Below are positions 1 through 64,000 of a DNA stretch of 64,000 nt, in pieces (the first letter of the stretch is position 1; the number at the start of each line of letters is the position of its first letter). The stretch spans positions 1-64,000 of the forward strand of contig NZ_JADYWU010000001.1 of assembly GCF_015864665.1 (NCBI RefSeq). The letters are read 5' to 3'. The position numbers were made by a program, and so were the translations under genes. The notes beneath the pieces are model-generated. The model searched no databases and was not told the DNA's origin. It was given only the letters and a program-made list of their open reading frames with translations. The DNA comes from Salinibacterium sp. SWN167 (lineage in GTDB: Bacteria > Actinomycetota > Actinomycetes > Actinomycetales > Microbacteriaceae).

Positions 1-169
1 CAGGAGAATGGTGGCCCCCACTTGAGGCCGGAAACCTAGCAGCAGAACTGCCCGGGACTTCCGCACCTTTGGGGTGACAAGAGGAAACATTACGTGCATT
101 CTGCCCCCCTCGCCAACACCGACAACATCCCGGGCGTGTCGCAAAAATGAGGGCCCCAAAACACTGCGC

Positions 170-904
170 TTAGGATGCCCGAAGTCGCACTCGGTAACCC
201 GAAACGAAGACAGCAGGAGGCAGCTCGATACCTACGCGCCGATAAACCTCACGAGGAATTCCGATGTCGGCCAGCCAGAGAGTGCCGACGGCTTCGGCAT
301 CCAACCCCGTCTTCGGAGCAGCGAGAGTCATCGTGTGGGTCGCGGTGACGTGATCACCTGGCGCTACGCCGGTCGTGGAGTCGACCCCGGATGGGATGTC
401 GAGGGAGACGACCGGGGCGGAGTGGTGCGACATCCATCTGATGAGTTCGGCAGCTGCCCCGTGCGGTGCACCACCGAGGCTGTAGCCCAACACGGCATCG
501 ACGAGCAGCTCAGCATCCACGGGGTCAAGCTCAGCGACCGTCGCAACTCGGGCACCGGTGGCGCGGTAGAGCGCGAGTTGGTCGGCAGGGACGCCCTTCA
601 GATGAGACGGGTTCGAGATGACCAGGGTGACGTTGCCACCGTGGTTGGCCAAGTGGCGGGCGGCGCAGATTCCGCCGCCGCCGTTGCCGCCGGTTCCGGC
701 CAGCACCACGATCGGTGCTGTCGGCCAGCGCTCTCCGAGGAGTTCCACACAGAGCGACGCCAGATTGCGCCCCGCGTTCTCCATCATTTGATAGAGATTG
801 GGCCCCAGCTCCTCGACCGCAACCCGATCGACCTCGCGCATTTGCGTCGTCGTAATAGCAGGCACAACAAGCCCGCTGTCCGTTCGAAAGCTGTTAGCTG
901 CCAT
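170..904 (-). CDS. nnrE: NAD(P)H-hydrate epimerase (YjeF N-terminal domain)
   Basis: Predicted cytosolic repair enzyme that interconverts the R and S forms of hydrated NAD(P)H. The 244-residue protein is a single YjeF_N domain without the fused dehydratase half found in many bacteria. Visible motifs are a glycine-rich segment GTGGNGGGGICAARHL, a DAVLG segment and the DIPSGVD signature. In most family members the glycine-rich loop reads NGGDG, so the usual acidic residue is Gly here. I chose the ATG at 904 (protein begins MAANSF) because it lies 12 bases after the stop of the upstream DUF427 gene; a longer frame upstream overlaps that gene and has no similarity. The two genes are probably cotranscribed. 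Family assignment is firm; activity with the altered loop is inference. Confidence 0.85.
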   Translation of the reverse strand: MAANSFRTDSGLVVPAITTTQMREVDRVAVEELGPNLYQMMENAGRNLASLCVELLGERWPTAPIVVLAGTGGNGGGGICAARHLANHGGNVTLVISNPSHLKGVPADQLALYRATGARVATVAELDPVDAELLVDAVLGYSLGGAPHGAAAELIRWMSHHSAPVVSLDIPSGVDSTTGVAPGDHVTATHTMTLAAPKTGLDAEAVGTLWLADIGIPREVYRRVGIELPPAVFVSGYRVRLRAS

Positions 905-915
905 GACGCGCGCTG

Positions 916-1698
916 TTAGCTCGCAGAAGTCGACGGGAAGAAGTGGGTCTTGGCCTGCGTGAGCTCCACGCCATCGATGAAGATGTCGAGCTTCTCGTTG
1001 TAGAACGCCACGAGGCCGGCAATTGGCAACAGCTGTCGCGTGGGGAAGGAGTACGACCACGCCAAATCCTCGTGAACCGTGTCGCCCACCTTTACCGACC
1101 AATAGTCGGTAGTGGTTCCCTTATAAGGGCACTCGGTCACGGTGTCATTGGCGACAAGGTGCTGAAAGTTCACGTCGGTGCGGTTGAGGTAATACCGCGT
1201 CGGCAAACCCGTTTCGTAGACCATGACCGGAGACGAGGACTCGGCAAGAACGGCCCCGTCGAGTTCGACCCGAACTGTGCGGGTCGAACGTACGGCATCC
1301 ACTCGCGTATAGGGGCTTCGAGGGTGCACGAAAACTTGCTCGTCCTCCTCGAACCAGGAGTCGAGCGCATCCCACTCAAAACGCACCATGTCGGAGAGGC
1401 CCTCGAGCCCGTCGCCGGCGTACACCTTGGCTGCTGCCGGATGCTCGCGCTCCCCCACCGCGAGACCCGTGCGGTGATAGCTGCCGCGGGTCTCGTGCTT
1501 CTCCTGCGCCTCGTCAACGAGGAACTCGGACTTCACGTCGGCGAGAGGAATGTAGAACTGCGGATACGGCGCCCATTCCCACACATACAGGGCCGCCGTC
1601 GTGTCGAAGATCAGCTCGCCCGCGAAATAGCCGCGGATGCGACGCGGGACAGGCTGGATGAGGTTCTTCTCGGAAATCATTCCTGGATAGTCGTTCAT
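916..1698 (-). CDS. DUF427 domain protein (two tandem domains)
   Basis: Soluble 260-residue protein with two copies of the DUF427 fold. The first spans about residues 25-120 (VWEWAPYPQFYIP) and the second about 140-240 (VMVYETGLPTRYYLNRTDV, then ECPYKGTTTDYWSV). The CPYKG...YWS block is the best conserved part of the family. No biochemical function is established for DUF427. The ATG at 1698 is preceded by a GAGGG ribosome-binding site. The gene is followed closely by the NAD(P)HX epimerase gene in the same direction. Length and domain order match two-domain actinobacterial homologues, so the family call is confident while the function is unknown. Confidence 0.85.
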   Translation of the reverse strand: MNDYPGMISEKNLIQPVPRRIRGYFAGELIFDTTAALYVWEWAPYPQFYIPLADVKSEFLVDEAQEKHETRGSYHRTGLAVGEREHPAAAKVYAGDGLEGLSDMVRFEWDALDSWFEEDEQVFVHPRSPYTRVDAVRSTRTVRVELDGAVLAESSSPVMVYETGLPTRYYLNRTDVNFQHLVANDTVTECPYKGTTTDYWSVKVGDTVHEDLAWSYSFPTRQLLPIAGLVAFYNEKLDIFIDGVELTQAKTHFFPSTSAS

Positions 1699-1822
1699 CA
1701 GAACCCTCTTTCGTCAGTGGGTCCAGCCTGTCACCGTCGGCTGTGAGGGACAACACAACAGCGGCTGCCGCTCAGCGAACGCCACGGGGGCGAACGCTGG
1801 TGGCAACCGCTGCTGCGTCAGA

Positions 1823-3391
1823 TTACGGGCGAGGCGCTCCGCCGCCGCCGCCGGCGCTTTCGCTGCCCGCCGCTGCGACTCCGGCGGTCACCGTTCCGGC
1901 TGAGTCGCCGTCAACCGTGATCGTGTAGGTGTCGCCGTTCGTGATGGCGGCATCCGACAGTACGACCGACTGGAACGACTTGACCGAGGTGAACTCGGCG
2001 ATCACCGTGCCGCTGCTATCGAGCACCTGAACGGTCTGGTCGGCGCCGTACGCCTGCTCGAGTGACGCACTCACCCAGCCCTGCGCGGATGCCGTTTCGG
2101 GCGCGGTTGCCATGAAGGTCATACCGACTGCCAAGACTGTTCCGCCGTCGACCACGATGGTGCCGTTCGCATCGAGCGCACCCTCACGGTCTTCTGACGA
2201 TCCGAACACCGTGGTCATACCGCCCGTGACGAGCATCGACCCGTTGGAGTCGATTCCGTCGCCGGCAGAGTTGACCGTGGTCTCGCCGCCGGTGATCGAC
2301 ACCATTGCTCCGTCATCCGCTTCGACGATGCCGCCGATGTCGGTGGTGGTGCTGGTGCCGCTCGTTGCATTGATGCCGTCGTCGCTGGCGTTGACCGCGA
2401 GCGCGCCACCCTCGATGGTGATCGTGAACGATTCGACACCCTCATACGAGTTCTCGACAGTCGTTGCGCCGCCCGAGATCACGATGTTGACCTCAGACTT
2501 GAGCCCGTCGTCTTCGGCCGCGAGCGTGGTCGAACCACCGGCGATCACGATGTCGGTCTCGGCCTGGACTCCGTCATCCGCCGCGGTGAGGTCGACGGTG
2601 CCGCCCGCGATGTAGACGTAGCCGCGGGTTTCGTCTTCGTCGTTGTCTGACTTGAGAGCGTCGCCGCCGACATCCACCGTGACAGTGCCGCCTTCGATGG
2701 TCAGCGAGTCTTTGCCGCGGAGGCCGTCGTCTCCGGCGGTGACCGTGATGTCACCGGAGAGGATGACGAGGTCGTCGTGGCTTGTGATGCCATCGTTGAC
2801 CGCGCTGCTTACCGTGAGCGATCCGTCGCCCGAGATGGTGAGGTCGGCGTCGCTGAAGAGCGTGGCGTTGTAGTCGGCGTCGTCTCCGGTGGAGGAGAGT
2901 GAGTTCGTTCCGCTGAGCGAAACGACGACGTCTTCGGCGTTAGCGACCGCGATTGCGGCGCTCGTGGAGCTGGAGATTTTGGCGCCATCGAGCACGAGGG
3001 CAACGACGTCTTCATCGTCGGTGTCGACGACTACTTGGCCATCGAATTGCCCCGAAAGAATGTAGGTTCCGGCCGCGCTGATGGTGATCGTGGAACCGGA
3101 GACGCTCACGCCATCGCCGTCGGCAGTTGCCGTGGAGCCGTCGAGGGCGATCGAAACGGCGCCATCGAGGGTCCACTCATCGTCGTTGGTGGTCGTTGAG
3201 TTTGCGTTCGCCGCAAGAACTTCTGTCGCAACGGGTCCAAGGTTCAGATCGACGTTCGCTTCGCTGATCTCGGCGATCACGCTGGAGGTGACGGCGGGAG
3301 TTTCAACGGCGGTCGAGCATCCGGCCAACAGCACTCCGCCAATCAGAAACGTGCTGACTGCGGCGGTAAGGGTGAAGTGATTTCGCTTCAT
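1823..3391 (-). CDS. Repetitive carbohydrate-binding-domain lipoprotein (DUF4353-like)
   Basis: Surface lipoprotein of 522 residues. It starts with a positively charged n-region (MKRNHF), a hydrophobic stretch and the lipobox LLAGC, so it should be anchored by a diacylglyceryl cysteine at about residue 25. The mature part is a run of repeats of the type GDITVTAGDDGLRGKDSLTI and GGTVDLTAADDGVQAETDI, rich in Asp, Gly, Thr and Val. This is the pattern of a right-handed beta-helix/DUF4353 carbohydrate-binding protein. The tail is Gly/Pro rich (GGGGGAPRP). The ATG at 3391 is preceded by GAGGAG and starts the signal peptide, so it is preferred over a longer frame. A pair of 11-bp-spaced direct repeats lies about 45 bases upstream. 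Ligand unknown. Confidence 0.85.
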   Translation of the reverse strand: MKRNHFTLTAAVSTFLIGGVLLAGCSTAVETPAVTSSVIAEISEANVDLNLGPVATEVLAANANSTTTNDDEWTLDGAVSIALDGSTATADGDGVSVSGSTITISAAGTYILSGQFDGQVVVDTDDEDVVALVLDGAKISSSTSAAIAVANAEDVVVSLSGTNSLSSTGDDADYNATLFSDADLTISGDGSLTVSSAVNDGITSHDDLVILSGDITVTAGDDGLRGKDSLTIEGGTVTVDVGGDALKSDNDEDETRGYVYIAGGTVDLTAADDGVQAETDIVIAGGSTTLAAEDDGLKSEVNIVISGGATTVENSYEGVESFTITIEGGALAVNASDDGINATSGTSTTTDIGGIVEADDGAMVSITGGETTVNSAGDGIDSNGSMLVTGGMTTVFGSSEDREGALDANGTIVVDGGTVLAVGMTFMATAPETASAQGWVSASLEQAYGADQTVQVLDSSGTVIAEFTSVKSFQSVVLSDAAITNGDTYTITVDGDSAGTVTAGVAAAGSESAGGGGGAPRP

Positions 3392-3434
3392 GATCAAGCT
3401 CCTCTGGTGGTTGACGTGCTCCATCACATCGGGG

Positions 3435-3456
3435 TTCTCTATGAGATTTCTATGAG
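3435..3456 (-). promoter_or_regulatory. OmpR-type direct repeat upstream of the beta-helix lipoprotein
   Basis: On the minus strand the sequence reads CTCATAGAAAT followed by CTCATAGAGAA. The CTCATAG cores recur with an exact 11-base period. Tandem repeats one helical turn apart are the usual target geometry of OmpR/PhoB-family response regulators. The site lies about 45-65 bases upstream of the lipoprotein start at 3391. The repeat is seen directly; the regulator is inference. Confidence 0.4.
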
Positions 3457-3563
3457 CAAGATATGCGTGAGCCGTGGATGTCAAAACGGCGCTACAGGCC
3501 ACCTTCTCGACCGAGCTCTGCCCCCACAGCGTGCGCCGCGCTTCTATGCGCGAAGATTGACCC

Positions 3564-4379
3564 ATGACACCCGCAACCACCCCTTCCGCCCCGGTCGGCA
3601 CGCTCGACGGTTGGGTTCGCGCGCCCTTCTCTGCCGCGGGCCTGACCTACGACTGCTTCGAAAAAGGGGCGGGGCCCGGCGTGGTGCTGATCCCCGAGAT
3701 TCCCGGGATCACCCCGGAGGTGCTGGGCTTGGCCGAGCACCTTGTCGCGGCGGGCTTCACCGTTGTCGTGCCCTCGCCGTTCGGCGAGCCGGGCAAGGTC
3801 AAGACCCGGGGCTACATGACGCGGATCGTGCTGCGGCTGTGCGTGACCGCCGAGTTCCGCGCGTTCGCAACGAACTCGTCGCGGCCCGTCACCGACTACT
3901 TTCGGGCGGTTGCCTCCAACCTCGCCGCTCGCACCCCCGGGCGAGGTGTTGGTGTGATCGGGCAGTGCTTCACGGGCGGATTCGCGTTAGCTGCGGCGAT
4001 TGATGACTCCGTGGCGGCATCCGTTCTCAGCCAACCGGCCGTGCCCTTTCCGGTCGGCCGTGCGCGCCAACTCGATGCGGGAGTCTCGCCCGCCGAGTTC
4101 GATCGAATTGCCACCCGAGCGGATGCCGGCGAAGTCTGTGCTCTCGGCCTGCGATTCAGTGAAGACACCGCTGCTCCGCGCGCCCGCTTCGACACCATCA
4201 AGGCTCGCCTCGGCGACGCCTTCGAGATCATCCAGCTGGATTCCTCGCCCGGAAACCCTGATGGCTATGCGCCGACCGCACACTCGGTGCTCACGGGCGA
4301 AGTGCGCGAGAACCCGGACAACTCGGCGGCGGTTGCCCGCGAGCGGGTCGTGGCATTCTTGCGCGAGCGAATCGGCTGA
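3564..4379 (+). CDS. Dienelactone hydrolase family protein
   Basis: Cytosolic alpha/beta hydrolase of 271 residues. The nucleophile elbow is GQCFTGG with Cys at about residue 135, the thiol form typical of dienelactone hydrolases rather than a serine. An early VVLIPEIPGITP segment carries the conserved Glu of the family, and a C-terminal TAHSVL supplies the candidate catalytic His. The natural substrate cannot be read from sequence; family members cleave dienelactones in aromatic catabolism but many act on other esters. The gene is divergent from the lipoprotein upstream and stands alone. No aromatic-ring cleavage genes are nearby, so a chloroaromatic role is not supported. Confidence 0.85.
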   Translation: MTPATTPSAPVGTLDGWVRAPFSAAGLTYDCFEKGAGPGVVLIPEIPGITPEVLGLAEHLVAAGFTVVVPSPFGEPGKVKTRGYMTRIVLRLCVTAEFRAFATNSSRPVTDYFRAVASNLAARTPGRGVGVIGQCFTGGFALAAAIDDSVAASVLSQPAVPFPVGRARQLDAGVSPAEFDRIATRADAGEVCALGLRFSEDTAAPRARFDTIKARLGDAFEIIQLDSSPGNPDGYAPTAHSVLTGEVRENPDNSAAVARERVVAFLRERIG

Positions 4380-4471
4380 GCGGCTACGACTGGGCAGCGG
4401 GGCCCGGCTGGCGACGCGCGACTAGCAAAGAACGCAGCACTGGCGATGCTGGATACGCGAGCTGAACTGCT

Positions 4472-4864
4472 CTAGCCGAGGCTCGATCCCAGGGCACCAA
4501 CGATGTACGGCACGAGCCAGATGCCCCACACGATGACCGAGAACCGGTGAAAGCTGGTCTTCTCGGCTTCACGGTTGCGCACCAGCACGACGATCGCCCA
4601 GGCGAGGTGCACGGCCATGAGAACGATCGCGATCACTCCCGTGACTCCCATCAGCTGGTTCAACGCGCTCTGCTCGATGCCGGCCGCACGATTCTCGGTC
4701 GCGATCAGGTTCATCAGGAACGTGCCCGTGGCATCCGCCGCTAGGCCCAGCCCAAAGAGCACGACATGCCACGGCTTGAGCACCTTCTGCACTCGCTCGC
4801 TCCACACCCCGACGGTGTAAAACACGAGGGCCAGGGTGATGAGGATGATCGCAGGCAGCAGCAT
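4472..4864 (-). CDS. Small four-helix membrane protein (HsmA/TIGR03987-like)
   Basis: Integral membrane protein of 130 residues with four hydrophobic helices at about residues 2-20, 32-52, 72-94 and 106-126. The helix 2 segment LFGLGLAADATGTFLMN and the motif HRFSVIVWGIWLVPY match a small uncharacterised family sometimes annotated HsmA. No enzymatic residues are apparent. The gene is transcribed away from the dienelactone hydrolase gene and lies downstream of the ABM-fold gene on the same strand with a 50-base gap. The family resemblance is recalled, not computed, and the function is unknown. Confidence 0.65.
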   Translation of the reverse strand: MLLPAIILITLALVFYTVGVWSERVQKVLKPWHVVLFGLGLAADATGTFLMNLIATENRAAGIEQSALNQLMGVTGVIAIVLMAVHLAWAIVVLVRNREAEKTSFHRFSVIVWGIWLVPYIVGALGSSLG

Positions 4865-4914
4865 CTCTCTATTTTGGCCTGTTCACGGCTCGCGAGCGAA
4901 AGTGGTTCGGGCGT

Positions 4915-5244
4915 TCAGCCAGTCGTCTCGACCCGCTCGACCTCATCGAAGTGCTCGACGACCGGGAACGGTTCGTAGAATTCGTGCAGCAGAGCTCGCC
5001 ATTGCTGATATTCGGGCGAACCGCGAAACCCGATCTCGTGGTCATCGACGGTGTCCCACCGCACGAGCAGCAGATAGGTCTGCGGATGTTCGGCCCCACG
5101 CGAGAGCGTGAGCCCACGGAATCCCGGCATCGCCGCAATGATGCTCTTTGCCTGGGCAAAAGCCGCCTCGAACTCCGCCTCACGGCCTGGCTTGACGGGG
5201 AGAAGCGCGTGTTCGACGACGCGGCCCTGCTCAGTGGATGCCAT
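4915..5244 (-). CDS. Antibiotic biosynthesis monooxygenase (ABM) fold protein
   Basis: Small 109-residue ferredoxin-like alpha/beta barrel protein of the ABM superfamily. The pattern VVEHALLPVKPGREAEFEAAFAQAKSII, GFRGLTLSRGAE and YLLLVRWDTVDDHE is typical: a beta strand, a helix with the PG-x-E-x-EFE motif, and the W near the second half. Members are cofactor-independent monooxygenases, heme-degrading enzymes or stress proteins. Nothing here decides between them. It is the last gene before the tRNA-Arg insertion and points away from it. Confidence 0.8.
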   Translation of the reverse strand: MASTEQGRVVEHALLPVKPGREAEFEAAFAQAKSIIAAMPGFRGLTLSRGAEHPQTYLLLVRWDTVDDHEIGFRGSPEYQQWRALLHEFYEPFPVVEHFDEVERVETTG

Positions 5245-5296
5245 GGCGTCACTCTAACGAATGCTCAGTGGAGCACGGCTGCGGCCGTTAACGACG

Positions 5297-5322
5297 AAAG
5301 CCCCACACGAATGTGGGGCTTT
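5297..5322 (-). terminator. Hairpin next to the displaced tRNA-Arg 3' fragment
   Basis: Perfect 11-bp stem, AAAGCCCCACA paired with TGTGGGGCTTT, with a 4-base loop. It sits 10 bases beyond the duplicated tRNA 3' end at 5332-5375. On the minus strand it therefore lies where a terminator for tRNA-Arg would be, and it is probably the original tRNA terminator now separated from the functional gene by the insertion. The stem ends with a short T stretch on both strands. Confidence 0.75.
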
Positions 5323-5328
5323 CTGGAG

Positions 5329-5375
5329 TGGTGCGCCCGGAGGGATTTGAACCCCCGGCCTATTGATCCGTAGTC
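5329..5375. repeat. Distal attachment-site copy (orphan tRNA-Arg 3' fragment)
   Basis: Identical over 47 bases to 7268-7314, including the whole T arm, the 3' acceptor strand and the 3' side of the anticodon loop and stem of tRNA-Arg. The match stops abruptly at 5375/7314 inside the anticodon region, which places the crossover between that point and the acceptor end. The fragment has no 5' half and cannot form a tRNA. Confidence 0.85.
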
Positions 5376-5480
5376 GAAAACCATTCCCGCAGAACTATGC
5401 GGAAGTCGCGAAAATCACTGCAAAACACTGGTGACTGGGTGCGATTGTGATGCCGCGAGTTGACTGGGGTGCTCCCCAAA

Positions 5481-5498
5481 TGTGGGTGAAATGTGGGC
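5481..5498 (+). repeat. Paired TGTGGG repeats, putative integrase arm site (left end)
   Basis: Two direct TGTGGG copies, at 5481 and 5492, spaced exactly 11 bases. They lie 106 bases inside the orphan tRNA fragment. The same doublet with the same spacing occurs near the other end at 7191 and 7202. Paired direct repeats flanking a core site are typical of arm-type binding sites of tyrosine integrases. The assignment is inference. Confidence 0.45.
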
Positions 5499-5582
5499 AC
5501 GGCACCACTCGAGATTGTCGGTGCTCCTCACGCCTCGGGCTCTTTCTCTGCGCGATATACGTTGTCAGACGAATACCCGAAG

Positions 5583-6785
5583 CTAACGGTTTGCAGTCCA
5601 GCTCTCGTCTTGGTCGGGAGCGAAGTGCACGCCCAGCTCGTGTGCCAGTGCTCGCATTTGTTTAGAGAGAACGCGCCATTCTTTCTTGGTGATCTCACCG
5701 ATCTCGAACCCGACTCCGCGCACCACACCGTCGGCAACGAAGATCGTTGCGGCAGCCACAGAACCGAGCGTGACATCGGCTTGCTCCGCAGAGAACCAGT
5801 CGGTTGGTTCGGTGGCGGTGCCGCCGCCACCCAAGCTCGCATCCATTTCAAGGAGAGCTTGATGCACGACCGCAGCGTCCAACGGCTGGCCGGCGGCAAG
5901 ATCGTCGGGGTCGTAGTCGCGGGGCGCGATCATGAACTCGTCGTCTTCCAGCTGCGCAAGGGCCGGAACCGTCTTGTCTGGCGCCACTCTGGGCTCAGAC
6001 ACAAACTCCGGCGGGTTGCGCAGCGAATCGAAGTCACTTAGAGGTCGCTCGACTAACGGGGCGAGGATTGAGGGTCCGCGAGGCTCCTCCTTAACTAGGG
6101 CGTGCCAATCATCGAATTCGGTTGAGAACCAGGCATTAAACTGGTGGATATCAGAGTTTCTGCTATTGGTGCCGGCTCTTGCGCCCCACCTACGCAAATC
6201 CACAAAGAGTGGCTCGCTACCCGACTGAGAACGAAATGCCAGCTCGTTGTAATCGACATGGTCTTTGCCTTCAGCGCTGGCAAGACAGAGACGTGTCGAT
6301 GCGTCCAACCGGTGTAAGACCTCAAAAATGTAGCTCGGCCACGCCTGCACGATGTACTGGGTGCGCCGGTATTGGAGCTCGGGGACAAAGCCAAATCCGA
6401 TCGACTGGTCCGTCCGCCACTCGGCGGGGACTACCTCCGCTACCTCAGAGCTGATAAACGATTGAGTCCACTCCCACAGGGTTCCCACACTCGCCCAAGA
6501 CGCATCCATCTCATCAATAGGTCCGCCACTGGCGGCCATCCAATGCGCTAACTCTGTCAGCCGAAAATCCAGGGTGGCTTCAGCGTGCGCCAAGTGGCGA
6601 TTCGCTTGCTCTCGACTCAGGTCATAAGGTTTGATGAGAATCATCCGATCGGCCAATGTACGACGATGGTCATATTGTTTTCCTTCAACATATTTAGCAC
6701 CCGTCGGAGGGCCCGAGTCTTCTTGTGATTCCACTGGCGAGAAAGCTACTCTACGCCTCAAGGCTCCCCAACTTGAGTTTTGCAC
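5583..6785 (-). CDS. Orphan protein of unknown function carried by the tRNA-Arg insertion
   Basis: Predicted soluble protein of 400 residues, or 353 if translation begins at the ATG at 6644 (MILIKPYDLSREQ). The longer form uses a GTG at 6785; neither start has a convincing ribosome-binding site. The N-terminal third (helical, with ASGGPIDEMDASWASVGTLWEW) resembles a segment I associate with uncharacterised actinobacterial proteins that have a TGGP...D.S..SL.PLW.W pattern. A central acidic, low-complexity linker follows at about residues 255-320, then a small alpha/beta C-terminal region ending near HELGVHFAPDQDESW. There is no signal peptide, membrane segment, nuclease, helicase or NTPase motif. 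As the only cargo of the insertion it could be a defence, immunity or regulatory protein, but the sequence does not show which. Confidence 0.6.
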   Translation of the reverse strand: MQNSSWGALRRRVAFSPVESQEDSGPPTGAKYVEGKQYDHRRTLADRMILIKPYDLSREQANRHLAHAEATLDFRLTELAHWMAASGGPIDEMDASWASVGTLWEWTQSFISSEVAEVVPAEWRTDQSIGFGFVPELQYRRTQYIVQAWPSYIFEVLHRLDASTRLCLASAEGKDHVDYNELAFRSQSGSEPLFVDLRRWGARAGTNSRNSDIHQFNAWFSTEFDDWHALVKEEPRGPSILAPLVERPLSDFDSLRNPPEFVSEPRVAPDKTVPALAQLEDDEFMIAPRDYDPDDLAAGQPLDAAVVHQALLEMDASLGGGGTATEPTDWFSAEQADVTLGSVAAATIFVADGVVRGVGFEIGEITKKEWRVLSKQMRALAHELGVHFAPDQDESWTANR

Positions 6786-7190
6786 GAGTTTATGCTCGCC
6801 AGAAGCAGGCAGAGTCCCCTATAAGAGGGCTCGGCACCTCAGTTTGAGTCAGAACGAAGGCCAAGAATCCTGACTGCGGCAAGTTCGCAATCGCGGTCAG
6901 GCCTGACGAGCCCTGACGCGCGATAAGTACGAGTCATCGGATTCGTTGGACCCTAGCGGCGCGAGTTGACGCGCACTGCGGAAGCAACTCACTTAACGAC
7001 GTGAGTGTCGCAGAGAGTGCTGCTTGGGCTGTCACCCCATGAAGAAATAGAGGCCGGCCATGCCCTGATCCCTTGATCGAAGGTCAATGGGTCACCTCCA
7101 CACCATTGACCAAATCCTAGGTAAGCACTGGGCCGACAAGAGCCGAAAGGACCGAATTCCGACCGAAATGCGACCCAAAGCGTTGTGAAG
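6786..7190. other. Non-coding stretch upstream of the orphan gene, with CCTGAC repeats
   Basis: About 400 bases without a convincing gene. It holds CCTGAC at 6869, 6902 and 6912 and the 12-base palindrome GTCAGGCCTGAC at 6896-6907. An 11-base word, CGCGAGTTGAC, at 6960-6970 is repeated at 5454-5464 near the opposite end of the insertion. The stretch is upstream of the orphan gene, so it may hold its promoter and operator. No clear -35/-10 pair was recognised. Confidence 0.4.
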
Positions 7191-7209
7191 TGTGGGCAAA
7201 ATGTGGGCA
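7191..7209 (+). repeat. Paired TGTGGG repeats, putative integrase arm site (right end)
   Basis: TGTGGG copies at 7191 and 7202, 11 bases apart, about 60 bases inside the tRNA-proximal junction. Same orientation and spacing as the pair at 5481/5492. An alternative reading is that the stretch is the tail of a lost integrase gene, since one frame reads VWAKCGQTK directly into the att core. Confidence 0.45.
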
Positions 7210-7214
7210 AACAA

Positions 7215-7264
7215 AAAACAGGCCTGGCCGCACTCCACGAGAAAGTGCTGATCAGACCTGTTTT
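7215..7264 (-). terminator. Terminator of the rebuilt tRNA-Arg, supplied by the insertion
   Basis: Arms AAAACAGG (7215-7222) and CCTGTTTT (7257-7264) with an inner GCACT/AGTGC pairing. On the minus strand the hairpin ends in CCTG followed by six T residues, a good intrinsic terminator 7 bases downstream of the tRNA. It lies inside the insertion, so the element brought a replacement for the terminator left behind at 5297-5322. Confidence 0.7.
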
Positions 7265-7270
7265 AGCTGG

Positions 7271-7343
7271 TGCGCCCGGAGGGATTTGAACCCCCGGCCT
7301 ATTGATCCGTAGTCAATTGCTCTATCCGCTGAGCTACGGGCGC
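7271..7343 (-). tRNA. tRNA-Arg (anticodon ACG)
   Basis: A 73-base cloverleaf without encoded CCA. Acceptor GCGCCCG pairs with CGGGCGC, discriminator A. The D arm is GCTC...GAGC, the anticodon stem ATTGA/TCAAT encloses loop CTACGGA giving ACG (read as ICG), and the T arm has loop TTCAAAT. A TATAGT -10 element lies about 28 bases upstream on the minus strand (7371-7376). The 3' portion is the attachment site of the adjacent insertion and was restored by it. Confidence 0.95.
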
Positions 7344-7429
7344 ATCTCGATGACTTTCGCCAACCAGAAAACTATACCAGCGGATTCGGACTGCCAGTGA
7401 CACTTTTGACAGTCGGATGCCGCGAGCGC

Positions 7430-8179
7430 CTATTTTCTGACGCGAAGGTGCGCGACACCGCCATCAACTTCGAGCGCGGTACCCGTCGTTGAGCCGGAGA
7501 GCGGGCTTGCCAAGTACGCGACCGCGCCGGCAACTTCTTCGGGGGTGACCATGCGGCCGGTGGCCTGGCGGGCGTCCAGAGCGGCACGTTCCTTGACGGG
7601 GTCGTCGAAGCCCTGCAGCATCCGCTCCACGAACGGGGTGGAGACTGTGCCGGGGCTGACCGCGTTGACGCGCACGCCATCCGCCACATGATCCGTTGCC
7701 ATTGCGTAGGTCAGCGCGAGAACGGCACCCTTGGAGGCGCCGTACAGCGCGCGCTGCGGGAGGCCATTGAGGGCGGCGATGGAGCAGAGGTTCACGATCG
7801 CGGCGTGCTCAGACTTACGAAGCCAGGGCATCGCTGCCGCCGACACCCGCGCCATACCGATGACGTTGATATTGAGAACACGCGCCCACTCGGCGTCGTC
7901 GTTTTCTTCGACGGTTCCGACCGCGCTGATACCGGCGTTGTTCACGACGATGTCGATGCCGCCCAACTTCTCGGCGGCCGCAGAAACGGCGGCGTCGACG
8001 GAGGCACGATCTGACACGTCCGCGGTGAATCCGTGGAGGCGAGCATCCAACCCCTCAGTGTTGAGGTCGAGAACCGCAACCGTGGCACCACGCTCTACTA
8101 GCGCGAGTGCCGAAGCGAGGCCGATGCCGGATGCTCCCCCCGTGACGACCGCGACGAGACCGTCGAACTCGGCGCTCAT
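7430..8179 (-). CDS. SDR family oxidoreductase, possibly 2-keto-3-deoxy sugar-acid dehydrogenase
   Basis: NAD(P)-dependent short-chain dehydrogenase of 249 residues, cytosolic. The cofactor loop is TGGASGIG near residue 14, NNAG near 87, and the catalytic set is Ser in NLCSIAAL plus YGASK near 146-150. VSPGTVSTPF follows. Its ATG overlaps the stop of the FAH-family gene (ATGA), and that gene overlaps the Gfo/Idh gene in the same way, so the three form one translationally coupled operon. In non-phosphorylative L-fucose/L-rhamnose degradation an SDR oxidises 2-keto-3-deoxy-L-fuconate and an FAH enzyme then cleaves the diketo acid. The pairing here suggests that role, but substrate is inference. 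Confidence 0.85.
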   Translation of the reverse strand: MSAEFDGLVAVVTGGASGIGLASALALVERGATVAVLDLNTEGLDARLHGFTADVSDRASVDAAVSAAAEKLGGIDIVVNNAGISAVGTVEENDDAEWARVLNINVIGMARVSAAAMPWLRKSEHAAIVNLCSIAALNGLPQRALYGASKGAVLALTYAMATDHVADGVRVNAVSPGTVSTPFVERMLQGFDDPVKERAALDARQATGRMVTPEEVAGAVAYLASPLSGSTTGTALEVDGGVAHLRVRK

Positions 8180-9024
8180 GCCTGCACCAAGGTTTGGCGA
8201 GCGCGACCGAGGCCGTCGATCTCGAGCTCAACGACATCGCCGGCACGCAGGTACGGCTGACCCTCGATGCCCATGGCGACGCCCGCGGGAGTGCCCGTGT
8301 TGATGACATCGCCGGGCTGCAGCACCATGAACTGGCTCAGGTACCAAATGATGTGGTTCACGCCGAAGGCCATATTTGCGGTCGTGCCGTTTTGGCGTTC
8401 GACACCGTTCACCCAGAGGCGCAAGCCCAAGGCTTGGGGGTCGGCCACCTCGTCGGCGGTCACCAGCTCAGGCCCGAACGGATTGAAGGTCTCGCAGCTC
8501 TTGCCTTTGTCCCAGGTTCCGCCACGTTCGAGTTGGAAAGCGCGCTCGGAAACGTCGTGCGACACGGCGTAACCAGCAATGACGGCAGTCGCGTCATCCG
8601 GAGACTCAAGGTAGCGAGCGGTTGCGCCGATCACGACGCCGAGCTCGACCTCCCAGTCGGTCTTCTCGCTCGTGCGCGGGATGAGCACGTCGTCGAAGGG
8701 GCCGACCATGGTGCTCGGGTCCTTCATGAAGATGACGGGTTCGTCGGGCAGCGTTGCACCGGTCTCTTCAGCGTGGTCGCTGTAGTTGAGGCCGACACAC
8801 ACGATCTTGCCGGGGCGAGCGATGGGAGCACCCACGCGCACCCCCTCGGTCTCGATAGCCGACAGGGTGCCGGCGTTGAGCGCGGCACGCACCGCGGCGA
8901 CGCCACCGCTGGCAAAGAAGGCTCCGTTGATGTCGGCGGTGATCGACGTCAGATTGAAGGCGCCACCTTCATCGAGAACAACAGGAATTTCTGAGCCAAC
9001 CGGCCCGAGTCGCGCGAATCTCAC
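8176..9024 (-). CDS. Fumarylacetoacetate hydrolase family protein
   Basis: Metal-dependent C-C or keto-enol enzyme of 282 residues with the FAH C-terminal fold. GLNYSDHAEETG and FMKDPSTMVGP precede the metal site: EVELGVVIG carries the paired Glu, followed by GYAVSHDVSERAFQ with the Asp. The FNPFGPELVT and NTGTPAGVAMG blocks close the active site. This is the layout of 2,4-diketo-3-deoxy-L-fuconate/L-rhamnonate hydrolases and of acylpyruvases. The start is a GTG overlapping the stop of the Gfo/Idh gene (GTGA). Being between an SDR and a Gfo/Idh dehydrogenase favours sugar-acid catabolism over aromatic catabolism. Confidence 0.85.
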   Translation of the reverse strand: MRFARLGPVGSEIPVVLDEGGAFNLTSITADINGAFFASGGVAAVRAALNAGTLSAIETEGVRVGAPIARPGKIVCVGLNYSDHAEETGATLPDEPVIFMKDPSTMVGPFDDVLIPRTSEKTDWEVELGVVIGATARYLESPDDATAVIAGYAVSHDVSERAFQLERGGTWDKGKSCETFNPFGPELVTADEVADPQALGLRLWVNGVERQNGTTANMAFGVNHIIWYLSQFMVLQPGDVINTGTPAGVAMGIEGQPYLRAGDVVELEIDGLGRARQTLVQA

Positions 9025-10127
9025 TGAGTGTTCTCCTTCGTTGCCAGCGCGATACCTTCGCGCTCTTGTGATTCATAACCGGCCTCGACAACCGCCATGG
9101 TGTGCATGACGTCGTCGACCGAGGTCGGAAGTGCAGAAACTGAGCCCTCGAGGTAGCGCTGAAGCGCGCTCATCGAACCGATGAAGGCATCCGGGAACCA
9201 GCTGCCCTCGAACGGCACCGGCTGCCAGCCCAGCTCGGGCTTATCGGTGTACGCGATGGCGAGAGCGTCGGGGCCACCGCGCGGGTAGTCGAGCATGAGG
9301 CCCAGCTGCGCGCGAATGGCGCCCTTGGTGCCCTCCCACTTCACGAAAGCTTCTTCGTAGTCGCCGCCGAAACCGTGGTCGTGGTTCGTGCTGATCGTGA
9401 CCCGCAGCGGGCGGTCGCGATACCGCATGATGATTGTGGAGCGCGTGTTTGAGACTTGAGGCTTGGCCGGATGCCGCACCGTCGCTGCGCTCACGCTGTC
9501 GGGGTCACCCAAGAACGAGCGCACCAGGTCCATATAGTGCACGCTGTGCATGTTGAGTTCGAGACGCTCGATGCCCAGCACGTGCGGGAAGATCTCCCAC
9601 GGCGTCTCGGTGGCGATACGGATCTCCAGGTCATAGAGCTCGCCAATCGCTCCCTCGGCGATGAGCGCGCGGGCGGCCGCGATATACGGCGCGAACCGCA
9701 GTTGCGTGTTGACGGCAGCAATAAGGTTCTTGCGGTGACAAATCTCGAGCAGCCCGCGCGCCTCGGCAAGATTCTGCCCGAACGGCTTCTGGATGAGCAC
9801 GGCCGCGCCATCGGGTAGCTGGTCGAGCACCGCTGCATATTGTTCGGGCATGAGCGCGAGATCGTAGACGGCGTTTTTCGGAGCCGCTGCGACGGCATCC
9901 GACAGCGAGGTGAAGACATTCGGGATGCCAAACTCGTCGGCGAGAACCTGCGCCTTGGCTGCCGTGCGGTTGACGATCCCCCACACCTCAAAACCAGCTT
10001 TGCGGTACGCCGGAAGGTGCGCGTCTTTCACAATTCCCCCGGCGCCAATCATGACGATCGGGCGCGGGTGCTGCGGCAGCGCGAGAGTGTACGCCTCGGC
10101 TGGCTCACGTTCGGGAAAGGGCGACAC
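9021..10127 (-). CDS. Gfo/Idh/MocA family oxidoreductase
   Basis: NAD(P)-dependent sugar or inositol-type dehydrogenase of 368 residues. The Rossmann motif is IGAGGIVKDAHLPAY at about residues 27-42. The family EKP motif appears as IQKPFG (the usual Glu is replaced by Gln), and the His of the catalytic region lies within ELNMHSVHYMDLVRSFLG. First gene of the three-gene overlapping operon with FAH and SDR genes. The start is GTG (protein MSPFPEREP). A candidate promoter with -35 TTGATA and -10 TTTTAC lies 25-50 bases upstream. Substrate unknown; the neighbours suggest a sugar or sugar acid. Confidence 0.85.
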   Translation of the reverse strand: MSPFPEREPAEAYTLALPQHPRPIVMIGAGGIVKDAHLPAYRKAGFEVWGIVNRTAAKAQVLADEFGIPNVFTSLSDAVAAAPKNAVYDLALMPEQYAAVLDQLPDGAAVLIQKPFGQNLAEARGLLEICHRKNLIAAVNTQLRFAPYIAAARALIAEGAIGELYDLEIRIATETPWEIFPHVLGIERLELNMHSVHYMDLVRSFLGDPDSVSAATVRHPAKPQVSNTRSTIIMRYRDRPLRVTISTNHDHGFGGDYEEAFVKWEGTKGAIRAQLGLMLDYPRGGPDALAIAYTDKPELGWQPVPFEGSWFPDAFIGSMSALQRYLEGSVSALPTSVDDVMHTMAVVEAGYESQEREGIALATKENTQ

Positions 10128-10151
10128 GGGGTGCTCCGGCTCTCATAGACG

Positions 10152-10183
10152 GTAAAACTCGTGATCAAACGATATATCAAACG
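10152..10183 (-). promoter_or_regulatory. Candidate promoter and operator for the Gfo/Idh-FAH-SDR operon
   Basis: On the minus strand TTGATA (10175-10180) and TTTTAC (10152-10157) are separated by 17 bases. A repeat ATCAAACG occurs at 10164 and 10176, one of them overlapping the -35. The A+T-rich GATATATC core between them resembles GntR-type operators. Matches are modest. Confidence 0.4.
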
Positions 10184-10211
10184 CGTGGAGGCGGCAATGC
10201 GGCGGGCAGCC

Positions 10212-11240
10212 CTAGATCGCACCCCGCGGTCCCTGAATCAGATCGTCGTGATGGATCTGGGCAACGTTGGGGTGCGCCCGCATTCGGTAGCGGAGCGCAT
10301 TGTCTCCGTACGTTTCGAGGATCGGGCTGTTCGTGGGGTCGAGCGAAAGGCCGCGCGCTTGAGCGGCGAGCTCGGGCGGCAACTGCAGCTGCGGCATCAC
10401 GGTGTCGAGAGCCGGGTTGAAGAAGAAAGGAATCGAAATGCGGTCGTCGCCGATGAGTGGCGAGATGACGCGGTGCAGCGTCGCCTTGAGGTAACCCTCG
10501 GTCGCGAGCTCGAGCATCTCGCCAATGTTCACGACAAACGCGCCCGGCTTGGGTGGAACATCCACCCACTCGCCTTGGAAGTCGACCTGCAGACCGCCCT
10601 TGCCGGGCTCCACCATGAGCAGGGTGAGAACGCCGCCATCGCGGTGAGCGCCCACGCCCTGCTTGGGCTCCGGGTTGGACTCGCCGGGATACCGCACGAT
10701 CTTGAGCTGCGGGAACGGCTTGTCAGCGAAGGCGTGATCGAACACGTCCTCCGGGGCGCCGAGGGCCTGGGCCCACGCGCGCAGCAGGCGCAGCGAGACA
10801 GCGCTGAGTTTGTCGTTCCATTCGTTGACCAATTCGCGAAGCTGGGGCACGGCATCCGGCCACAGGTTCGGGCCTTCGAGGCGCCAGTAATCAGCGAGTC
10901 CGGCAGTGCTGTCGACAACATCGCGTTCCGGGCCGACGTCAATCTGTTCGCGCCAGTCGGTCTTGCCCTCGGTCAGCTCGCCGCCCACGCGGGTGTACCC
11001 ACGGAACTGCGGGCTGTTGACATTCTCGACCGCAAGCTTCTGTTCGGCGGGCAGGGCAAAGAACTCGCGGGATGCCGCAAGCAGGTCATCCATCAACGAT
11101 TCTTCGACACCGTGGCCGACAAGGTAGAAGAACCCCACGTCGTGGGTCGCACACAGCAAATCGTCCCGGAATTTGGCGGCCGATTCAGGGCCGCCGTCAA
11201 GTAGCGAGAGGTCAATAACAGGGAGTGCGGAATCGTTCAT
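10212..11240 (-). CDS. Isopenicillin-N-synthase-like 2-oxoglutarate/Fe(II) oxygenase
   Basis: Non-heme iron dioxygenase of 342 residues. The N-terminal DIOX_N region (ALPVIDLSLLDGGPE...DVGFFYLVGHGV) is followed by the double-stranded beta helix with the iron triad: HRDGG (His and Asp) near residues 206-208 and the His in ATLHRVISP near 262. The 2OG-binding Arg is in the DRISIPFFFNP segment. Members hydroxylate or desaturate small molecules; substrate unknown. The ATG at 11240 is used because it starts the conserved ALPVIDL region. It is 84 bases upstream of the Gfo/Idh gene, same strand, so it may be part of the same regulon. Confidence 0.85.
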   Translation of the reverse strand: MNDSALPVIDLSLLDGGPESAAKFRDDLLCATHDVGFFYLVGHGVEESLMDDLLAASREFFALPAEQKLAVENVNSPQFRGYTRVGGELTEGKTDWREQIDVGPERDVVDSTAGLADYWRLEGPNLWPDAVPQLRELVNEWNDKLSAVSLRLLRAWAQALGAPEDVFDHAFADKPFPQLKIVRYPGESNPEPKQGVGAHRDGGVLTLLMVEPGKGGLQVDFQGEWVDVPPKPGAFVVNIGEMLELATEGYLKATLHRVISPLIGDDRISIPFFFNPALDTVMPQLQLPPELAAQARGLSLDPTNSPILETYGDNALRYRMRAHPNVAQIHHDDLIQGPRGAI

Positions 11241-11330
11241 GCCACGATGTTTGCACGCCAAGTTTGAGAACTTCCCATTGTTACGCTCACAGCATGGGAC
11301 CGAGGCGTAACACGATCACGGTTCGGAAAA

Positions 11331-12785
11331 TTATGCTCCGACTACGGCGCGTTCGGGAATAACTTGCGGGTGAGTGTAGCCCATATGCTCGATGACACGC
11401 ACGACCTGGCTCGTGTAGCCGAACTCGTTGTCGTACCAGACATACAGCACCAAATGCTTGCCAGAACTGATCGTCGCGAGTCCGTCAACAATGCCCGCGC
11501 GATGCGAACCCGTGAAGTCACTCGATACCACCTCGGGGGAATCAATGAAGTCGATCTGTTGTCGCAGAGTCGAATCAAGTGAGAGTTTTCGCAGGTACCG
11601 GTTCACCTCTTCGCGAGTCGTTTCGGTCGCGAGGTTGAGGTTCAGAATCGCCATCGATACGTTGGGCGTCGGAACGCGGATGGCGCTGCCGGTAAGCAAT
11701 CCCGCCAGTTCTGGAACTGCCTTCGCGACGGCCTTCGCCGCCCCCGTCTCGGTGATGACCATGTTCATCGGGGCCGAGCGGCCGCGGCGGTCACCTGAGT
11801 GGAAGTTGTCGGTCAAGTTCTGGTCGTTTGTGTAGGAGTGCACGGTTTCGACGTGCCCGTGCTCGATTCCGTACTCATCGCTGATGACTTTCAACACGGG
11901 CGAAATGGCATTCGTCGTGCACGAGGCCGCCGACAGGATCGTGTCCGTGTCCTCGATCGTGTCGTGGTTGAGGCCATACACGATGTTCTTGAGGTCGCCC
12001 TTGCCCGGAGCGGTCAGCAGAACCCGCTTGACCCCCTTCGACTTGAGGTGCTGACTCAAACCCTCACGGTCACGCCAGCGACCGGTGTTGTCGACGACGA
12101 TGGCATCCGAAATCCCGTACTCGGTGTAGTCGATCGTGGCCGGGTCGTTCGAGTAGATCACCTGGATGAGGGTGCCGTTGGCAAGAATCGTGTTCGCTTC
12201 GGTATCGACCGAGATCGTTCCCTCAAACGGGCCATGAACACTGTCGCGACGCAGCAGGCTGGCACGCTTCACGAGGTCGTTGTCGGAGCCCCTGCGCACG
12301 ACGACCGCGCGCAACCGGAGTCCCTCGCCGTTGCCGGCGTGCGCGATTAGGATGCGGGCCAACAGTCGACCGATACGTCCGAAACCGTAGAGCACGACAT
12401 CCGCTCCCGCCGCCTTGGGCTCGGTGCCGTTCTTGAGCACGGGAGCAAGCTCAGCAGCCAGAAACTCGCCCAGGTCGCCGCCTACCTGGCGGAACCGATT
12501 CACCAACTTCGCCAAATCAATGGATGCCGAATTCAGCGGCATCGCCGAGAGCGCCACCATGATCGGCATGGTCTCTTCGATCGGCAGCTCGCTCTCGTTG
12601 AGCTGACGCGCAAAACGGTGGGCCTTGAGAACCTCAACCGGTGACTTGTTGATGAGACGGCGACCATGAATCGAGGTCACGACGCCGTGGTTGCGATACA
12701 GCCCACCGATGAGGGGAATCATTGCCTCGGCCAGTTCTTGGCGGGCATTCCACCGGTCAAATTCGTCGCTGTGTTCGCGTTGCAT
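11331..12785 (-). CDS. gapB: Glyceraldehyde-3-phosphate dehydrogenase, long GapB-type
   Basis: Glycolytic or gluconeogenic GAPDH of 484 residues. About 125 N-terminal residues (RNHGVVTSIHGRRLINKSPVEVLKAHRFAR) precede the Rossmann motif YGFGRIGRLLARIL, as in the long GapB-type enzymes of actinobacteria such as Corynebacterium; ordinary GAPDHs are about 335 residues. The catalytic Cys is in SAASCTTNAISPVL and the partner His in ETVHSYTNDQ. SHRAGIVDGLAT and WYDNEFGYTSQVVR are conserved C-terminal motifs. The start is ATG with GGAAGGA upstream. In corynebacteria the GapB form favours gluconeogenesis; that role is inferred here. A palindrome CTTTAG-N6-CTAAAG lies about 125 bases upstream. Confidence 0.92.
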   Translation of the reverse strand: MQREHSDEFDRWNARQELAEAMIPLIGGLYRNHGVVTSIHGRRLINKSPVEVLKAHRFARQLNESELPIEETMPIMVALSAMPLNSASIDLAKLVNRFRQVGGDLGEFLAAELAPVLKNGTEPKAAGADVVLYGFGRIGRLLARILIAHAGNGEGLRLRAVVVRRGSDNDLVKRASLLRRDSVHGPFEGTISVDTEANTILANGTLIQVIYSNDPATIDYTEYGISDAIVVDNTGRWRDREGLSQHLKSKGVKRVLLTAPGKGDLKNIVYGLNHDTIEDTDTILSAASCTTNAISPVLKVISDEYGIEHGHVETVHSYTNDQNLTDNFHSGDRRGRSAPMNMVITETGAAKAVAKAVPELAGLLTGSAIRVPTPNVSMAILNLNLATETTREEVNRYLRKLSLDSTLRQQIDFIDSPEVVSSDFTGSHRAGIVDGLATISSGKHLVLYVWYDNEFGYTSQVVRVIEHMGYTHPQVIPERAVVGA

Positions 12786-12907
12786 CAGGTTCCTTCCGAC
12801 TGCACTGTCTTGGTCCGCGGGCGCGCTTGTGGCACGGCTGGTCCCGCATCCATTCTCCCAGACGGATGCTCAGCATGCGCGTTCAGAAAAGCACAGTTCG
12901 GGCAACA

Positions 12908-12925
12908 CTTTAGAGATCGCTAAAG
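12908..12925. promoter_or_regulatory. Palindromic operator-like site upstream of the GAPDH gene
   Basis: CTTTAG and CTAAAG arms of 6 bases are separated by AGATCG, so the 18-base site is symmetric except for two central positions. It lies 123-140 bases upstream of the GAPDH start, in a 267-base spacer that otherwise shows no gene. The binding protein is not known. Confidence 0.4.
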
Positions 12926-13052
12926 GGGGCGATTCTTAACGGTGCGGATGCCGGTTTGGCCGCGGTTGTGGTGCCGCTTGTTGCGCCGAATGTGGGCGCA
13001 ATCTAGACCCCACCAGAAGCAGGCGGCTGGCGGATCGCGGCAGGCGCGAAAG

Positions 13053-13415
13053 TTAGCGAGCTGCGTTAAACGCCACCGCGGACTGGATGAGCGACTGAAA
13101 AGCGTCAGCGTCAATCACGTCGCCCTGGTGGAGGTCGATCGCGCGTCTGACCTTGGCGTCAAGGCTGCTGTTGAAGAGACCGGTGGGGTCGTCGAGTGAA
13201 GCGCCCTGCGCAAACGTGAGTTTGACCTTGTCTTTGTACGTCTCGCCGGTGCAGATCAGTCCGTCGAGACTCCATGCTGCGACGCCATCCGGATTCGAGG
13301 GTTTTCGCCACTTGACCTCTTCCACGATCGCGGGCTCAGCCTGCACGATCAGTGCGCGAACGTGGGCAAGCATCTCGCCCCGCCAGTCGCGGTGGCTCGT
13401 CGTGGTGGTATCCAT
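13053..13415 (-). CDS. DUF1801 domain protein
   Basis: Small soluble protein of 120 residues with the DUF1801/YdhG-like pattern: EEVKWRKPSNPDGVAAWSLDGLICTGETYKDKVKLTFAQGASLDDP. The fold is ferredoxin-like and no activity is established. The ATG at 13415 (MDTTTTSHRDW) is preferred because a weak AAAGTGAG lies upstream; an in-frame ATG at 13439 is possible but enters the shared promoter region with the galactonate dehydratase gene. Divergent from that gene with a 61-base spacer. Confidence 0.75.
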   Translation of the reverse strand: MDTTTTSHRDWRGEMLAHVRALIVQAEPAIVEEVKWRKPSNPDGVAAWSLDGLICTGETYKDKVKLTFAQGASLDDPTGLFNSSLDAKVRRAIDLHQGDVIDADAFQSLIQSAVAFNAAR

Positions 13416-13425
13416 GATGCTCACT

Positions 13426-13463
13426 TTAGTAGTCGCCATTAGTAGGATAATAAGACTTAGTAG
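13426..13463. promoter_or_regulatory. Triple TTAGTAG repeat between DUF1801 gene and dgoD
   Basis: TTAGTAG occurs at 13426, 13439 and 13457 in the 61-base divergent spacer. A -10-like GATAAT (13446-13451) for dgoD falls between the second and third copies. Such clustering suggests an operator for a sugar-acid regulator, for example the DgoR-like GntR protein encoded nearby. Repeats are seen; the regulator is inferred. Confidence 0.4.
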
Positions 13464-13476
13464 TTGGAGGGGCGCC

Positions 13477-14622
13477 ATGAAGATCGCACGCATCGAAACA
13501 TTTCTCGTTCCACCACGCTGGTTGTTCGTGCGCATCGAGACCGACAACGGCATCGTCGGTTGGGGCGAACCGGTTGTTGAAGGCCAGGCCGACGTCGTGC
13601 GCGCCGCCGTCGAACAGTATGCCGAATACCTGATCGGCCTCGACGCCACTCGCATCGAAGACCACTGGCAAGTGCTCACCCGCGGCGGCTTCTACCGCGG
13701 CGGCCCCGTCGCCTCCAGCGCTATCGCCGGCATCGACCAAGCACTCTGGGACATCGCGGGCAAAGCTCATGGCGTTCCCGTTCACGACCTTCTCGGTGGT
13801 GCCGTGCGCGACCGCATCCGCATGTACGGCTGGGTTGGCGGTGACGAACCCTCCGAGCTGCGCGACAATATTGCGCAACAGCTGGAGGCTGGCCTCACCG
13901 CTGTGAAGATGAACGGCAGCGGACGGATGAAGCCCATCGGCACCGTCAGGGCCATCGACGAGGTTGTAGAACGGGCCGCGCTCGCCCGCGAAGTTTTGGG
14001 GCCCGACCGCGACATGGCGATCGACTTCCACGGACGGATGACCGTCGCCAACGCCCGTCGTGTGCTCCCCCTCCTCGAGCCCTACGCTCCCCTCTTCGTC
14101 GAAGAACCTGTTGTACCCGAAAAGTCACACCTGCTCGACGGCATCGTGGCGTCAACATCGATCCCGATCTCCACCGGCGAGCGCCTCTTCTCCCGCAACG
14201 AGTTCCTCGGGCCGCTTCAGGCCGGTGTCGCGGTCGTGCAGCCCGACCTCTCCCATGCCGGCGGTATCTCCGAAGTGCGCCGCATTGCCGCCCTCGCCGA
14301 CATGTTTGATGCTCAGCTGGCGCCGCACTGCCCCCTTGGCCCTATCGCCTTGGCGGCGAGCCTGCAGGTCGGCTTCAACACACCGAACTTCTTGATTCAG
14401 GAACAGAGCATCGGCATCCACTACAACGTCGGATCAGACGTGCTCGAATACCTGATGAATACGAGCGTTTTCGATTTCACGAGTGGCTACATTGAGCGGC
14501 TGACTGCTCCAGGCCTCGGTATCGACATTGATGAAACTGCCGTACGCGCCGCCGACAAGGTCGGGCACCAGTGGCGCTCCCCTGTGTGGCGTCACGACGA
14601 CGGGTCTCTCGCCGAGTGGTAA
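13477..14622 (+). CDS. dgoD: D-galactonate dehydratase
   Basis: Mg-dependent enolase-superfamily enzyme (mandelate racemase subgroup) of 381 residues that dehydrates D-galactonate to 2-keto-3-deoxy-D-galactonate. It follows E. coli DgoD closely by eye: LPPRW-like N-terminus, VGWGEPVVEGQA, GFYRGGPV.SSAIAGIDQALWDI, DFHGR, EEPV, GERLFSR, QPDLSHAGGI, APHCPLGPIALAA, QEQSIGIHYN and the WR.P.WRH.DGS.AEW ending. The D, E, E metal ligands are in DFHGR, EEPV and GER. The ATG at 13477 follows GGAGG by six bases. It is tail-to-tail with the SDR gene of the alpha-galactoside operon, which supports galactose oxidation. The kinase and aldolase of the pathway are not in the window. Confidence 0.93.
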   Translation: MKIARIETFLVPPRWLFVRIETDNGIVGWGEPVVEGQADVVRAAVEQYAEYLIGLDATRIEDHWQVLTRGGFYRGGPVASSAIAGIDQALWDIAGKAHGVPVHDLLGGAVRDRIRMYGWVGGDEPSELRDNIAQQLEAGLTAVKMNGSGRMKPIGTVRAIDEVVERAALAREVLGPDRDMAIDFHGRMTVANARRVLPLLEPYAPLFVEEPVVPEKSHLLDGIVASTSIPISTGERLFSRNEFLGPLQAGVAVVQPDLSHAGGISEVRRIAALADMFDAQLAPHCPLGPIALAASLQVGFNTPNFLIQEQSIGIHYNVGSDVLEYLMNTSVFDFTSGYIERLTAPGLGIDIDETAVRAADKVGHQWRSPVWRHDDGSLAEW

Positions 14623-14670
14623 CCGGTCGGCAACGCCAGCGGTAGCCGAGCGCGCGGCCGCGAGTGCCCG

Positions 14671-15408
14671 CTAAGCGCCGAGCGTCGTTGTCATGCCGCC
14701 GTCGACAACGAGCGAAGCGCCCGTGATGTACGAGGCACCGTCGCCAGCCAGAAATTGGATGACCGAGGCGACTTCTTCAGGTTTACCCAGCCGCTGCAGG
14801 GTGGCCTGGCGTCGCGCCAACTCTTGCGCTTCAGGGGTTTGGTGATCCCACTGACGAGTCTCGATCGATCCCGGAAGCACGACGTTCACGCGCACGTGCG
14901 GCGCGTAGTCGAGCGAAAGCTGACGCGTGAGCGAAATCAACCCGCCCTTCGCTGCCCCGTACGCAGGCTGCTCGGCCCAGGACAGCACTCCGTGCACGCT
15001 CGACACATTCACCATGCTGCCCTTGGCTTCGGTGAGAGTGTCGTGGAAAGTACGCATCGCCCGGTACACGGATGACAGCGTCACCGAGAGCTGTTGGTTC
15101 CAGTTGTCTTCGCTCTGTTCGTGCGCGATGCCGGTCACTTGAAAGAACGCGTTATTCACGATGACGGCGGGCGGGCGATTCGCGGAGCGCAGCTCACGCG
15201 AGAGTTCCTCCCACTGCTCAGAGTCCGCGACGTCGAGGCGATGGGCGGTGGCTGCGCGACCGGCCGCGACGATCTTGGCGGCAACCGCGGCAGCGGCATC
15301 CACGTCAATATCGGTGACGACCACATCGTCGCCGGAGGCCGCAAAGAGGCGTGCGGCAGCGGCGCCGATGCCGTTGCCGGCGCCAGTGATGAGCACGGTG
15401 CGGGTCAT
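14671..15408 (-). CDS. SDR family oxidoreductase, candidate galactose dehydrogenase
   Basis: Short-chain dehydrogenase of 245 residues. Cofactor loop TGAGNGIG at residues 8-15, NNAF in place of the usual NNAG, Ser in NVSSVHG, and YGAAK as the catalytic Tyr-Lys. The C-terminal YITGASLVVDGG is standard for classical SDRs. It is the last gene of the minus-strand run that begins with the sugar permeases and includes alpha-galactosidase and a DgoR-like regulator. With D-galactonate dehydratase next to it, oxidation of D-galactose to galactonolactone is the most economical role, but other sugar-alcohol dehydrogenases look alike. Confidence 0.85.
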   Translation of the reverse strand: MTRTVLITGAGNGIGAAAARLFAASGDDVVVTDIDVDAAAAVAAKIVAAGRAATAHRLDVADSEQWEELSRELRSANRPPAVIVNNAFFQVTGIAHEQSEDNWNQQLSVTLSSVYRAMRTFHDTLTEAKGSMVNVSSVHGVLSWAEQPAYGAAKGGLISLTRQLSLDYAPHVRVNVVLPGSIETRQWDHQTPEAQELARRQATLQRLGKPEEVASVIQFLAGDGASYITGASLVVDGGMTTTLGA

Positions 15409-15439
15409 GCGTGCAGCCTTCCGGTCGCGAGGGCCGCCA

Positions 15440-16189
15440 TCAGAGCGCCGACTTTCGGTTCGCGACGAGGGCAGCCCCGGAGGGGTCTTTGCTCACAATA
15501 GTTTCGGAGTCCCGGTTCGACTGATCCATGAGAATCTTCATCGCGGTGCCGGCGGCCTCGGCGTCGCGGGCCAGGATCGCGGTGACAACAGCCCGATGCT
15601 CATCCAAGAACTGGGTGGTGGTTTCGTGCGCAAACGCGAGCTCATCGCGGGCGTGAAGCGCTGGCTCGAGCACCACTTCAAAGCGCGCCAAAAGTTCATT
15701 GCCGGACGCCGCCAAGATGGCCCGATGAAAAGCCAAGTCGGCCTTCACATGAGAGGCGACCTCGGTGTTCTCGAACGTTGCCGCGAGGTCGACCATCGCG
15801 GCTTCGATCTCGGCGCACTGCTCATCGCTGCGGCGCACGGCAGCGAGACGGGCGGCGGCGGGCTCCAGCACCTGGCGCACTTCGCTGAGCTCCAGCACCA
15901 GCAGCGGGTCGGGCACGCCCTCAGACCGCCAGGTCATGACGTCGCTATCGAGAAGCTGCCAGCGCTCACGCGGGGTGACATAGGTGCCGAGGCGTGGCCG
16001 CGCATCCACGAGCCCCTTGGTCGTAAGAACCTTGATCGCTTCGCGAATAACGGTGCGGCTGACCTGAAACTCGGCGAGCAGCGCATCCGGATCGATGATG
16101 TCTCCCGAAGCGAGTTCGCCCCGCATGATGCGGCGGCCGAGCACGTCAACAACGTGCCCGTGCAGCCCCCGGCGAGAGAAAGTAGTCAT
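15440..16189 (-). CDS. FadR/GntR family transcriptional regulator (DgoR-like)
   Basis: DNA-binding regulator of 249 residues. An N-terminal winged helix (residues 8-72, with LLAEFQVSRTVIREAIKVLTTKGLVDARPRLGTYV) is joined to an all-helical FCD ligand domain (about 95-225) that has the metal-binding His in DLAFHRAIL and a later His in DEHRAVV. The WQLLDSDVMTW segment after the wing is shared with DgoR. Its position between alpha-galactosidase and the SDR and beside galactonate dehydratase suggests a galactonate-responsive repressor. Gap to the SDR gene is 31 bases. Confidence 0.87.
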   Translation of the reverse strand: MTTFSRRGLHGHVVDVLGRRIMRGELASGDIIDPDALLAEFQVSRTVIREAIKVLTTKGLVDARPRLGTYVTPRERWQLLDSDVMTWRSEGVPDPLLVLELSEVRQVLEPAAARLAAVRRSDEQCAEIEAAMVDLAATFENTEVASHVKADLAFHRAILAASGNELLARFEVVLEPALHARDELAFAHETTTQFLDEHRAVVTAILARDAEAAGTAMKILMDQSNRDSETIVSKDPSGAALVANRKSAL

Positions 16190-16240
16190 TACCGCGATAA
16201 TACTGCGCGCACGATCAGTGCGCCGAGAACACCGCCGCGG

Positions 16241-18355
16241 TCACAGCCTTCTGGTCTCGATGATGACTGCGCTCTCGGGGAACAGGATCGGCGCCAAGAG
16301 CCCCATTTCTGCCAGCGCCCGTCCGCTCACCTCAGCCCCCGCGCACCACTGCGGGATCGAGCGAGCGGACGGCGGCGCCGCACCAGCGGGCTCGACGAGC
16401 CTCACGCTGTAGCGCGCATCCGGGTCGAGACCTGACAGCCGAATGCGGGCAGGGATGCTGGACCCAATGCCACGCAATTGAACGTAACTGTAAATCGCCG
16501 CATCCTGAGACGAGGCAACGACGCCCATGACATGAACGGGAGCATCGTCGTCACCCTGTCGAACCACGCGGCCGCTATGCAGCAGCGCGCGGTTGTCCTT
16601 GTAATACTGCGCCCACGAGGCCAGCTGGGCGCGTTCCTCTGGCGTGCACTCAGTGATGTCCCACTCAATACCGGCATGCCCGAACAGCGCGATGGCGGCC
16701 CGGAACTGCAGCGTGTGCACTCGCCCCGTGGTGTGCGACCGCGTCGGGCCAATGTGGGTGCCGAGCATCTCCGGCGGAATCGCGAACATCGTGTTGCGCT
16801 GAATGCGTTCACGTTCAAGCGCGTCATTGCAGTCGGATGCCCAGAAACGATCGGCGTGCTGCGCCATGCCCAAGTCGATACGTGCCCCGCCCGACGCACA
16901 CGACTCAATCTCGACGTGCGGATGCCGCTGCTTGATCTCATCGAACAAGCGATAGATCGCGAGTGTCTGTTCATGCACGGCGGCGTGACCGAGGTGCGAA
17001 GGCTCGACCAGCGGGCGATTGTGATCCCACTTAATGTACGAGATCGCGTTGGCGCTCAGCACCGCATCCACTTGCCCGAGAACATGCGCGTAGGCGCCGG
17101 GATGAGTCAGGTCGAGCACCTGCTGGTTGCGCACCTCAGCCGGGATGCGGCCGTCGGCACCAAAAATCCACTCCGGATGCGCGCGGTACAGGTCAGAGTC
17201 GGCGTTCACCATCTCGCCTTCGAACCAGAGACCGAACTGCATTCCGGCCGCCGTGACGCGGTCGATGAGCGGAGTCAAACCCTCGGGCCACACCGCCGAG
17301 TCAATCACCCAATCGCCCAATCCGGCGTTGTCGTCGCGGCGCCCCGCAAACCACCCATCGTCGAGAACGAAACGTTCGACGCCGACCTCCGCTGCGGCAT
17401 CCACAAGGGCGCTGAGCTTGTCGAAGCTGTGGTCGAAGTAAACCGCCTCCCACACGTTGAGGGTGAGGGGCCGGGGAGTTGCCGCCCCCTTGTGAGCAGG
17501 TCGCGCCCGCAGCCATTCGTGAACGCGGTGCGATACGCCGTCGAAGCCGTCGGAAGCGAAAGCGGCGACCACAGTGGGGGCCTGATAGCTGGCTCCGGCG
17601 TCAAGAATCATTTCGCCAGCAAGAAGCAGTTCGGCGGCACCCATCTCGGTCTGACCGGTGGCGGTGCGCTCGATCATGTGACGCGAATTGCCGCTCCACA
17701 TCAGCCCGAGACCCCAGACCGAACCGTTCTGGAACGTGGCTCCCGGCGTGGTCGCGAACTCCATGATCGTAGAGTCATGGCTCGTGCGGCCTTCCCGAAT
17801 CTCCCGGCTCCACAGTCCGGGCTGAATCTCCCGGCGGAACATTTGACGCTCGTTGACCCAGCGTCCGCTGAAGTCGATCGACTCTGTTGCTGCGTCTGGC
17901 AGCGGCATCCAGATAGCGAACTCGTCGACCTGAAGCCCGGCCGCGCCCACGTTCGTGATCGTCGAATCGATCAGCAGCACTCCCGAAGCGGTGATCGTGA
18001 ACGAGCGCGAGACTCGTATGCCTGCTGCGGCATCCTCTGCTTCAAAGCTCAAGGCGGTGTCGGATGCGCTGGCCGACGTCAGGTCGAAACGCTGAGTCCA
18101 GTCGGCTCCGGCCCGGTGCGCGCTCACCGCGGGGCGACCATAGAATCCCCGGGCGTTCTCGCGCCACAGTCCGGTCGGTGCACTCACGTCGCCGTTGGGT
18201 GCGACGGCAGTCTCGGCGTGCAGTACCGCCAGATCGTCGAGGGAGTGCCGACCCCAGTCGTCACCCCAGTGGATGATGTGCGGCGTTCCGCTCGAGGTGT
18301 CAATCGCGAGGGTAACCCCCGCTGCGCTGAGGTGGTGAAGGTTCTGCGCGGTCAT
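16241..18355 (-). CDS. Alpha-galactosidase (GH36)
   Basis: Retaining glycosidase of 704 residues that removes terminal alpha-galactose from raffinose- or melibiose-type sugars. The N-terminal beta-sandwich (about 1-290) is followed by the (beta/alpha)8 domain: FVLDDGWFAGRRDDNAGLGDW, the nucleophile Asp444 in IKWDHNRP, ESCASGGARIDLG, and the acid/base Asp508 in WASDCND. No signal peptide, so it acts in the cytosol after uptake. Full length for GH36. It lies 87 bases downstream of the sugar-binding protein gene, with a hairpin between. An unusually long open frame runs antisense through the gene and is an artefact of codon bias. Confidence 0.93.
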   Translation of the reverse strand: MTAQNLHHLSAAGVTLAIDTSSGTPHIIHWGDDWGRHSLDDLAVLHAETAVAPNGDVSAPTGLWRENARGFYGRPAVSAHRAGADWTQRFDLTSASASDTALSFEAEDAAAGIRVSRSFTITASGVLLIDSTITNVGAAGLQVDEFAIWMPLPDAATESIDFSGRWVNERQMFRREIQPGLWSREIREGRTSHDSTIMEFATTPGATFQNGSVWGLGLMWSGNSRHMIERTATGQTEMGAAELLLAGEMILDAGASYQAPTVVAAFASDGFDGVSHRVHEWLRARPAHKGAATPRPLTLNVWEAVYFDHSFDKLSALVDAAAEVGVERFVLDDGWFAGRRDDNAGLGDWVIDSAVWPEGLTPLIDRVTAAGMQFGLWFEGEMVNADSDLYRAHPEWIFGADGRIPAEVRNQQVLDLTHPGAYAHVLGQVDAVLSANAISYIKWDHNRPLVEPSHLGHAAVHEQTLAIYRLFDEIKQRHPHVEIESCASGGARIDLGMAQHADRFWASDCNDALERERIQRNTMFAIPPEMLGTHIGPTRSHTTGRVHTLQFRAAIALFGHAGIEWDITECTPEERAQLASWAQYYKDNRALLHSGRVVRQGDDDAPVHVMGVVASSQDAAIYSYVQLRGIGSSIPARIRLSGLDPDARYSVRLVEPAGAAPPSARSIPQWCAGAEVSGRALAEMGLLAPILFPESAVIIETRRL

Positions 18356-18390
18356 AATTCATTCACTTTCGGCGGGCTAGAGCCCAGAAG

Positions 18391-18428
18391 AGGTGGCCAC
18401 CCGCGTACGGGGTTACGGATGGCCACCT
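18391..18428 (-). terminator. Intra-operon hairpin between binding protein and alpha-galactosidase
   Basis: Inverted repeat AGGTGGCCA (18391-18399) and TGGCCACCT (18420-18428) with a 20-base loop region, 14 bases after the stop codon of the binding-protein gene. No T run follows. It probably protects the binding-protein mRNA or partly stops transcription, giving more binding protein than hydrolase. Confidence 0.55.
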
Positions 18429-18442
18429 GGTTACAGCGGGTG

Positions 18443-19792
18443 CTACTTGAAGAGCGCGTTCACCTGGTCATTGACGGCAGTCAGCGACGAGACAGGCTCC
18501 TTGCCCGACATCACTGCTTCCATCGCCGGCGTCATCAGTGCGTTCACATCAGACTTGTGGTCGGTGATGGGGAACAGGAACGTCGTTCCCTCCTCCACCT
18601 GAACCGTGAAAGCACTCACGTCTACACCGTTGGCGGCGAAGGCCTCAACGGCGGCATCCGTCGCTTCAGGAATCGCGGGGAATACGACGGCAGCATCGGC
18701 TACTACCGACTGGCACTCGAGCGAGCCCATGTACTTGACCCACTCCCACGCTTCTTCAGGATGCTTCGTACCCGCCCAAATGTTGTCGGCCAGTCCGTTG
18801 AACATCGACGCACGCTCGCCCGTCGGACCGGTCGGTGTTGGCGCAACTGCTGGAGTGAAGGAGTCAGTTGTTGCACCGAACACGTAACCGGTCATCCATG
18901 AGCCATTGCTTGCCAACGCTACTGATCCAGCGGTCAGTTGATCAGACCAGGAAATACCGGTCTGAGCTGCGAGGGAAGGCATGTAGCCCTTTTCGATGAG
19001 CGAGTGCCACCACGTAATGGTGTCCTGAAATTCAGGAGCGTCGAAGTTGTATGAGCTGCCCCAGGGGCCATCGGTTGCTTCCCAACCGTTCGCTGCCGCG
19101 AGGTAGCTCCATTGTGTTTGACCATCGCCAAGGGCGCCGGCGTTGGAGGCTTCAAACCAAATGCCGTAAGTCTTCACATTATTCTTGTCGAAGCCAGCTT
19201 CATCGCCGCGCACACCGTTTTTGTCAACGGTCAGGTGGGCGATGACGTCTTCGTAGGTTCCGCCGTCTTTCGGGTTCCAGTCAAGCGAGCCGAGCTGCTC
19301 TGCCGTGACTCCCGCGGCATCCGTCAGCTGCTGGTTGTAAAAGAGCGCGATCGTGTCGAAGTCTTTGGGTAGTCCGTACTGAACTCCCTCGGGGCTCTTC
19401 CACAGGTCGACGAGTCCGTCTTGGTAAATCGAGGTGTCGACGCCATCGGCTGCGATGTAGTCGTCGAGGGGAAGTATCTGATCGTTGAGCACGAACTCGG
19501 GGTAGTACGCCAAGTGGCTCGTGAAGACGTCGGCGCTGTTTCCAGAAACGAGACCGGTGTTGATTTTCTGCCAGTAATCCTCCCACCCTGACTGGTCGAT
19601 CGAGATCGTGATGTCAGGGTTTGCCGCGTGGAAGTCATCAGCACACTGCTGGTACGCGGGCATTTGGTTGGCATCCCAGAGGCTGTACTTGATTTCTACA
19701 GGGCCATCTGCGTCAGTGGAACCAGCGGAACAACCGGCCAAGACAAGGGGCACCGCTGCAAGGGCAGCGATTCCCGCTAGTGCTTTCGTCAT
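18443..19792 (-). CDS. Sugar ABC transporter substrate-binding lipoprotein
   Basis: Extracellular solute-binding protein (family 1, MalE-like) of 449 residues, anchored by a lipobox LAGC with Cys at about residue 21. The mature start EIKYSLWDANQMPAYQQCADDF and later DYWQKINTGLVSGNSADVFT, LPLDDYI and GLPKDFDTIALFYNQQL are typical of actinobacterial oligosaccharide binders. It works with the two permeases encoded just upstream and, by context, binds an alpha-galactoside. No ATPase gene is present, as is common where one MsiK-type ATPase serves several importers. Confidence 0.9.
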   Translation of the reverse strand: MTKALAGIAALAAVPLVLAGCSAGSTDADGPVEIKYSLWDANQMPAYQQCADDFHAANPDITISIDQSGWEDYWQKINTGLVSGNSADVFTSHLAYYPEFVLNDQILPLDDYIAADGVDTSIYQDGLVDLWKSPEGVQYGLPKDFDTIALFYNQQLTDAAGVTAEQLGSLDWNPKDGGTYEDVIAHLTVDKNGVRGDEAGFDKNNVKTYGIWFEASNAGALGDGQTQWSYLAAANGWEATDGPWGSSYNFDAPEFQDTITWWHSLIEKGYMPSLAAQTGISWSDQLTAGSVALASNGSWMTGYVFGATTDSFTPAVAPTPTGPTGERASMFNGLADNIWAGTKHPEEAWEWVKYMGSLECQSVVADAAVVFPAIPEATDAAVEAFAANGVDVSAFTVQVEEGTTFLFPITDHKSDVNALMTPAMEAVMSGKEPVSSLTAVNDQVNALFK

Positions 19793-19889
19793 TGCTTTCT
19801 CTTTCTCTTGGGGATCAACCGTTCAGCGACAATGCTGATCCGGTCGCATGATCGCTCAGTGCGGAGCGAAATAATGGTGGTGTCGTCGG

Positions 19890-20834
19890 CTACTTCACGC
19901 CCGACGATTGGATGGATCCGACGATCTGCTTACCGAAGATCAGGATCAGGGCGAAGATGGGGATCGCCGCGAGCAGAGCACCGGCCATGAGGCCCGCCCA
20001 GTCGGGGTTTCCCGCGGGAGTCTGCGAGCGGAAGATTCCGAGGCCGACCGTGATCAGCTTCGACTCCTCTGTGGTGCCAACCAGAAGCGGCCACAGGTAG
20101 TCGTTCCAGTAGAAGATGAACTGCAACAGCGCCAACGTAATGATCTGCGGCCAGACCAAGGGCACGGCGATACGGCTGAAGATGCGCCACTGGCTTGCAC
20201 CGTCGATCACTGCCGCCTCAATGATGCTGAGGTTTACGCCAAAGAAGAATTGGCGAAGGAAGAAGATTGCGAACGGTGTCATGAACATCGCGGGCAGAGC
20301 GATGCCGATGATTGTGTTGAGCAACCCCAACTCTTTAATCAGCACGAAGTTGGGCAGGATCGTGAAGATGACGGGCACCATCAACGCAACCAAGAAGAGA
20401 TTGAAGACCGCATCGCGCCCCTTCCACTTGAGCAGTGCGAAGGCGTAGGCCGCCATGGCGCTAAACGCGATCTGGAACACCGTGATGAGAGTGGCCGTGA
20501 TGATCGAGTTCAGCATGTAGAGACCGAAATTGATCGATGCTCCCGAACCTCCCTCGGCAATCGCTTCCTCGGGGGTTGCTAGACCGAGAACTCGCTCGAT
20601 CGGGCCCAGGGTGAAGTCGACCGGCAGCAGCGAGAGCGGTTCACCGAACATCGCCCGGTTGTCGCTGAAGGCCGTACGCACCATCCAGTAGATCGGGAAC
20701 AACGTAATGATTACGACAATCGCGAGAGCCAACCGGCCGAAGAACTTAGACACCGGTGATTTAGCCATTGCGGGATCTTCGGCGCTGCTCGCCCGAACTT
20801 TCTTTACCCGCTTAGTACGTGTGCTGGTGGACAT
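19890..20834 (-). CDS. Carbohydrate ABC transporter permease (MalG-type)
   Basis: Inner-membrane permease of 314 residues with a cytosolic basic N-terminus, six transmembrane helices and a long extracytoplasmic segment after the first helix (LLPVDFTLGPIERVLG). The EAA loop reads EAAVIDGASQWRIFSRIAVPLVWP and docks the ATPase. Separated by 3 bases from the MalF-type gene, so translation is probably coupled. Downstream 97 bases precede the binding-protein gene. Confidence 0.92.
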   Translation of the reverse strand: MSTSTRTKRVKKVRASSAEDPAMAKSPVSKFFGRLALAIVVIITLFPIYWMVRTAFSDNRAMFGEPLSLLPVDFTLGPIERVLGLATPEEAIAEGGSGASINFGLYMLNSIITATLITVFQIAFSAMAAYAFALLKWKGRDAVFNLFLVALMVPVIFTILPNFVLIKELGLLNTIIGIALPAMFMTPFAIFFLRQFFFGVNLSIIEAAVIDGASQWRIFSRIAVPLVWPQIITLALLQFIFYWNDYLWPLLVGTTEESKLITVGLGIFRSQTPAGNPDWAGLMAGALLAAIPIFALILIFGKQIVGSIQSSGVK

Positions 20835-20837
20835 GAT

Positions 20838-21725
20838 CTACCTCTCCATGTCTGACTCGTTGGCCCGCAGTAGGCGGTTTTGAATGAGCGCGATGGTGGC
20901 GAGCAGAATCATCAGAATGACCGCGAGTGCCGAGGCGTAGCCGAAGTCGAACCTTTCAAATGCTCGCTCGAAGATGTAGAAGTTGATCGCTCGGGTTGCG
21001 TCGACCGGGCCACCGCCAGTGGTGACGGCGATGGTGTCGAAGATCTGGAACGAACCGACAACAGTGACGACCAAGACGAAAGCGAGGATCGGACGAAGCA
21101 GGGGAAGAGTGACGCTTCGGAACACTCGGAACTCGCCAGCGCCATCCACTTCTGCTGCTTCGTAGACATCACGGGGAATGGCTTGTAAGCCGGCGAAGAG
21201 CAGCAGCGCGGTGTACCCGACGTGGCGCCAGACGTTGACGAACGCGATCGTGGGCATTGCCCAGGCCTCACTGCCGAAGAAGCCAATCTTGTTAAGACCG
21301 ATTCCTTCGATCACAGCGTTGATAAGACCGAGGCTGTAGTCGGCGAGCCAGAACCAGACCAGCGCGACGATGACGTTAGCGATCAAGTACGGCAATACGA
21401 CGACACCCCGGATGATCATCGACCGGGTGAAGCGGTGCATCAGCACGGCTAACGCCAAGGCAATGACTGTCTGGAGCCCGACGTTGATGAAGACGTACTG
21501 GAATGTCACAGCCATCGAACGCCAGAAGACGGCATCGTTGAAAATGTCGATGTAGTTCTGAAAACCGATGAAGGTGGGGTCTCTCAGCAGGTTGTAATCC
21601 GTGAAGCTGAGGTAGAGACCACGGATGGTCGGCCACAGAAAGAAAGCTAAGAATCCGATGCTGGCAGGAATGAGAAACAGCATCGCCGGAACGATCTGAT
21701 TATCCCTACTGACCTTTGCTGCCAT
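20838..21725 (-). CDS. Carbohydrate ABC transporter permease (MalF-type)
   Basis: Inner-membrane permease of 295 residues with six helices. The EAA loop is EAAEVDGAGEFRVFRSVTLPLLRP. FLWPTIRGLYLSFTDYNL after the first helix is typical of sugar permeases. First gene of the alpha-galactoside operon. The start ATG at 21725 has GGTGGG upstream, and a -35/-10 pair lies 35-64 bases upstream. A ROK regulator gene ends 145 bases upstream in the same direction. Confidence 0.92.
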   Translation of the reverse strand: MAAKVSRDNQIVPAMLFLIPASIGFLAFFLWPTIRGLYLSFTDYNLLRDPTFIGFQNYIDIFNDAVFWRSMAVTFQYVFINVGLQTVIALALAVLMHRFTRSMIIRGVVVLPYLIANVIVALVWFWLADYSLGLINAVIEGIGLNKIGFFGSEAWAMPTIAFVNVWRHVGYTALLLFAGLQAIPRDVYEAAEVDGAGEFRVFRSVTLPLLRPILAFVLVVTVVGSFQIFDTIAVTTGGGPVDATRAINFYIFERAFERFDFGYASALAVILMILLATIALIQNRLLRANESDMER

Positions 21726-21759
21726 GAGCGGAATCCCACCTAACGTCGTCGTTGCCTGA

Positions 21760-21789
21760 ATTATTCCACTACGGAAGTAATAGAGTCAA
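21760..21789 (-). promoter_or_regulatory. Promoter of the alpha-galactoside operon with embedded near-palindrome
   Basis: Minus-strand TTGACT (21784-21789) and AATAAT (21760-21765), spacer 18 bases. The spacer contains ATTAC-TTCC-GTAGT, a near-palindrome placed where a repressor would block RNA polymerase. The ROK protein encoded directly upstream is the obvious candidate. Predicted leader of about 28 bases. Confidence 0.6.
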
Positions 21790-21870
21790 GGGGCAAAGTG
21801 AAAGTTTTTCGGCGCAACAAAACGGTCGGGCGCGAGCCTCTTGGCGCGCACCGCACGCGGCGTGCGAAAC

Positions 21871-23040
21871 CTACAGGGCTGAGATCGAACGGTCGAACGA
21901 CGTTTGAATCGCGACCGCTGCCGCACCTTTGGCCCAGATTCCGAACCCTGTTTCGTCGACAACGAGCGAGATCGGGTCTGCATCAGGGTCACGCTCTTCC
22001 TGCACGACTCGCAACACTTCGTCGCGGGCGACATCCAAAATGCCCGTGCCCTCCCCTGCCAACAACACCTCATGAACCATCGCGAGATTGGCTGCGAGCG
22101 CGATGAAACGGCCAAGCGCTCGCGCTGCCCGATCCACGACAGCGCGCAAAGCGGGGTCGCCCGCCGCTGCCCGTTTCAGAATTTCTTCGTAGCTCAGTTC
22201 TGCACCGGTCGCCTCCTGCGCCTGCGCTCGGATGCTGTCTACCGTCAGCATCGCAGTGGCACACCCCTCGTGCCCGCGGAAGCAGCGGGGCCCTCCCGGC
22301 TCGAGTGGCAAGTGACCACCCAGTTCGATTCCGGTCTCGGCTGTGCGGATCACCGTATCGTCCCAGACGAGACCATAACCGACGCCCGCGCCGATCGTGA
22401 TCACTGCAAAGTCCCGCATGCTTCGACCGAGCCCAAACCAGTGTTCGCCCTCCATGAGCGCAATGAGGTCGTTCTCGACCGTAACCGGAACCCCGAGGCG
22501 CGCTTCAAGCGCTCCCCCGAGATCGACCGACTTCCACTCCAGAAAGCGCACGCTATCAACGACACGGTTGTCTATAACCCGGCCGCCGACGGTAACGCCG
22601 ACGCCGGCGATGGCATTCTGACCGTCGTCGTTAAGCTGAGCGAATAGGGCGACGATAGCGTCGATCACGTCGGCGACATCATGGCTAGCCAGCGCACGAT
22701 CGGCGCGAGCGAACGCTCGGGCACGCTGATCTGACACGACGCCGAAGGCGGTCTCGCTCGTCAGCTTGACGCCCAAGAAGCGACGCGGGTTCGGCGGAAT
22801 GTCGAGAGGTTTGATCGGCCTACCCACAGTGCCGCTCAACGTCTCCCCGGCTTCGACAATGAGTCCACTGTCGAGCAGAGGCTTGGATAGCCGCGTCAAG
22901 GTCGGCGGCGTTAGCTGCAGTCGCTTCAGCAGCTCACCGCGTTGGATGGGGCCGTGGATCAGGATGGCACGGGCGAGAGCCGTGGTCGGCGAGAGCACAT
23001 CGACTCGACGCGATTCCGCACCGTTTTCTACTGAACTCAT
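21871..23040 (-). CDS. ROK family transcriptional regulator
   Basis: Sugar-responsive repressor of 389 residues from the ATG at 23040, which has GAGG upstream; an in-frame ATG at 23058 would add six residues. The N-terminal winged helix (ARAILIHGPIQRGELLKRLQLTPPTLTRLSKPLLDSGLI) is followed by an ASKHA sugar-kinase fold with the ROK block around ITIGAGVGYGLV and GGHLPLEPGG. The zinc-binding consensus CxCGxxGC appears as CFRGHEGC, so the second Cys is Arg and metal binding may be altered. It precedes the alpha-galactoside operon on the same strand and probably controls it. Confidence 0.88.
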   Translation of the reverse strand: MSSVENGAESRRVDVLSPTTALARAILIHGPIQRGELLKRLQLTPPTLTRLSKPLLDSGLIVEAGETLSGTVGRPIKPLDIPPNPRRFLGVKLTSETAFGVVSDQRARAFARADRALASHDVADVIDAIVALFAQLNDDGQNAIAGVGVTVGGRVIDNRVVDSVRFLEWKSVDLGGALEARLGVPVTVENDLIALMEGEHWFGLGRSMRDFAVITIGAGVGYGLVWDDTVIRTAETGIELGGHLPLEPGGPRCFRGHEGCATAMLTVDSIRAQAQEATGAELSYEEILKRAAAGDPALRAVVDRAARALGRFIALAANLAMVHEVLLAGEGTGILDVARDEVLRVVQEERDPDADPISLVVDETGFGIWAKGAAAVAIQTSFDRSISAL

Positions 23041-23114
23041 CGACTTGGCCTCAGACATGACACTGAGGCTACCGCAGCGTGAGTCCGCAACGTGCGAGGC
23101 CTCAACGCACAGCA

Positions 23115-23144
23115 AGGCGCCCTGCGCTAGTGCACGGGGCGCCT
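23115..23144 (-). terminator. Hairpin after the osmoprotectant ABC operon
   Basis: Stem AGGCGCCC (23115-23122) and GGGCGCCT (23137-23144), 14 bases after the stop codon of the binding-protein gene on the minus strand. GC-rich 8-bp stem with only a short T stretch. Confidence 0.6.
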
Positions 23145-23157
23145 CGCTAGCAAGCAG

Positions 23158-24087
23158 TTAGCCCAGCAGACCCTTGTCGGTCAACCAGTCCATGGCGGCC
23201 GTTGCGGCCTGTGCCTTTTCAGTTCCTTCGACACGATCGCGCAGGGCAATCAGGTCCTCGGTCGTGAGCGCGGCCGAAATGCGGTTGAGCACGTCGGCGA
23301 GTTCATCGCTGTAAATGTTCGAGTTGAGCAGCGGCACGATGTTTTGTGCGGCGATCAAGTTCTCGGGGTCCTCCAGAACAACGAGGTTCTTCGCGACGAG
23401 GTCAGGCGAGGTCGTGAAGATGTCAGCGACCTGGACAGCGTCGTCAACGAGAGCCTTCACAGTGTCGGGTCCACCGAAGTCTTCGATCGGAACGAACGTG
23501 ATGTCCTTGAGGCCGTAGAACTCTTCGAGTCCGGGGATGCCGTAGGGAAGTTCCGCGATCTGCGGGCTAGCACCGAGGCTAAACGGTTCGATCTTCTTCA
23601 GGTCTCCGATGGAAACCAGGCCCTCGGCATCAGCAAGTTCCTGAGTGACGACGTAGGCGTCCTTGTCTTCAGCGGGCGAGGAGTCGAGCACGCGGAAACC
23701 GTCGGGAACCGTGGTTTCCAAGGCACTGTCGACGTCGGCGGTGGTGCGAGCCTCGTTTTCGGTGTCATAGAAGAACAGCAGGTTGCCGTTGTACTCGGGC
23801 ATCAAGCTGATCGAGCCATCCTCGAGCGCAGGAATGGTGGTTTGGCGTGGGCCGAGGTTGAACTTGGTCTCGACCTCAAAGCCCGCGTCTTCGAGCGCGA
23901 GAGCATAAATGTTGCCGAGGATTTCGCTCTCGGGGTAAGCAAATGAGCCGACGACGATCGCTGACGCATCCGTGGAGTCACCTGCGGAACTGTCGGTGGG
24001 GTCAGACGTTGCGCACCCGGTCAAGGCGACCACTGCTCCGGTTGCGACGGCCGCGATAGCGATCCGTGACCTCTTCATTGTGAACAT
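23158..24087 (-). CDS. Osmoprotectant (glycine betaine/choline type) binding lipoprotein
   Basis: OpuAC/OpuCC-type solute-binding lipoprotein of 309 residues. Signal peptide with lipobox LTGC (Cys near residue 25). The mature part begins IVVGSFAYPESEILGNIYALALEDAGFEVETKFNLGPRQTTIPALEDGSISLMPEYNGNLL, the typical opening of QAT-family binding proteins. Its ATG overlaps the permease stop (ATGA), so it is the last of four coupled genes. A second ATG at 24078 gives nearly the same signal peptide. Confidence 0.9.
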   Translation of the reverse strand: MFTMKRSRIAIAAVATGAVVALTGCATSDPTDSSAGDSTDASAIVVGSFAYPESEILGNIYALALEDAGFEVETKFNLGPRQTTIPALEDGSISLMPEYNGNLLFFYDTENEARTTADVDSALETTVPDGFRVLDSSPAEDKDAYVVTQELADAEGLVSIGDLKKIEPFSLGASPQIAELPYGIPGLEEFYGLKDITFVPIEDFGGPDTVKALVDDAVQVADIFTTSPDLVAKNLVVLEDPENLIAAQNIVPLLNSNIYSDELADVLNRISAALTTEDLIALRDRVEGTEKAQAATAAMDWLTDKGLLG

Positions 24088-24866
24088 CAGTTCTCCCCTT
24101 CGTGGGCGGTTGTTCCCGCCACCGCAGCGGACCCGAATGACCGGCTGCGGACGTGTGTGTTCCGGCGTGGGGCGCCGGGAGAGCTTCGGCGCTTGGTGAG
24201 CTGCTGCGCGATGGCAAAGAGGCCATCAACAACCAGCGCGAGCACCGTGACGAGAATGGCCCCGCCCAAAATGCGGTTGTTGTCATTGAGGCCGATGCCG
24301 CTCGAGATGATGGTTCCGATGCCGCCGAGCGAGATATACGACGCGATCACGGCGGTAGCAATAACTTGGAGGGCGGATGCGCGAATTCCGCCGATAATCA
24401 GCGGCAGCGAGAGCGGGATCTCGATCTGCGTCACGATCTGCAGCTCGGTCATTCCCATCGCGCGCCCGGCGTCGACCGTATTCCGATCCACCGACTCGAT
24501 CCCGGCATACGCCCCAGCCAGAATCGACGGAATAGCGAGAACGACGAGCGCGATGATGGAGGCGATGAACGCCGCGCGAGTAAACGGCACGGTTGCCCCG
24601 ACAATGACGAAGAGCGCCATCAGTAGACCCAGAGTGGGCAGCGCCCTCATTGCGCCCGTGAAGCCGATGACGAACTGGCGCCCGCGCCCGGTATGGCCGA
24701 TGTAAAAGCCCAGCGGGAGTGCGATCACCGCAGCAATGGCGACTGCCACCACGGTGTAGAGAAGGTGCTCTCCAATGCGCTCTTGGATCGGCAAAGGATT
24801 CCGCGCGCCGGCAGCGTAATTAGCGGGGTCGGTGAGCCAACGAACGGCATCGAGGAAGAACTGCAT
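24087..24866 (-). CDS. Osmoprotectant ABC transporter permease (second subunit)
   Basis: Inner-membrane permease of 259 residues with about six helices and the binding-protein-dependent transport motif VDAGRAMGMTELQIVTQIEIPLSLPLIIGGIR. IASYISLGGIGTIISSGIGLNDNNRIL is characteristic of OpuCB/OpuCD-type subunits. The C-terminus carries an extra basic tail (KRRSSPGAPRRNTHVRSRSF). It begins 3 bases after the stop of the first permease gene. Confidence 0.9.
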   Translation of the reverse strand: MQFFLDAVRWLTDPANYAAGARNPLPIQERIGEHLLYTVVAVAIAAVIALPLGFYIGHTGRGRQFVIGFTGAMRALPTLGLLMALFVIVGATVPFTRAAFIASIIALVVLAIPSILAGAYAGIESVDRNTVDAGRAMGMTELQIVTQIEIPLSLPLIIGGIRASALQVIATAVIASYISLGGIGTIISSGIGLNDNNRILGGAILVTVLALVVDGLFAIAQQLTKRRSSPGAPRRNTHVRSRSFGSAAVAGTTAHEGEN

Positions 24867-24869
24867 GGG

Positions 24870-25550
24870 CTAGACCGTCCTCTCGCGCAGAGGAAGGCGC
24901 GCCCGGGTGGACTGGCCGCCGCGACGCATCCAGGGCATGAGGAGGCGCCCAAGTAAGACAAGCAGCACGTCGAACACCAGAGCAATGAGCAGACTCGCGC
25001 CGATTCCGATCAGGATTTCCTCGAGGAAGTCCCGCTGTTTTCCATTCGTGAACAGGTATCCCAGATTGGCCGACCCGATGATCGCTCCGACCGAGACCAG
25101 CGCAATAGTGCTCGCCGAAACTACGCGCAGGCCGGCGAGCAGCACCGGCCCCGCTAGCGGAAACTCGACAAGCCAGAATCGACTCCACGCGGAATACCCC
25201 ATGGCCGTCGCCGCTTCCACAGCCGCTCCGGGCACCGCCGCGAGCGCGTCGGCCGCAGTACGCACCATCATGGCGACCGCATAGATAGTGAGCGCCACAA
25301 CAATGTTTCGGTCATCCGTAATCTTCGTGCCGAGCAGGTACGGCAGCATCACAAAGAGTGGCAGCGACGGGATCGTGTACAGCAAGCTTCCGCCAGCAAC
25401 CACCACTGATCGCATGGCCGACCAGCGATTGGCCAACCATCCCAGCGGAACGGCGATGGCGAATCCCAGCACAATGGGCAGAATGCTGAGCGCTACGTGG
25501 TTGAGCGTGAGTTCTGCCACCAACTCAAAGTTCTCGAACAGCCAACTCAT
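24870..25550 (-). CDS. Osmoprotectant ABC transporter permease (first subunit)
   Basis: Inner-membrane permease of 226 residues from the ATG at 25550 (MSWLFENFELVAE), chosen because it begins the conserved protein and lies 13 bases after the ATPase gene. Six helices; coupling loop AVEAATAMGYSAWSRFWLVEFPLAGPVLLAGLR. IIGSANLGYLFTNGKQRDFLEEILIG matches OpuCB-like permeases. Pairs with the second permease as a heterodimer. Confidence 0.9.
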   Translation of the reverse strand: MSWLFENFELVAELTLNHVALSILPIVLGFAIAVPLGWLANRWSAMRSVVVAGGSLLYTIPSLPLFVMLPYLLGTKITDDRNIVVALTIYAVAMMVRTAADALAAVPGAAVEAATAMGYSAWSRFWLVEFPLAGPVLLAGLRVVSASTIALVSVGAIIGSANLGYLFTNGKQRDFLEEILIGIGASLLIALVFDVLLVLLGRLLMPWMRRGGQSTRARLPLRERTV

Positions 25551-25563
25551 ACGAAAGCCTGCA

Positions 25564-26385
25564 TCAGTCGGCCTCGAGGATGCCGGCGGGGCGCCCATCA
25601 GCATCGACGACCAACGTCGCATTGTCACCGTCACGATGCTGCAAGCGAAGCGTGCGCTTTCCCTTGTCGGCGCCGATGAAAGTCGACACAAAATCGCTGG
25701 CTGGGTTTGCGAGAATTTCGGCCGGCGTGCCGACTTGTGCAATGACGCCGCCATCGCTGAGGATCACCACTTGATCCGCGATAGCGAATGCTTCGTCAAT
25801 ATCGTGGGTGACGAACACCGTGGTCTTGCCCAGTTCGCGCTGCAAACGGTTCAGTTCGAGTTGAAGCTCTGCTCGCACTATCGGATCAACGGCGCCGAAC
25901 GGCTCGTCCATCAGAAGAATGTCGGGGTTGTTGGCGAGCGCTCGCGCCACGCCCACGCGCTGTTGCTGGCCTCCCGAGAGCTGATCGGGGTACCGGTCTG
26001 CCAACGCGCGATCAAGCCCGACGGTGTCGAGCAGTTGCAATGCGCCCTGGCGAGCATCTTTTTTGGAAACACCAGTGAGTCGTGGAACCGAAGCAACGTT
26101 GTCAACCACGCGGCGGTGCGGAAGAAGGCCTATCGCCTGCAGCACATAGCCAATTCGACGACGCAGTGTGACGGGGTTGAAGGTGGCCACATCCTCGCCG
26201 TCGATCAGCACCTCGCCTGACGTCGGGTCGATCATGCGATTGATCATGCGGAGCAAGGTTGTTTTGCCTGAGCCAGACGAACCCACGAACACGGTTGCCT
26301 TGTGCGATGGCAGCACAAGAGAGAAGTTTTCGACCGCGAGGGTACCGTCGGGGAAGCGTTTCGTGACGTTTCTGAATTCGATCAT
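25564..26385 (-). CDS. Osmoprotectant ABC transporter ATP-binding protein
   Basis: ABC ATPase of 273 residues, first gene of the operon. Walker A GSSGSGKTTLLRMINRM, Q-loop in YVLQAIGLLPHRRV, signature LSGGQQQRVGVARAL, Walker B ILLMDEPFGAVDP, H-loop VTHD. The Q-loop and MDEPFGAVDPI are typical of OpuCA/ProV. After the nucleotide-binding domain a short 40-residue tail replaces the full tandem CBS pair found in the longest family members, so ionic-strength sensing by CBS domains is not expected. Confidence 0.92.
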   Translation of the reverse strand: MIEFRNVTKRFPDGTLAVENFSLVLPSHKATVFVGSSGSGKTTLLRMINRMIDPTSGEVLIDGEDVATFNPVTLRRRIGYVLQAIGLLPHRRVVDNVASVPRLTGVSKKDARQGALQLLDTVGLDRALADRYPDQLSGGQQQRVGVARALANNPDILLMDEPFGAVDPIVRAELQLELNRLQRELGKTTVFVTHDIDEAFAIADQVVILSDGGVIAQVGTPAEILANPASDFVSTFIGADKGKRTLRLQHRDGDNATLVVDADGRPAGILEAD

Positions 26386-26482
26386 GACCCGCAGCTCATC
26401 CCCCGTCAGCGTGACGATCGACGGGTGTCGGGCTCGCCACAGCCTCTAGTCTATTCGCTGCGGGCTGTGTCGCCCCGGGCAG

Positions 26483-27841
26483 CTACGCCATCACGCCAAT
26501 CGGCGACACCTTCCAGTCGGGGAAGATGATGCTGGCGTCGGCCGCGCTGAGATCGAGGCGGTTCATGACGACCTCGCCAAGAAGATCGCGGAAGTCGTTG
26601 CTGCCGGGAACGTCGCCGTGATCGAGCACATCAGCCCCGAGGCCCTCCCACTTGCCGTGCACGCCGCCCTTGACTCCGCCACCGAGCACCATGGCGAGGC
26701 CGCCGTGACCGTGGTCAACACCTGAGCTGTCGTTCTGACCTACGCGACGACCAAACTCACTCATGAGCACCACAGTGGTGGTGTCAGCCTTCGGGCCAAG
26801 GTCAGCGAAGAATGCCGCGAGACCGTTGCCCACAGCGCTGAGCATGTCGTGCATGTCGCCCTTGTCTGGTGTGCCGATGTCGGTGTGCATGTCCCAGCCA
26901 CCGAGATCCAACGTGCCAACCCGAAGGCCCACATTCGCCCGGATGAGGCTGGCCAACGTCGCGAGGTCGCTAGAGAAGTTGTCGTCCCCGTAGCCACGCG
27001 CTTTCGCGTCTCCAGCGGAAGCCGCAATTTCGGAGGCTTCGCTGGAGGCGCTCAAAGCGAGGTTGGCTTGCTGCGCGATCGGGTGATCTAGCCCGGTGTA
27101 GAGACTTGCAAGGGCCGTGCGAGTGGGCTCAAGGAGCGAGTCATCCACGTCAATCGCCATGCGCTCGAGGTCAGGAACAACGAGCGCATTCGAACCACCC
27201 ACGAGAGAGCGAGCAAGACGATCGCTTGCCCCCACCCCGCGCCAAGTCGTTCCTGGACCGCTCTGCTCAAGAGCGCGGTTGAGCCACCCCGTTTGCGAAG
27301 CGCTGCCAGCGGAGCCACCGCGTTCGAGGCAATCCTGCGCTTGGAAGTGGCTTCGCGAAAGGTCGGGCGTGCCGATAGCTGGCACAGCAGCGATCTTGCC
27401 CTGAGCCATCATCGGCTTCAAGGCAGACAGCGCCGGGTGCAACCCGAAACCGCGTTCGAAGGCAATGAGACCCGAGTTCTCTTTGACCGCGATGCCGGGG
27501 CGTGCCTTCAAGAGGTCAGCGTCGGTAGCCGGAACCAGCACGGAGAGACCGTCCATTCCACCGCGGAGGAAGACCACGATAAGCGCACCCGTGTCAGGCG
27601 AGCCGGGGGCCGCGTACGACGCCTGCGTGGTCACGATCTGGGAGCCGATAGCGGCGACTCCGGCCATGAGCCCGCCCTGCAGCATCCGTCGGCGGGTAAA
27701 GCCTTTCGACCAGAGCTCGCGTCGTGCCGTCTCCTCGGCCACCACAATCTCGCTATGGGCTCGCACTGCGGAATCTAAATCAGTCGGACCCAACTGTCGC
27801 CAGTCTGGGCAGTCAGGGTGAAGGAAACGGGTCTCGGTCAT
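26483..27841 (-). CDS. DUF1501 family protein (secreted, Tat-type signal)
   Basis: Protein of 452 residues of the sulfatase-like DUF1501 family. A twin-arginine-type motif TRRRMLQGGLMAGVAAIG lies at about residues 49-66, after an unusually long polar leader; export by Tat is inferred. The core starts LIVVFLRGGMDGLSVLVPATD and contains LGGWDMHTD, VVLMSEFGRR and DHGHGGLAMVLGGGVKGG, the alkaline-phosphatase-superfamily positions of the family. Typically encoded next to a DUF1800 protein, as here. Function is unproven. Confidence 0.87.
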   Translation of the reverse strand: MTETRFLHPDCPDWRQLGPTDLDSAVRAHSEIVVAEETARRELWSKGFTRRRMLQGGLMAGVAAIGSQIVTTQASYAAPGSPDTGALIVVFLRGGMDGLSVLVPATDADLLKARPGIAVKENSGLIAFERGFGLHPALSALKPMMAQGKIAAVPAIGTPDLSRSHFQAQDCLERGGSAGSASQTGWLNRALEQSGPGTTWRGVGASDRLARSLVGGSNALVVPDLERMAIDVDDSLLEPTRTALASLYTGLDHPIAQQANLALSASSEASEIAASAGDAKARGYGDDNFSSDLATLASLIRANVGLRVGTLDLGGWDMHTDIGTPDKGDMHDMLSAVGNGLAAFFADLGPKADTTTVVLMSEFGRRVGQNDSSGVDHGHGGLAMVLGGGVKGGVHGKWEGLGADVLDHGDVPGSNDFRDLLGEVVMNRLDLSAADASIIFPDWKVSPIGVMA

Positions 27842-27896
27842 TAGAGGGTTCTTTCTCGAGTCGGGTTCGAGCTACAGGGGAGGGTGAGTCTGGTCA

Positions 27897-27948
27897 GCGC
27901 AGTCGATTAGCGCAGTTGATTAGCGCGGTCGATCAGCGCAGTTGGAAA
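27897..27948. repeat. Four 13-bp tandem repeats across the DUF1800 stop codon
   Basis: Units GCGCAGTCGATTA, GCGCAGTTGATTA, GCGCGGTCGATCA and GCGCAGTTGGAAA begin at 27897, 27910, 27923 and 27936. The last unit lies in the end of the DUF1800 gene and the others follow its stop codon at 27933-27935, so the array looks like amplification of the gene's own 3' end. Confidence 0.75.
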
Positions 27949-29852
27949 TAGGGCGAGTCGAGCACGAGGGCCGCGAGAGCGGGGACCTGCCACGCATCGC
28001 CCGCTTCGGCTTCAGTAGAACCGTCAGCATCGAGATACGACAGCAGCACAGCGCGATGGGTATCACTGAGCGGACGGCCGATCATGCGCTGAGCGATGCT
28101 GTCGACCCATTGGGCGTTCGTCTGCCCCGTGGTCGGCACGAGTTCTTCGCTGAGCTTGGCGGGTGGGGTGAGTCCCTTCATCCAGCCACCGGTCAAGCTC
28201 CGGTGCAGGTTCCACCGCGACACTGTCTGGCTGGCAGAAAGCCAGGCTCCGGTGACGTCGGGGAAACCATTGGGCGGGGTCCACGTGAGAGGCGCGTGCC
28301 CAAGATTCTGAAGAACCCAGTAGAGATTTTTGGCACCATCAGCAAGCTTGTCGCTGGGCTGAGCGCCAACCGCACGGGCCGCCCCCACCGCATCTTCGAG
28401 CGGCCGGCGCGCTTTCTCTCCGATTGCCGACCAGAACTCGTCGCTGGCAAAAAGCTGCTTGAGCACGGGAAGGATCGCGGTGTCGTTGTCGAGGTAGGTC
28501 TGAGCCAAGCGATCGAGCAAAGCCTGGGGCGGCGAATCCGAAACGAATCGAACTGCAAGCTTTCGGACGACCGTCGCTGCAGTTGCGGGGTGATGCGCCA
28601 GCACGCTCACGTAGCGGTCGCCCATTTCGAGCCCGCCCTCAGCGGTAGTGTTTTCGTCGGTAAAGAACGACGTGGCGACGGGGCCGACGTAATGGCGATC
28701 CGCGCGATAGCGGAATTCGCCGGTCTCATAGTCAATCCCGCGGCCCGAGAGGATCATGGCGCTATTGCGCACATCATCCTCGGTGTAGCCCGACGCGACT
28801 CCCAGCGTGTGGAGCTCAAGCAACTCACGACCGAGGTTCTCGTTGACATTCCCCTTGTTTGACTGCTCGTTGTTGAGGTAGGTCAACATGGCGGGGTGTC
28901 GCATCGCCGCATACAGCATGGCGGAATACGTGCCGAGAGCGTTCGCCCGAATAACCGAGTTCGCATAGTCGGGCCCCGTGGCCCACACGCTGTCTGATGG
29001 CGTAGTCACATTCAGCAGGTTCGAGAACACATCGACAACGACTTCAAACAGCTGGCGCTTGCTGAAGACCTGTGCCGCCAAGGTTCCTTGGCCGGTCTGA
29101 CGTGCAGCATCCCAGCTGTATTGCTTGATAGAGGAGCGCACTTTGGCAGTAGACGACTTCGCGAGAGGGAAGGCAGCCCACGCTGCATCGCCATCCGGGT
29201 CTGCGATGGATGCCGGAGCAAGTTGTGCGCCCAACCACTTGTCGATTCCCATCGACGAGAGGTCAACGAAGTCGCTGCTGCGCGGGCCAAAAGTCGCGCG
29301 CGCCAGCAAGTGAGAGTGGGTTTCGTCGTTGTCGGCGACGCCGGTGGAGATAACCTCGGGAGCGGTCGACCCCTTTTGCGGTGTTGGCTTGGTCGCGGGC
29401 TTAGCCGCTGATGGCGTGTCAGCACGGGGCGTCGTGCCGGTTCCTGCGCCCGGATTCGCGTAACTCTGGTCGCGGTCGGCGGGCGGGTTTGCCGTTGCCG
29501 GCGAGCGCGGGTCTTGAGTCGCCGGCGGGTTCGTGCCCCCGGTGGGGTTCTTCGTGGCCGGCGGGTTCGTGGATGTCGCGCTCGGTGTCGGAGTGGTCGG
29601 CACTGGGGTGTTGCGAGGCGCAGACCCGGTAGCCGGAGGAGCCGCAGGAGGGCTCGCGCCATCCGGAAGCAGAGAGAGGGTGCTCGCCGGACCAAATGCG
29701 GCACTGCTCGCGGCGGCCGCACCGACGGCGGCAAGAGCTGCGATGCCACTCGTGATAATCATGCGACGAGCGAGTAGAGCCTCGCCGTCACCTCGCGGAC
29801 GTACGTCGGGATCTACAGGAGGATTCACGCCAAAGTCCTTCGTCGGGCTCAC
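27933..29852 (-). CDS. DUF1800 family protein (secreted, Pro/Thr-rich linker)
   Basis: Protein of 639 residues. An N-terminal ARRMIITSGIAALAAVGAAAASSAAFG stretch (about 28-54) is a Tat-like or uncleaved signal. Residues 65-165 form a low-complexity Pro/Thr/Ala linker with repeated NPPAT. The DUF1800 core follows: HLLARATFGP, the NVNENLGRELLELHTLG motif and YTEDDVRNSAMILSG, ending WQVPALAALVLDSPYFQLR. GTG at 29852 is taken, but the GTG at 29828 has a better AAGGA site and would remove eight residues. Partner of the DUF1501 gene downstream, 91 bases away. Biological role unknown. Confidence 0.85.
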   Translation of the reverse strand: MSPTKDFGVNPPVDPDVRPRGDGEALLARRMIITSGIAALAAVGAAAASSAAFGPASTLSLLPDGASPPAAPPATGSAPRNTPVPTTPTPSATSTNPPATKNPTGGTNPPATQDPRSPATANPPADRDQSYANPGAGTGTTPRADTPSAAKPATKPTPQKGSTAPEVISTGVADNDETHSHLLARATFGPRSSDFVDLSSMGIDKWLGAQLAPASIADPDGDAAWAAFPLAKSSTAKVRSSIKQYSWDAARQTGQGTLAAQVFSKRQLFEVVVDVFSNLLNVTTPSDSVWATGPDYANSVIRANALGTYSAMLYAAMRHPAMLTYLNNEQSNKGNVNENLGRELLELHTLGVASGYTEDDVRNSAMILSGRGIDYETGEFRYRADRHYVGPVATSFFTDENTTAEGGLEMGDRYVSVLAHHPATAATVVRKLAVRFVSDSPPQALLDRLAQTYLDNDTAILPVLKQLFASDEFWSAIGEKARRPLEDAVGAARAVGAQPSDKLADGAKNLYWVLQNLGHAPLTWTPPNGFPDVTGAWLSASQTVSRWNLHRSLTGGWMKGLTPPAKLSEELVPTTGQTNAQWVDSIAQRMIGRPLSDTHRAVLLSYLDADGSTEAEAGDAWQVPALAALVLDSPYFQLR

Positions 29853-29943
29853 GTACGCCGGTGTCGACTAGGTTTCGACAGCCACTCACGCACTACTGAA
29901 TAACGATTCAGCATCGACCCTATGGGGAGAAACACCCCCTGTC

Positions 29944-29960
29944 TACCCCCATCGGGGGTA
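29944..29960. promoter_or_regulatory. TACCCCC-ATC-GGGGGTA palindrome upstream of the DUF1800/DUF1501 pair
   Basis: Perfect 7-base arms around a 3-base centre, 92 bases upstream of the DUF1800 start. C-run/G-run symmetric sites of this kind are bound by LuxR-type regulators such as RamA. It could alternatively be a terminator-like hairpin, but no gene ends into it on the plus strand. Confidence 0.4.
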
Positions 29961-30007
29961 CACGCGGGTAATTGTGAAAATCTTTCGCCCGCCACGGCGT
30001 GCACGGC

Positions 30008-30544
30008 TCAGCGCGCGGGCGCTACCGTTCCGCGCGCGGGATAATCGGTATCAGTGACGTACTCGAGACCATGAATGATGGCTTTCACCGGCATCCGACC
30101 AAACGGCATGCTGGAAACAGTAGTCCAGAACACGGTGTTGTCGGCGTCAAGAATGAACATGCCCGGCTCGCTAAACAGCTCCGGTTCGCCCTTCTTGAAC
30201 CCGCTGGAGAGGAAGAGACCCCACTCGCGAGCTTGCTCCTCGCTCAGCCCATAGGCGAGAGGAAGCCGCGAGAGCTCCCAGTCTTCGATCGAAATCGTGG
30301 CGCGCTTGAGAGTGTCCATGCTGATGGCCACAATGCGCCCCACTCCGGCTTCGCGCAATGCATCCATATTCTCGTCAAGCTCACGCAACTGCTTGCGGCA
30401 CACCGGGCAGTGAAGGCCCCGATAGAAAACGAGAAGAGTAAAACGGCCATCGGCGCCCGTTCCCAGCGCGAGATCCTCAAGGAAACCTCCGCGCGCGAGC
30501 GGCAACGAAAGAGCGGGAGGTTGGGTGCGCGGCAGAATAGTCAT
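30008..30544 (-). CDS. Peroxiredoxin-like thioredoxin-fold protein (AhpC/TSA family)
   Basis: Soluble protein of 178 residues. The thioredoxin-like core has LLVFYRGLHCPVCRKQLREL, with a CPVC pair at the position of the peroxidatic cysteine, then GVGRIVAISMDTL and a C-terminal FILDADNTVFWTTVSSMPFGRMP. It belongs with the peroxiredoxin-like branch that uses CxxC rather than the classical TxxC site. A role in peroxide or thiol chemistry is likely; the electron donor is unknown. Monocistronic, 30 bases from the YaeQ gene on the same strand. Confidence 0.8.
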   Translation of the reverse strand: MTILPRTQPPALSLPLARGGFLEDLALGTGADGRFTLLVFYRGLHCPVCRKQLRELDENMDALREAGVGRIVAISMDTLKRATISIEDWELSRLPLAYGLSEEQAREWGLFLSSGFKKGEPELFSEPGMFILDADNTVFWTTVSSMPFGRMPVKAIIHGLEYVTDTDYPARGTVAPAR

Positions 30545-30574
30545 CTTCTACCCCAACATAGCGGTGGGCGGCAT

Positions 30575-31114
30575 TCATTCCACGTCGTGGCTATGCAGTG
30601 CCGAACTCACCGTGGTGCCGTTGAGCTCGAGATACAGCTGCCCCTCCGTCACCGACAGGGTGACAGCGTTGCGTCGCTCCAGGGCGGCCACAGCGTCTTC
30701 GATGAAGCCGGGATCAAAGCTGCGGAAGACAATTTCGCTCGCATTGTGAATCTTCTTGCCTGCCCACGGAGCTGCAACCTTTACCGGGTCACGGTGCGTG
30801 TAGATGGCGACCCTGTCGGCCAGTTTGCTTCCGTAGTGGAGTCGGGCGGCATCCGGTGCACCGATTTCAATCCAGGCCGTAATCGTGCCGGTGAGGTCGC
30901 GAACCAGAACTGCAGGTTCATTGGTCGACGAGACTCCCTCGCTGAATGCGACTCCCTCTTCGAATTCGAGGCAATACGCGAGCACACGAGTCATCATGTA
31001 CAAGTCTGTTTCAGAGGGATGCCGCGCGACGCGAAGCGTGAAGTCGTCGTAAACCCCGCGGTCCACATCCGCCAATTGCACCGTGAAAGTGTGGATCGTT
31101 GAGCCAGTTGCCAT
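30575..31114 (-). CDS. yaeQ: YaeQ family protein
   Basis: Protein of 179 residues matching YaeQ over its full length: FTVQLADVDRGVYDDFTLRVARHPSETDLYMMTRVLAYCLEFEEGVAFSEGVSSTNEPAVLVRDLTGTITAWIEIG, then KKIHNASEI and FIEDAVAALERRNAVTLSVTEGQLYLEL. The fold is a variant of the PD-(D/E)XK nuclease superfamily, with candidate acidic residues in the EP and WIEIG region; a nuclease activity is not established. ATG start. Confidence 0.88.
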   Translation of the reverse strand: MATGSTIHTFTVQLADVDRGVYDDFTLRVARHPSETDLYMMTRVLAYCLEFEEGVAFSEGVSSTNEPAVLVRDLTGTITAWIEIGAPDAARLHYGSKLADRVAIYTHRDPVKVAAPWAGKKIHNASEIVFRSFDPGFIEDAVAALERRNAVTLSVTEGQLYLELNGTTVSSALHSHDVE

Positions 31115-31177
31115 AACGCCCGAGCCTAGCCTGTGGACGCGCCGGCGCTAGCCAGCGCTCAGGCGCCAGCCATGCGC

Positions 31178-31804
31178 TCAGGAAGCAGCGACGACGGCAT
31201 CCGCTCGCTGGCGCGTCGTGCGGATGAGCACAGCATTGGGTTCGTCGACCTCGGTAACCCAGCGGGCGGCATCCGCCTCCGAACGCCCGTAACGCTCGTG
31301 ACGGGCCACGAGCCTGTCGCGCCGAAGGTCGTCATTGATGTCGAGATACCAGACCTCATCAAGCAGGGGTCGTATCGCACCCCAGCCGGCATTGTCGTGG
31401 AGAAGGTAGTTGCCTTCCGTCACGATCAACGGGGCATCGCCGGGGAGCAGAACCGCGCCAGCGATGGCGGCGTCGATCGCTCGATCGAATCGCGGAACGA
31501 CGACAGTCTCCCCGGCACGCAGCCGACGCAGTGTTGAGGCAAGGCCTTCAACATCGAAAGTCCCCGGCGCACCCTTCTTGTTCCGAAGGCCTAGACGGTC
31601 GAGGTGTTCATTGGCGAAGTGGAAACCATCCATCGGGAGGATGGGCACCGCGAGCTTCTCCGCGAACGTCGACTTACCTGCCCCGGGCGGCCCGACAACG
31701 CCAAGCAGAAAGGGCGCACCGCTTGTGCGCTCGCTCAGCAACTCGATTCGCGCGGCCGCTTCGGCGACGGTGTAGGTTTTCACGACGTCCCTTCGCGTTG
31801 GCAA
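31178..31804 (-). CDS. P-loop nucleoside/sugar kinase-like protein
   Basis: Cytosolic P-loop kinase of 208 residues in the uridine kinase/phosphoribulokinase/pantothenate kinase group. Walker A GPPGAGKSTFAEKL near residue 38, the substrate region PMDGFHFANEHLDRLG, RKGAP-type loop LRNKKGAPGTFDVEG, FDRAIDAA, IVTEGNYLL (Walker B-like), and the lid with RDRLVARHERYGRS. Such proteins are usually annotated as nucleoside/nucleotide kinases; the true substrate may be a sugar such as fructose. The first residues (MPTRRDVVKTYT) may be shortened to a GTG at VVKTYT. Confidence 0.82.
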   Translation of the reverse strand: MPTRRDVVKTYTVAEAAARIELLSERTSGAPFLLGVVGPPGAGKSTFAEKLAVPILPMDGFHFANEHLDRLGLRNKKGAPGTFDVEGLASTLRRLRAGETVVVPRFDRAIDAAIAGAVLLPGDAPLIVTEGNYLLHDNAGWGAIRPLLDEVWYLDINDDLRRDRLVARHERYGRSEADAARWVTEVDEPNAVLIRTTRQRADAVVAAS

Positions 31805-31823
31805 TGATCACCGCTCTTAACGC

Positions 31824-31855
31824 AAGAAAACCCTTGAACAATCAAGGGTTTTCTT
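31824..31855 (-). terminator. Terminator of tRNA-Ser(GCT)
   Basis: Perfect 14-bp stem AAGAAAACCCTTGA (31824-31837) with TCAAGGGTTTTCTT (31842-31855), loop of 4. On the minus strand the hairpin ends in TTTTCTT, 8 bases downstream of the tRNA. Confidence 0.85.
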
Positions 31856-31862
31856 TGCAGAG

Positions 31863-31951
31863 CGGAGACGGAGAGATTTGAACTCTCGGTACCCTTACGG
31901 GTACTCCACCTTAGCAGGGTGGTGCACTAGGCCGGACTATGCGACGTCTCC
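31863..31951 (-). tRNA. tRNA-Ser (anticodon GCT)
   Basis: 89-base type II tRNA. Acceptor GGAGACG/CGTCTCC with discriminator G, anticodon stem CCACC/GGTGG around loop CTGCTAA giving GCT, long variable arm TACCC-GTAA-GGGTA, T loop TTCAAAT. A TATGAT -10-like element lies about 17 bases upstream on the minus strand. No encoded CCA. Confidence 0.95.
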
Positions 31952-32015
31952 AGACGTACTCAGCAATCATAACCGCTTAGGAGCGGAACGACGAACCGAG
32001 CCGCAAATAGAACGA

Positions 32016-33314
32016 TTAGTAGCTGTTCGTGATCGTGCAGGTCTCATCCGCAGCGCTCTGGCCACGAATATCGAGAACCTCGGCATCAACCTCAGGAGCA
32101 GCCGTTGCATTGGGGTCGGCCGACTCTGTGGCTTCGGGGTCCGTAGTCGATTCAACAGAATCAGGGTTGACGTAGGACCCCATGTCGTCTCCAGCGTTTG
32201 CGAGCACAAATGGTTCATCGGCCGCGATCAAGTCAATCATTTGATCACCCAGGTACGTGTTCGGCTGAACCTTGCCCGAGTACACGCCGACGCCGCCAGT
32301 GGTACCGGGGTACTGCACAAACTGAACCGTATCGAGCGGAACATCCTTCAACGCCAGCGCGATGGAGACGAGGGTCGGAACATCGCTGAGTCCAGTCGAC
32401 AGCTGCATGTTATCGATCGCGGCTTGCGCCAGATTGTAGAGCTTCTTGTAGTCACCGAGCGTGTCTTCGCTCTTGAGAGTGCGCACCATCGAAGAAAGAT
32501 AAACCTGCTGCGAACTAATGCGCGTGAGGTCACTACCGTCACCCACACCGTGGCGAGAACGAAGGAAGCCTAGAGCTTCAGCACCCTGAAGTACATATGT
32601 GCCTGCTTCAGGAAGGTTGATGTCTGCGAGCGGGTCAACGAGCGGGCCATCGATACAGACAGGAACGCCGCCGATGGCGTTGGTCATCTCGATGACACCT
32701 TGGAAAGTAATAACGCCGGCGAACTGGATATCGAGGCCGGTGAACTCTGACAGCGTCAAGACGACACAGGCGAGGCCTCCATACGACATCGCCGTGTTGA
32801 GCGCCTCGGTGGAGTAGTACTTGTTGTAATCGCCATCCAAGCTCGGGCACTCCGGAATACCCATAACCAAGTCGCGCGGAAAGCTGATGGCAGTCGCAGA
32901 TTGACCGTCAGCCGCCACATGCAAAATCATGTTGACGTCATTGAGTTCACCAGATTCAACCGCTGCGGAGCCTCCGACGCCGTCCTGATCGACGCGAGTA
33001 TCGCTACCCACGATGAGGATGTTGAAGCCACCCTCAAAGCTGCCGATCTGAGGCGGAGCGCCTTCGGTTTCACCAATGAGGGCAACGGTGTCACGCTGAC
33101 TATAAATATTGTCAAAGGCGACAGCACCAACAGCGGCACCACTGACCAACAAAACAGCGAGCGATGCGGCAACGACCTTAGCGATCGAGCCCCACGGTCC
33201 TGGCTTCTTCAACCGTCCGTGACGTGCCAGACCTTGGACTTCAGGCTTTTTCTTCGAGTCGGTGCGGTCGACAGAGCGCGAACGCAACTCTGAGCGCGGA
33301 CGAAGTTCACTCAT
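32016..33314 (-). CDS. LytR-CpsA-Psr (LCP) family cell-wall glycopolymer ligase
   Basis: Membrane-anchored enzyme of 432 residues that transfers undecaprenyl-linked glycopolymers to peptidoglycan outside the cell. A basic cytosolic N-terminus (about 45 residues, RPRSELRSRSVDR) precedes one transmembrane helix at about 44-68. The LCP domain contains FNILIVGSDTR, SFPRDLVMGIP, the phosphate-binding Arg region LGFLRSRHGVGDGSDLTRISSQQ and MQLSTGLSDVPTLVSIALAL. The Asp/Arg set of the family is present. A C-terminal low-complexity acidic tail (DPEATESADPNATAAPEVDAE) follows. Located between two tRNA-Ser genes. Confidence 0.92.
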   Translation of the reverse strand: MSELRPRSELRSRSVDRTDSKKKPEVQGLARHGRLKKPGPWGSIAKVVAASLAVLLVSGAAVGAVAFDNIYSQRDTVALIGETEGAPPQIGSFEGGFNILIVGSDTRVDQDGVGGSAAVESGELNDVNMILHVAADGQSATAISFPRDLVMGIPECPSLDGDYNKYYSTEALNTAMSYGGLACVVLTLSEFTGLDIQFAGVITFQGVIEMTNAIGGVPVCIDGPLVDPLADINLPEAGTYVLQGAEALGFLRSRHGVGDGSDLTRISSQQVYLSSMVRTLKSEDTLGDYKKLYNLAQAAIDNMQLSTGLSDVPTLVSIALALKDVPLDTVQFVQYPGTTGGVGVYSGKVQPNTYLGDQMIDLIAADEPFVLANAGDDMGSYVNPDSVESTTDPEATESADPNATAAPEVDAEVLDIRGQSAADETCTITNSY

Positions 33315-33359
33315 CGCACTCCCCTTTCTTTAGCCGGAAACAAGACATGACACGCAGAG

Positions 33360-33444
33360 CGGAGGGCGTGGGATTCGAACCCACGAGACATTTCTGCCCA
33401 CCAGTTTTCAAGACTGGCTCCATCGGCCGCTCGGACAGCCCTCC
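33360..33444 (-). tRNA. tRNA-Ser (anticodon TGA)
   Basis: 85-base type II tRNA. Acceptor GGAGGGC/GCCCTCC, discriminator G, anticodon stem CCAGT/ACTGG with loop CTTGAAA giving TGA, long variable arm, T loop TTCGAAT. Directly upstream the 15-base palindrome CTTGCGT-G-ACGCAAG (33444-33458) overlaps the 5' end region, just downstream of a TACACT -10-like element. Confidence 0.95.
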
Positions 33445-33532
33445 TTGCGTGACGCAAGTTCAGAGTGTATCTGATGCCCGCAAGGCGTACCTGAAAGGCA
33501 GGCTAGAAGGCTCGAAATGGGGGTAGTGAGGT

Positions 33533-35149
33533 CTAGCCGTGCAGCCGAAGCGCCGCCCACACCTCAAGCCGCCCCTCGAACGACTCCAGATCGAGGTTCA
33601 GGATGCTCGCCGCTTGGTCGACGCGCGACCGCACCGTATGCCGATGAACGCCGAGCTTCGCAGCCGTCGCGCCCCACGAACAATCGTTCGCAAACCAGGA
33701 GCGCAACGTCTCCACGAGAGCCGCCGAATGCGCGCTATCGAAATCGCTGAGCGGCGTGAGCACTCGGTGCGCCACTCGCTCAGCACCAGCAGCCTGGAGC
33801 ACCCCGAGCATTCCGGAGTCGCCAATATCGGCGAAATCAGTGAGCCCAGCCTGACCGCTGCGAGCGTAGAGGGCGCTGGATGCGTGCCCGAGCGCTGCGC
33901 CCAGCCCCGCATAATCGACGGCACTGGAGCTGCCTGCCACGAGCTCGTGGTCAGCGATGAGTTGTGTGAGGTCTCGCTGCACGTCGGTCAGTTCAGAAGG
34001 CAGTGCGGAGAACTGCTGCTGTGCGCCCGCTTCAACGAGAACGACGACGGTGTCGCCGCGAACGGCGAAAAATGCGCTGCCGTCGGCATCGAGCGAGAGG
34101 GCGTCGAGGGCATCCAGTACGAAGTGGCTGTGGGTTTGCCGTGCAATCGCCACGACGCTCAGCGGCGCTACCGGAAGAGCGCCCCACACTTCGCCAGCAA
34201 TCGCCGCGGCCGCGGCGACGTTGCCTGAGAGCACCAGCTCGAGCAGTGACGATCTCAGCTGACCACGCGTGGCATCCAGGGTGCGGTTCTGTTCAAGCGC
34301 AAGGGTGGCCATCGCGATCACGCTCGTCACGAGTTCGTTCTCAGCACGATCAAGAGGCACGCCGCGGCCAAGAGCCAGCGCACCGCGCAACTCTCCGTTC
34401 TGGCCGAGGGTCTGGATGGTGACTTGCCCAGAGTCGAGGGTGAAGGCGGTGGATGACCGGCTGCCCTTGCGCAGCGCCCGCGCCACCTCATCCCTTACCG
34501 GCTGAGCAAAGCGAGCTGCGGAGCGTTGCTGGCCAGGAACGGGGATCGGGTGACCTGTCGCGTCGAAGAGCCCAACCCAGCATGAGAGTTGACGTTCGAG
34601 CTCGATGAGGGTTGACCGCAAGCCTGTTGGTTTGAGAGCGGCGTGCGAAATGGCTTTGTGGGCAGAAATCGACCATGCCATGCGACGGCTGCGCTCCGCC
34701 GCGATGCGATCAGCGACTTCGCGGATGACCGCAATAAAAGGAACGCGATCAGGAACGTCAATAAGGGGGAAGCCCACACGCGCACAAGCAGCAGCGAGCG
34801 CCTCTGGCATTCCTTGGTGAAGAAAGTGCGTTGCGAAACCGAGCCCGACAAGACCGGTGTCGATGAGGCGCTCAATGTAGGAGTCGTAGTCGTAAAGCTC
34901 AGCAGCTGCTCCGAACCCGAACTGCGCACCATCGGTGAGCAAGACATTGCCGCGGCTCAAGAACGGCGTCGGGTCATCGAGGTCGGAACTGTGCACCCAA
35001 CTGATCGGAGCGCTCATTCTGGCCGTGAAAGCGGAGCTGAGTCTGGCACTCTCCACGGGGCTGGCGTTAGCGCCTCCGGTGGCGCTCACCTCGATCACGC
35101 TCAGTCGCAATGTGCGCCTCGTGAGCAGCCATTGAATCGTCGGGAGCAT
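33533..35149 (-). CDS. PucR family transcriptional regulator
   Basis: Regulator of 538 residues. An N-terminal purine-catabolism PucR domain (about 1-150, with GNVLLTDGAQFGFGAAAELYDYDSYIERLIDTGLVGLGF) is followed by a GGDEF-like CdaR region and a C-terminal PucR helix-turn-helix: TLRSWFANDCSWGATAAKLGVHRHTVRSRVDQAASILNLDLESFEGRLEVWAAL. Divergent from a class III aminotransferase gene across a 133-base spacer. Such pairs typically control degradation of an amine or amino acid such as GABA, so local control of the aminotransferase is likely. Confidence 0.9.
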   Translation of the reverse strand: MLPTIQWLLTRRTLRLSVIEVSATGGANASPVESARLSSAFTARMSAPISWVHSSDLDDPTPFLSRGNVLLTDGAQFGFGAAAELYDYDSYIERLIDTGLVGLGFATHFLHQGMPEALAAACARVGFPLIDVPDRVPFIAVIREVADRIAAERSRRMAWSISAHKAISHAALKPTGLRSTLIELERQLSCWVGLFDATGHPIPVPGQQRSAARFAQPVRDEVARALRKGSRSSTAFTLDSGQVTIQTLGQNGELRGALALGRGVPLDRAENELVTSVIAMATLALEQNRTLDATRGQLRSSLLELVLSGNVAAAAAIAGEVWGALPVAPLSVVAIARQTHSHFVLDALDALSLDADGSAFFAVRGDTVVVLVEAGAQQQFSALPSELTDVQRDLTQLIADHELVAGSSSAVDYAGLGAALGHASSALYARSGQAGLTDFADIGDSGMLGVLQAAGAERVAHRVLTPLSDFDSAHSAALVETLRSWFANDCSWGATAAKLGVHRHTVRSRVDQAASILNLDLESFEGRLEVWAALRLHG

Positions 35150-35282
35150 CCGGTTTCTCCCCTCATCGCCCTGTAGTCACATTATGTCGAACAATTGGTG
35201 ATCTGGTGTACATATTGGCAGCCACGCGCGAGTGGCCGGCAGCAATAGTTGAGTCATTCAGCTTCGTCACGAAAGGTGCCCC

Positions 35283-36602
35283 ATGAACTCCGCGCCCGCA
35301 ACACCCCAGCACAGCAACGCCGACACCGTCGCGCTTGACCGCGCCCACGTATTCCATTCCTGGTCAGCACAGGGCGCACTCAAACCGCTCGTGCTCGAAG
35401 GCGGCCTCGGAAGCATGGTCTGGGACGACGAAGGAAACGAATACCTCGACTTCTCGAGCCAGCTCGTCAACGTCAACATCGGCCACCAGCATCCAGCAGT
35501 CATCGCCGGCATCAAGGCACAGGCCGACATCATGGCTACCGTCGCGCCGGCCCACGCCATCAACATCCGCGGCGAAGCAGCCCGCAAAATCACCGACCAC
35601 GCGCCCGACGGCATGAACAAGGTCTTCTTCACCAACGGTGGAGCGGATGCCAACGAGAACGCCATGCGCATGGCCCGCTTGCACACCGGCCGCGACAAAA
35701 TCATCTCGCGCTACCGCTCGTACCACGGCAACACCGGATCGGCCGTAGTCGCCACCGGCGACTGGCGCCGCATCCCCAACGAATACGCTCGCGCCCACCT
35801 GCACGTGTTCGGCCCCTACGAGTACCGCTCCGAATTCTGGTCGGACTCCCCCGAACAAGAATCCGAGCGCGCCCTGCACCACCTAGAGCGCACCATCCAA
35901 GCGGAAGGCGCCGAGTCAATCGCCGCGATCCTGCTCGAAAGCATCCCCGGAACTGCTGGCGTGCTGACCCCGCCGCCCGGCTACATGGCTGGTGTTCGCG
36001 CGATCGCCGACAAGTACGGCATCCTGCTGATTCTGGATGAGGTCATGGTCGGCTTCGGTCGCACCGGACACTGGTTCGCGTTCGAAGCGTTCGACGTGAA
36101 GCCCGACCTCATCACCTTCGCCAAGGGAGTGAACTCCGGCTACATCCCCGTCGGCGGTGTGATTATCTCTGACGAGATCGCCGCAACGTTCGACGAGCGC
36201 GTCTTTCCCGGCGGACTCACCTACTCGGGTCACCCCATCGCGGCTGCCTCGATCGTCGCGGCCATCACCGCGATGGAAGACGAAGGCATCATCGAGAACG
36301 CTGCCATGATCGGTCGCGATCACATCGGCCCCGGCCTTGCCGCTCTCGCCGAGAAGCACGACTGCATCGGTGACGTTCGCGGAAGCGGCGTGTTCTGGGC
36401 GCTCGAACTGGTCGCCAACCGCGAGACGCGCGAGCCTCTCAGCGCGGCTGACATGGGCCGCATCAAGGGTGCGCTCGTGAAGCGCGGACTGTTGCCGTTT
36501 ATTGCCGACAACCGCATCCACGTCGTACCGCCGGCTGTCGTGACACCCGACGAAGTTGCGCGCGCCATGGCCATCTACGACGAAGCGCTCAGCGAGCTTT
36601 AA
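35283..36602 (+). CDS. Class III PLP-dependent aminotransferase
   Basis: Cytosolic omega-amino acid or GABA/putrescine-type transaminase of 439 residues. Seen: GNEYLDFSSQLVNVNIGHQHP, PLP phosphate loop FFTNGGADANENAMRMAR, YHGNTG, the Asp that binds the pyridine ring in LLILDEVMVGFGRTG, and the Schiff-base Lys in ITFAKGVNSGYIPVGG. GLTYSGHP precedes the active-site dimer contacts. ATG at 35283 with AAAGGTG upstream. Controlled, by context, by the divergent PucR protein. The amino donor cannot be identified; omega-amino acid:pyruvate transaminases are the closest by motif. Confidence 0.9.
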   Translation: MNSAPATPQHSNADTVALDRAHVFHSWSAQGALKPLVLEGGLGSMVWDDEGNEYLDFSSQLVNVNIGHQHPAVIAGIKAQADIMATVAPAHAINIRGEAARKITDHAPDGMNKVFFTNGGADANENAMRMARLHTGRDKIISRYRSYHGNTGSAVVATGDWRRIPNEYARAHLHVFGPYEYRSEFWSDSPEQESERALHHLERTIQAEGAESIAAILLESIPGTAGVLTPPPGYMAGVRAIADKYGILLILDEVMVGFGRTGHWFAFEAFDVKPDLITFAKGVNSGYIPVGGVIISDEIAATFDERVFPGGLTYSGHPIAAASIVAAITAMEDEGIIENAAMIGRDHIGPGLAALAEKHDCIGDVRGSGVFWALELVANRETREPLSAADMGRIKGALVKRGLLPFIADNRIHVVPPAVVTPDEVARAMAIYDEALSEL

Positions 36603-36607
36603 CAGAG

Positions 36608-36635
36608 TTCTGCGCCGAAGGGGTTCAGCGCAGAA
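36608..36635 (+). terminator. Hairpin after the aminotransferase gene
   Basis: Stem TTCTGCGC (36608-36615) and GCGCAGAA (36628-36635) with an inner GAA/TTC pairing, 6 bases after the stop. No T run, so efficiency is doubtful. Confidence 0.5.
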
Positions 36636-36707
36636 GCGGGTGGTTTGGCCGAGCTCGGCGTTCGGGCTTGGGCTCGGCTAAACCTCGCTACGGCGTTCTA
36701 CGGCTCG

Positions 36708-37529
36708 CTACGGCTTGAAGGCGGCAAGAACGAGCGCGGCACCGTCGTTGAGATCGCTCTCGGTGACCTCGTTGGCGACCGCGAGCACGTCATCCGGAGC
36801 CTGGCCCATCGCAACGCCACGGCCGTGACGTGACGCCCACTCGAGCATGTCGATGTCGTTGCGACCATCACCCATGGCGAGCACTCGCGTGCGCGGGATA
36901 CCGAGACGCGAACGCACATTTTCGAGCGCCGTCGATTTGTTGACGCCATCGGGCGCGATATCGAGCCAGGCAGTCCAGCCCACGTTGTAGCTGACCTTGT
37001 GAAGGCCCATTTTCTCGACAACCGAGAGGAAATCATCGACTTGGTGTTGGGGCGAGATCACGACAACGCGTGTCGCCTGCACCTTGACGAGCTCCTCGAA
37101 CGCGACATCTTCACTCACCGCACCAAGGGCGCCGTCGGGGAACTTGCCGTTGACAAAGAACTTGCCCGTCGCATCCTCAACCGCGTAGTTCGCCGAACCC
37201 AAGTGCTCCTTGATGCTCGTGAGCACCTCTCTGGGGTTGAACATCTCCACAAATTCGCGACTGTAGCCGCCCTCGCCCATCGGGTTGCGCTTGAGCGTAA
37301 TCGCCCCGTTAGAGCAGACCACGTACTGCGGCTTCAGCCCGAGCTTCTGCAGAATGGGCAAAGTCATGGCAACCGAACGACCGGTGGCCAACATAACTTC
37401 GTGCCCGGCATCTCGAACCTTCGCGACCGCCGCAATAACGGCGTCGTTCATCTCGCCCGACTCGAGCAGCACAGTGCCATCGATGTCGAGTGCGATCATC
37501 CAGCGGTCATCCTGCGCTGCGGTTGTCAC
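36708..37529 (-). CDS. HAD superfamily Cof-type phosphatase
   Basis: Cytosolic phosphatase of 273 residues, HAD subfamily IIB. Motif I LDIDGTVL, with both Asp residues, motif II in MLATGRS, motif III Lys in [15 protein letters not shown] and motif [16 protein letters not shown]. The C2 cap domain lies between. Substrates of such enzymes are sugar phosphates or flavin/pyridoxal phosphates. The GTG start overlaps the stop of serS (GTGA), so the two are translationally coupled. Confidence 0.9.
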
Positions 37530-38791
37530 GCGATTGGCTCCAAAATTTCTAGGCCACCGAGGTAAGGGCGAAGTGCTTTCGGCACCACGACCGACCCGTC
37601 GGGCTGTTGGTGGGTTTCAAGAATGGCAACCAGCCAGCGGGTGGTTGCGAGAGTTCCGTTGATGGTCGCTACCGGGGCGGTTTTGCCCGACTCGGTGCGA
37701 TAGCGGATGTCGAGACGGCGCGCCTGATAAGTCGTGCAGTTCGAGGTGGAAGTGAGTTCGCGGTAGGTGCCCTGAGTAGGAACCCAGGCCTCAATGTCGT
37801 ACTTGCGAGCAGCGCTCGAACCGAGGTCACCACCGGCAACATCGATCACGCGGTAGCTGAGTTCACACGCCTGCAGCATCGATTCTTGGAACGACAGCAG
37901 GCGCTCGTGCTCGGCCTGAGCATTCTCGGGTAGCACGTAGCTGAACATCTCGAGCTTGTTGAACTGGTGCACCCGCAGAATGCCGCGGTTGTCTTTGCCC
38001 GCAGAACCGGCCTCACGGCGGTAGCAGGTCGACCAACCGGCGTAGCGCAGCGGGCCCTTCGAGAGATCGAGGATCTCATCGGAGTGATAACCGGCGAGCG
38101 CCACTTCACTCGTGCCGGTGAGGTACAAGTCGTCGGCGGGCAAGTAGTAAATCTCGTCGGAGTGCTCACCCAAGAACCCGGTGCCGGCCATCATCTCGGG
38201 GCGCACGAGCGTTGGCGTGATGAGCGGGATGAAGTCGCCAGCGATAGCGCGATCGAGAGCCATGTTCATGAGGCCGATTTCGAGTCGCGCACCAACACCC
38301 TTGAGGAAGTAGAACCGGCTGCCCGATACCTTCACGCCGCGGGGAATGTCGATTGCTCCCAGGATTTCGCCGAGATCGGCGTGGTCGCGGGGCTCAAAGT
38401 CGAACTTTTTGGGAGTGCCAACTTCGCGCACGAGCTCCCAGTCATCCTCGCCACCCACGGGAACGCCCTCAACAGCAATGTTGCCGAGTGCACCGACGAT
38501 GCGAGTGAACTCTGCCTCAGCCTCGGTGGAAACCAGCTGAGCGGCCTTCACCCGAGCAGCCAGCTTCTGAGCCTCAGCGACGAGCGCCTTCTTCTCTTCG
38601 GATGGCGCCTGAGCAACCTTCTTGCCGAAGCTGTTTTGCTCGGCCCGGAGCGCCTCAAATTCGCCAATACTGGCGCGACGCTTCTGGTCGGCGGCAATAG
38701 CATCGTCGACCAACTGGACCGAAGCTCCGCGCGCGATTTGCGACCGCCGCACGGCTTCAGGGTTTTCTCTAAGAATTTGGGGGTCAATCAC
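37526..38791 (-). CDS. serS: Seryl-tRNA synthetase
   Basis: Class II aminoacyl-tRNA synthetase of 421 residues, full length. N-terminal coiled-coil tRNA-binding arm (about 30-100, [24 protein letters not shown]), motif 1 region [24 protein letters not shown], motif 2 [29 protein letters not shown], serine pocket [10 protein letters not shown], and motif 3 [18 protein letters not shown] start ([15 protein letters not shown]). Divergent from the diacylglycerol-kinase-family gene with a 37-base spacer. Confidence 0.97.
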
Positions 38792-38828
38792 CCCTACAGC
38801 CTACCGATTCATGGCGTAGCGTTTATCT

Positions 38829-39932
38829 GTGCCCACCCCTCGAAACTCAAAACCTAAAGTTGCGGTTGTTTACAACCCCATCAAGGTCGATCTTGCCAAG
38901 CTCAAGAAGATGGTCACTGCTGCGGCGAAGGCCGCCGACTGGGCTGCCCCCATCTGGTTTTCCACGACCAAGGAGGATGCCGGCCAGAACGTCACCGGCA
39001 GTGCGATCCGTCGTGGTGTCGCCGTGGTGATCGCTGCAGGCGGCGATGGCACCGTGCGTGCTGTGGCCGAGGCCCTCGGGGGCAGCGGAGTCGCGTTGGC
39101 TGTCGTTTCGGCGGGCACAGGTAATCTGCTCGCTCGCAACTTGGATCTACCAACAGGCAGCATCCGCGACAGTGTTGAACTGGCCTTCCACGGTGCAGAC
39201 CACGCCATCGACCTCGGCATGGTCGAAATTGTGCGGGACAACGACGAGCACGAAAAACACGCCTTCTTGGTGATGGCGGGCCTAGGGCTCGACGCCAAGA
39301 TGATCAAGAACACCAGCACGAAGCTGAAGAAAGCTGTCGGCTGGTTGGCCTACGTCGACGGCATTGCGCGGTCCATTCCCGAGCTGAAACCTGTGAAGCT
39401 GCGCTTCAGCGTGGATGGCTCCCCCAATCGTTCCCTCAGCGCGCACACCGTGATCATCGGCAATTGCGGATCACTGCCCGGTGGTTTGCTGCTGATGCCC
39501 GAAGCCCAACCCGACGACGGCATCCTCGATATGGCCGCGCTCATACCTCGCGGTCGTTTCGGGTGGCTCAACATTTGGAACAAGATTGCGTGGGAGAACG
39601 GCGTGCTGCGCAAAAGCGTGATCGGCCGCCGCATTATCGACCTCTCGAAAGACGTGCGTGACGTGCGCTACGCGAAGGGCAGCGACCTCAACATGATCGT
39701 CGATACTCCGGAGGAGTTTCAGCTCGACGGAGACGACTTCGGTCTCGCCAAATCAGTGCACGCCTGGGTGGAACCCGGCGCGCTCATTGTGCGCGTACCG
39801 AAGGTTCACACTCGCGCCGAAGTACGGGCTCATTCCAAGGCGCGATCACAAGCGCGCACCACTGCGCGCACGACTGCGCGCACCACCGCTCAAGAAAAAG
39901 CGCGAAGCAAAAAGGCTACGGCTCGCGAGTAG
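38829..39932 (+). CDS. Diacylglycerol kinase family lipid kinase
   Basis: Lipid kinase of 367 residues (DAGK catalytic/NAD kinase-like fold). KVAVVYNPIKVDL starts the domain, the nucleotide loop is VIAAGGDGTVRAVAEALGGSGVALAVVSAGTGNLLARNL, and GNCGSLPGGLLLMPEAQPDDGILDMAAL is the C-terminal domain signature. It probably phosphorylates diacylglycerol or a sphingoid/undecaprenyl lipid. The last 40 residues are a basic Arg/Thr/Ala/Lys tail with repeats (RTTARTTARTTA) encoded by a 12-bp tandem repeat, possibly for membrane or nucleic acid contact. GTG start. Ends 17 bases into the convergent pheA gene. Confidence 0.87.
   Translation: MPTPRNSKPKVAVVYNPIKVDLAKLKKMVTAAAKAADWAAPIWFSTTKEDAGQNVTGSAIRRGVAVVIAAGGDGTVRAVAEALGGSGVALAVVSAGTGNLLARNLDLPTGSIRDSVELAFHGADHAIDLGMVEIVRDNDEHEKHAFLVMAGLGLDAKMIKNTSTKLKKAVGWLAYVDGIARSIPELKPVKLRFSVDGSPNRSLSAHTVIIGNCGSLPGGLLLMPEAQPDDGILDMAALIPRGRFGWLNIWNKIAWENGVLRKSVIGRRIIDLSKDVRDVRYAKGSDLNMIVDTPEEFQLDGDDFGLAKSVHAWVEPGALIVRVPKVHTRAEVRAHSKARSQARTTARTTARTTAQEKARSKKATARE
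39850..39885 (+). repeat. 12-bp tandem repeats in the kinase tail
   Basis: Three near-identical GCGCGCACCACT-type units encode the repeated ART/TAR tail of the lipid kinase. Copy number may vary between strains. Confidence 0.7.
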
Positions 39933-40881
39933 CCGAAGGCTCGTTAGTGGTGATGGCCCGCAACCAGTCGCGTGCCTCAACAAACACATCGTTGCCGTAG
40001 CGCGGCGTTACCGTCGTGGCGAGCTTGTCTGCCCGCGGGTAGCTGCCCAAGAAGATGACGTTCGGGCTGAACCGCTTCAACCCGAGCAGCGCGTCTGCCA
40101 CCCGCTCATCGAGGATGTGCCCCTCAAGATCGATGACGAAGCGGTAGCGACCTAGCTCGTCACCAATCGGCCGCGATTCGATGAGGCTCATGTTGACGCC
40201 GCGCGTCGCAAACTGCTCAAGCATTTCGAGCAAGCGACCAGGAGCGTTGTCGGGGAGTTCAACGATCACACTCGTCTTGTCTGCGCCGGTCGGCTCAGGC
40301 AATTCGGTGTTTGACGAGACCAGCACAAACCGCGTCACAGAGTTCTGGTTATTCGCAATGTTCTCAGCGAGAACCTCGAGCGGATAGTGCTCGGTGATTC
40401 CGGGTGGGGCGACTGCGGCATCCGCAATGCTGTTGTCGAGCAAGGATGCGGCAGCGGCAACGTTGGAGGTCGCAGGGATGTAGCCGTGTTGGGGAAGCTG
40501 GGCATCAATCCAGCGCCGCGTTTGCCCATAGGCGACCGGATGCGCGTTCACCGTCGTCACGTCGGCGAGCGTCGTTCCCGGCCGGGCCACGAGCACGAAG
40601 TTCACGGGCACCAAGTATTCGCCCAAGATCCGCAGATTGGGGGTGTTAGTCAAAGCATCTTGAGTGACACTGACGCCACCATCGATCGAGTTTTCGATCG
40701 CGATCATCGCGGCAACGCTGCGACCGCTCGTGACATCGTCGAGAGCTTCGCCAACGTTGTTGACGCTCTTCCAGCGGGCACCGACCGCTTCCGGAACCTG
40801 CTTAAGCGCGGCCTCCGTAAAGGTTCCGGCAGGCCCGAGGTAGCTGTAGCTCACAGTGTCGGGGTGCGGCGTCGAAGTCAT
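39916..40881 (-). CDS. pheA: Prephenate dehydratase
   Basis: Converts prephenate to phenylpyruvate in phenylalanine synthesis. 321 residues, monofunctional as usual in actinobacteria. YLGPAGTFTEAALKQV opens the periplasmic-binding-like catalytic fold, IAIENSIDGGVSVTQDAL follows, and the TRF active-site motif is in NSVTRFVLV. The ACT regulatory domain has the ESRP motif (LIESRPIGDELGRYRFVIDLEGH) expected for phenylalanine feedback. Convergent with the lipid kinase gene, overlapping by 17 bases. Confidence 0.95.
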   Translation of the reverse strand: MTSTPHPDTVSYSYLGPAGTFTEAALKQVPEAVGARWKSVNNVGEALDDVTSGRSVAAMIAIENSIDGGVSVTQDALTNTPNLRILGEYLVPVNFVLVARPGTTLADVTTVNAHPVAYGQTRRWIDAQLPQHGYIPATSNVAAAASLLDNSIADAAVAPPGITEHYPLEVLAENIANNQNSVTRFVLVSSNTELPEPTGADKTSVIVELPDNAPGRLLEMLEQFATRGVNMSLIESRPIGDELGRYRFVIDLEGHILDERVADALLGLKRFSPNVIFLGSYPRADKLATTVTPRYGNDVFVEARDWLRAITTNEPSATREP

Positions 40882-40905
40882 GACACGAGTTTAGGGTGCC
40901 AGCGG

Positions 40906-41718
40906 CTAGCCGTAGTTCGGTGCCGCAGGCAGACCAAAGAACTCCTCCAAGGTTTGGATGCCCGTGCTGTGAAGTTCAGCGGCAAGTGCATTGCCCACGT
41001 AGCGCATGTGCCATGGCTCGTACTCGTACCCGGTGATGTCGGTTTTTCCCTCGGGATAGCGGACAGTGAAGCCGTACTTCCAGCCATTTTCCGCCAACCA
41101 CTGCCCCTGCGGGGTGTCACCAAAGCACTGGTCAAGGGTGCAATTCGCAGGCGACGCACTCACGTCAATCGAGAGACCGGTTTGGTGTTCGCTGTGGCCT
41201 GGGCGCGCGCTCGTGAGGTCTGCAGCCTCTTGCCCAAGACTTGATACCCAGCCGGCATAGACGCTCTCTTGAGACCAATAGCTGCGGTAGGAGCTCTGCG
41301 ACTGCATCTGAAGCCCGGTTTCAGCTTCGAACGCAGCAAACATTTCGATGACCGCCGCTGCAGCATCCGGCGTCAAGTAGGGCTCATACACGTACGGCAC
41401 ATCGACGAACACGAGGTTCGGTTCGTAGGTTTGCGGGTTGAGCGGGCGAAGCTTGTTCGCCACGACCCAGAGACTGCTCGCATCGTCGATGGAGAACTGG
41501 GTTTTGTCGAACGTGGGAGTGGGGGTAGGTGTTGGCGTCGGGGTGGGAGTGGGCGTCGGAGTAGGCGTGCGGGTTGCGGTCGCAACCGGCTCGGGACCGG
41601 GCTCAAGCGCGACAAACGAAGCCACTGCGGCGATAACGATCAGCACGAAACCGGCGACGGCGATGATGATCAATCGGCGGTGCGACCCGCCGGAACTGGG
41701 GGGAGGAGAATCAGACAC
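40906..41718 (-). CDS. D-alanyl-D-alanine carboxypeptidase (VanY/M15 family)
   Basis: Extracytoplasmic zinc peptidase of 270 residues. One N-terminal transmembrane helix (about 13-34, LIIIAVAGFVLIVIAAVASFVAL) anchors it. A Thr-Pro repeat linker (TPTPTPTP, about 45-70) spans the wall. The catalytic domain holds QSQSSYRSYWSQ, the zinc motif SEHQTGLSIDVS (His and Asp) and EPWHMRYVG (third ligand). It trims peptidoglycan stem peptides. GTG start. Confidence 0.9.
   Translation of the reverse strand: MSDSPPPSSGGSHRRLIIIAVAGFVLIVIAAVASFVALEPGPEPVATATRTPTPTPTPTPTPTPTPTPTFDKTQFSIDDASSLWVVANKLRPLNPQTYEPNLVFVDVPYVYEPYLTPDAAAAVIEMFAAFEAETGLQMQSQSSYRSYWSQESVYAGWVSSLGQEAADLTSARPGHSEHQTGLSIDVSASPANCTLDQCFGDTPQGQWLAENGWKYGFTVRYPEGKTDITGYEYEPWHMRYVGNALAAELHSTGIQTLEEFFGLPAAPNYG
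41512..41571 (-). repeat. Simple repeat encoding the Thr-Pro linker
   Basis: Degenerate hexamer array (ACNCCN type on the coding strand) of about 60 bases inside the VanY-like gene. It encodes alternating Thr-Pro and is a likely site of length variation. Confidence 0.75.
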
Positions 41719-41794
41719 CCGTCGATACTATTCCCATGCTTTGACGCGCCGCAGAACACATCCCCAGCCGAGACACCGCGACTAGGCTTTGGTC

Positions 41795-42079
41795 ATGGCC
41801 AGCGAAGTTATCCACGACCCTGCAATGCACCGGTACGAGTTGCTTGTCGATGGCGTGCAGGCCGGACTCGCCGACTACCAGCTGCGCGACGATCAGATCG
41901 TTTTTGTGCACACCGAGATTGATCCCAAGTTTCGAGGCCGGGGTCGCGGCAGCGAACTAGCCCGCGGCGCCCTGAATCTGGTGCGTGCCGAAAGCGAAAC
42001 CCGCGTCGTGGCAAAGTGCGAGTTCATCGATAAATTCATCACCGATCACCCCGAGTACCGCGACCTTCTCAGCCGCTAG
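41795..42079 (+). CDS. Small GNAT-like N-acetyltransferase (YjdJ type)
   Basis: Protein of 94 residues from the ATG at 41795 (MASEVIHDPAMHRYEL). It has the minimal GNAT core of the YidJ/YjdJ group: YQLRDDQIVFVHTEIDPKFRGRGRGSELARGALNLVRAESETRVVAKCEFIDKFITDHPEY. FRGRGRGSELA is the acetyl-CoA pyrophosphate loop. Substrate unknown. Length equals family norm. Confidence 0.85.
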   Translation: MASEVIHDPAMHRYELLVDGVQAGLADYQLRDDQIVFVHTEIDPKFRGRGRGSELARGALNLVRAESETRVVAKCEFIDKFITDHPEYRDLLSR

Positions 42080-42113
42080 TCGCTCTTCGCGGCTGGTCGG
42101 TCAATCGCCGCCG

Positions 42114-42869
42114 TCAGCGTCGGGGAACGACTACCGGATGCCCGCCAACGTCGTGCAGGTCGACCGCGAGGCCATAGACCCGCTCGACGCGCTCGGCGGT
42201 GAGTACTTCGCTGGGAGTACCGATCGCGTCGAGCGTGCCGTGCGCAACGAGGGCGAGGCGGTCGGAGTAGGCACCGGCGAGGCTGAGGTCGTGGAGTACG
42301 ACCACGACAGCACGACCATCGGCGGCCATCGAGCGGGCAACCCGCATCACCTCTTCTTGGTGGCGCAGGTCGAGGGCTGCAGTCGGCTCATCTAAGAACA
42401 CGACGGGGGTGTGCTGAGCGAGAACTCGCGCGAGCGAGACGCGCGCCTTTTCGCCCCCCGACAGCGTGGTGAACCGGCGCTCGCTCAGGTGGGCGACATC
42501 CGTGACGGCAAGAGCATCATTGACGACGGCAACGTCGTCACGGCTATCCCTGGTTCGCGACCACGGGCTTCGGCCCATGGCAACGACTTCAGACACCCGG
42601 AAGGGAAAACTGACTGTGTTCTCTTGAGTGAGAACGGCGCGCAGGCGGGCGAGCTCTGCATGTCGGATGCCGCCAATATCCCGCCCGTCAATGGTCACGG
42701 TTCCGCTGTCTGGCTTGCGGTCGCCGCTCAAGACCGACAGCAGCGTCGACTTTCCGGCACCGTTGGGCCCGACGAGGGCAAGGACTTCGCCCGGAGCTAC
42801 GTCGAGGCTGACGTCGTCGAGGATGGCGCGAGAGTCGAGTCGAACACTCACGTTGCGCGCGCTGATCAT
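42114..42869 (-). CDS. Heme/siderophore-type ABC transporter ATP-binding protein
   Basis: ABC ATPase of 251 residues of the FecE/HmuV group. Walker A GPNGAGKSTLLSVLSG, Q-loop VLTQENTVSFPFRVSEVVAMGRSPW, signature LSGGEKARVSLARVLAQ, Walker B VVFLDEPTAALD, H-loop VLHDLSLAGAYSDRLALVAHG. The FPFRVSEVVAMGR segment is characteristic of hemin importers. The ATG at 42869 overlaps the permease stop (ATGA) and has GGAGGG upstream. Confidence 0.9.
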   Translation of the reverse strand: MISARNVSVRLDSRAILDDVSLDVAPGEVLALVGPNGAGKSTLLSVLSGDRKPDSGTVTIDGRDIGGIRHAELARLRAVLTQENTVSFPFRVSEVVAMGRSPWSRTRDSRDDVAVVNDALAVTDVAHLSERRFTTLSGGEKARVSLARVLAQHTPVVFLDEPTAALDLRHQEEVMRVARSMAADGRAVVVVLHDLSLAGAYSDRLALVAHGTLDAIGTPSEVLTAERVERVYGLAVDLHDVGGHPVVVPRR

Positions 42870-43906
42870 GCCCACCCTCCGCTCTGGCGGCGTTGGCGGA
42901 ACAGAAGGTAGAAGAAGAACGGGCCGCCAATGAGCGAGGTGAGGAGACCGATCGGTAGGTCGCCGCCGGGCACGACGGAGCGGGCGAGCAGGTCGGAGAG
43001 CACGAGCAGTACTGCGCCGCCGACAGCGCTGGCAATGATGAGCGGGCGATGGGCCGGCCCGATCGCCATCCGCATGGCGTGCGGCACAACCAAACCGACG
43101 AAGGCAATGATTCCCACAAACGCCACGGCAACACCGGTGAGAAGAGCAACGATCACGATCGACACGATGCGCAGGCGCTCAACGTTCACACCGAGGTGAC
43201 GAGCGTTGCGCTCCCCCAGCGCGAGCAGGTCGAAGGGGCGCGCGAGCACCACGGCGGCGACGAGACCGATCGCGGTGACGAGCGCCACGATGAGCACTTC
43301 GCTCCAGCGCGAACCATTGAGCGAGCCCAGTTGCCAAAACACGATTTGTTCGCGGCTGCCCGAGTCGGCGACGAACAGCAAGAAAGCGAGGCCGGCGCCA
43401 GCGAAGGCGTTCACGGCGATACCGGTCAACAGCAGCGTCACCACTTCGGTGCGACCGTTGGCCCGCGAGACGAAGTAAACCAGCAGCGTGGCGAGCAGCC
43501 CGCCGACGAAAGCAAAGAGCGCAATCGCACTGTCACCGAGCGCGGCAACTCCCACCACGATCGCAATCGCGGCACCAAGAGCGGCACCGGATGAAACACC
43601 CACGACGCCAGGTTCGGCCAGCGGGTTGCCAAAGATGGCTTGCATCACAGCGCCCGCAACGGCGAGCGCTGCACCCACGACCATGGCCATCGCAATCCGG
43701 GGGAAACGCACCACCCAGAGCGTGGATTCCACGATCGAATCGGTGGGTGCCCAGGCGTTCTGGATGCCGAGCGAGCGCAGCAGCGATCCGCCCACTTCGG
43801 CAGGGCTCACCGGAAGTTGCCCGAGCACAGCCGACGCCACGATGCCGCCCAGCAGCAGCGCGGCAAGGGTGAGCGTGAGGGTCAGGCCGCGGAGAGTGGT
43901 GTTCAC
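42866..43906 (-). CDS. FecCD-family iron/heme ABC transporter permease
   Basis: Polytopic permease of 346 residues with about ten helices. Family blocks include WVVRFPRIAMAMVVGAALAVAGAVMQAIFGNPLAEPGVVGVSSGAALGAAIAIV, FWQLGSLNGSRW and FVGLVVPHAMRMAIGPAHRPLI. By motif closest to HmuU-type heme permeases; cobalamin or siderophore cannot be excluded. The GTG at 43906 overlaps the stop of the lipoate-ligase-like gene (GTGA); an ATG at 43924 is an alternative. No binding-protein gene adjoins it in this window. Confidence 0.9.
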   Translation of the reverse strand: MNTTLRGLTLTLTLAALLLGGIVASAVLGQLPVSPAEVGGSLLRSLGIQNAWAPTDSIVESTLWVVRFPRIAMAMVVGAALAVAGAVMQAIFGNPLAEPGVVGVSSGAALGAAIAIVVGVAALGDSAIALFAFVGGLLATLLVYFVSRANGRTEVVTLLLTGIAVNAFAGAGLAFLLFVADSGSREQIVFWQLGSLNGSRWSEVLIVALVTAIGLVAAVVLARPFDLLALGERNARHLGVNVERLRIVSIVIVALLTGVAVAFVGIIAFVGLVVPHAMRMAIGPAHRPLIIASAVGGAVLLVLSDLLARSVVPGGDLPIGLLTSLIGGPFFFYLLFRQRRQSGGWA

Positions 43907-44952
43907 GGAACGCGCTGCAACCATTCTTCAGTGCCGAATTTTTCGGTCACGAGTTCTTCAGCACGAGCGATCTCATCGCTGGTGAGTTCGCTCTCGGTGA
44001 GACCGTGCAGCCCACGGAAGGTGGCAACCATTCTGTCGATGATGTCGGCACGTTCCATGCCGGTCTGGCTGCGGAGCGGGTCGACTCGCTTGGCCGCCGA
44101 CTTGGTGCCCTTGTCGCTCATTTTCTCGCGACCGATGCGCAGCACCTGCACCATCTTCTCGCCGTCCATGTCGTAACTCATGGTGACGTGGTGCAGCACA
44201 GCACCAGCACCGAGACGCTTTTGGGCTGCCCCGCCGATCTTGCCCGTGGGGCTCGCAATGTCGTTGAGGGGTTGGTAGCTGGCATCGATGCCGAGTGATT
44301 TGAGAGCGATGATGACCCACTCGTCGAGGAACGCATACGAGTCAGCGAAGGTCATGCCCTGCACGAGCTCGACCGGCGCGTAGATCGAGTAGGTGATGAC
44401 GGTGCCCGCCTCCATAAACATGGCGCCACCGCCTGAGATGCGGCGCACGACCTCGAAGCCGAACTTCTTCGCGTTCTCGAGGTCAACTTCGTTGCGCAGA
44501 GACTGGAAGCTGCCGATCACGACGGCGGGCTTGTCCCATTCCCAGATGCGCAGAGTGGGTTGGCGACGACCGGAGGCAACCTCTTCGGAGAGCACCTGAT
44601 CCATCGCCATTTGCAGGCGCGGTTCGAGAGGTGGCCCAGTGACGATCTGCCAGTCGTAGTCTTTCCAGGTCGTGGCACGTTGCAGTGCACGACGGATGGC
44701 CGTGGCGACCGACTCGGCAGAGAAACCGAGCATGACGGTGCCCTCGGGCAGCGACTGCTGAATCGCGGCCGTGATGGTCTTCGCGTCAGAGTTTGCGGGG
44801 AGCCCGTTGATGGCGGCGTTGATGTCTTCGAGAGCATCATCCGGTTCAAGAAAGAAGTCGCCGGCGAGCCGGAAGCTGGTGATGGCGTCGTCGACAACGT
44901 CGAGATCGACCACTACGAGTTTTCCGCCAGGCACCTTGAATTCGCCGTGCAT
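43903..44952 (-). CDS. Lipoate-protein ligase family protein with accessory domain first
   Basis: Protein of 349 residues. The N-terminal 90 residues (GGKLVVVDLDVVDDAITSFRLAGDFFLEPDDALEDINAAINGLP) resemble the LplA accessory domain, which in E. coli LplA lies at the C-terminus, so the order is swapped. The BPL/LplA catalytic domain follows: AMDQVLSEEV, RIWEWDKPAVVIGSFQSLRNEVD, VVRRISGGGAMFMEAGTVTYS-like block and KIGGAAQKRLGAGAVLHHVTMSYD. The RRxSGGG and KI.G.AQ motifs of lipoate ligases are present. It probably attaches lipoate or octanoate to a carrier protein. The ATG at 44952 follows AGGGGTGAGTG. The downstream transporter genes overlap it. Confidence 0.8.
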   Translation of the reverse strand: MHGEFKVPGGKLVVVDLDVVDDAITSFRLAGDFFLEPDDALEDINAAINGLPANSDAKTITAAIQQSLPEGTVMLGFSAESVATAIRRALQRATTWKDYDWQIVTGPPLEPRLQMAMDQVLSEEVASGRRQPTLRIWEWDKPAVVIGSFQSLRNEVDLENAKKFGFEVVRRISGGGAMFMEAGTVITYSIYAPVELVQGMTFADSYAFLDEWVIIALKSLGIDASYQPLNDIASPTGKIGGAAQKRLGAGAVLHHVTMSYDMDGEKMVQVLRIGREKMSDKGTKSAAKRVDPLRSQTGMERADIIDRMVATFRGLHGLTESELTSDEIARAEELVTEKFGTEEWLQRVP

Positions 44953-44985
44953 CACTCACCCCTGTCTAGTTGTACCGAATCCAGC

Positions 44986-45447
44986 CTACTGGGCAGTGTC
45001 AGCCTGCGGAATTGACCAGTCAAGCGGCGGCACGAACTCGCCGTGGCCGTGCTCGATCATGCGGGCCCGCAATCGCCGAAAAGCTTCGTCCAGAGCCGCA
45101 GCACCCGGGTCGCGGTTGATGCCCGTGTGGCTGTATTCATACACATTCCACGACGGCCAGACGTGCAAGTGCGCGTGCGGCACCCGGTAGCCCTCGAACA
45201 TGAGACCGACCCGGTCGGCATCCCACTCGTCACGCTGGGCAAGGCCGATGAGCCGCCCGACCCGGAAGATGTGCATCGCAAGGTCTTCGTCGAGTTCGCT
45301 CCACCGATCAACCTCGAGGCGCGGAATCACGAGCACATGGCCTGGCTTGCGGGGCTCGATCGTGAGAATGGCGAAGACACGGTCATCCGCCCAAATAAAG
45401 CGCCCGGGCGAGCGGCCGTTCAGAATCTCAGTGAAAATTGATGCCAT
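44986..45447 (-). CDS. HIT family protein
   Basis: Nucleotide hydrolase/transferase of 153 residues. N-terminal IWADDRVFAILTIEPRKPGHVLVIPRLEVDRWSEL and the histidine triad VPHAHLHVWP at about 111-120. Members hydrolyse dinucleoside polyphosphates or AMP-lysine-type conjugates. Start ATG directly abuts the stop of the hydrolase gene upstream on the same strand with no gap, so the two are likely cotranscribed. Confidence 0.9.
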   Translation of the reverse strand: MASIFTEILNGRSPGRFIWADDRVFAILTIEPRKPGHVLVIPRLEVDRWSELDEDLAMHIFRVGRLIGLAQRDEWDADRVGLMFEGYRVPHAHLHVWPSWNVYEYSHTGINRDPGAAALDEAFRRLRARMIEHGHGEFVPPLDWSIPQADTAQ

Positions 45448-46374
45448 TTATTTGGGTTCGGTCGCCTCGGGTTGGGCTGGCGCCGGAGGTGTCGCGTCAG
45501 GATGCACGGGCTTGAGCCGAGCATCGAGCCACACCACGAGGTCTCGAATGACGTCGTCTTTGTTGGTCTCGTTGAAGATTTCGTGGCGGGCACCCGGATA
45601 CACGATGGCCTCAACGTCGGTGAGCTTGGAGCGCACCACGTAGTCGGCAGCGAGCGCCTCGATGCTGGCTTCACCGCCGAGCGAATCTTCGTCGCCGATC
45701 ATGATGAGGATCGGGATGTCGCGCTTGAGGTGTTTGGCCGGACGACCGAGCAGACGCATGCCGTCGATGGGGCCGAAGAGTTTCAGAGCATCCGCGTAGA
45801 ACGTCAGCGGATCGTGCACGAAGTCTTCGGCGACCTGCGCATCGCGGCTAAGCCATTCGTAGCCAGTGGTGCCGAGGTCTTTGTGCTTGGCGTTGAGGTT
45901 GCCGCTGTTCATGTGGGCGAAGGTGCGGTGCGCGGTGCCGGTGAGGATTGCCACTTCGTATTCGTCGGCGTGGTGATTGAGCACGTCTTGCACCATGAGG
46001 GAGCCCCACGAGTGACCGAGCAGCGCCAACGGAAGGGTGGGGTTCTCGGCCCGAATGATCTTCGTGAGGTCGCGGATGTTTTCGGTCGCCGCCCGCAGGC
46101 CGCCCTTGCCGAGCTTGCCCAGTTTGCTGGCGTCGCCCGCGTTCTGGTCGAGACCGGTTGCACCGTGCCCACGGTGGTCATCGGCATAGACCGTGTAGCC
46201 GGCAGCGACGAGCGCTTGGGCGAGATAGTCGTAGCGGCGGGCGTGGTCGCCGAGGCCGTGCGTGAGCTGAAGCACCGCATGGGCTTTGGGCGATTGCCAC
46301 ACGTAATAGTGAATCGTCACTCCGTGGGCATCCGTGTAGGAGTGATCAGTTCGTGGCACCGTGAACTTGGGCAT
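45448..46374 (-). CDS. Alpha/beta hydrolase, monoacylglycerol-lipase-like
   Basis: Serine hydrolase of 308 residues. VLQLTHGLGDHARRYDYLAQALVAAGYTVYADDHRGHGATGL gives the oxyanion and HG motif, GHSWGSLM the nucleophile Ser, and the Asp/His of the triad lie in IMIGDEDSLGG and YPGARHEIFNE. Pattern matches lysophospholipase/monoglyceride lipase (Hydrolase_4). The ATG at 46374 has a strong AAGGAGG site; a longer frame upstream is not needed. Divergent from the MarR gene. Confidence 0.9.
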   Translation of the reverse strand: MPKFTVPRTDHSYTDAHGVTIHYYVWQSPKAHAVLQLTHGLGDHARRYDYLAQALVAAGYTVYADDHRGHGATGLDQNAGDASKLGKLGKGGLRAATENIRDLTKIIRAENPTLPLALLGHSWGSLMVQDVLNHHADEYEVAILTGTAHRTFAHMNSGNLNAKHKDLGTTGYEWLSRDAQVAEDFVHDPLTFYADALKLFGPIDGMRLLGRPAKHLKRDIPILIMIGDEDSLGGEASIEALAADYVVRSKLTDVEAIVYPGARHEIFNETNKDDVIRDLVVWLDARLKPVHPDATPPAPAQPEATEPK

Positions 46375-46448
46375 TGGGCCTCCTTGCTGCCTCCATTCTA
46401 TGGCGGCGAAGTTCCAAGCAATATGGGTAAAGCTGGCCAGATTCACAT

Positions 46449-46478
46449 TTAGTTAGCAAGACTAATTTGCTAAACTAA
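46449..46478. promoter_or_regulatory. MarR operator in the hydrolase/MarR spacer
   Basis: TTAGTTAGCAA and TTGCTAAACTAA form a near-perfect 30-base inverted repeat around GACTAAT. It ends 5 bases before the GTG of the MarR gene, so binding would block its transcription and that of the exporter. A direct case of autoregulation is inferred. Confidence 0.7.
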
Positions 46479-46483
46479 CGAAA

Positions 46484-46900
46484 GTGCCAGACAAACTAGA
46501 CGACGAGCTTCGAATCACCCTCATGCGTATCGCTCGTCGCATCCGCCAGCAGCGTCACGACGACACCCTGAGCGACAGCCAACTCTCCGTTCTCTACGTG
46601 CTGACTCACCACGGCGGCAGCACCCTCGCCGCCCTCGCCGAGCATGAACACGTCACCCCGCCCTCGATGAACCGCACCGTCAACTGCCTCAGCGACGAAG
46701 GCCTGATCACCCGCTCCAGCTCGCCAGACGACGGCCGCAAAGTGCTCATTGAAGCCACGGATGCCGGAATCGAGTTGGTCGACAAGACCCGCCAACGCCG
46801 CGCAGCTTGGTTCGCCGCAGAGCTCGAGGGGCTCAGCCCCGAGGAGCATGCCGCCCTGCACGCCGCCATCCCCGTTCTCGTGAAGTTGGCCAATTCGTGA
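46484..46900 (+). CDS. MarR family transcriptional regulator
   Basis: Winged-helix regulator of 138 residues. MarR signature: SDSQLSVLYVLTHHGGSTLAALAEHEHVTPPSMNRTVNCLSDEGLITRSSSPDDGRKVLIEATDAGIELV. The wing carries DGRK. GTG start without a Shine-Dalgarno sequence, immediately after a palindromic operator; a leaderless transcript is possible. Its stop overlaps the GTG start of the MFS gene (GTGA). Probably represses itself and the exporter and responds to a drug or other ligand. Confidence 0.92.
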   Translation: MPDKLDDELRITLMRIARRIRQQRHDDTLSDSQLSVLYVLTHHGGSTLAALAEHEHVTPPSMNRTVNCLSDEGLITRSSSPDDGRKVLIEATDAGIELVDKTRQRRAAWFAAELEGLSPEEHAALHAAIPVLVKLANS

Positions 46901-48234
46901 GCGCAATGTTTCGCTCGCTTCGCCTCTTCAACTATCGCCTCTGGATCATCGGTGCTGTCGTCTCCAACACCGGCGCCTGGATGCAACGCACCGCGCAAGA
47001 CTGGATCGTGCTTACTGACCTGACCGATTACGACGCCGCCGCTCTCGGGTTCACAATGGCGCTGCAGTTCGGCCCCATGCTGCTGCTGATGCCACTCACA
47101 GGAATCATCGCCGACCGTTTCGACCGTCGCACCGTGCTGCTGTGGACCCAATTCAGCCAGTTTGCTCTTGCTCTCGGCCTGGGTATCCTTGTGATCTCCG
47201 GTCACGTGCAGTTGTGGCAGGTCTACGTCTTCGCACTCCTGCTCGGAGTCGCGACCGCGATTGATGCCCCCGCTCGTCAAGCGTTCGTCTCAGAACTCGT
47301 GAGCGACAAAGACCTGCCCAACGCTGTGGCGCTCAACTCGATGTCGTTCCAGACCGCTCGCCTCATCGGGCCTGCCGTAGCTGGCGTGCTCGTCGCCGCG
47401 ATCGGTGCCGGGCCGGTCTTCATCGTGAACGCGGCATCCTTCGCCGGCGTACTCGCCTCGCTCTGGTTCATGCGGCGCGGGCAGCTCTTTCCGGTGGCGA
47501 AGCTTGGCCGAGCGAAGGGCCAGATTCGGGATGGGCTGCGCTATGTTCGCGGCCGGCCCGACATTCTGATTGTGCTCGTCATGGTCTTTCTGGTCGGCAC
47601 CTTTGGCTTCAACTTCCCCGTCTTCATCGCGACCATGGCCACCGGAGTCTTCGGCAAGGGAGCCGCCGAGTTCGGGCTGCTGTCGTCGATGATGGCGGTC
47701 GGTGCGGTCGTCGGCTCCCTGCTCGCCGCCCGCCGCGAGCGCGCCCGCTTCGGGGTCGTCATCGTGGGTTCTGCCTTCTTCGGGCTCGCCTGTCTCCTCG
47801 CGGCTTTCGCCCCCAGCTACTGGACGTTCGGCGCCGCCCTCACGATCATCGGCGTCTTCTCGCTTACCATGATGACCACCGCCAACGCCTACGTGCAGAC
47901 CTCGACAACGCCCATCATGCGCGGTCGCGTCATGGCTCTCTACCTCGCGATCTTCGCGGGCGGCACGCCGATCGGCGCCCCCATCGTGGGCTGGGCAGCC
48001 AACGAACTCGGGCCCCGCTGGGCGCTCGGTATCGGTGCCCTCTCGGGTTTACTCGCCGCTGCGGCGGCCATCATCTGGCTCGTCTACAGCCGCGGGATGC
48101 GCGTGGGTCGCGTGCCCGAAAGCCGCTTCCGTCTGCGCTTGCGCTTCCCGCCCGAGCCCACGCCCGATGAAGAGCGTGAGCTCGCCACCCAAGAGATCGC
48201 GATCGTTGAAACCACCACGCGACGCACTAGTTAG
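46897..48234 (+). CDS. MFS transporter (enterobactin exporter/DHA3-like)
   Basis: Major facilitator of 445 residues with twelve helices. FRSLRLFNYRLWIIGAVVSNTGAWMQRTAQDWIVL is the typical MFS_3 opening, followed by GIIADRFDRRTVLLWTQ (motif A) and RAKGQIRDGLRYVRGRPDIL in the central loop. Likely a drug or metabolite exporter. Start GTG overlaps MarR stop; the ATG at 46906 is an alternative three codons in. Its end overlaps the convergent transglutaminase gene by 4 bases. Confidence 0.9.
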   Translation: MSAMFRSLRLFNYRLWIIGAVVSNTGAWMQRTAQDWIVLTDLTDYDAAALGFTMALQFGPMLLLMPLTGIIADRFDRRTVLLWTQFSQFALALGLGILVISGHVQLWQVYVFALLLGVATAIDAPARQAFVSELVSDKDLPNAVALNSMSFQTARLIGPAVAGVLVAAIGAGPVFIVNAASFAGVLASLWFMRRGQLFPVAKLGRAKGQIRDGLRYVRGRPDILIVLVMVFLVGTFGFNFPVFIATMATGVFGKGAAEFGLLSSMMAVGAVVGSLLAARRERARFGVVIVGSAFFGLACLLAAFAPSYWTFGAALTIIGVFSLTMMTTANAYVQTSTTPIMRGRVMALYLAIFAGGTPIGAPIVGWAANELGPRWALGIGALSGLLAAAAAIIWLVYSRGMRVGRVPESRFRLRLRFPPEPTPDEERELATQEIAIVETTTRRTS

Positions 48235-49079
48235 GCCTCGCGGGTAATCTCCACACTCACGAACAGTTTGGAGCCGAAGGGGCCTGCGTACACACCGCGC
48301 AGCGGCGGCACGTCGTTGTAGTCGCGACCGCGACCCACGAGCACGTGCCGATCACCAATGTCGATGAGGTTCGTGGGGTCGTAGCCACGCCACTGCCCGT
48401 TGCAGAACCATTCGATCCACGCGTGGGATTCCCCGACGACCGTTTCACCAATCGCGGCATCCGGTTTCGGGTGCAGGTAACCAGACACATAGCGGGCAGG
48501 AACCCCCACGGAACGCAGCGCGCCCAAAGCGAGATGCGCGATGTCTTGGCAGACACCTTTTCCCCCGGCCCAGGCCTCTGTCGCCGTCGTCGCCACCCCA
48601 GTGACGCCGCTCATGTACTGAATCGCGTTACCGATGGCCATCGAAATTTCGAGGGCACCAGCACAGGCATCATCTGACTTCGCTGCGATATCTTTCGCGA
48701 GCGCAATCACCTCTGCTGGGGGCTCAGTGCGCCGCGTCTGGGTCAAGTTCTCGACGGCTTCCATCGAGAGCTCGGCCGTGGCGATCATCTCGTCCCAGCC
48801 AATCGACTCGAAGTCGTGGGTGCGCTCATGCACCTCAACCAGACTCGTCGCGGTGAGCGACAGCTCCTTGTGGCCCGTCAGCACCTCGAAGGAGGCGACG
48901 CGGGTTCCCCAATAGTCGACGTAGTTGCTCTGGCTTGAGAGCGGCAAGATGTCCAAGTTGGAGAACAATACGAGTTGGCCCTCAACGCTGGCGGGAAGCA
49001 TCCGCGCCTCGTTGTAGGACGCCGTAACTTCGCCGCCGTAGCTGAACCCTGTGGAGTGAACGATCCTGAGACGCTTCAT
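48231..49079 (-). CDS. Transglutaminase family protein
   Basis: Papain-fold protein of 282 residues with an N-terminal bacterial transglutaminase-like beta domain (LRIVHSTGFSYGGEVTASYNEARMLP). The triad is visible: Cys in WAGGKGVCQDIAHLALGALRSVGVPARYVSGYL, His in GESHAWIEWF and Asp in GYDPTNLIDIGDRHVLVGRGRDYNDVPPLRG. The ATG at 49079 overlaps the alpha-E stop (ATGA). Third gene of the conserved ATP-grasp/alpha-E/transglutaminase operon, which is thought to make or process a peptide-like product; the product is not known. Confidence 0.9.
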   Translation of the reverse strand: MKRLRIVHSTGFSYGGEVTASYNEARMLPASVEGQLVLFSNLDILPLSSQSNYVDYWGTRVASFEVLTGHKELSLTATSLVEVHERTHDFESIGWDEMIATAELSMEAVENLTQTRRTEPPAEVIALAKDIAAKSDDACAGALEISMAIGNAIQYMSGVTGVATTATEAWAGGKGVCQDIAHLALGALRSVGVPARYVSGYLHPKPDAAIGETVVGESHAWIEWFCNGQWRGYDPTNLIDIGDRHVLVGRGRDYNDVPPLRGVYAGPFGSKLFVSVEITREA

Positions 49080-50008
49080 GAGATCTCTCCAACCCACTCG
49101 GGAGCAGCATTCGTCGGGAAGTAGCGCTGACGCACTGCCTCCGAAGCCGCACTCGTTGCTGCCTGCACACGATCCATGTGGTGCGGCAGGTCATCCAAAA
49201 TTTCAGCGATCGGTCGATATTCGAGCTCACTGCGGATCTTGCCCAACAGCCGCTGCGCGTCGTCGCCAACCCCCACGCGGTTCATGCGCCGCGGTTCAAG
49301 TTCGCGCATGCAATCCTCTGCCCGCGATACCGAGAACAGAATGCTGCGCGGGAACAAGCGGTCGAGCAACAAGAACTCGGCCGCGTTGCTCGCGCTCGGC
49401 ACACCACGGTAGGTGCGCAGGTAAGGCTCGTAGGCACCACAGGAACGAAGGATGGTCGTCCACGACGGACCACTGGCCTCCGTGAGACTGCGGGTTGCCA
49501 GCAATCGCGCCGTCATGTCTGCGCGTTCGAGGCTGCGACCGAGCGTGAAGAACTGCCACGCTTCGTCCCGACTCGTCGCGGACTCGATGATTCCCACGGC
49601 AAGAGCGGAGCGTTCGCGAACCCAGGCGAAGAAATCGCTGACTTTGTCTCCGGAAATGCGGCGCGGCATCCGAGCCTGCGTTGTATTGAGGCACTCCCAC
49701 AATTCCGTCGACACGATCTCGCGAGCACGCCGGGCATTTTCACGAGCAGCACCGAGCGAATAGGCGATCGAGGCAGGCTCGGTGCGGTCAACAGCAAGGA
49801 TCGACAGCACGTCGCCACGAGTGAGAACAGCATCAGCGGGAGCCTCGCTGCCCATCACACTCAAGAGCGCGCGGCAGGCATCGTCTTCTTCAATCCACGG
49901 GTCTTCGAGCAACAGCTGAAGGTGAACGTCGAGGATGCGGGCGGTTCCGTCAGCACGCTCAATGTAGCGCCCGATCCAGAACAGTGATTCTGCAATGCGG
50001 CTCAGCAT
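49076..50008 (-). CDS. Alpha-E domain protein
   Basis: All-helical protein of 310 residues of the DUF403/alpha-E family: MLSRIAESLFWIGRYIERADGTARILDVHLQLLLEDP and WQFFTLGRSLERADMTARLLATR show the two RxxERAD repeats. Always found with a circularly permuted ATP-grasp protein and a transglutaminase-like protein. It overlaps the ATP-grasp gene by 7 bases. No catalytic site is recognised; it may be a scaffold or binding subunit. Confidence 0.9.
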   Translation of the reverse strand: MLSRIAESLFWIGRYIERADGTARILDVHLQLLLEDPWIEEDDACRALLSVMGSEAPADAVLTRGDVLSILAVDRTEPASIAYSLGAARENARRAREIVSTELWECLNTTQARMPRRISGDKVSDFFAWVRERSALAVGIIESATSRDEAWQFFTLGRSLERADMTARLLATRSLTEASGPSWTTILRSCGAYEPYLRTYRGVPSASNAAEFLLLDRLFPRSILFSVSRAEDCMRELEPRRMNRVGVGDDAQRLLGKIRSELEYRPIAEILDDLPHHMDRVQAATSAASEAVRQRYFPTNAAPEWVGEIS

Positions 50009-51669
50009 GATTGACCTCCCTCGGTGTCGACACTCTGCTGTTGCTGCTCTTCTTGACGTTGACGCTGAGTGAGCGTTCGCGTGCTGTCCTGATCTTCAAC
50101 ATGGTCAGCATGCCCGGAGGCTTCGAGAAGCATTTCGGGAGTAATGACCGTGATGGCTTCGGTATCCGCCTGACGTTCGACCAGACCCTGGAGCGTGCTC
50201 TCGGACGCTTCGACCTTCTCGCGACCGACAACCCACGTGTCTTTCGAGCCACCACCCTGCGAGCTGTTGACCACCAGCTGTCCCTCGGGCAACGCGACGC
50301 GAGTGAGGCCACCTGGCAACACCCACACATCGTTTCCGTCGTTGACCGCGAAGGGGCGAAGGTCGGCGTGACGCGGTCGCATGCCGTCATCCACGACCGT
50401 CGGAATCGTCGATAGCTGCACAACCGGCTGCGCAATCCAGCCCCGGGGATCCTTGAGGAGCTGCTTCTTGAGCGTCTCCAATTCAGCTTTGGATGCCGCT
50501 GGGCCAATCACGAGGCCCTTACCGCCGGAGCCATCAACGGGCTTGATCACGAGCTCATCAAGACGGTCGAGCACTTCTTCGAGCGCTCCCGGATCTTCGA
50601 GTCGCCACGTATCGACGTTGGGGATGATCGACTTCTCGCCGAGGTAGTACTCGGTGAGATCGGGCAAGTAGGTGTAGACGAGCTTGTCGTCGGCAACACC
50701 GTTTCCGACCGCGTTGGCGATCGTGACGTTTCCGAGGCGAGCAGCGAGCATCATGCCCGGGCTGCCCAACATCGAGTCGGCACGGAACTGCAGCGGGTCG
50801 AGGAACTCGTCGTCAACCCGGCGATAGATCACGTCGACGCGGGTGGGACCGGCAGTGGTGCGCATCCAGACCCGGCCACCGGAGCAGAACAGGTCACGGC
50901 CCTCCACGAGCTCGACGCCCATGAGGCGGGCGAGCAGCGTGTGCTCGAAGTACGCAGAGTTGTAGACACCCGGAGTGAGCACAACGACGTTGGGTTCATC
51001 CACGCCGCCGGGTGCACTAGCGCGCAGTGCCTGCAGCAACTTGTGGGGGTAGTCACCGACGGGGCGAACCCGCATCGAGACGAACAACTCGGGAAGCGTC
51101 TGCGCCATCACTCGACGGTTCGAGATCACATAGCTCACACCGCTGGGCACGCGCACGTTGTCTTCGAGAACGCGCCACGCACCAACTTCGTCGCGGATGA
51201 GGTCGATACCGCTGACCTGAATCCGCACGCCGTTGGCGGGCTCAATGCCGGCCGCCTGCCGATGGAAGTGGCTGGAAGAGGTGATCATGCGAGCAGGAAT
51301 CACACCATCTTTGATGGCATTCTGCGGCCCGTAGATGTCGGCCAGGAATGCTTCGAGCGCACGAACACGCTGTTTAACTCCCGACTCGACCTGTTTCCAC
51401 TCGGAGAGGTCAATAACCCGAGGAACCGCGTCGAGAGGAAAGGGCCTCTCTTCGCCAGCGAAGTCGAAGGTAACGCCCTGGGCGAGGTAACTGTCGGCGA
51501 GAGCTTCAGTACGTCCGCGCAACTCTTCTTGCGTCATTTGCGCCAGCGCGTCATGAATCTCGCGGTAGGGGCGACGTATCTCGCTATCGGCAGAGAACAT
51601 CTCATCCCACGCGGCTGGTCCGGTGCGTTTGGAGGCGCTTGATGTGTATCCGTCAAACAAATCTGCCAT
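50002..51669 (-). CDS. Circularly permuted ATP-grasp protein (type 2)
   Basis: ATP-dependent carboxylate-amine ligase-like protein of 555 residues. Conserved parts: GVTFDFAGEERPFPLDAVPRVI, RVLEDNVRVPSGVSYVISNRRVM, VVLTPGVYNSAYFEHTLLARLMGVELVEGRDLF and VIKPVDGSGGKGLVIGP, the ATP-binding glycine-rich loop. The C-terminus has a Gln/Glu-rich tail (RQRQEEQQQQS). First gene of the three-gene operon. By family it should form an amide or peptide bond; substrates unknown. Confidence 0.92.
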   Translation of the reverse strand: MADLFDGYTSSASKRTGPAAWDEMFSADSEIRRPYREIHDALAQMTQEELRGRTEALADSYLAQGVTFDFAGEERPFPLDAVPRVIDLSEWKQVESGVKQRVRALEAFLADIYGPQNAIKDGVIPARMITSSSHFHRQAAGIEPANGVRIQVSGIDLIRDEVGAWRVLEDNVRVPSGVSYVISNRRVMAQTLPELFVSMRVRPVGDYPHKLLQALRASAPGGVDEPNVVVLTPGVYNSAYFEHTLLARLMGVELVEGRDLFCSGGRVWMRTTAGPTRVDVIYRRVDDEFLDPLQFRADSMLGSPGMMLAARLGNVTIANAVGNGVADDKLVYTYLPDLTEYYLGEKSIIPNVDTWRLEDPGALEEVLDRLDELVIKPVDGSGGKGLVIGPAASKAELETLKKQLLKDPRGWIAQPVVQLSTIPTVVDDGMRPRHADLRPFAVNDGNDVWVLPGGLTRVALPEGQLVVNSSQGGGSKDTWVVGREKVEASESTLQGLVERQADTEAITVITPEMLLEASGHADHVEDQDSTRTLTQRQRQEEQQQQSVDTEGGQSC

Positions 51670-51754
51670 GTACAGACACTAGGCCGATTGAAACAGTTTC
51701 GCTCGCTAGTGCGTTGATTCAGCCGAAATGTCTTGCACAATTTACAGTTAAGTA

Positions 51755-52399
51755 ATGGCTGCCAACCTCCCCACAATTCTTGTTCTCCCTGGCGGAGGTT
51801 ATTCGCGACTCGCACCCCACGAAGGCGAGCCCGTTGCTGCCTGGTTGCGATCGATTGGCTGGAATGCCCGCGTCGTCGAATACCCCGTGAGCACCAAACA
51901 TCCAGCCCCTTTGCTGGCAATTCAGTCTGAAATTGCGAAAGAACGTGCGCTAGGGGCCCCGCTCGTGGGCGTTTTGGGCTTCTCCGCTGGCGGCCATTTA
52001 GCTGGTCACGCTGCCGTCGCGCCCGTCGCTAAGCCAGAAGAGCGCCCCGATTTCGCGGTGCTCAGCTACCCCGTTGTCAGCATGGTGACGCCGACGCACG
52101 CCGGGTCACGCGAAGAACTCATTGGGCTGGATGCCAACGATTATCTTCGGGAAGACACCTCTCTTGAGTTGTTGGTGACACCCGCCACTCCCCCGATGTT
52201 TATCTGGCACACCGCCGCCGACGAACCCGTTCCGGTCGCAGAGCACTCCTACCCGCTCGCTACCGCGCTGGCAGAGGCCGGAGTACGCCACGAACTGCAC
52301 GTCTTCGCGGACGGCAAGCACGGCTTGGGCCTTGCAGAAGGCACGCCAGCCGAAGCGTGGCAGGCGCTCTGCGAGATCTGGTTGAGCTCGCTGCGCTAA
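51755..52399 (+). CDS. Alpha/beta hydrolase (BD-FAE/xylan-esterase-like)
   Basis: Serine esterase of 214 residues. TILVLPGGGYSRLAPHEGEPVAAWLRSIGWNARVVEYPVS gives the oxyanion GGGY motif, GFSAGGHLAGH the nucleophile Ser, and the triad Asp/His lie in HTAADEPVPV and FADGKHGLGL. Architecture matches acetyl-xylan or pectin acetylesterases; no signal peptide, so it acts inside the cell. ATG at 51755. Stands alone. Confidence 0.87.
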   Translation: MAANLPTILVLPGGGYSRLAPHEGEPVAAWLRSIGWNARVVEYPVSTKHPAPLLAIQSEIAKERALGAPLVGVLGFSAGGHLAGHAAVAPVAKPEERPDFAVLSYPVVSMVTPTHAGSREELIGLDANDYLREDTSLELLVTPATPPMFIWHTAADEPVPVAEHSYPLATALAEAGVRHELHVFADGKHGLGLAEGTPAEAWQALCEIWLSSLR

Positions 52400-52435
52400 C
52401 AGCCGCTCGCGCGCGCCGGCTGCCTGTTCATTCCG

Positions 52436-53119
52436 CTAACGACGCAAGCTGAAGGCTTCTGCCTTGCTCGTGGGGCCGGAAACCAGAATGGTGTCGTCGG
52501 CAGCAATAACCGTTTTCTCGTCAGTGTAGGTCCACGCTCCGCCGTGCGGACGCACCGCAGTGACCGTGACGCCCGCCGTTGAACGAACCCGCGATTCCCC
52601 GAGCGTCTTGCCGATGATCGCGACGGGCGGCGCCATCTTGACGAGCGAAAAATCGTCGCCGATCTCAAGGTAGTCCTGCATGGAACCGCGCACGAGGTGA
52701 GCTACCCGGCGACCCATCTCCTTTTCGGGGTAGATCACGTGGCCCACGCCGAGTTGTTCCAGAATCGTGCCATGCGCGTCGCTCACCGCTTTCGCCCACA
52801 CGTGCGCCACGTTGAACCGCAACAGCAGCGAAGTCGTGAGAATGCTCGCCTGAATGTCACTGCCGATCGCGACAACCACGCGATCGAACTCAGGCACCGC
52901 CAACTGCTGCAGCACCTCTTCACGCGTTGAATCGGCGGCGACCACATGAGTGAGCTGGCCGTTGAGTTCTTGCACGATCGACTCATCCAGATCGATGCCG
53001 AGCACTTCAGTGCCATTGGCCATGAGCTCCAGCGCGAGGGCGCGGCCGAAACGGCCCAACCCGATCACCGCCACCGAATCTGCGGCAGCCACACTCGAAG
53101 CATCCGAACCAGAGAACAT
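52436..53119 (-). CDS. ktrA: Potassium channel regulatory subunit (TrkA/KtrA)
   Basis: Cytosolic gating protein of 227 residues. RCK_N Rossmann domain VAVIGLGRFGRALALELMANGTEVLGIDLDE binds ATP/NAD, then AADSTREEVLQQL and VVVAIG; RCK_C covers about 145-225. ATG at 53119 is eight bases after the stop of the TrkH gene; a TTG at 53134 is an alternative. Forms the K+ uptake complex with the neighbouring membrane subunit. Confidence 0.92.
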   Translation of the reverse strand: MFSGSDASSVAAADSVAVIGLGRFGRALALELMANGTEVLGIDLDESIVQELNGQLTHVVAADSTREEVLQQLAVPEFDRVVVAIGSDIQASILTTSLLLRFNVAHVWAKAVSDAHGTILEQLGVGHVIYPEKEMGRRVAHLVRGSMQDYLEIGDDFSLVKMAPPVAIIGKTLGESRVRSTAGVTVTAVRPHGGAWTYTDEKTVIAADDTILVSGPTSKAEAFSLRR

Positions 53120-53126
53120 GCGCAAT

Positions 53127-54521
53127 TTAGCCAATGATCGGCCTTTCTTTGGGAAGTTCATACAGGACAGCGCGCTCACGCAGAGCGAGCGCGGTAGCAA
53201 AACTAATCGGACCAAGGCGGCCCACAAACATGAGAACAGCGAGGATCAGTTGCGCCGCGACCGGCAGTTCAGGGGTGATGCCCTCTGAGAGCCCGACCGT
53301 GCCGAAGGCCGAGACGGTTTCGAACAGCACCGGGCTCAGCGGCAGCCCCGACAACAACATGATCGTGACCGTGGATGTCGCCACGACTCCCCCCGACAGC
53401 AAGACCACCGCGATCGCTTGGCGGTGCACCGCGCGCGACAGTCGCTTGCCGAAAACATTCACGACGCCGTCTCCGCGCACCTCCGCGAGGAGGATGAAGA
53501 ACAGCACCGCAAAAGTCGTGACCTTGATGCCACCGGCAGTGCCGGCCGGGCCGCCTCCGATGAACATGAGCGCGGTCATCCCGAACTGGGTCGCTTCGCT
53601 CATGGCACCGATATCGATGCTGTTGAAGCCAGCGGTGCGGGTCTGCACGGATTGGAAAAACCCGGCGAGAATCTTGGTGTGCCAGTCGAGCGGGCCGAGG
53701 GTCGCGGGGTTGTTCCACTCGATGAGCGTGATGTAGACGGCACCCGCGACGAGAAGCAGTGGAGTCGCGGCGATCACGATGCGCGTGTTCATGCTCCACT
53801 TGAGACGGTTTCCGCCGAAGCGCAGCAGTTGAATGATCACCGGGAAGCCGAGACCACCGAGGATGATCTCGGCACAGAGCGTGAGCGAGACCACCGGGTC
53901 GTCAACGAACGACATCATGTTGTCGCTGAAGAGCGCAAAGCCAGCGTTGTTGAACGACGACACTGCATGGAAAAGCGCGAACCACGCCGCCTCGCCCACG
54001 CTGTAGCCGTAGCGAAGCAGGAACCAGAAGAAGAGGATGACCGCACCGGCACCCTCGATGATGAGGGAAATCTTGAGCACACCGAGAATCAGCGACCGCA
54101 CGTCACCGAAACCAACATTCTTGGTCTCTGCCGCGGCCGTAATGCGAGAGCGCAGCGACAGTCTTCGCACGACGGCGATACCGATGATGGAGGCGAACGT
54201 CATGACTCCGAAGCCGCCGACCTGGATGAGCACCATGATGACGACCTGGCCGAAGCCGGTCCAATACGTGGAGGTGTCGACGATCACGTGACCGGTCACA
54301 CACATCGCGGAGACCGCAGTGAAGAACGCCTCCACGAGGGTTGCGCCGCCCGGACCGGTACGCGAAATGGGTAGCGCCAGCAGGGCTGTGCCCGCTGCGA
54401 TACCAATCAAAAACCCGAGAAGAGTGAGCTGCGCTGGGTGAACCAGTTTTCGCTTGCTCCCCGTCCCGCGAAGGATGTTGTGCACCGGGATACAGTACGC
54501 CTGTTTGGGGCCAATCGTCAC
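53127..54521 (-). CDS. ktrB: Potassium transporter TrkH/KtrB subunit
   Basis: Membrane pore protein of 464 residues with four M-P-M repeats. The four selectivity-filter segments are visible: SAMCVTGHVIVD, AVSSFNNAGFAL, QTRTAGFNSID and SAFGTVGLSEG. Function is Na+- or H+-coupled K+ uptake. GTG start (MTIGPKQAYCIP). Cotranscribed with the TrkA-type gene downstream. Confidence 0.93.
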   Translation of the reverse strand: MTIGPKQAYCIPVHNILRGTGSKRKLVHPAQLTLLGFLIGIAAGTALLALPISRTGPGGATLVEAFFTAVSAMCVTGHVIVDTSTYWTGFGQVVIMVLIQVGGFGVMTFASIIGIAVVRRLSLRSRITAAAETKNVGFGDVRSLILGVLKISLIIEGAGAVILFFWFLLRYGYSVGEAAWFALFHAVSSFNNAGFALFSDNMMSFVDDPVVSLTLCAEIILGGLGFPVIIQLLRFGGNRLKWSMNTRIVIAATPLLLVAGAVYITLIEWNNPATLGPLDWHTKILAGFFQSVQTRTAGFNSIDIGAMSEATQFGMTALMFIGGGPAGTAGGIKVTTFAVLFFILLAEVRGDGVVNVFGKRLSRAVHRQAIAVVLLSGGVVATSTVTIMLLSGLPLSPVLFETVSAFGTVGLSEGITPELPVAAQLILAVLMFVGRLGPISFATALALRERAVLYELPKERPIIG

Positions 54522-54575
54522 GACTTTTCATTCGCTACTGTTAAGAGCAACCACTGCAACGACCGGAGGCTCGCC

Positions 54576-55178
54576 GTGCCCAACGCCCCGGACGACCGGC
54601 CGCAGGCTCACCGGCTGCCCGCCGACGCTGACGAGCTCCACGCGCCGCTGCGCCGCCCGTGGCATTTCCCGCGCTGGCGACGGCGCTTGCGAGCCCGGCT
54701 GCCGATGAACAGCGACATCGAGATCACCCGCACGGTTGTGGGGATGCCCGAGATGATCCGCATCCGACCTCGTCATCTTGCACTCGCCGCCCTTGGTGGT
54801 GGGCTTGGTGCTGCTGTGCGATTCATCATCGCGCAGACGACTCCGATCTGGGAAACCCTCTCGCTCGGGACCGTGATCGTCAACGTCGCGGGGCCGTTCC
54901 TGCTCGGGCTGCTGCTGCAGAGTCTGGCCGAACGTCAAGAATCTAGGCGGATGCGCGTGATCCGGCTCCTTACTGCCGTCGGGTTCTTGGGCGCCCTCAC
55001 GAGCTACGCGCAGCTCGCAGTTGACATTGTGATCGTCTCTGAACGCCACCACGTTCTGCTCGCGGTTGCTTACGGTAGCGCAACGCTCATTGCCGGAGCG
55101 GGAGCCGTCTGGCTGGGCGTCTTTACGTCGAAGAGTTGGTTCCGCATTCTGCGCCAGCACGAACGGTTGGTTCGATGA
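54576..55178 (+). CDS. crcB: Fluoride channel subunit CrcB/Fluc (first of pair, extended)
   Basis: Membrane protein of 200 residues. CrcB core begins near residue 69: LALAALGGGLGAAVRFII, GTVIVNVAGPFLLGLLL, VGFLGALTSYAQLAVDIVIV. A polar 65-residue N-terminal leader (LPADADELHAPLRRPWHFPRWRRRLRARLP) is longer than usual. The GTG at 54576 has CGGAGG at the right spacing and argues the leader is translated. The phenylalanine box common in the third helix is ALTSYAQ here, so this half may be structurally divergent. Works with the second CrcB as a heterodimer. Confidence 0.88.
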   Translation: MPNAPDDRPQAHRLPADADELHAPLRRPWHFPRWRRRLRARLPMNSDIEITRTVVGMPEMIRIRPRHLALAALGGGLGAAVRFIIAQTTPIWETLSLGTVIVNVAGPFLLGLLLQSLAERQESRRMRVIRLLTAVGFLGALTSYAQLAVDIVIVSERHHVLLAVAYGSATLIAGAGAVWLGVFTSKSWFRILRQHERLVR

Positions 55179-55549
55179 TTCTCGGAGCACTCTTCATCAC
55201 CGTCGCGGGCGGGCTGGGCGCCGCCCTACGCCTAGCCGTGAACGCGTTCGTGCACCGCCGCATCCGCACCAACTATCCCGTCGCAATGTCGATCATCAAC
55301 ATCACCGGATCGTTTCTGTTCGGCCTCATCACGGGAATGACGGCCGGTCATTTCGTGCCCGAAGAACTCGGCCTCTACGCCGGAGTCGGCATGGTGGGCG
55401 GCTTCACCGCGTTCAGCACGACAAGCTTTCAGACTCTGCGGCTGCTGCAAGAAAACCGGGTGTGGCTCGCCATCGCGAACTCCTTCGGCATGCTTGCTGT
55501 CGCCGTGCTGGTAGCGGCGCTCGGACTCATGATCGGCCGGGCGCTCTGA
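55175..55549 (+). CDS. crcB: Fluoride channel subunit CrcB/Fluc (second of pair)
   Basis: Membrane protein of 124 residues, four helices. VAGGLGAALRLAVNAFV, NITGSFLFGLITG and GMVGGFTAFSTTSFQTLRL retain the conserved N, GGFT and FST phenylalanine-box residues. Its ATG overlaps the stop of the first crcB (ATGA). Dual-topology partner of the preceding subunit; fluoride export at the membrane. Confidence 0.92.
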   Translation: MILGALFITVAGGLGAALRLAVNAFVHRRIRTNYPVAMSIINITGSFLFGLITGMTAGHFVPEELGLYAGVGMVGGFTAFSTTSFQTLRLLQENRVWLAIANSFGMLAVAVLVAALGLMIGRAL

Positions 55550-55580
55550 CCCAGCCGTTCGCTGAGTCCCGACGGCGCAC

Positions 55581-56021
55581 TTAGGCGCTGATCGGCTCCA
55601 ACACGAAGACCGGAATCTCGCGCTCGGTCTTGGCCTGGTAATCCTCATAGTCGGGGTACGCCGCGACCGAACGCTCCCACCAGAGAGCCTTCTCGTCACC
55701 GGTCACCTCGCGGGCCATAAAATCACCCTTGATTCCCACATCGTGCAGCTCAACGTGCGGCTGAGCGACGATGTTGTAGTACCAGACCGGATGCTTCGGT
55801 GCCCCACCGAGCGAGGCAACAACGGCATAGTTGCCATCGTGTTCCACTCGCATGAGCGCGGTCTTGCGCAGCTTGCCAGATTTGGCACCCACCGTGGTCA
55901 AGACAATGATCGGCATCCCGCGCATGAGGTTGCCCTCGTGGCCGTTGCTGGCTTCAAAAACGTCGGCCTGGTTGCGGGCCCACTCTGACGTGCTGGGTTC
56001 GTACTCTCCTGTAAGCGGCAT
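55581..56021 (-). CDS. Deazaflavin (F420)-dependent nitroreductase family protein
   Basis: Split beta-barrel protein of 146 residues of the Ddn/F420H2-dependent quinone reductase group. Seen: [56 protein letters not shown], the family signature for cofactor binding, and the Tyr-rich end [23 protein letters not shown]. Uses F420 in other actinobacteria; cofactor here is inferred. ATG start. Confidence 0.9.
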
Positions 56022-56116
56022 GGCTCCACGTTACCTGCCGACACCTGAGCCTGTTACTCAGAGATAGGTAGTTTTTACTCACGCGCCCGAGCACGGCCGA
56101 GGAGTTTACTTGGCGC

Positions 56117-56608
56117 ATGATCACTTCACAGCGCGCGCTGAAAAGCGCCATCGCCATCTCCCTTGCGGCAGGGCTCTCCGTCTCCCTCTCCGGCTGCTTC
56201 GGCAACCCGCTCGAGGACTTCACTGACAACCTCATCGAGAACACCGTTGAAAACGCGATTGAGGGCGCAACCGGTGTCGACGTGGATGTCGATGGCGACG
56301 GCACTGGAGGCTCGCTGCCGAAGTCGTGGCCCGCAGAAGTACCCGCGCCGGACGGCGACATCCTGTTCTCGCTCGGCATCGATGGGGGCTACAGCGCCAC
56401 CATCAACGTGGGGGATGAAGCGGCAGCGCAAGCTGGCTACGACAAGCTCGTCTCGAGTGGCTTTGAAATGATTTCCGAGCTCTCGCTCGGCGACGAGGGC
56501 TTTCTCTACGGTCTACAAAGTGACGACTGGATCATTCAATACTCGTGGGGAACCACCGAAGAAGACGGCACTCTCGTGAACATGATCGTGTCCGCGAACG
56601 AGGAGTAA
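56117..56608 (+). CDS. Small lipoprotein of unknown function
   Basis: Lipoprotein of 163 residues with lipobox LSGC (Cys at about residue 27). The mature part has an acidic Gly/Asp linker (DVDVDGDGTGG) and a compact domain with YSATINVGDEAAAQAGYDKLVSSGFEMISE and WIIQYSWGTTEEDGTLVNMIV. No known family recognised. The ATG at 56117 follows GAGGAG. No neighbouring genes on the same strand. Confidence 0.75.
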   Translation: MITSQRALKSAIAISLAAGLSVSLSGCFGNPLEDFTDNLIENTVENAIEGATGVDVDVDGDGTGGSLPKSWPAEVPAPDGDILFSLGIDGGYSATINVGDEAAAQAGYDKLVSSGFEMISELSLGDEGFLYGLQSDDWIIQYSWGTTEEDGTLVNMIVSANEE

Positions 56609-56632
56609 AGACCCGCTTCGTTCTCGCCGCTG

Positions 56633-59203
56633 CTACAGCTCGGCAAGAACCTCTTCAAGCTCAACCCGACCCTTGACCCCCAGCTTGCGATAAATACGAG
56701 CCAAATGGTTGTCAACGGTTCTGACAGACAACCCGAGCTGCTGGCCAATCTCACGACTGCGTTTGCGGCCAGCAGCAGCCCGGGCAATTGTCCACTCTCG
56801 CTCAGTGAGCTCGGCGGTGTGAGACTCCCCCGGCACCTGATCCATGTCGGCCGCGAGGCGGCGGGCGAGCAACGTTGCTTTGCGCTCCAACTCGCGCCGG
56901 TCGGCCTTCGCCGCGGTGCGTGCACCCGCGAGAAGACCATCGACCGCGAGTGCCGCTAATCCCGAGGAGGCAAGAGCGGGAGCGAGCACACAGAGGCGGG
57001 CGACATCCGCTTCGGCTGCCACCTCTGCCCAGTCGCGGATGCTGGCCACCAGCGGCGAAGGCGAGAGGTGCGTCAGCAATTCCAGTTGCTCGCGCGCGAC
57101 AGCGGGATGCCCCACCCGAATCGCCACAGTAAGAGTGAGGGCACTCAGCAAGAAGTGACCGAGGATTATGCCCTCGGCGGCAGCCGCGACGATCACGCCG
57201 GCCGCTTCGTCGGTGCGCCCCTCGGCCGCCAACAACCAGGCCTCGCACTCGGCGCGCTGCAGAATGACTTTGGCGTCGCCAGCATGCTCTGGGGTGATTT
57301 CGGAGAGCAGTTCTCTGGCTGTTTCTGGCTCACCCAACTGGGCGTCGACGGTGGCGTGCAAGGCAATCGCGGTGCCAAGCAACCCGGTGAAGTCGCGCCA
57401 CTTCAACTGTTCAACTGCCAGAGTGGCGAGCGATTGGGCGTCGCTCAATCGCCCCTCGTGAAGGCGCACAATGGCCAGCGCGAACGACCACACCCCGGCA
57501 GAATCTGCGAACCGGTCGAGGCGGCGCTGGGTTGCGAAATCGCGGGCGCGGCCGATCTCGGCTGAGGCAACGAGCGCCAAGAACTCGGAGAGATCGAGAA
57601 GCGAGCTCGCGAACGGCGCTTCAAAGCGGAAAGCGTTGGCGAGGGGTCGGGTCTGCAGAATGGCGGCAAACGCATCGGCGGGATTGCCCGCCATCGTCGC
57701 GATCATTGCCGCGGTGAGTCCCGCGTTCACGGCGCCGAGCCCGCCCTCGGGAGATACCGGGTCGGCGACCTCGGCGAGAGCTTGAGCGTCTCCCGTCATG
57801 AGTTGCCACTTGGCCAGTTCCGGACGCAGCACCGGCTGAGCGCGAGCATCCATTCGCGACAATTCGCACGTCACCCGGTCGACAGCATCCGAGGGTCGAG
57901 AGAGGCGATAAACCATGTGCTGACCCCAGCGGGCGAGGGCAATAGCCCGCTGTTCGTCATCGCCGGAGAGACCAATCGCCGACTCGAACACTGCGGACGC
58001 CCGGTCGGACTGGGCCAGAGCCGAGAGCGCACTCGCAAGCACCAGCTCAGGCGCGAACCGCCGCTCACTGAGTTGGGCGCGTTCCGCGAGCGATGCCGCA
58101 ACAGCATGGTCGCCGGCGGCATGGGCGTAGCTCGCCGCCCAATCCAAATCGTCGTTGCTGATCACGGCATCCGTCGAGATGAGCAATACCGTTGCCGTGA
58201 ATCGCAGTTGCTGATCGCCCATCGGAATCAGTCGACCCGCGATCTCCGTGACCAACTCTGCGCGTGTGTCCTGCGTCAGCTCGATCGTGAGCGCCTCGGC
58301 AAAGAGAGGATGCGCTAGCCGCAGAAGAGGTGTTGTTTCGTCGCCAGCGTCTTCGACAATGCCCTCGCCCGTAAGGAAGGCAAGCGCATCCGTCTCCTCG
58401 GCCCTCATGGCCGCGCGCGGAATGGGCTGCGCGATCGCAATGAGCTGAGCCAACCGACGCTGCGCGGTTGTGAGCTGCTGAACGCGGTCGGCAATCGTTG
58501 CGCGCACATGCTTCGGCAGCGTCGCGATCGACACTTCAACCCCAAAATCACCGCTGTGGATGCCACCCGCTCGCGCTGCCGCAAAAATGAGTTCGCGCAG
58601 CATCAGTGGGTTGCCGCGGCTCGCCTCGAAGAGACCGCGCAGGCTCTCGGGGCGCAACGTTCCGCCCAAATACTGTTGGAGGATCGACTGGCTGTGTTCG
58701 AGGCTCAACCCTTCGAGCTCAACGATGTCGATGAGGTTTTCGTGCAGCAGTCGCGCGATGGGGCCGTCGAGTTCGTGCGAATCCCGGGCTGTCAGGAGCG
58801 TCGTGACGCCGAAGACACGTACCAGTTGGTAAAGCACGCTCGCCGAAACGGCATCGAGGAGTGGAGCATCATCGATGACGAGCACAAACTTCTGCGGGTT
58901 CTCCCCCACCACACCGACGAGGGCCTGAACGCGGTCGCTCACACTCTCGAGATCGTGCCTGCCCGAACTGGCGAGCACCGGGGCAAGGGCACCGAGGGGA
59001 ACATCCACGAGCTCAGCGAGACCAATGACGGGGATCACCGTGCGTCCATCGGCGCGCAGAGCCTGCGAGATGTGGGCGCCCAATGTTGTCTTGCCGACCC
59101 CACTCGGGCCGCGCAACATCACCGACCGCGGTCGAGGGCCGCGAAGGGCCGCAAGCACAGCATCCCGCTCACTTTCACGGGGCAGAACCGGCCACCGTGC
59201 CAT
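56633..59203 (-). CDS. LuxR family AAA-ATPase regulator (LAL-like)
   Basis: Large regulator of 856 residues. N-terminal AAA domain with Walker A RGPSGVGKTTLGAH and Walker B FVLVIDDAPLL, a central helical repeat region (about 330-760), and a C-terminal LuxR helix-turn-helix LTEREWTIARAAAGRKRSREIGQQLGLSVRTVDNHLARIYRKLGV. The ATG at 59203 has GGGAGG upstream and starts MARWPVLPRESERDAVL. Such regulators sense a ligand or nucleotide and switch on large gene clusters; target genes are not obvious. The adjacent dehydrogenase gene is divergent. Confidence 0.9.
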   Translation of the reverse strand: MARWPVLPRESERDAVLAALRGPRPRSVMLRGPSGVGKTTLGAHISQALRADGRTVIPVIGLAELVDVPLGALAPVLASSGRHDLESVSDRVQALVGVVGENPQKFVLVIDDAPLLDAVSASVLYQLVRVFGVTTLLTARDSHELDGPIARLLHENLIDIVELEGLSLEHSQSILQQYLGGTLRPESLRGLFEASRGNPLMLRELIFAAARAGGIHSGDFGVEVSIATLPKHVRATIADRVQQLTTAQRRLAQLIAIAQPIPRAAMRAEETDALAFLTGEGIVEDAGDETTPLLRLAHPLFAEALTIELTQDTRAELVTEIAGRLIPMGDQQLRFTATVLLISTDAVISNDDLDWAASYAHAAGDHAVAASLAERAQLSERRFAPELVLASALSALAQSDRASAVFESAIGLSGDDEQRAIALARWGQHMVYRLSRPSDAVDRVTCELSRMDARAQPVLRPELAKWQLMTGDAQALAEVADPVSPEGGLGAVNAGLTAAMIATMAGNPADAFAAILQTRPLANAFRFEAPFASSLLDLSEFLALVASAEIGRARDFATQRRLDRFADSAGVWSFALAIVRLHEGRLSDAQSLATLAVEQLKWRDFTGLLGTAIALHATVDAQLGEPETARELLSEITPEHAGDAKVILQRAECEAWLLAAEGRTDEAAGVIVAAAAEGIILGHFLLSALTLTVAIRVGHPAVAREQLELLTHLSPSPLVASIRDWAEVAAEADVARLCVLAPALASSGLAALAVDGLLAGARTAAKADRRELERKATLLARRLAADMDQVPGESHTAELTEREWTIARAAAGRKRSREIGQQLGLSVRTVDNHLARIYRKLGVKGRVELEEVLAEL

Positions 59204-59332
59204 GACATGCCTCCCCGCCTCGACCAATGATGTGGCCGCCAGCATAGTGGCCGGGCGTCACAACCTGAATAACCTTCCATAAGGCATGCTGGAATGATCG
59301 CCGCCCGATGCCCCACTCAGGAGACCTGTGCC

Positions 59333-60250
59333 ATGATCACCATCGCCCTACCGGACCAGCACATTCACGACCGACTGGCGCCGCAACTGCCCGACGTGAA
59401 CGTTATCGTGTGGGGTCCGGCCGACGGCGCTCCCCCGGTGCACATCGACCTCGCGCTCCTCGGCTACCTAGGCGCGAGTGGCGGTCTCGCATCATTTGCC
59501 GGAATGGATGTCGCAGCACTCCAGTCGCAATCCCTCGGGTACGACGGCGTCGAGACCCGTCTGCCGGCTGGCATCACTTACTGCAACGCCATCGGTGTGC
59601 ACGAAGCCTCCACCGCCGAGCTCGCGGTCGGCATGATCATCTCTGAGCAGCGCGGCTTTCCTCAGCACTTCGCTCACCAACAGGCCGGCATCTGGGACCA
59701 GCACGAACAGCCCGGAGTTGCGGGCACAACCGTCGTCATCGTCGGCGCCGGTGGGGTCGGCAACCAGATCGCCGACAAGCTTGCCCCCTTCGACGCCAAC
59801 GTTGTGCGGGTAGCCCGCACTAACCGCAGCGATGCCCGCGGCGCCGTGCAATCAATGGATGCCCTGCCCGCGTTACTCGCCAAAGCCGACATCGTGGCGA
59901 TCGCCGTGCCCCTCAGCGATGAGACCACCGGGCTCGTCGACGCCTCCTTCCTAGAGGCGATGAAACCTGGCGCGCTTCTCGTGAACGTGTCTCGGGGCAA
60001 GATCGTCGACACCGACGCCCTCGTGGCTGCGGCATCCACCGGTCACGTTCGCGCGGCGCTCGACGTCACTGAGCCGGAACCGCTGCCCAGCAATCACCCG
60101 CTCTGGTCGACGCCCGGCGTCACCATCACCCCGCACATCGGCGGCGCAACCTCAGCCATGCACGCCCGAGTGGATGCCGTCATGCGCGAGCAAGCGCGTC
60201 GGCTCGTCGCTGGCGAGCCGCTCGCGTACGTGGTGATTGACGGGCGCTAG
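59333..60250 (+). CDS. D-2-hydroxyacid dehydrogenase
   Basis: NAD(P)-dependent dehydrogenase of 305 residues, phosphoglycerate/hydroxypyruvate-type fold. Rossmann loop VVIVGAGGVGNQIADKL at about 140-156; catalytic Arg in VNVSRGKIVDTDAL, Glu in DVTEPEPLPSNHPLW, and His in TPHIGGAT. The ATG at 59333 follows AGGAG. Acts on glyoxylate/hydroxypyruvate-type acids; substrate not defined. Confidence 0.9.
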   Translation: MITIALPDQHIHDRLAPQLPDVNVIVWGPADGAPPVHIDLALLGYLGASGGLASFAGMDVAALQSQSLGYDGVETRLPAGITYCNAIGVHEASTAELAVGMIISEQRGFPQHFAHQQAGIWDQHEQPGVAGTTVVIVGAGGVGNQIADKLAPFDANVVRVARTNRSDARGAVQSMDALPALLAKADIVAIAVPLSDETTGLVDASFLEAMKPGALLVNVSRGKIVDTDALVAAASTGHVRAALDVTEPEPLPSNHPLWSTPGVTITPHIGGATSAMHARVDAVMREQARRLVAGEPLAYVVIDGR

Positions 60251-60286
60251 CGGTCTACCCCGCTAACGCCCGACCACTCAGTACTA

Positions 60287-62962
60287 CTAGCTACTGGGCT
60301 GGGCAATAACCGGCTGAGTGACAACGATGGCGTGAGTTCCGGCGCTCAGCGCGACGCCGTTCTCTACCGTGACGCCGTCGACGGTAATCACCGATGAATC
60401 GCCGGCTGGGGCATCCAGCAGGCCGGAGCTTCCCATGGGAAGCGTGACCGTCGCCAGCAGCGAATCATTCTCAAGACGCCAGTCGATGGCAACTTCACCG
60501 GCGCGCGATTCGACAGAGGCTCGCGCCCAGTCGATTCCCACTGCCGGGCGCGGAGCGACATGCACGAGTTCGTAACCAGGGCGCTCCGCGTCGGGAGCAA
60601 TGCCGGCCACCGTGCGGTAGACCCAGTCAATTACTGCGCCGTACGCGTAGTGGTTGAACGAGATCATCGAGTCGCCCGTGTCCATGTCACCCTGGTGGAT
60701 CGAACCATCGGGCTGGATGGCATCCCAGCGTTCCCAAATCGTCGTGGCTCCACGGTCGACCTGGTACAACCACGACGGAGCATCGCGGCGCAGCAGCATG
60801 AGGAATGCTTCGTCGTTGTGGCCCGTGCGCGTCAGCGCCGGCAAGACCAACGGAGTGCCGAGGAAGCCGGTCGTGATGCGACCGGCGGTGTCCCGCACGA
60901 GCTGAGCGAGCTCGTTTCCGAGAGTCTCATGCTCAGCAACGGGCGCAATCGTGAACTCAATGGCCATCGCAAGTCCAGCGGCGCTGTTGCGCGCGTCGGT
61001 TCCCCAGCGCTTCCACGTCTCGGCAGCAACGGCATCGGCGAGCGCGTCAATCCGCGTTGCTTCGTCAGCGTCACCGACCAAGCGCTCGGAGCGAGCAAGC
61101 AGTCGAGCCGAGTGCGCGTAAAACGCGTTCGCCACGAAGTCCGCCGATACCTTGGCTTCCCACGGACGGTCGCCCGGGGCATCAGGGTCGAGCCAGTCAC
61201 CGAACTGGAACTCGGTCGACAGCACGATGCCGTCGCCCGCCCAGTTGGCCAAGTACTCCACCCAGCGGCGCATGCTCGAAAGCTGCTGTTCGAGAACTTC
61301 GGTCGAACCGTAGGACTCGTAGATCGACCACGGCACGATTGTCGCCGCATCGCCCCACCCAGCACGCCCCATGATCGACGTCGGAACACCATCAAGAAGG
61401 AAGTCGGAGTCGATGAGCATGTTGGGCACCACGGCAGCGACCGCACCATCGTCATCCTGATCAATCTCAAGGTCGAGAAGCCAGGAGCGCCAGAAGCTTT
61501 CGGTGTCGAAGATCGTGTTGGCAGTCATCGCGAAGGCCTGGGCGTCGCCCGTCCACCCCATGCGCTCATCGCGCTGGGGGCAGTCGGTCGGAACTGAGAC
61601 GAAGTTGTCTCGCTGCGACCAGAGCACGTTCTCGTGCAAGCGGTTCAGCGCGGTGTGTGAGCTCTCGAAGTGGCCGCGGCGCGGGGTATCGGAGCTGATG
61701 GCGATGCCGACCGCACTGACGATCTCAACATCACCCAACACATCCGCGTACCGAAAACCGTGGAAGGTGAAGCGCGGTTCGAGCGTGTGCTCGCCGTCGC
61801 TGTCGAGCACGTAGGTGTCTGTTGCCTTCGCCGAGCGGAGCGCCGCAACGTGCAGAGCGCCGTCGGGCTCGAGCACCTCTGCATGCCGAACCGTGACGGT
61901 GTCGCCCTTCTTACCGCGAACCACCAAGCGAACCCAGCCCGCGATGTTCTGGCTGCCATCGAGCACGGTGCGCTCTGCGGTCGAGACCGTGGTCATCGGG
62001 AACTCTGCGATGGTGCGGATCGGGGGCGCAATGCGGGGAACGAAGAGTGCCGGGTCGACATCCAGAACCTGCACGGCGCTCCACGCGCTGTCGTCGAATC
62101 CTGGGCTGCTCCAGCCGGCGGGCTCCAACGAGAAGTCGATGTCAGTGCCGTCATAAATGCTCGACGCCGTGACCTCGCCCGTGGATGCTCGCCACGAGTC
62201 ATCGGTGAGGAACTCCTCGTGGCTGCCATCGGCGAACTCGACCTCGAGCTGAGCGATGAGGCCCAACTCGGTGCCGTAGATCGCGTCGCGGTCGCGCCAG
62301 CCGAGGCGGCCGCGGTACCACCCGTCGCCGAGCATCGCGCCGAGCACGTTCTCACCTTCGGTGAGTAGCGCCGTGACGTCGTGCGTCGCGACAACGATGC
62401 GTTCTTGGTAGGCGGTCCAGCCTGGAGAGAGGTGCTCTTCTCCGACGCGAGTGCCGTTGATTGCGAGTTCGTGAACGCCGAGCGAACTCACGCGCAACCG
62501 CGCCCGCACGGGCTTGCTGGCCAGCGTGAGCGAGCGGCGGAAGTACGGCGAGACGCCGGCAAGTGGGGCGGGAATGCTAATGACGGCCGCGCTGAGAGTG
62601 TCAACGCCTGCTTCGACGCCGAGCTCGCTGCTCCACGCGGTCCAGCCGGCGGCTGTTGCAACGCGAACGCGAAAGTGACGCACCCCCGCAGCGGGAAGGT
62701 CTCCCCCGGGAGCGAGAACTCCGGATGTCCCTGCACCCTCGGTCGGGTCGGTCACCGACTCTTCGGTGTCGTTGCCGTTGCCGTTGCCGTTGCGCCAGGA
62801 AATTTGGTAGCCGAGGACCGCCGTAGCTTGTTCGCCTTCGAGGGACCAGGTCAAGCGCAGCCCCGTTCGCGGCACACCGATCAGGTCGTCGGTGTACTGG
62901 GTCCGCAGGTACGTTGCCCGAAGTCGATCATCAGACTTATCAAAAGTCGGTAGGAATGCCAC
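60287..62962 (-). CDS. Alpha-L-rhamnosidase (GH78)
   Basis: Glycosidase of 891 residues that releases alpha-L-rhamnose from rhamnosides. N-terminal beta-sandwich domains (AVLGYQISWRNGNGN..., RVSSLGVHELAINGTRVGEEHLSPGWTAYQERI) precede the (alpha/alpha)6 catalytic domain with the GH78 signature PTDCPQRDERMGWTGDAQAFAM near residue 463 and the later SMISFNHYAYGAVIDWVYRTVAGI. C-terminal beta domain ends near residue 885. No signal peptide: it works in the cytosol on imported rhamnosides. GTG start with AAAGG upstream. Divergent from a sugar-binding lipoprotein gene; LacI-type operators lie in the spacer. Confidence 0.92.
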   Translation of the reverse strand: MAFLPTFDKSDDRLRATYLRTQYTDDLIGVPRTGLRLTWSLEGEQATAVLGYQISWRNGNGNGNDTEESVTDPTEGAGTSGVLAPGGDLPAAGVRHFRVRVATAAGWTAWSSELGVEAGVDTLSAAVISIPAPLAGVSPYFRRSLTLASKPVRARLRVSSLGVHELAINGTRVGEEHLSPGWTAYQERIVVATHDVTALLTEGENVLGAMLGDGWYRGRLGWRDRDAIYGTELGLIAQLEVEFADGSHEEFLTDDSWRASTGEVTASSIYDGTDIDFSLEPAGWSSPGFDDSAWSAVQVLDVDPALFVPRIAPPIRTIAEFPMTTVSTAERTVLDGSQNIAGWVRLVVRGKKGDTVTVRHAEVLEPDGALHVAALRSAKATDTYVLDSDGEHTLEPRFTFHGFRYADVLGDVEIVSAVGIAISSDTPRRGHFESSHTALNRLHENVLWSQRDNFVSVPTDCPQRDERMGWTGDAQAFAMTANTIFDTESFWRSWLLDLEIDQDDDGAVAAVVPNMLIDSDFLLDGVPTSIMGRAGWGDAATIVPWSIYESYGSTEVLEQQLSSMRRWVEYLANWAGDGIVLSTEFQFGDWLDPDAPGDRPWEAKVSADFVANAFYAHSARLLARSERLVGDADEATRIDALADAVAAETWKRWGTDARNSAAGLAMAIEFTIAPVAEHETLGNELAQLVRDTAGRITTGFLGTPLVLPALTRTGHNDEAFLMLLRRDAPSWLYQVDRGATTIWERWDAIQPDGSIHQGDMDTGDSMISFNHYAYGAVIDWVYRTVAGIAPDAERPGYELVHVAPRPAVGIDWARASVESRAGEVAIDWRLENDSLLATVTLPMGSSGLLDAPAGDSSVITVDGVTVENGVALSAGTHAIVVTQPVIAQPSS

Positions 62963-63007
62963 AGGTGGGGGCCCTTTCGTTTACGTCGTTGTAAGTTCCA
63001 GCCTACA

Positions 63008-63034
63008 TAAAACGTTTCAATTAAAATACGTTTA
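63008..63034. promoter_or_regulatory. LacI-type operator-like sites near the rhamnosidase start
   Basis: TAAAACGTTTCA (63008-63019) fits the LacI-family consensus TGAAACGTTTCA at 11 of 12 positions. A weaker TAAAATACGTTTA follows at 63022-63034. They lie 46-72 bases upstream of the rhamnosidase GTG. Confidence 0.55.
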
Positions 63035-63111
63035 TTACGGGTTTTTTGTCACGCGGGGAAGGATTATCGGGGCCTCGGAAGCTCATAGATTCTCATATTT
63101 ATCGACTCCGA

Positions 63112-63140
63112 TTGACAGCCTCGGGATTCGCCCGTATTCT
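63112..63140 (+). promoter_or_regulatory. Strong promoter of the sugar-binding lipoprotein gene
   Basis: TTGACA at 63112-63117 and TATTCT at 63135-63140 with a 17-base spacer. Expected transcription start near 63147, giving a leader of about 64 bases to the ATG at 63211. Confidence 0.75.
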
Positions 63141-63149
63141 TTCAGGACG

Positions 63150-63163
63150 TTGAACCGATTCAA
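63150..63163. promoter_or_regulatory. LacI-type operator overlapping the transcript start region
   Basis: TTGAACCGATTCAA: 14-base near-palindrome with the central CG of LacI-family operators, placed just downstream of the predicted start of the binding-protein transcript, an ideal roadblock position. Confidence 0.6.
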
Positions 63164-63210
63164 TTATGTAGCACCAAGAAACATTCCGACTTTACAAGGA
63201 GGTAAAGCAA

Positions 63211-64000
63211 ATGAACGCATTCAAAAAGCGCAGCAAGCTCATGGCGGCACTCGTGACTGGAGCAGCAATTTCGCTCACGATCGCCGGCTGCTCAACCGGC
63301 GGAGCAACGACAGACGGGAAAGTTGAACTTTCGCTGCTCGTCGACAACACCGACGCCAACATTGCAACGGTAGAGGCGCTCGCCGAAGCATTCACCGCTC
63401 AGAACCCCGACATCGAGATCGACGTTCAGACTCGTCCCGGTGGCGAAGAGGGCGACAACCTCATCAAGACGCGACTTGCTACCGGCGAAATGACGGACCT
63501 GTTCTGGTACAACTCGGGTTCGCTCATGCAGGCGCTCAACCCCGACCAGACGCTGCTTAACATCGCAGACGAGCCCTTCATGGACACCGTCACGTCAACC
63601 TTCATTGACGGCGTGAGCACGCCGAACGGTGTCTACGCTGTTCCCGCCGGAACCGGCATGGGTGGCGGAATTCTCTACAACGAGGCCATCTACGCCGAAC
63701 TCGGCCTCGAAGTCCCCGTCACGTGGGATGAGTTCATGGACAACAACGAAGCCATCTCGAACGCTGGCTACGACGCCGTCATCCAGACCTACACCGACGC
63801 GTGGACTTCACAGCTCTTCGTTCTCGGAGACTTCTACAACGTTCTCGCAGAAGAGCCCAACTGGGCAGACGACTACACCGCCAACAAGGTGAACTACGCC
63901 GACGACGACGTAGCCATTCGCGGCTTCGAGCGTCTCCAAGAGGTTTACGAAGCCGGCTACCTCAACGAAGACTTCGCCTCCTCGACCCTCGATGACGGAC
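63211..64000 (+). CDS. Sugar ABC transporter substrate-binding lipoprotein (partial)
   Basis: Solute-binding lipoprotein, family 1; 263 codons are present and the gene runs off the right edge without a stop. Signal peptide MNAFKKRSKLMAALVTGAAISLTIAGC with lipobox IAGC (Cys 27). The mature part shows VELSLLVDNTDANIATVEALAEAFTAQNPDIEID and DLFWYNSGSLMQALNP, then AVPAGTGMGGGILYNEAIY. Perfect AAGGAGGT site before the ATG at 63211. Divergent from alpha-L-rhamnosidase and behind a strong promoter with a LacI-type operator, so a rhamnoside or plant-derived oligosaccharide is the likely ligand. Permease genes are expected beyond the window. Confidence 0.93.
   Translation, partial: MNAFKKRSKLMAALVTGAAISLTIAGCSTGGATTDGKVELSLLVDNTDANIATVEALAEAFTAQNPDIEIDVQTRPGGEEGDNLIKTRLATGEMTDLFWYNSGSLMQALNPDQTLLNIADEPFMDTVTSTFIDGVSTPNGVYAVPAGTGMGGGILYNEAIYAELGLEVPVTWDEFMDNNEAISNAGYDAVIQTYTDAWTSQLFVLGDFYNVLAEEPNWADDYTANKVNYADDDVAIRGFERLQEVYEAGYLNEDFASSTLDDG

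Follow-up and report, generated by a model that had tools for sequence, protein, structure and literature searches.

Is a short segment that is bounded by attachment sites at a tRNA gene and carries no integrase a decayed island, or a cassette that is moved by an integrase supplied in trans? The question is raised by a locus of Salinibacterium sp. SWN167, of the family Microbacteriaceae, lying in the 64,000-nucleotide stretch of DNA that we analysed (NZ_JADYWU010000001.1, positions 1 to 64,000; hereafter the window). The mechanics of insertion at tRNA 3' ends and the binding of arm sites by integrases of this kind are established. ARAGORN found just one tRNA-Arg gene in the window, tRNA-Arg(ACG) at 7268-7343 on the minus strand (Rfam RF00005, 71.1 bits). 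The 3' part of this gene, 7268-7314, is the right attachment core of the unit, and it is repeated on the plus strand as the left core at 5329-5375 with an identity of 47/47. The cores lie 1,939 bp apart, start to start, and enclose one large, intact minus-strand gene together with arm-type repeats near both ends, so that the insertion with a perfect 47-bp repeat described in the original prediction was borne out. Profiles for tyrosine (PF00589) and serine (PF00239) recombinases gave no match within the unit, and the segment was matched at one place in its own genome. The window also has tRNA-Ser genes at 31862 and 33359, and the region around them (30500-35500) was searched for repeats without revealing an exact att-like pair; the three direct-repeat pairs in that stretch were 20-32 bp long and 75-85% identical, one of them being the two tRNA-Ser genes themselves.

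Both ends of the unit are structured. The left-end module (5329-5504, plus strand) consists of the core and the next ~129 bp; it forms part of a gap-free alignment of 21 left ends and scored 162.7 bits with the left-end model R2, which has the window in its training set. It includes a pair of arm-type repeats on the plus strand at 5478-5499 (AAATGTGGGTGAAATGTGGGCA), a probable integrase arm-binding site. The right-end module (7076-7267, plus strand), also seen in the right-end alignment, scored 155.9 bits at 7076-7277 with the right-end model R1, whose training set also contains the window. It contains a AGGTCAAT-type repeat at 7081-7094 (plus strand), 187 bp before the core and one mismatch away from AGGTCAATAGGTCA. 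A second arm-type pair on the plus strand at 7188-7209 (AAGTGTGGGCAAAATGTGGGCA) was identified by repeat search and by comparison of right ends. It is followed by a minus-strand hairpin with a T-rich tail (7217-7263), which is conserved in right ends. The hairpin was seen in the fold of the minus strand of 7205-7343, the z of -3.04 being that of this whole stretch with the tRNA included, and it was absent from the list of a consensus terminator scan. Once the unit is inserted, the hairpin could act as the terminator of the tRNA. A 12-bp perfect inverted repeat at 5296-5323 is near-identical to a hairpin that abuts the tRNA at the empty site of the relative G001, suggesting that, before the insertion, it probably served the tRNA gene as its chromosomal terminator; it now lies beyond the unit.

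The gene carried by the unit encodes an uncharacterised protein. Its listed open reading frame spans 5583-6785 on the minus strand; relatives in G001 and G008 align from an ATG at 6644, suggesting that the frame is probably too long and that the gene is 5583-6644 (353 aa). The gene is intact, with dN/dS of 0.14-0.26 in six pairs of four sequences, one of them partial. Searches of Pfam, PHROGs and PADLOC with the protein gave no match, and NCBIfam gave a single weak one (E 0.039). Of 398 genomes of the family, 10 had a match to the gene at E<=0.001, the window genome among them. A 1,772-aa open frame of the homologue in G011 was considered as a larger gene and rejected as an artefact, the stretch there reading N. 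The relatives in G001 and G008 are located at a different chromosomal locus from the tRNA-Arg site. This second locus is variable (contig C3 of the window genome, 206-217 kb; L056 11367-12428), and the window genome has ~10.7 kb of other DNA there.

We compared the tRNA-Arg site across the genus by BLAST of 4400-8300 against 27 genomes, followed by a scan of the matching regions for cores. Eighteen units were mapped at tRNA-Arg(ACG) in nine Salinibacterium genomes, singly or in tandem and from 1.9 to 15.7 kb in size; tandem cores were observed at the tRNA of several genomes, for example six in G025 from 1172749 to 1252255. An empty site, whose absence from relatives would have counted against the original prediction, is present in the close relative G001, where both flanks join at one core and the intact tRNA comes next. 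G014 likewise has an intact tRNA and a single core, with ~1.9 kb of different DNA on the left of the core. Both ends are present in 17 of the 18 units, the exception being U9 of G012, which has a chromosomal-type right border. The original prediction of a compact recurring unit held for the shared ends, the varied cargo and the common tRNA, and was not supported for size: the median is 5.3 kb (17 sizes), which makes the 1.9-kb, one-gene window unit the small extreme. A longer, integrase-bearing version in most relatives, the finding that would speak for simple decay, was looked for and not found; the recurring units are mostly without an integrase. One right end with a core, in G016 (C6 139.5 kb; L072 9460-9698), lies away from the intact tRNA and ~1 kb from an integrase-like match, and is perhaps a rearranged array.

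The small size of the window unit has to be judged apart from what the family as a whole is. The second unit of G011 (6.5 kb, ~4.6 kb longer) is collinear with it at both ends, at 95% and 84% identity, and because this sibling has the same two ends, the window copy may be a version of it shortened by internal deletion. That the window unit is on this account a dead copy is a tentative proposal that we rather doubt: its ends and its gene are intact, and a cassette that has been shortened could go on serving as a substrate as long as its ends are complete.

The cargo varies between units and includes toxin-antitoxin, Fic, methylase, Kdp and metal-pump genes, among others. Pfam searches of 30 chosen unit proteins identified Fic, AbiEi/AbiEii, MMPL, P-type ATPases, CtaG, N6 methylase, an Asp-Al exchanger, KdpA, KdpD, cutinase, multicopper oxidase and SpoIIE, as well as other domains, and several of the proteins were without a match. 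With PADLOC, AbiE and SoFic came out on top among the best 25 of 132 families for 80 unit proteins. Few genes are common to units in an all-versus-all BLASTP: sharing was observed among U0/U2, U3/U5/U8 and U10/U11, for one gene of U1/U13, and as some distant similarities. U8 of G005 looks like two fused units, as it holds a left-end remnant without a core, followed by DNA with AbiE genes 78% identical to U3 of G025. No intact recombinase gene was found in the units. Across the 27 genus genomes at E<=0.001, PF00589 matched nothing inside the 18 units apart from one fragment with a stop (U9 of G012), one G011 unit being covered in part. PF00239, searched in 12 genomes including the nine with mapped units, had no match inside units and one match inside a large island of G025. 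An rve-type transposase gene is present in U6 of G025.

What the units do share is their ends, a 176-bp left end and a right end of ~200 bp in 17 of the 18. The spacing within the left end is exact, since 21 sequences, two of them from another genus, align over 180 columns without a gap. In a set of 21 left ends that includes two from large islands, mean pairwise identity was 81% at positions 47-175 and 28% at positions 180-400. The right ends, ~200 bp of which are common across genera, have a constant order: a AGGTCAATAGGTCA-type motif ~187 bp before the core, a CCCAGACAAACACTGGG-like block, the arm pair, the terminator-like hairpin and the core. Of the 17 complete mapped units, 15 have AGGTCAATAGGTCA in the right end with at most one mismatch; U1 of G011 and U6 of G025 are the exceptions. 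The AGGTCAAT motif of the right ends may bind an extra factor, for example a directionality protein. It usually occurs as a single pair; at ~1172473-1172566 of G025 C1 (L047 7474-7567) the 8-bp repeat forms ~12 iteron-like tandem copies (11 overlapping motif matches).

The arm sites stand out within the left end. In 19 integrase-less left ends (18 distinct), all 18 columns of the repeat pair (GTGGGTGAAATGTGGGCA) are invariant, compared with 25 of 99 spacer columns (one-sided Fisher 9e-10, an optimistic value given the relatedness of the rows and the exclusion of divergent left ends, of which at least one, at 1177683 of G026, has a degraded arm). The older or divergent ends left out of these counts, and of the identity means above, number three in G026 and one each in G006, G017, G020 and G022. 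Invariant arms are as expected if an integrase still reads them. They bear on a different account of the locus, by which RecA would swap cargo through the conserved ends and the flanks, the att repeats being passive relics. Ends of ~176 and ~200 bp could support such exchange, and U3 and U5 of G025 are near duplicates at 98%. Left- and right-end distances are correlated (Mantel r 0.49 for 17 units; r 0.38, p 0.02, once two duplicates are removed), and ends from one genome resemble each other more than ends from different genomes do, which fits local homologous recombination too. This account nevertheless seems very unlikely to us, as the arm sites are invariant while the spacer drifts and the empty site is precise. 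In addition, G012 holds one unit more than G013, beyond a last unit that is 99.4% identical to that of G013, although this extra unit is without the usual right end.

Which integrase might read the arms is suggested by two arrays. In G025 and G023 the unit adjoining the tRNA is an island, of 59 kb and 66 kb respectively, whose last gene encodes a 387-aa tyrosine integrase. The two integrases are 99% identical; the G025 protein has a catalytic and a SAM-like domain, its arm-binding domain falling just under the cut-off. Both islands have the left end common to the units but a different right end, composed of the integrase gene, AAGTGTGGGTGAAATGTGGGCA, a terminator-like stretch and the core. The right arm of these candidate helpers and the common left arm have an exact 20-mer in common, from which the window left arm differs by one base outside the 18 invariant columns. 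The 20-mer GTGTGGGTGAAATGTGGGCA occurs at 16 places in 9 of 398 family genomes, and in G215 this tRNA, again accompanied by the arm, adjoins the end of an 85% identical integrase. Integrases of the helper family were examined at 22 loci: a clear arm pair lies at the integrase 3' end in four (L122, L132, L134, L139) and single arm motifs in five more, with none in the rest over the stretch examined; the motifs often stand before other tRNA genes, which were read by eye.

At E<=1e-60 nothing in the window genome matched the helper integrase; the genome has one 54% fragment and one 30% relative. The fragment (C1 ~695 kb; L093 ~6961-7496) has arm-like repeats and lies beside a tRNA-Ser-like sequence, the latter read by eye. 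Elsewhere in G025 (C1 1392-1417 kb), eight PF00589 matches are clustered in ~24 kb. A phage origin of the large G025 island was considered and rejected: the best 25 of 38 PHROGs families matched by 50 chosen proteins were without capsid, tail or terminase, and included integrase, ParA, transposases, helicase and one endolysin match. A viral contig (L122) holds a relative of the integrase that is 45-47% identical, and a core was not present there even with 10 mismatches allowed.

The same arrays could be taken to mean that the units are cis-mobilizable elements, remnants of integrase islands that have lost the integrase and that move, if at all, only with a neighbouring island by accretion. The tandem arrays of G025 and G023, with the integrase island nearest the tRNA, are consistent with this, as are the left end common to units and islands, the integrase fragment in one unit and the left 2,126 bp that U6 and the 59-kb island of G025 have in common at 99.8%; the definition in the excerpted text of PMC5704250 also fits. 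Independent deletions would leave different right borders, yet 17 of the 18 units have one right-end module, and AGGTCAATAGGTCA had no match within two mismatches in either integrase island (G025, G023). The right end of the cassettes is therefore not just an island end minus its integrase.

The right-end module also recurs in other genera. R1, a sequence-only model built from 12 genus genomes and G243, matched 15 of the 27 genus genomes at E<=1e-6, including G007, G018 and G020, which were not used in training, at 57, 142 and 70 bits. Across the family, its matches at E<=1e-5 come from 10 genera and 21 of 388 genomes, some being weak and the weakest rows partial at ~27 bits. Scores above 100 bits outside the genus were obtained for seven genomes of four genera, or six of three without the training genome G243. 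In six of these seven genomes the match ends at a tRNA-Arg(ACG) gene identified by ARAGORN; in G108 the program found none there. In G242 and G362 a left end lies ~12-13 kb from the right end, making complete units. Searched up to 250 kb from the R1 match along its contig, the seven genomes gave no PF00589 match, though several of these contigs are short. R2 also matches the tRNA itself, so that its 26 of 27 genomes are not a unit count; left ends above 100 bits were found in 11 genomes. Decay alone would be expected to give varied right borders and eroding arms; one right-end module across genera, together with arms invariant among the ends compared, therefore favours cassettes served in trans, and we regard decayed, cis-mobilizable remnants as unlikely.

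Collectively, these results make it somewhat probable that the segment belongs to a family of non-autonomous attachment-site cassettes for tRNA-Arg(ACG), served in trans by an integrase family that uses the same site. Each cassette would consist of a left-end module, cargo and a right-end module. In a circular form, the right end, core and left end would together make up a full attP, with arm sites for the integrase on either side. A helper island that matches the cassette in arm sequence and tRNA target would supply the tyrosine integrase that inserts it into the tRNA 3' end. The inserted right end would provide a new terminator for the tRNA, repeated insertion at the regenerated tRNA site would build tandem arrays, and loss of an internal core would fuse neighbouring units into a composite. 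Transfer between cells would likewise be part of this reading. The broader proposal, to which we give an even chance, is of a cross-genus class of tRNA-Arg(ACG) cassettes with conserved att modules, free cargo and integron-like arrays, mobilised in trans by a tyrosine integrase that binds the arms, with AGGTCAAT possibly binding an additional factor. If this is true, classical tRNA-targeting integrases support non-autonomous cassettes of their own, as integrons do CALINs and transposons MITEs. Small islands that have att flanks but no integrase, and that are readily written off as decayed, could in that case be gene cassettes in active use, to be recognised by conserved ends rather than by genes. 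One integrase and two short DNA ends would also be enough to put trans-mobilisation at a tRNA site to a direct test.

The titles and abstracts of the open-access literature contained no description of such cassettes, which, open access being the limit, is weak evidence of absence. As for phage satellites of the PICI and PICMI type, which have helper-phage packaging or phage-derived genes, the window gene was without a PHROG match, no phage or plasmid sequence matched the ends of the window unit by blastn, and a search for the 20-mer in viral contigs found none. CIMEs resemble the cassettes in being att-flanked, integrase-less and in tandem at a tRNA gene; by definition, according to the excerpted text of PMC5704250, they have arisen from an ICE or IME through decay. 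As in CIMEs, attL and attR are kept, with 47-bp cores on both sides of the units. With regard to descent by loss of the integration and transfer genes of an ICE or IME, no intact recombinase was found in the units, but their right end is unlike that of the two integrase islands. It is this cross-genus module, with a motif absent from both islands, that sets the cassettes apart. The microcin H47 island of E. coli is small, without an integrase, and is reported to excise and integrate with recombination functions supplied by its context (PMC3191183, in part). The window unit is similar in lacking a recombinase gene of its own (PF00589, PF00239), but the H47 island is, as far as that excerpt describes it, one 13-kb system with imperfect direct repeats, whereas the cassettes have many cargoes and constant ends at a tRNA. 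Islands at ssrA in Dehalococcoides are in tandem at one RNA gene, and 15 without an integration module were suggested to be cis-mobilizable; they differ in using a serine recombinase, and the excerpted text of PMC3146451 mentions no common end module for the integrase-less ones. CALIN arrays and MITEs carry recognition sites only and are moved by the enzyme of another element (PMC11389934, in excerpt). Their sites are integron attC sites or transposon ends, in contrast to the arm-type attP at a tRNA; the boundaries here are 47-bp tRNA 3' ends with arm repeats. On our best reading, the cassettes are comparable to CALINs, MITEs and cis-mobilizable elements, yet have conserved ends of their own.
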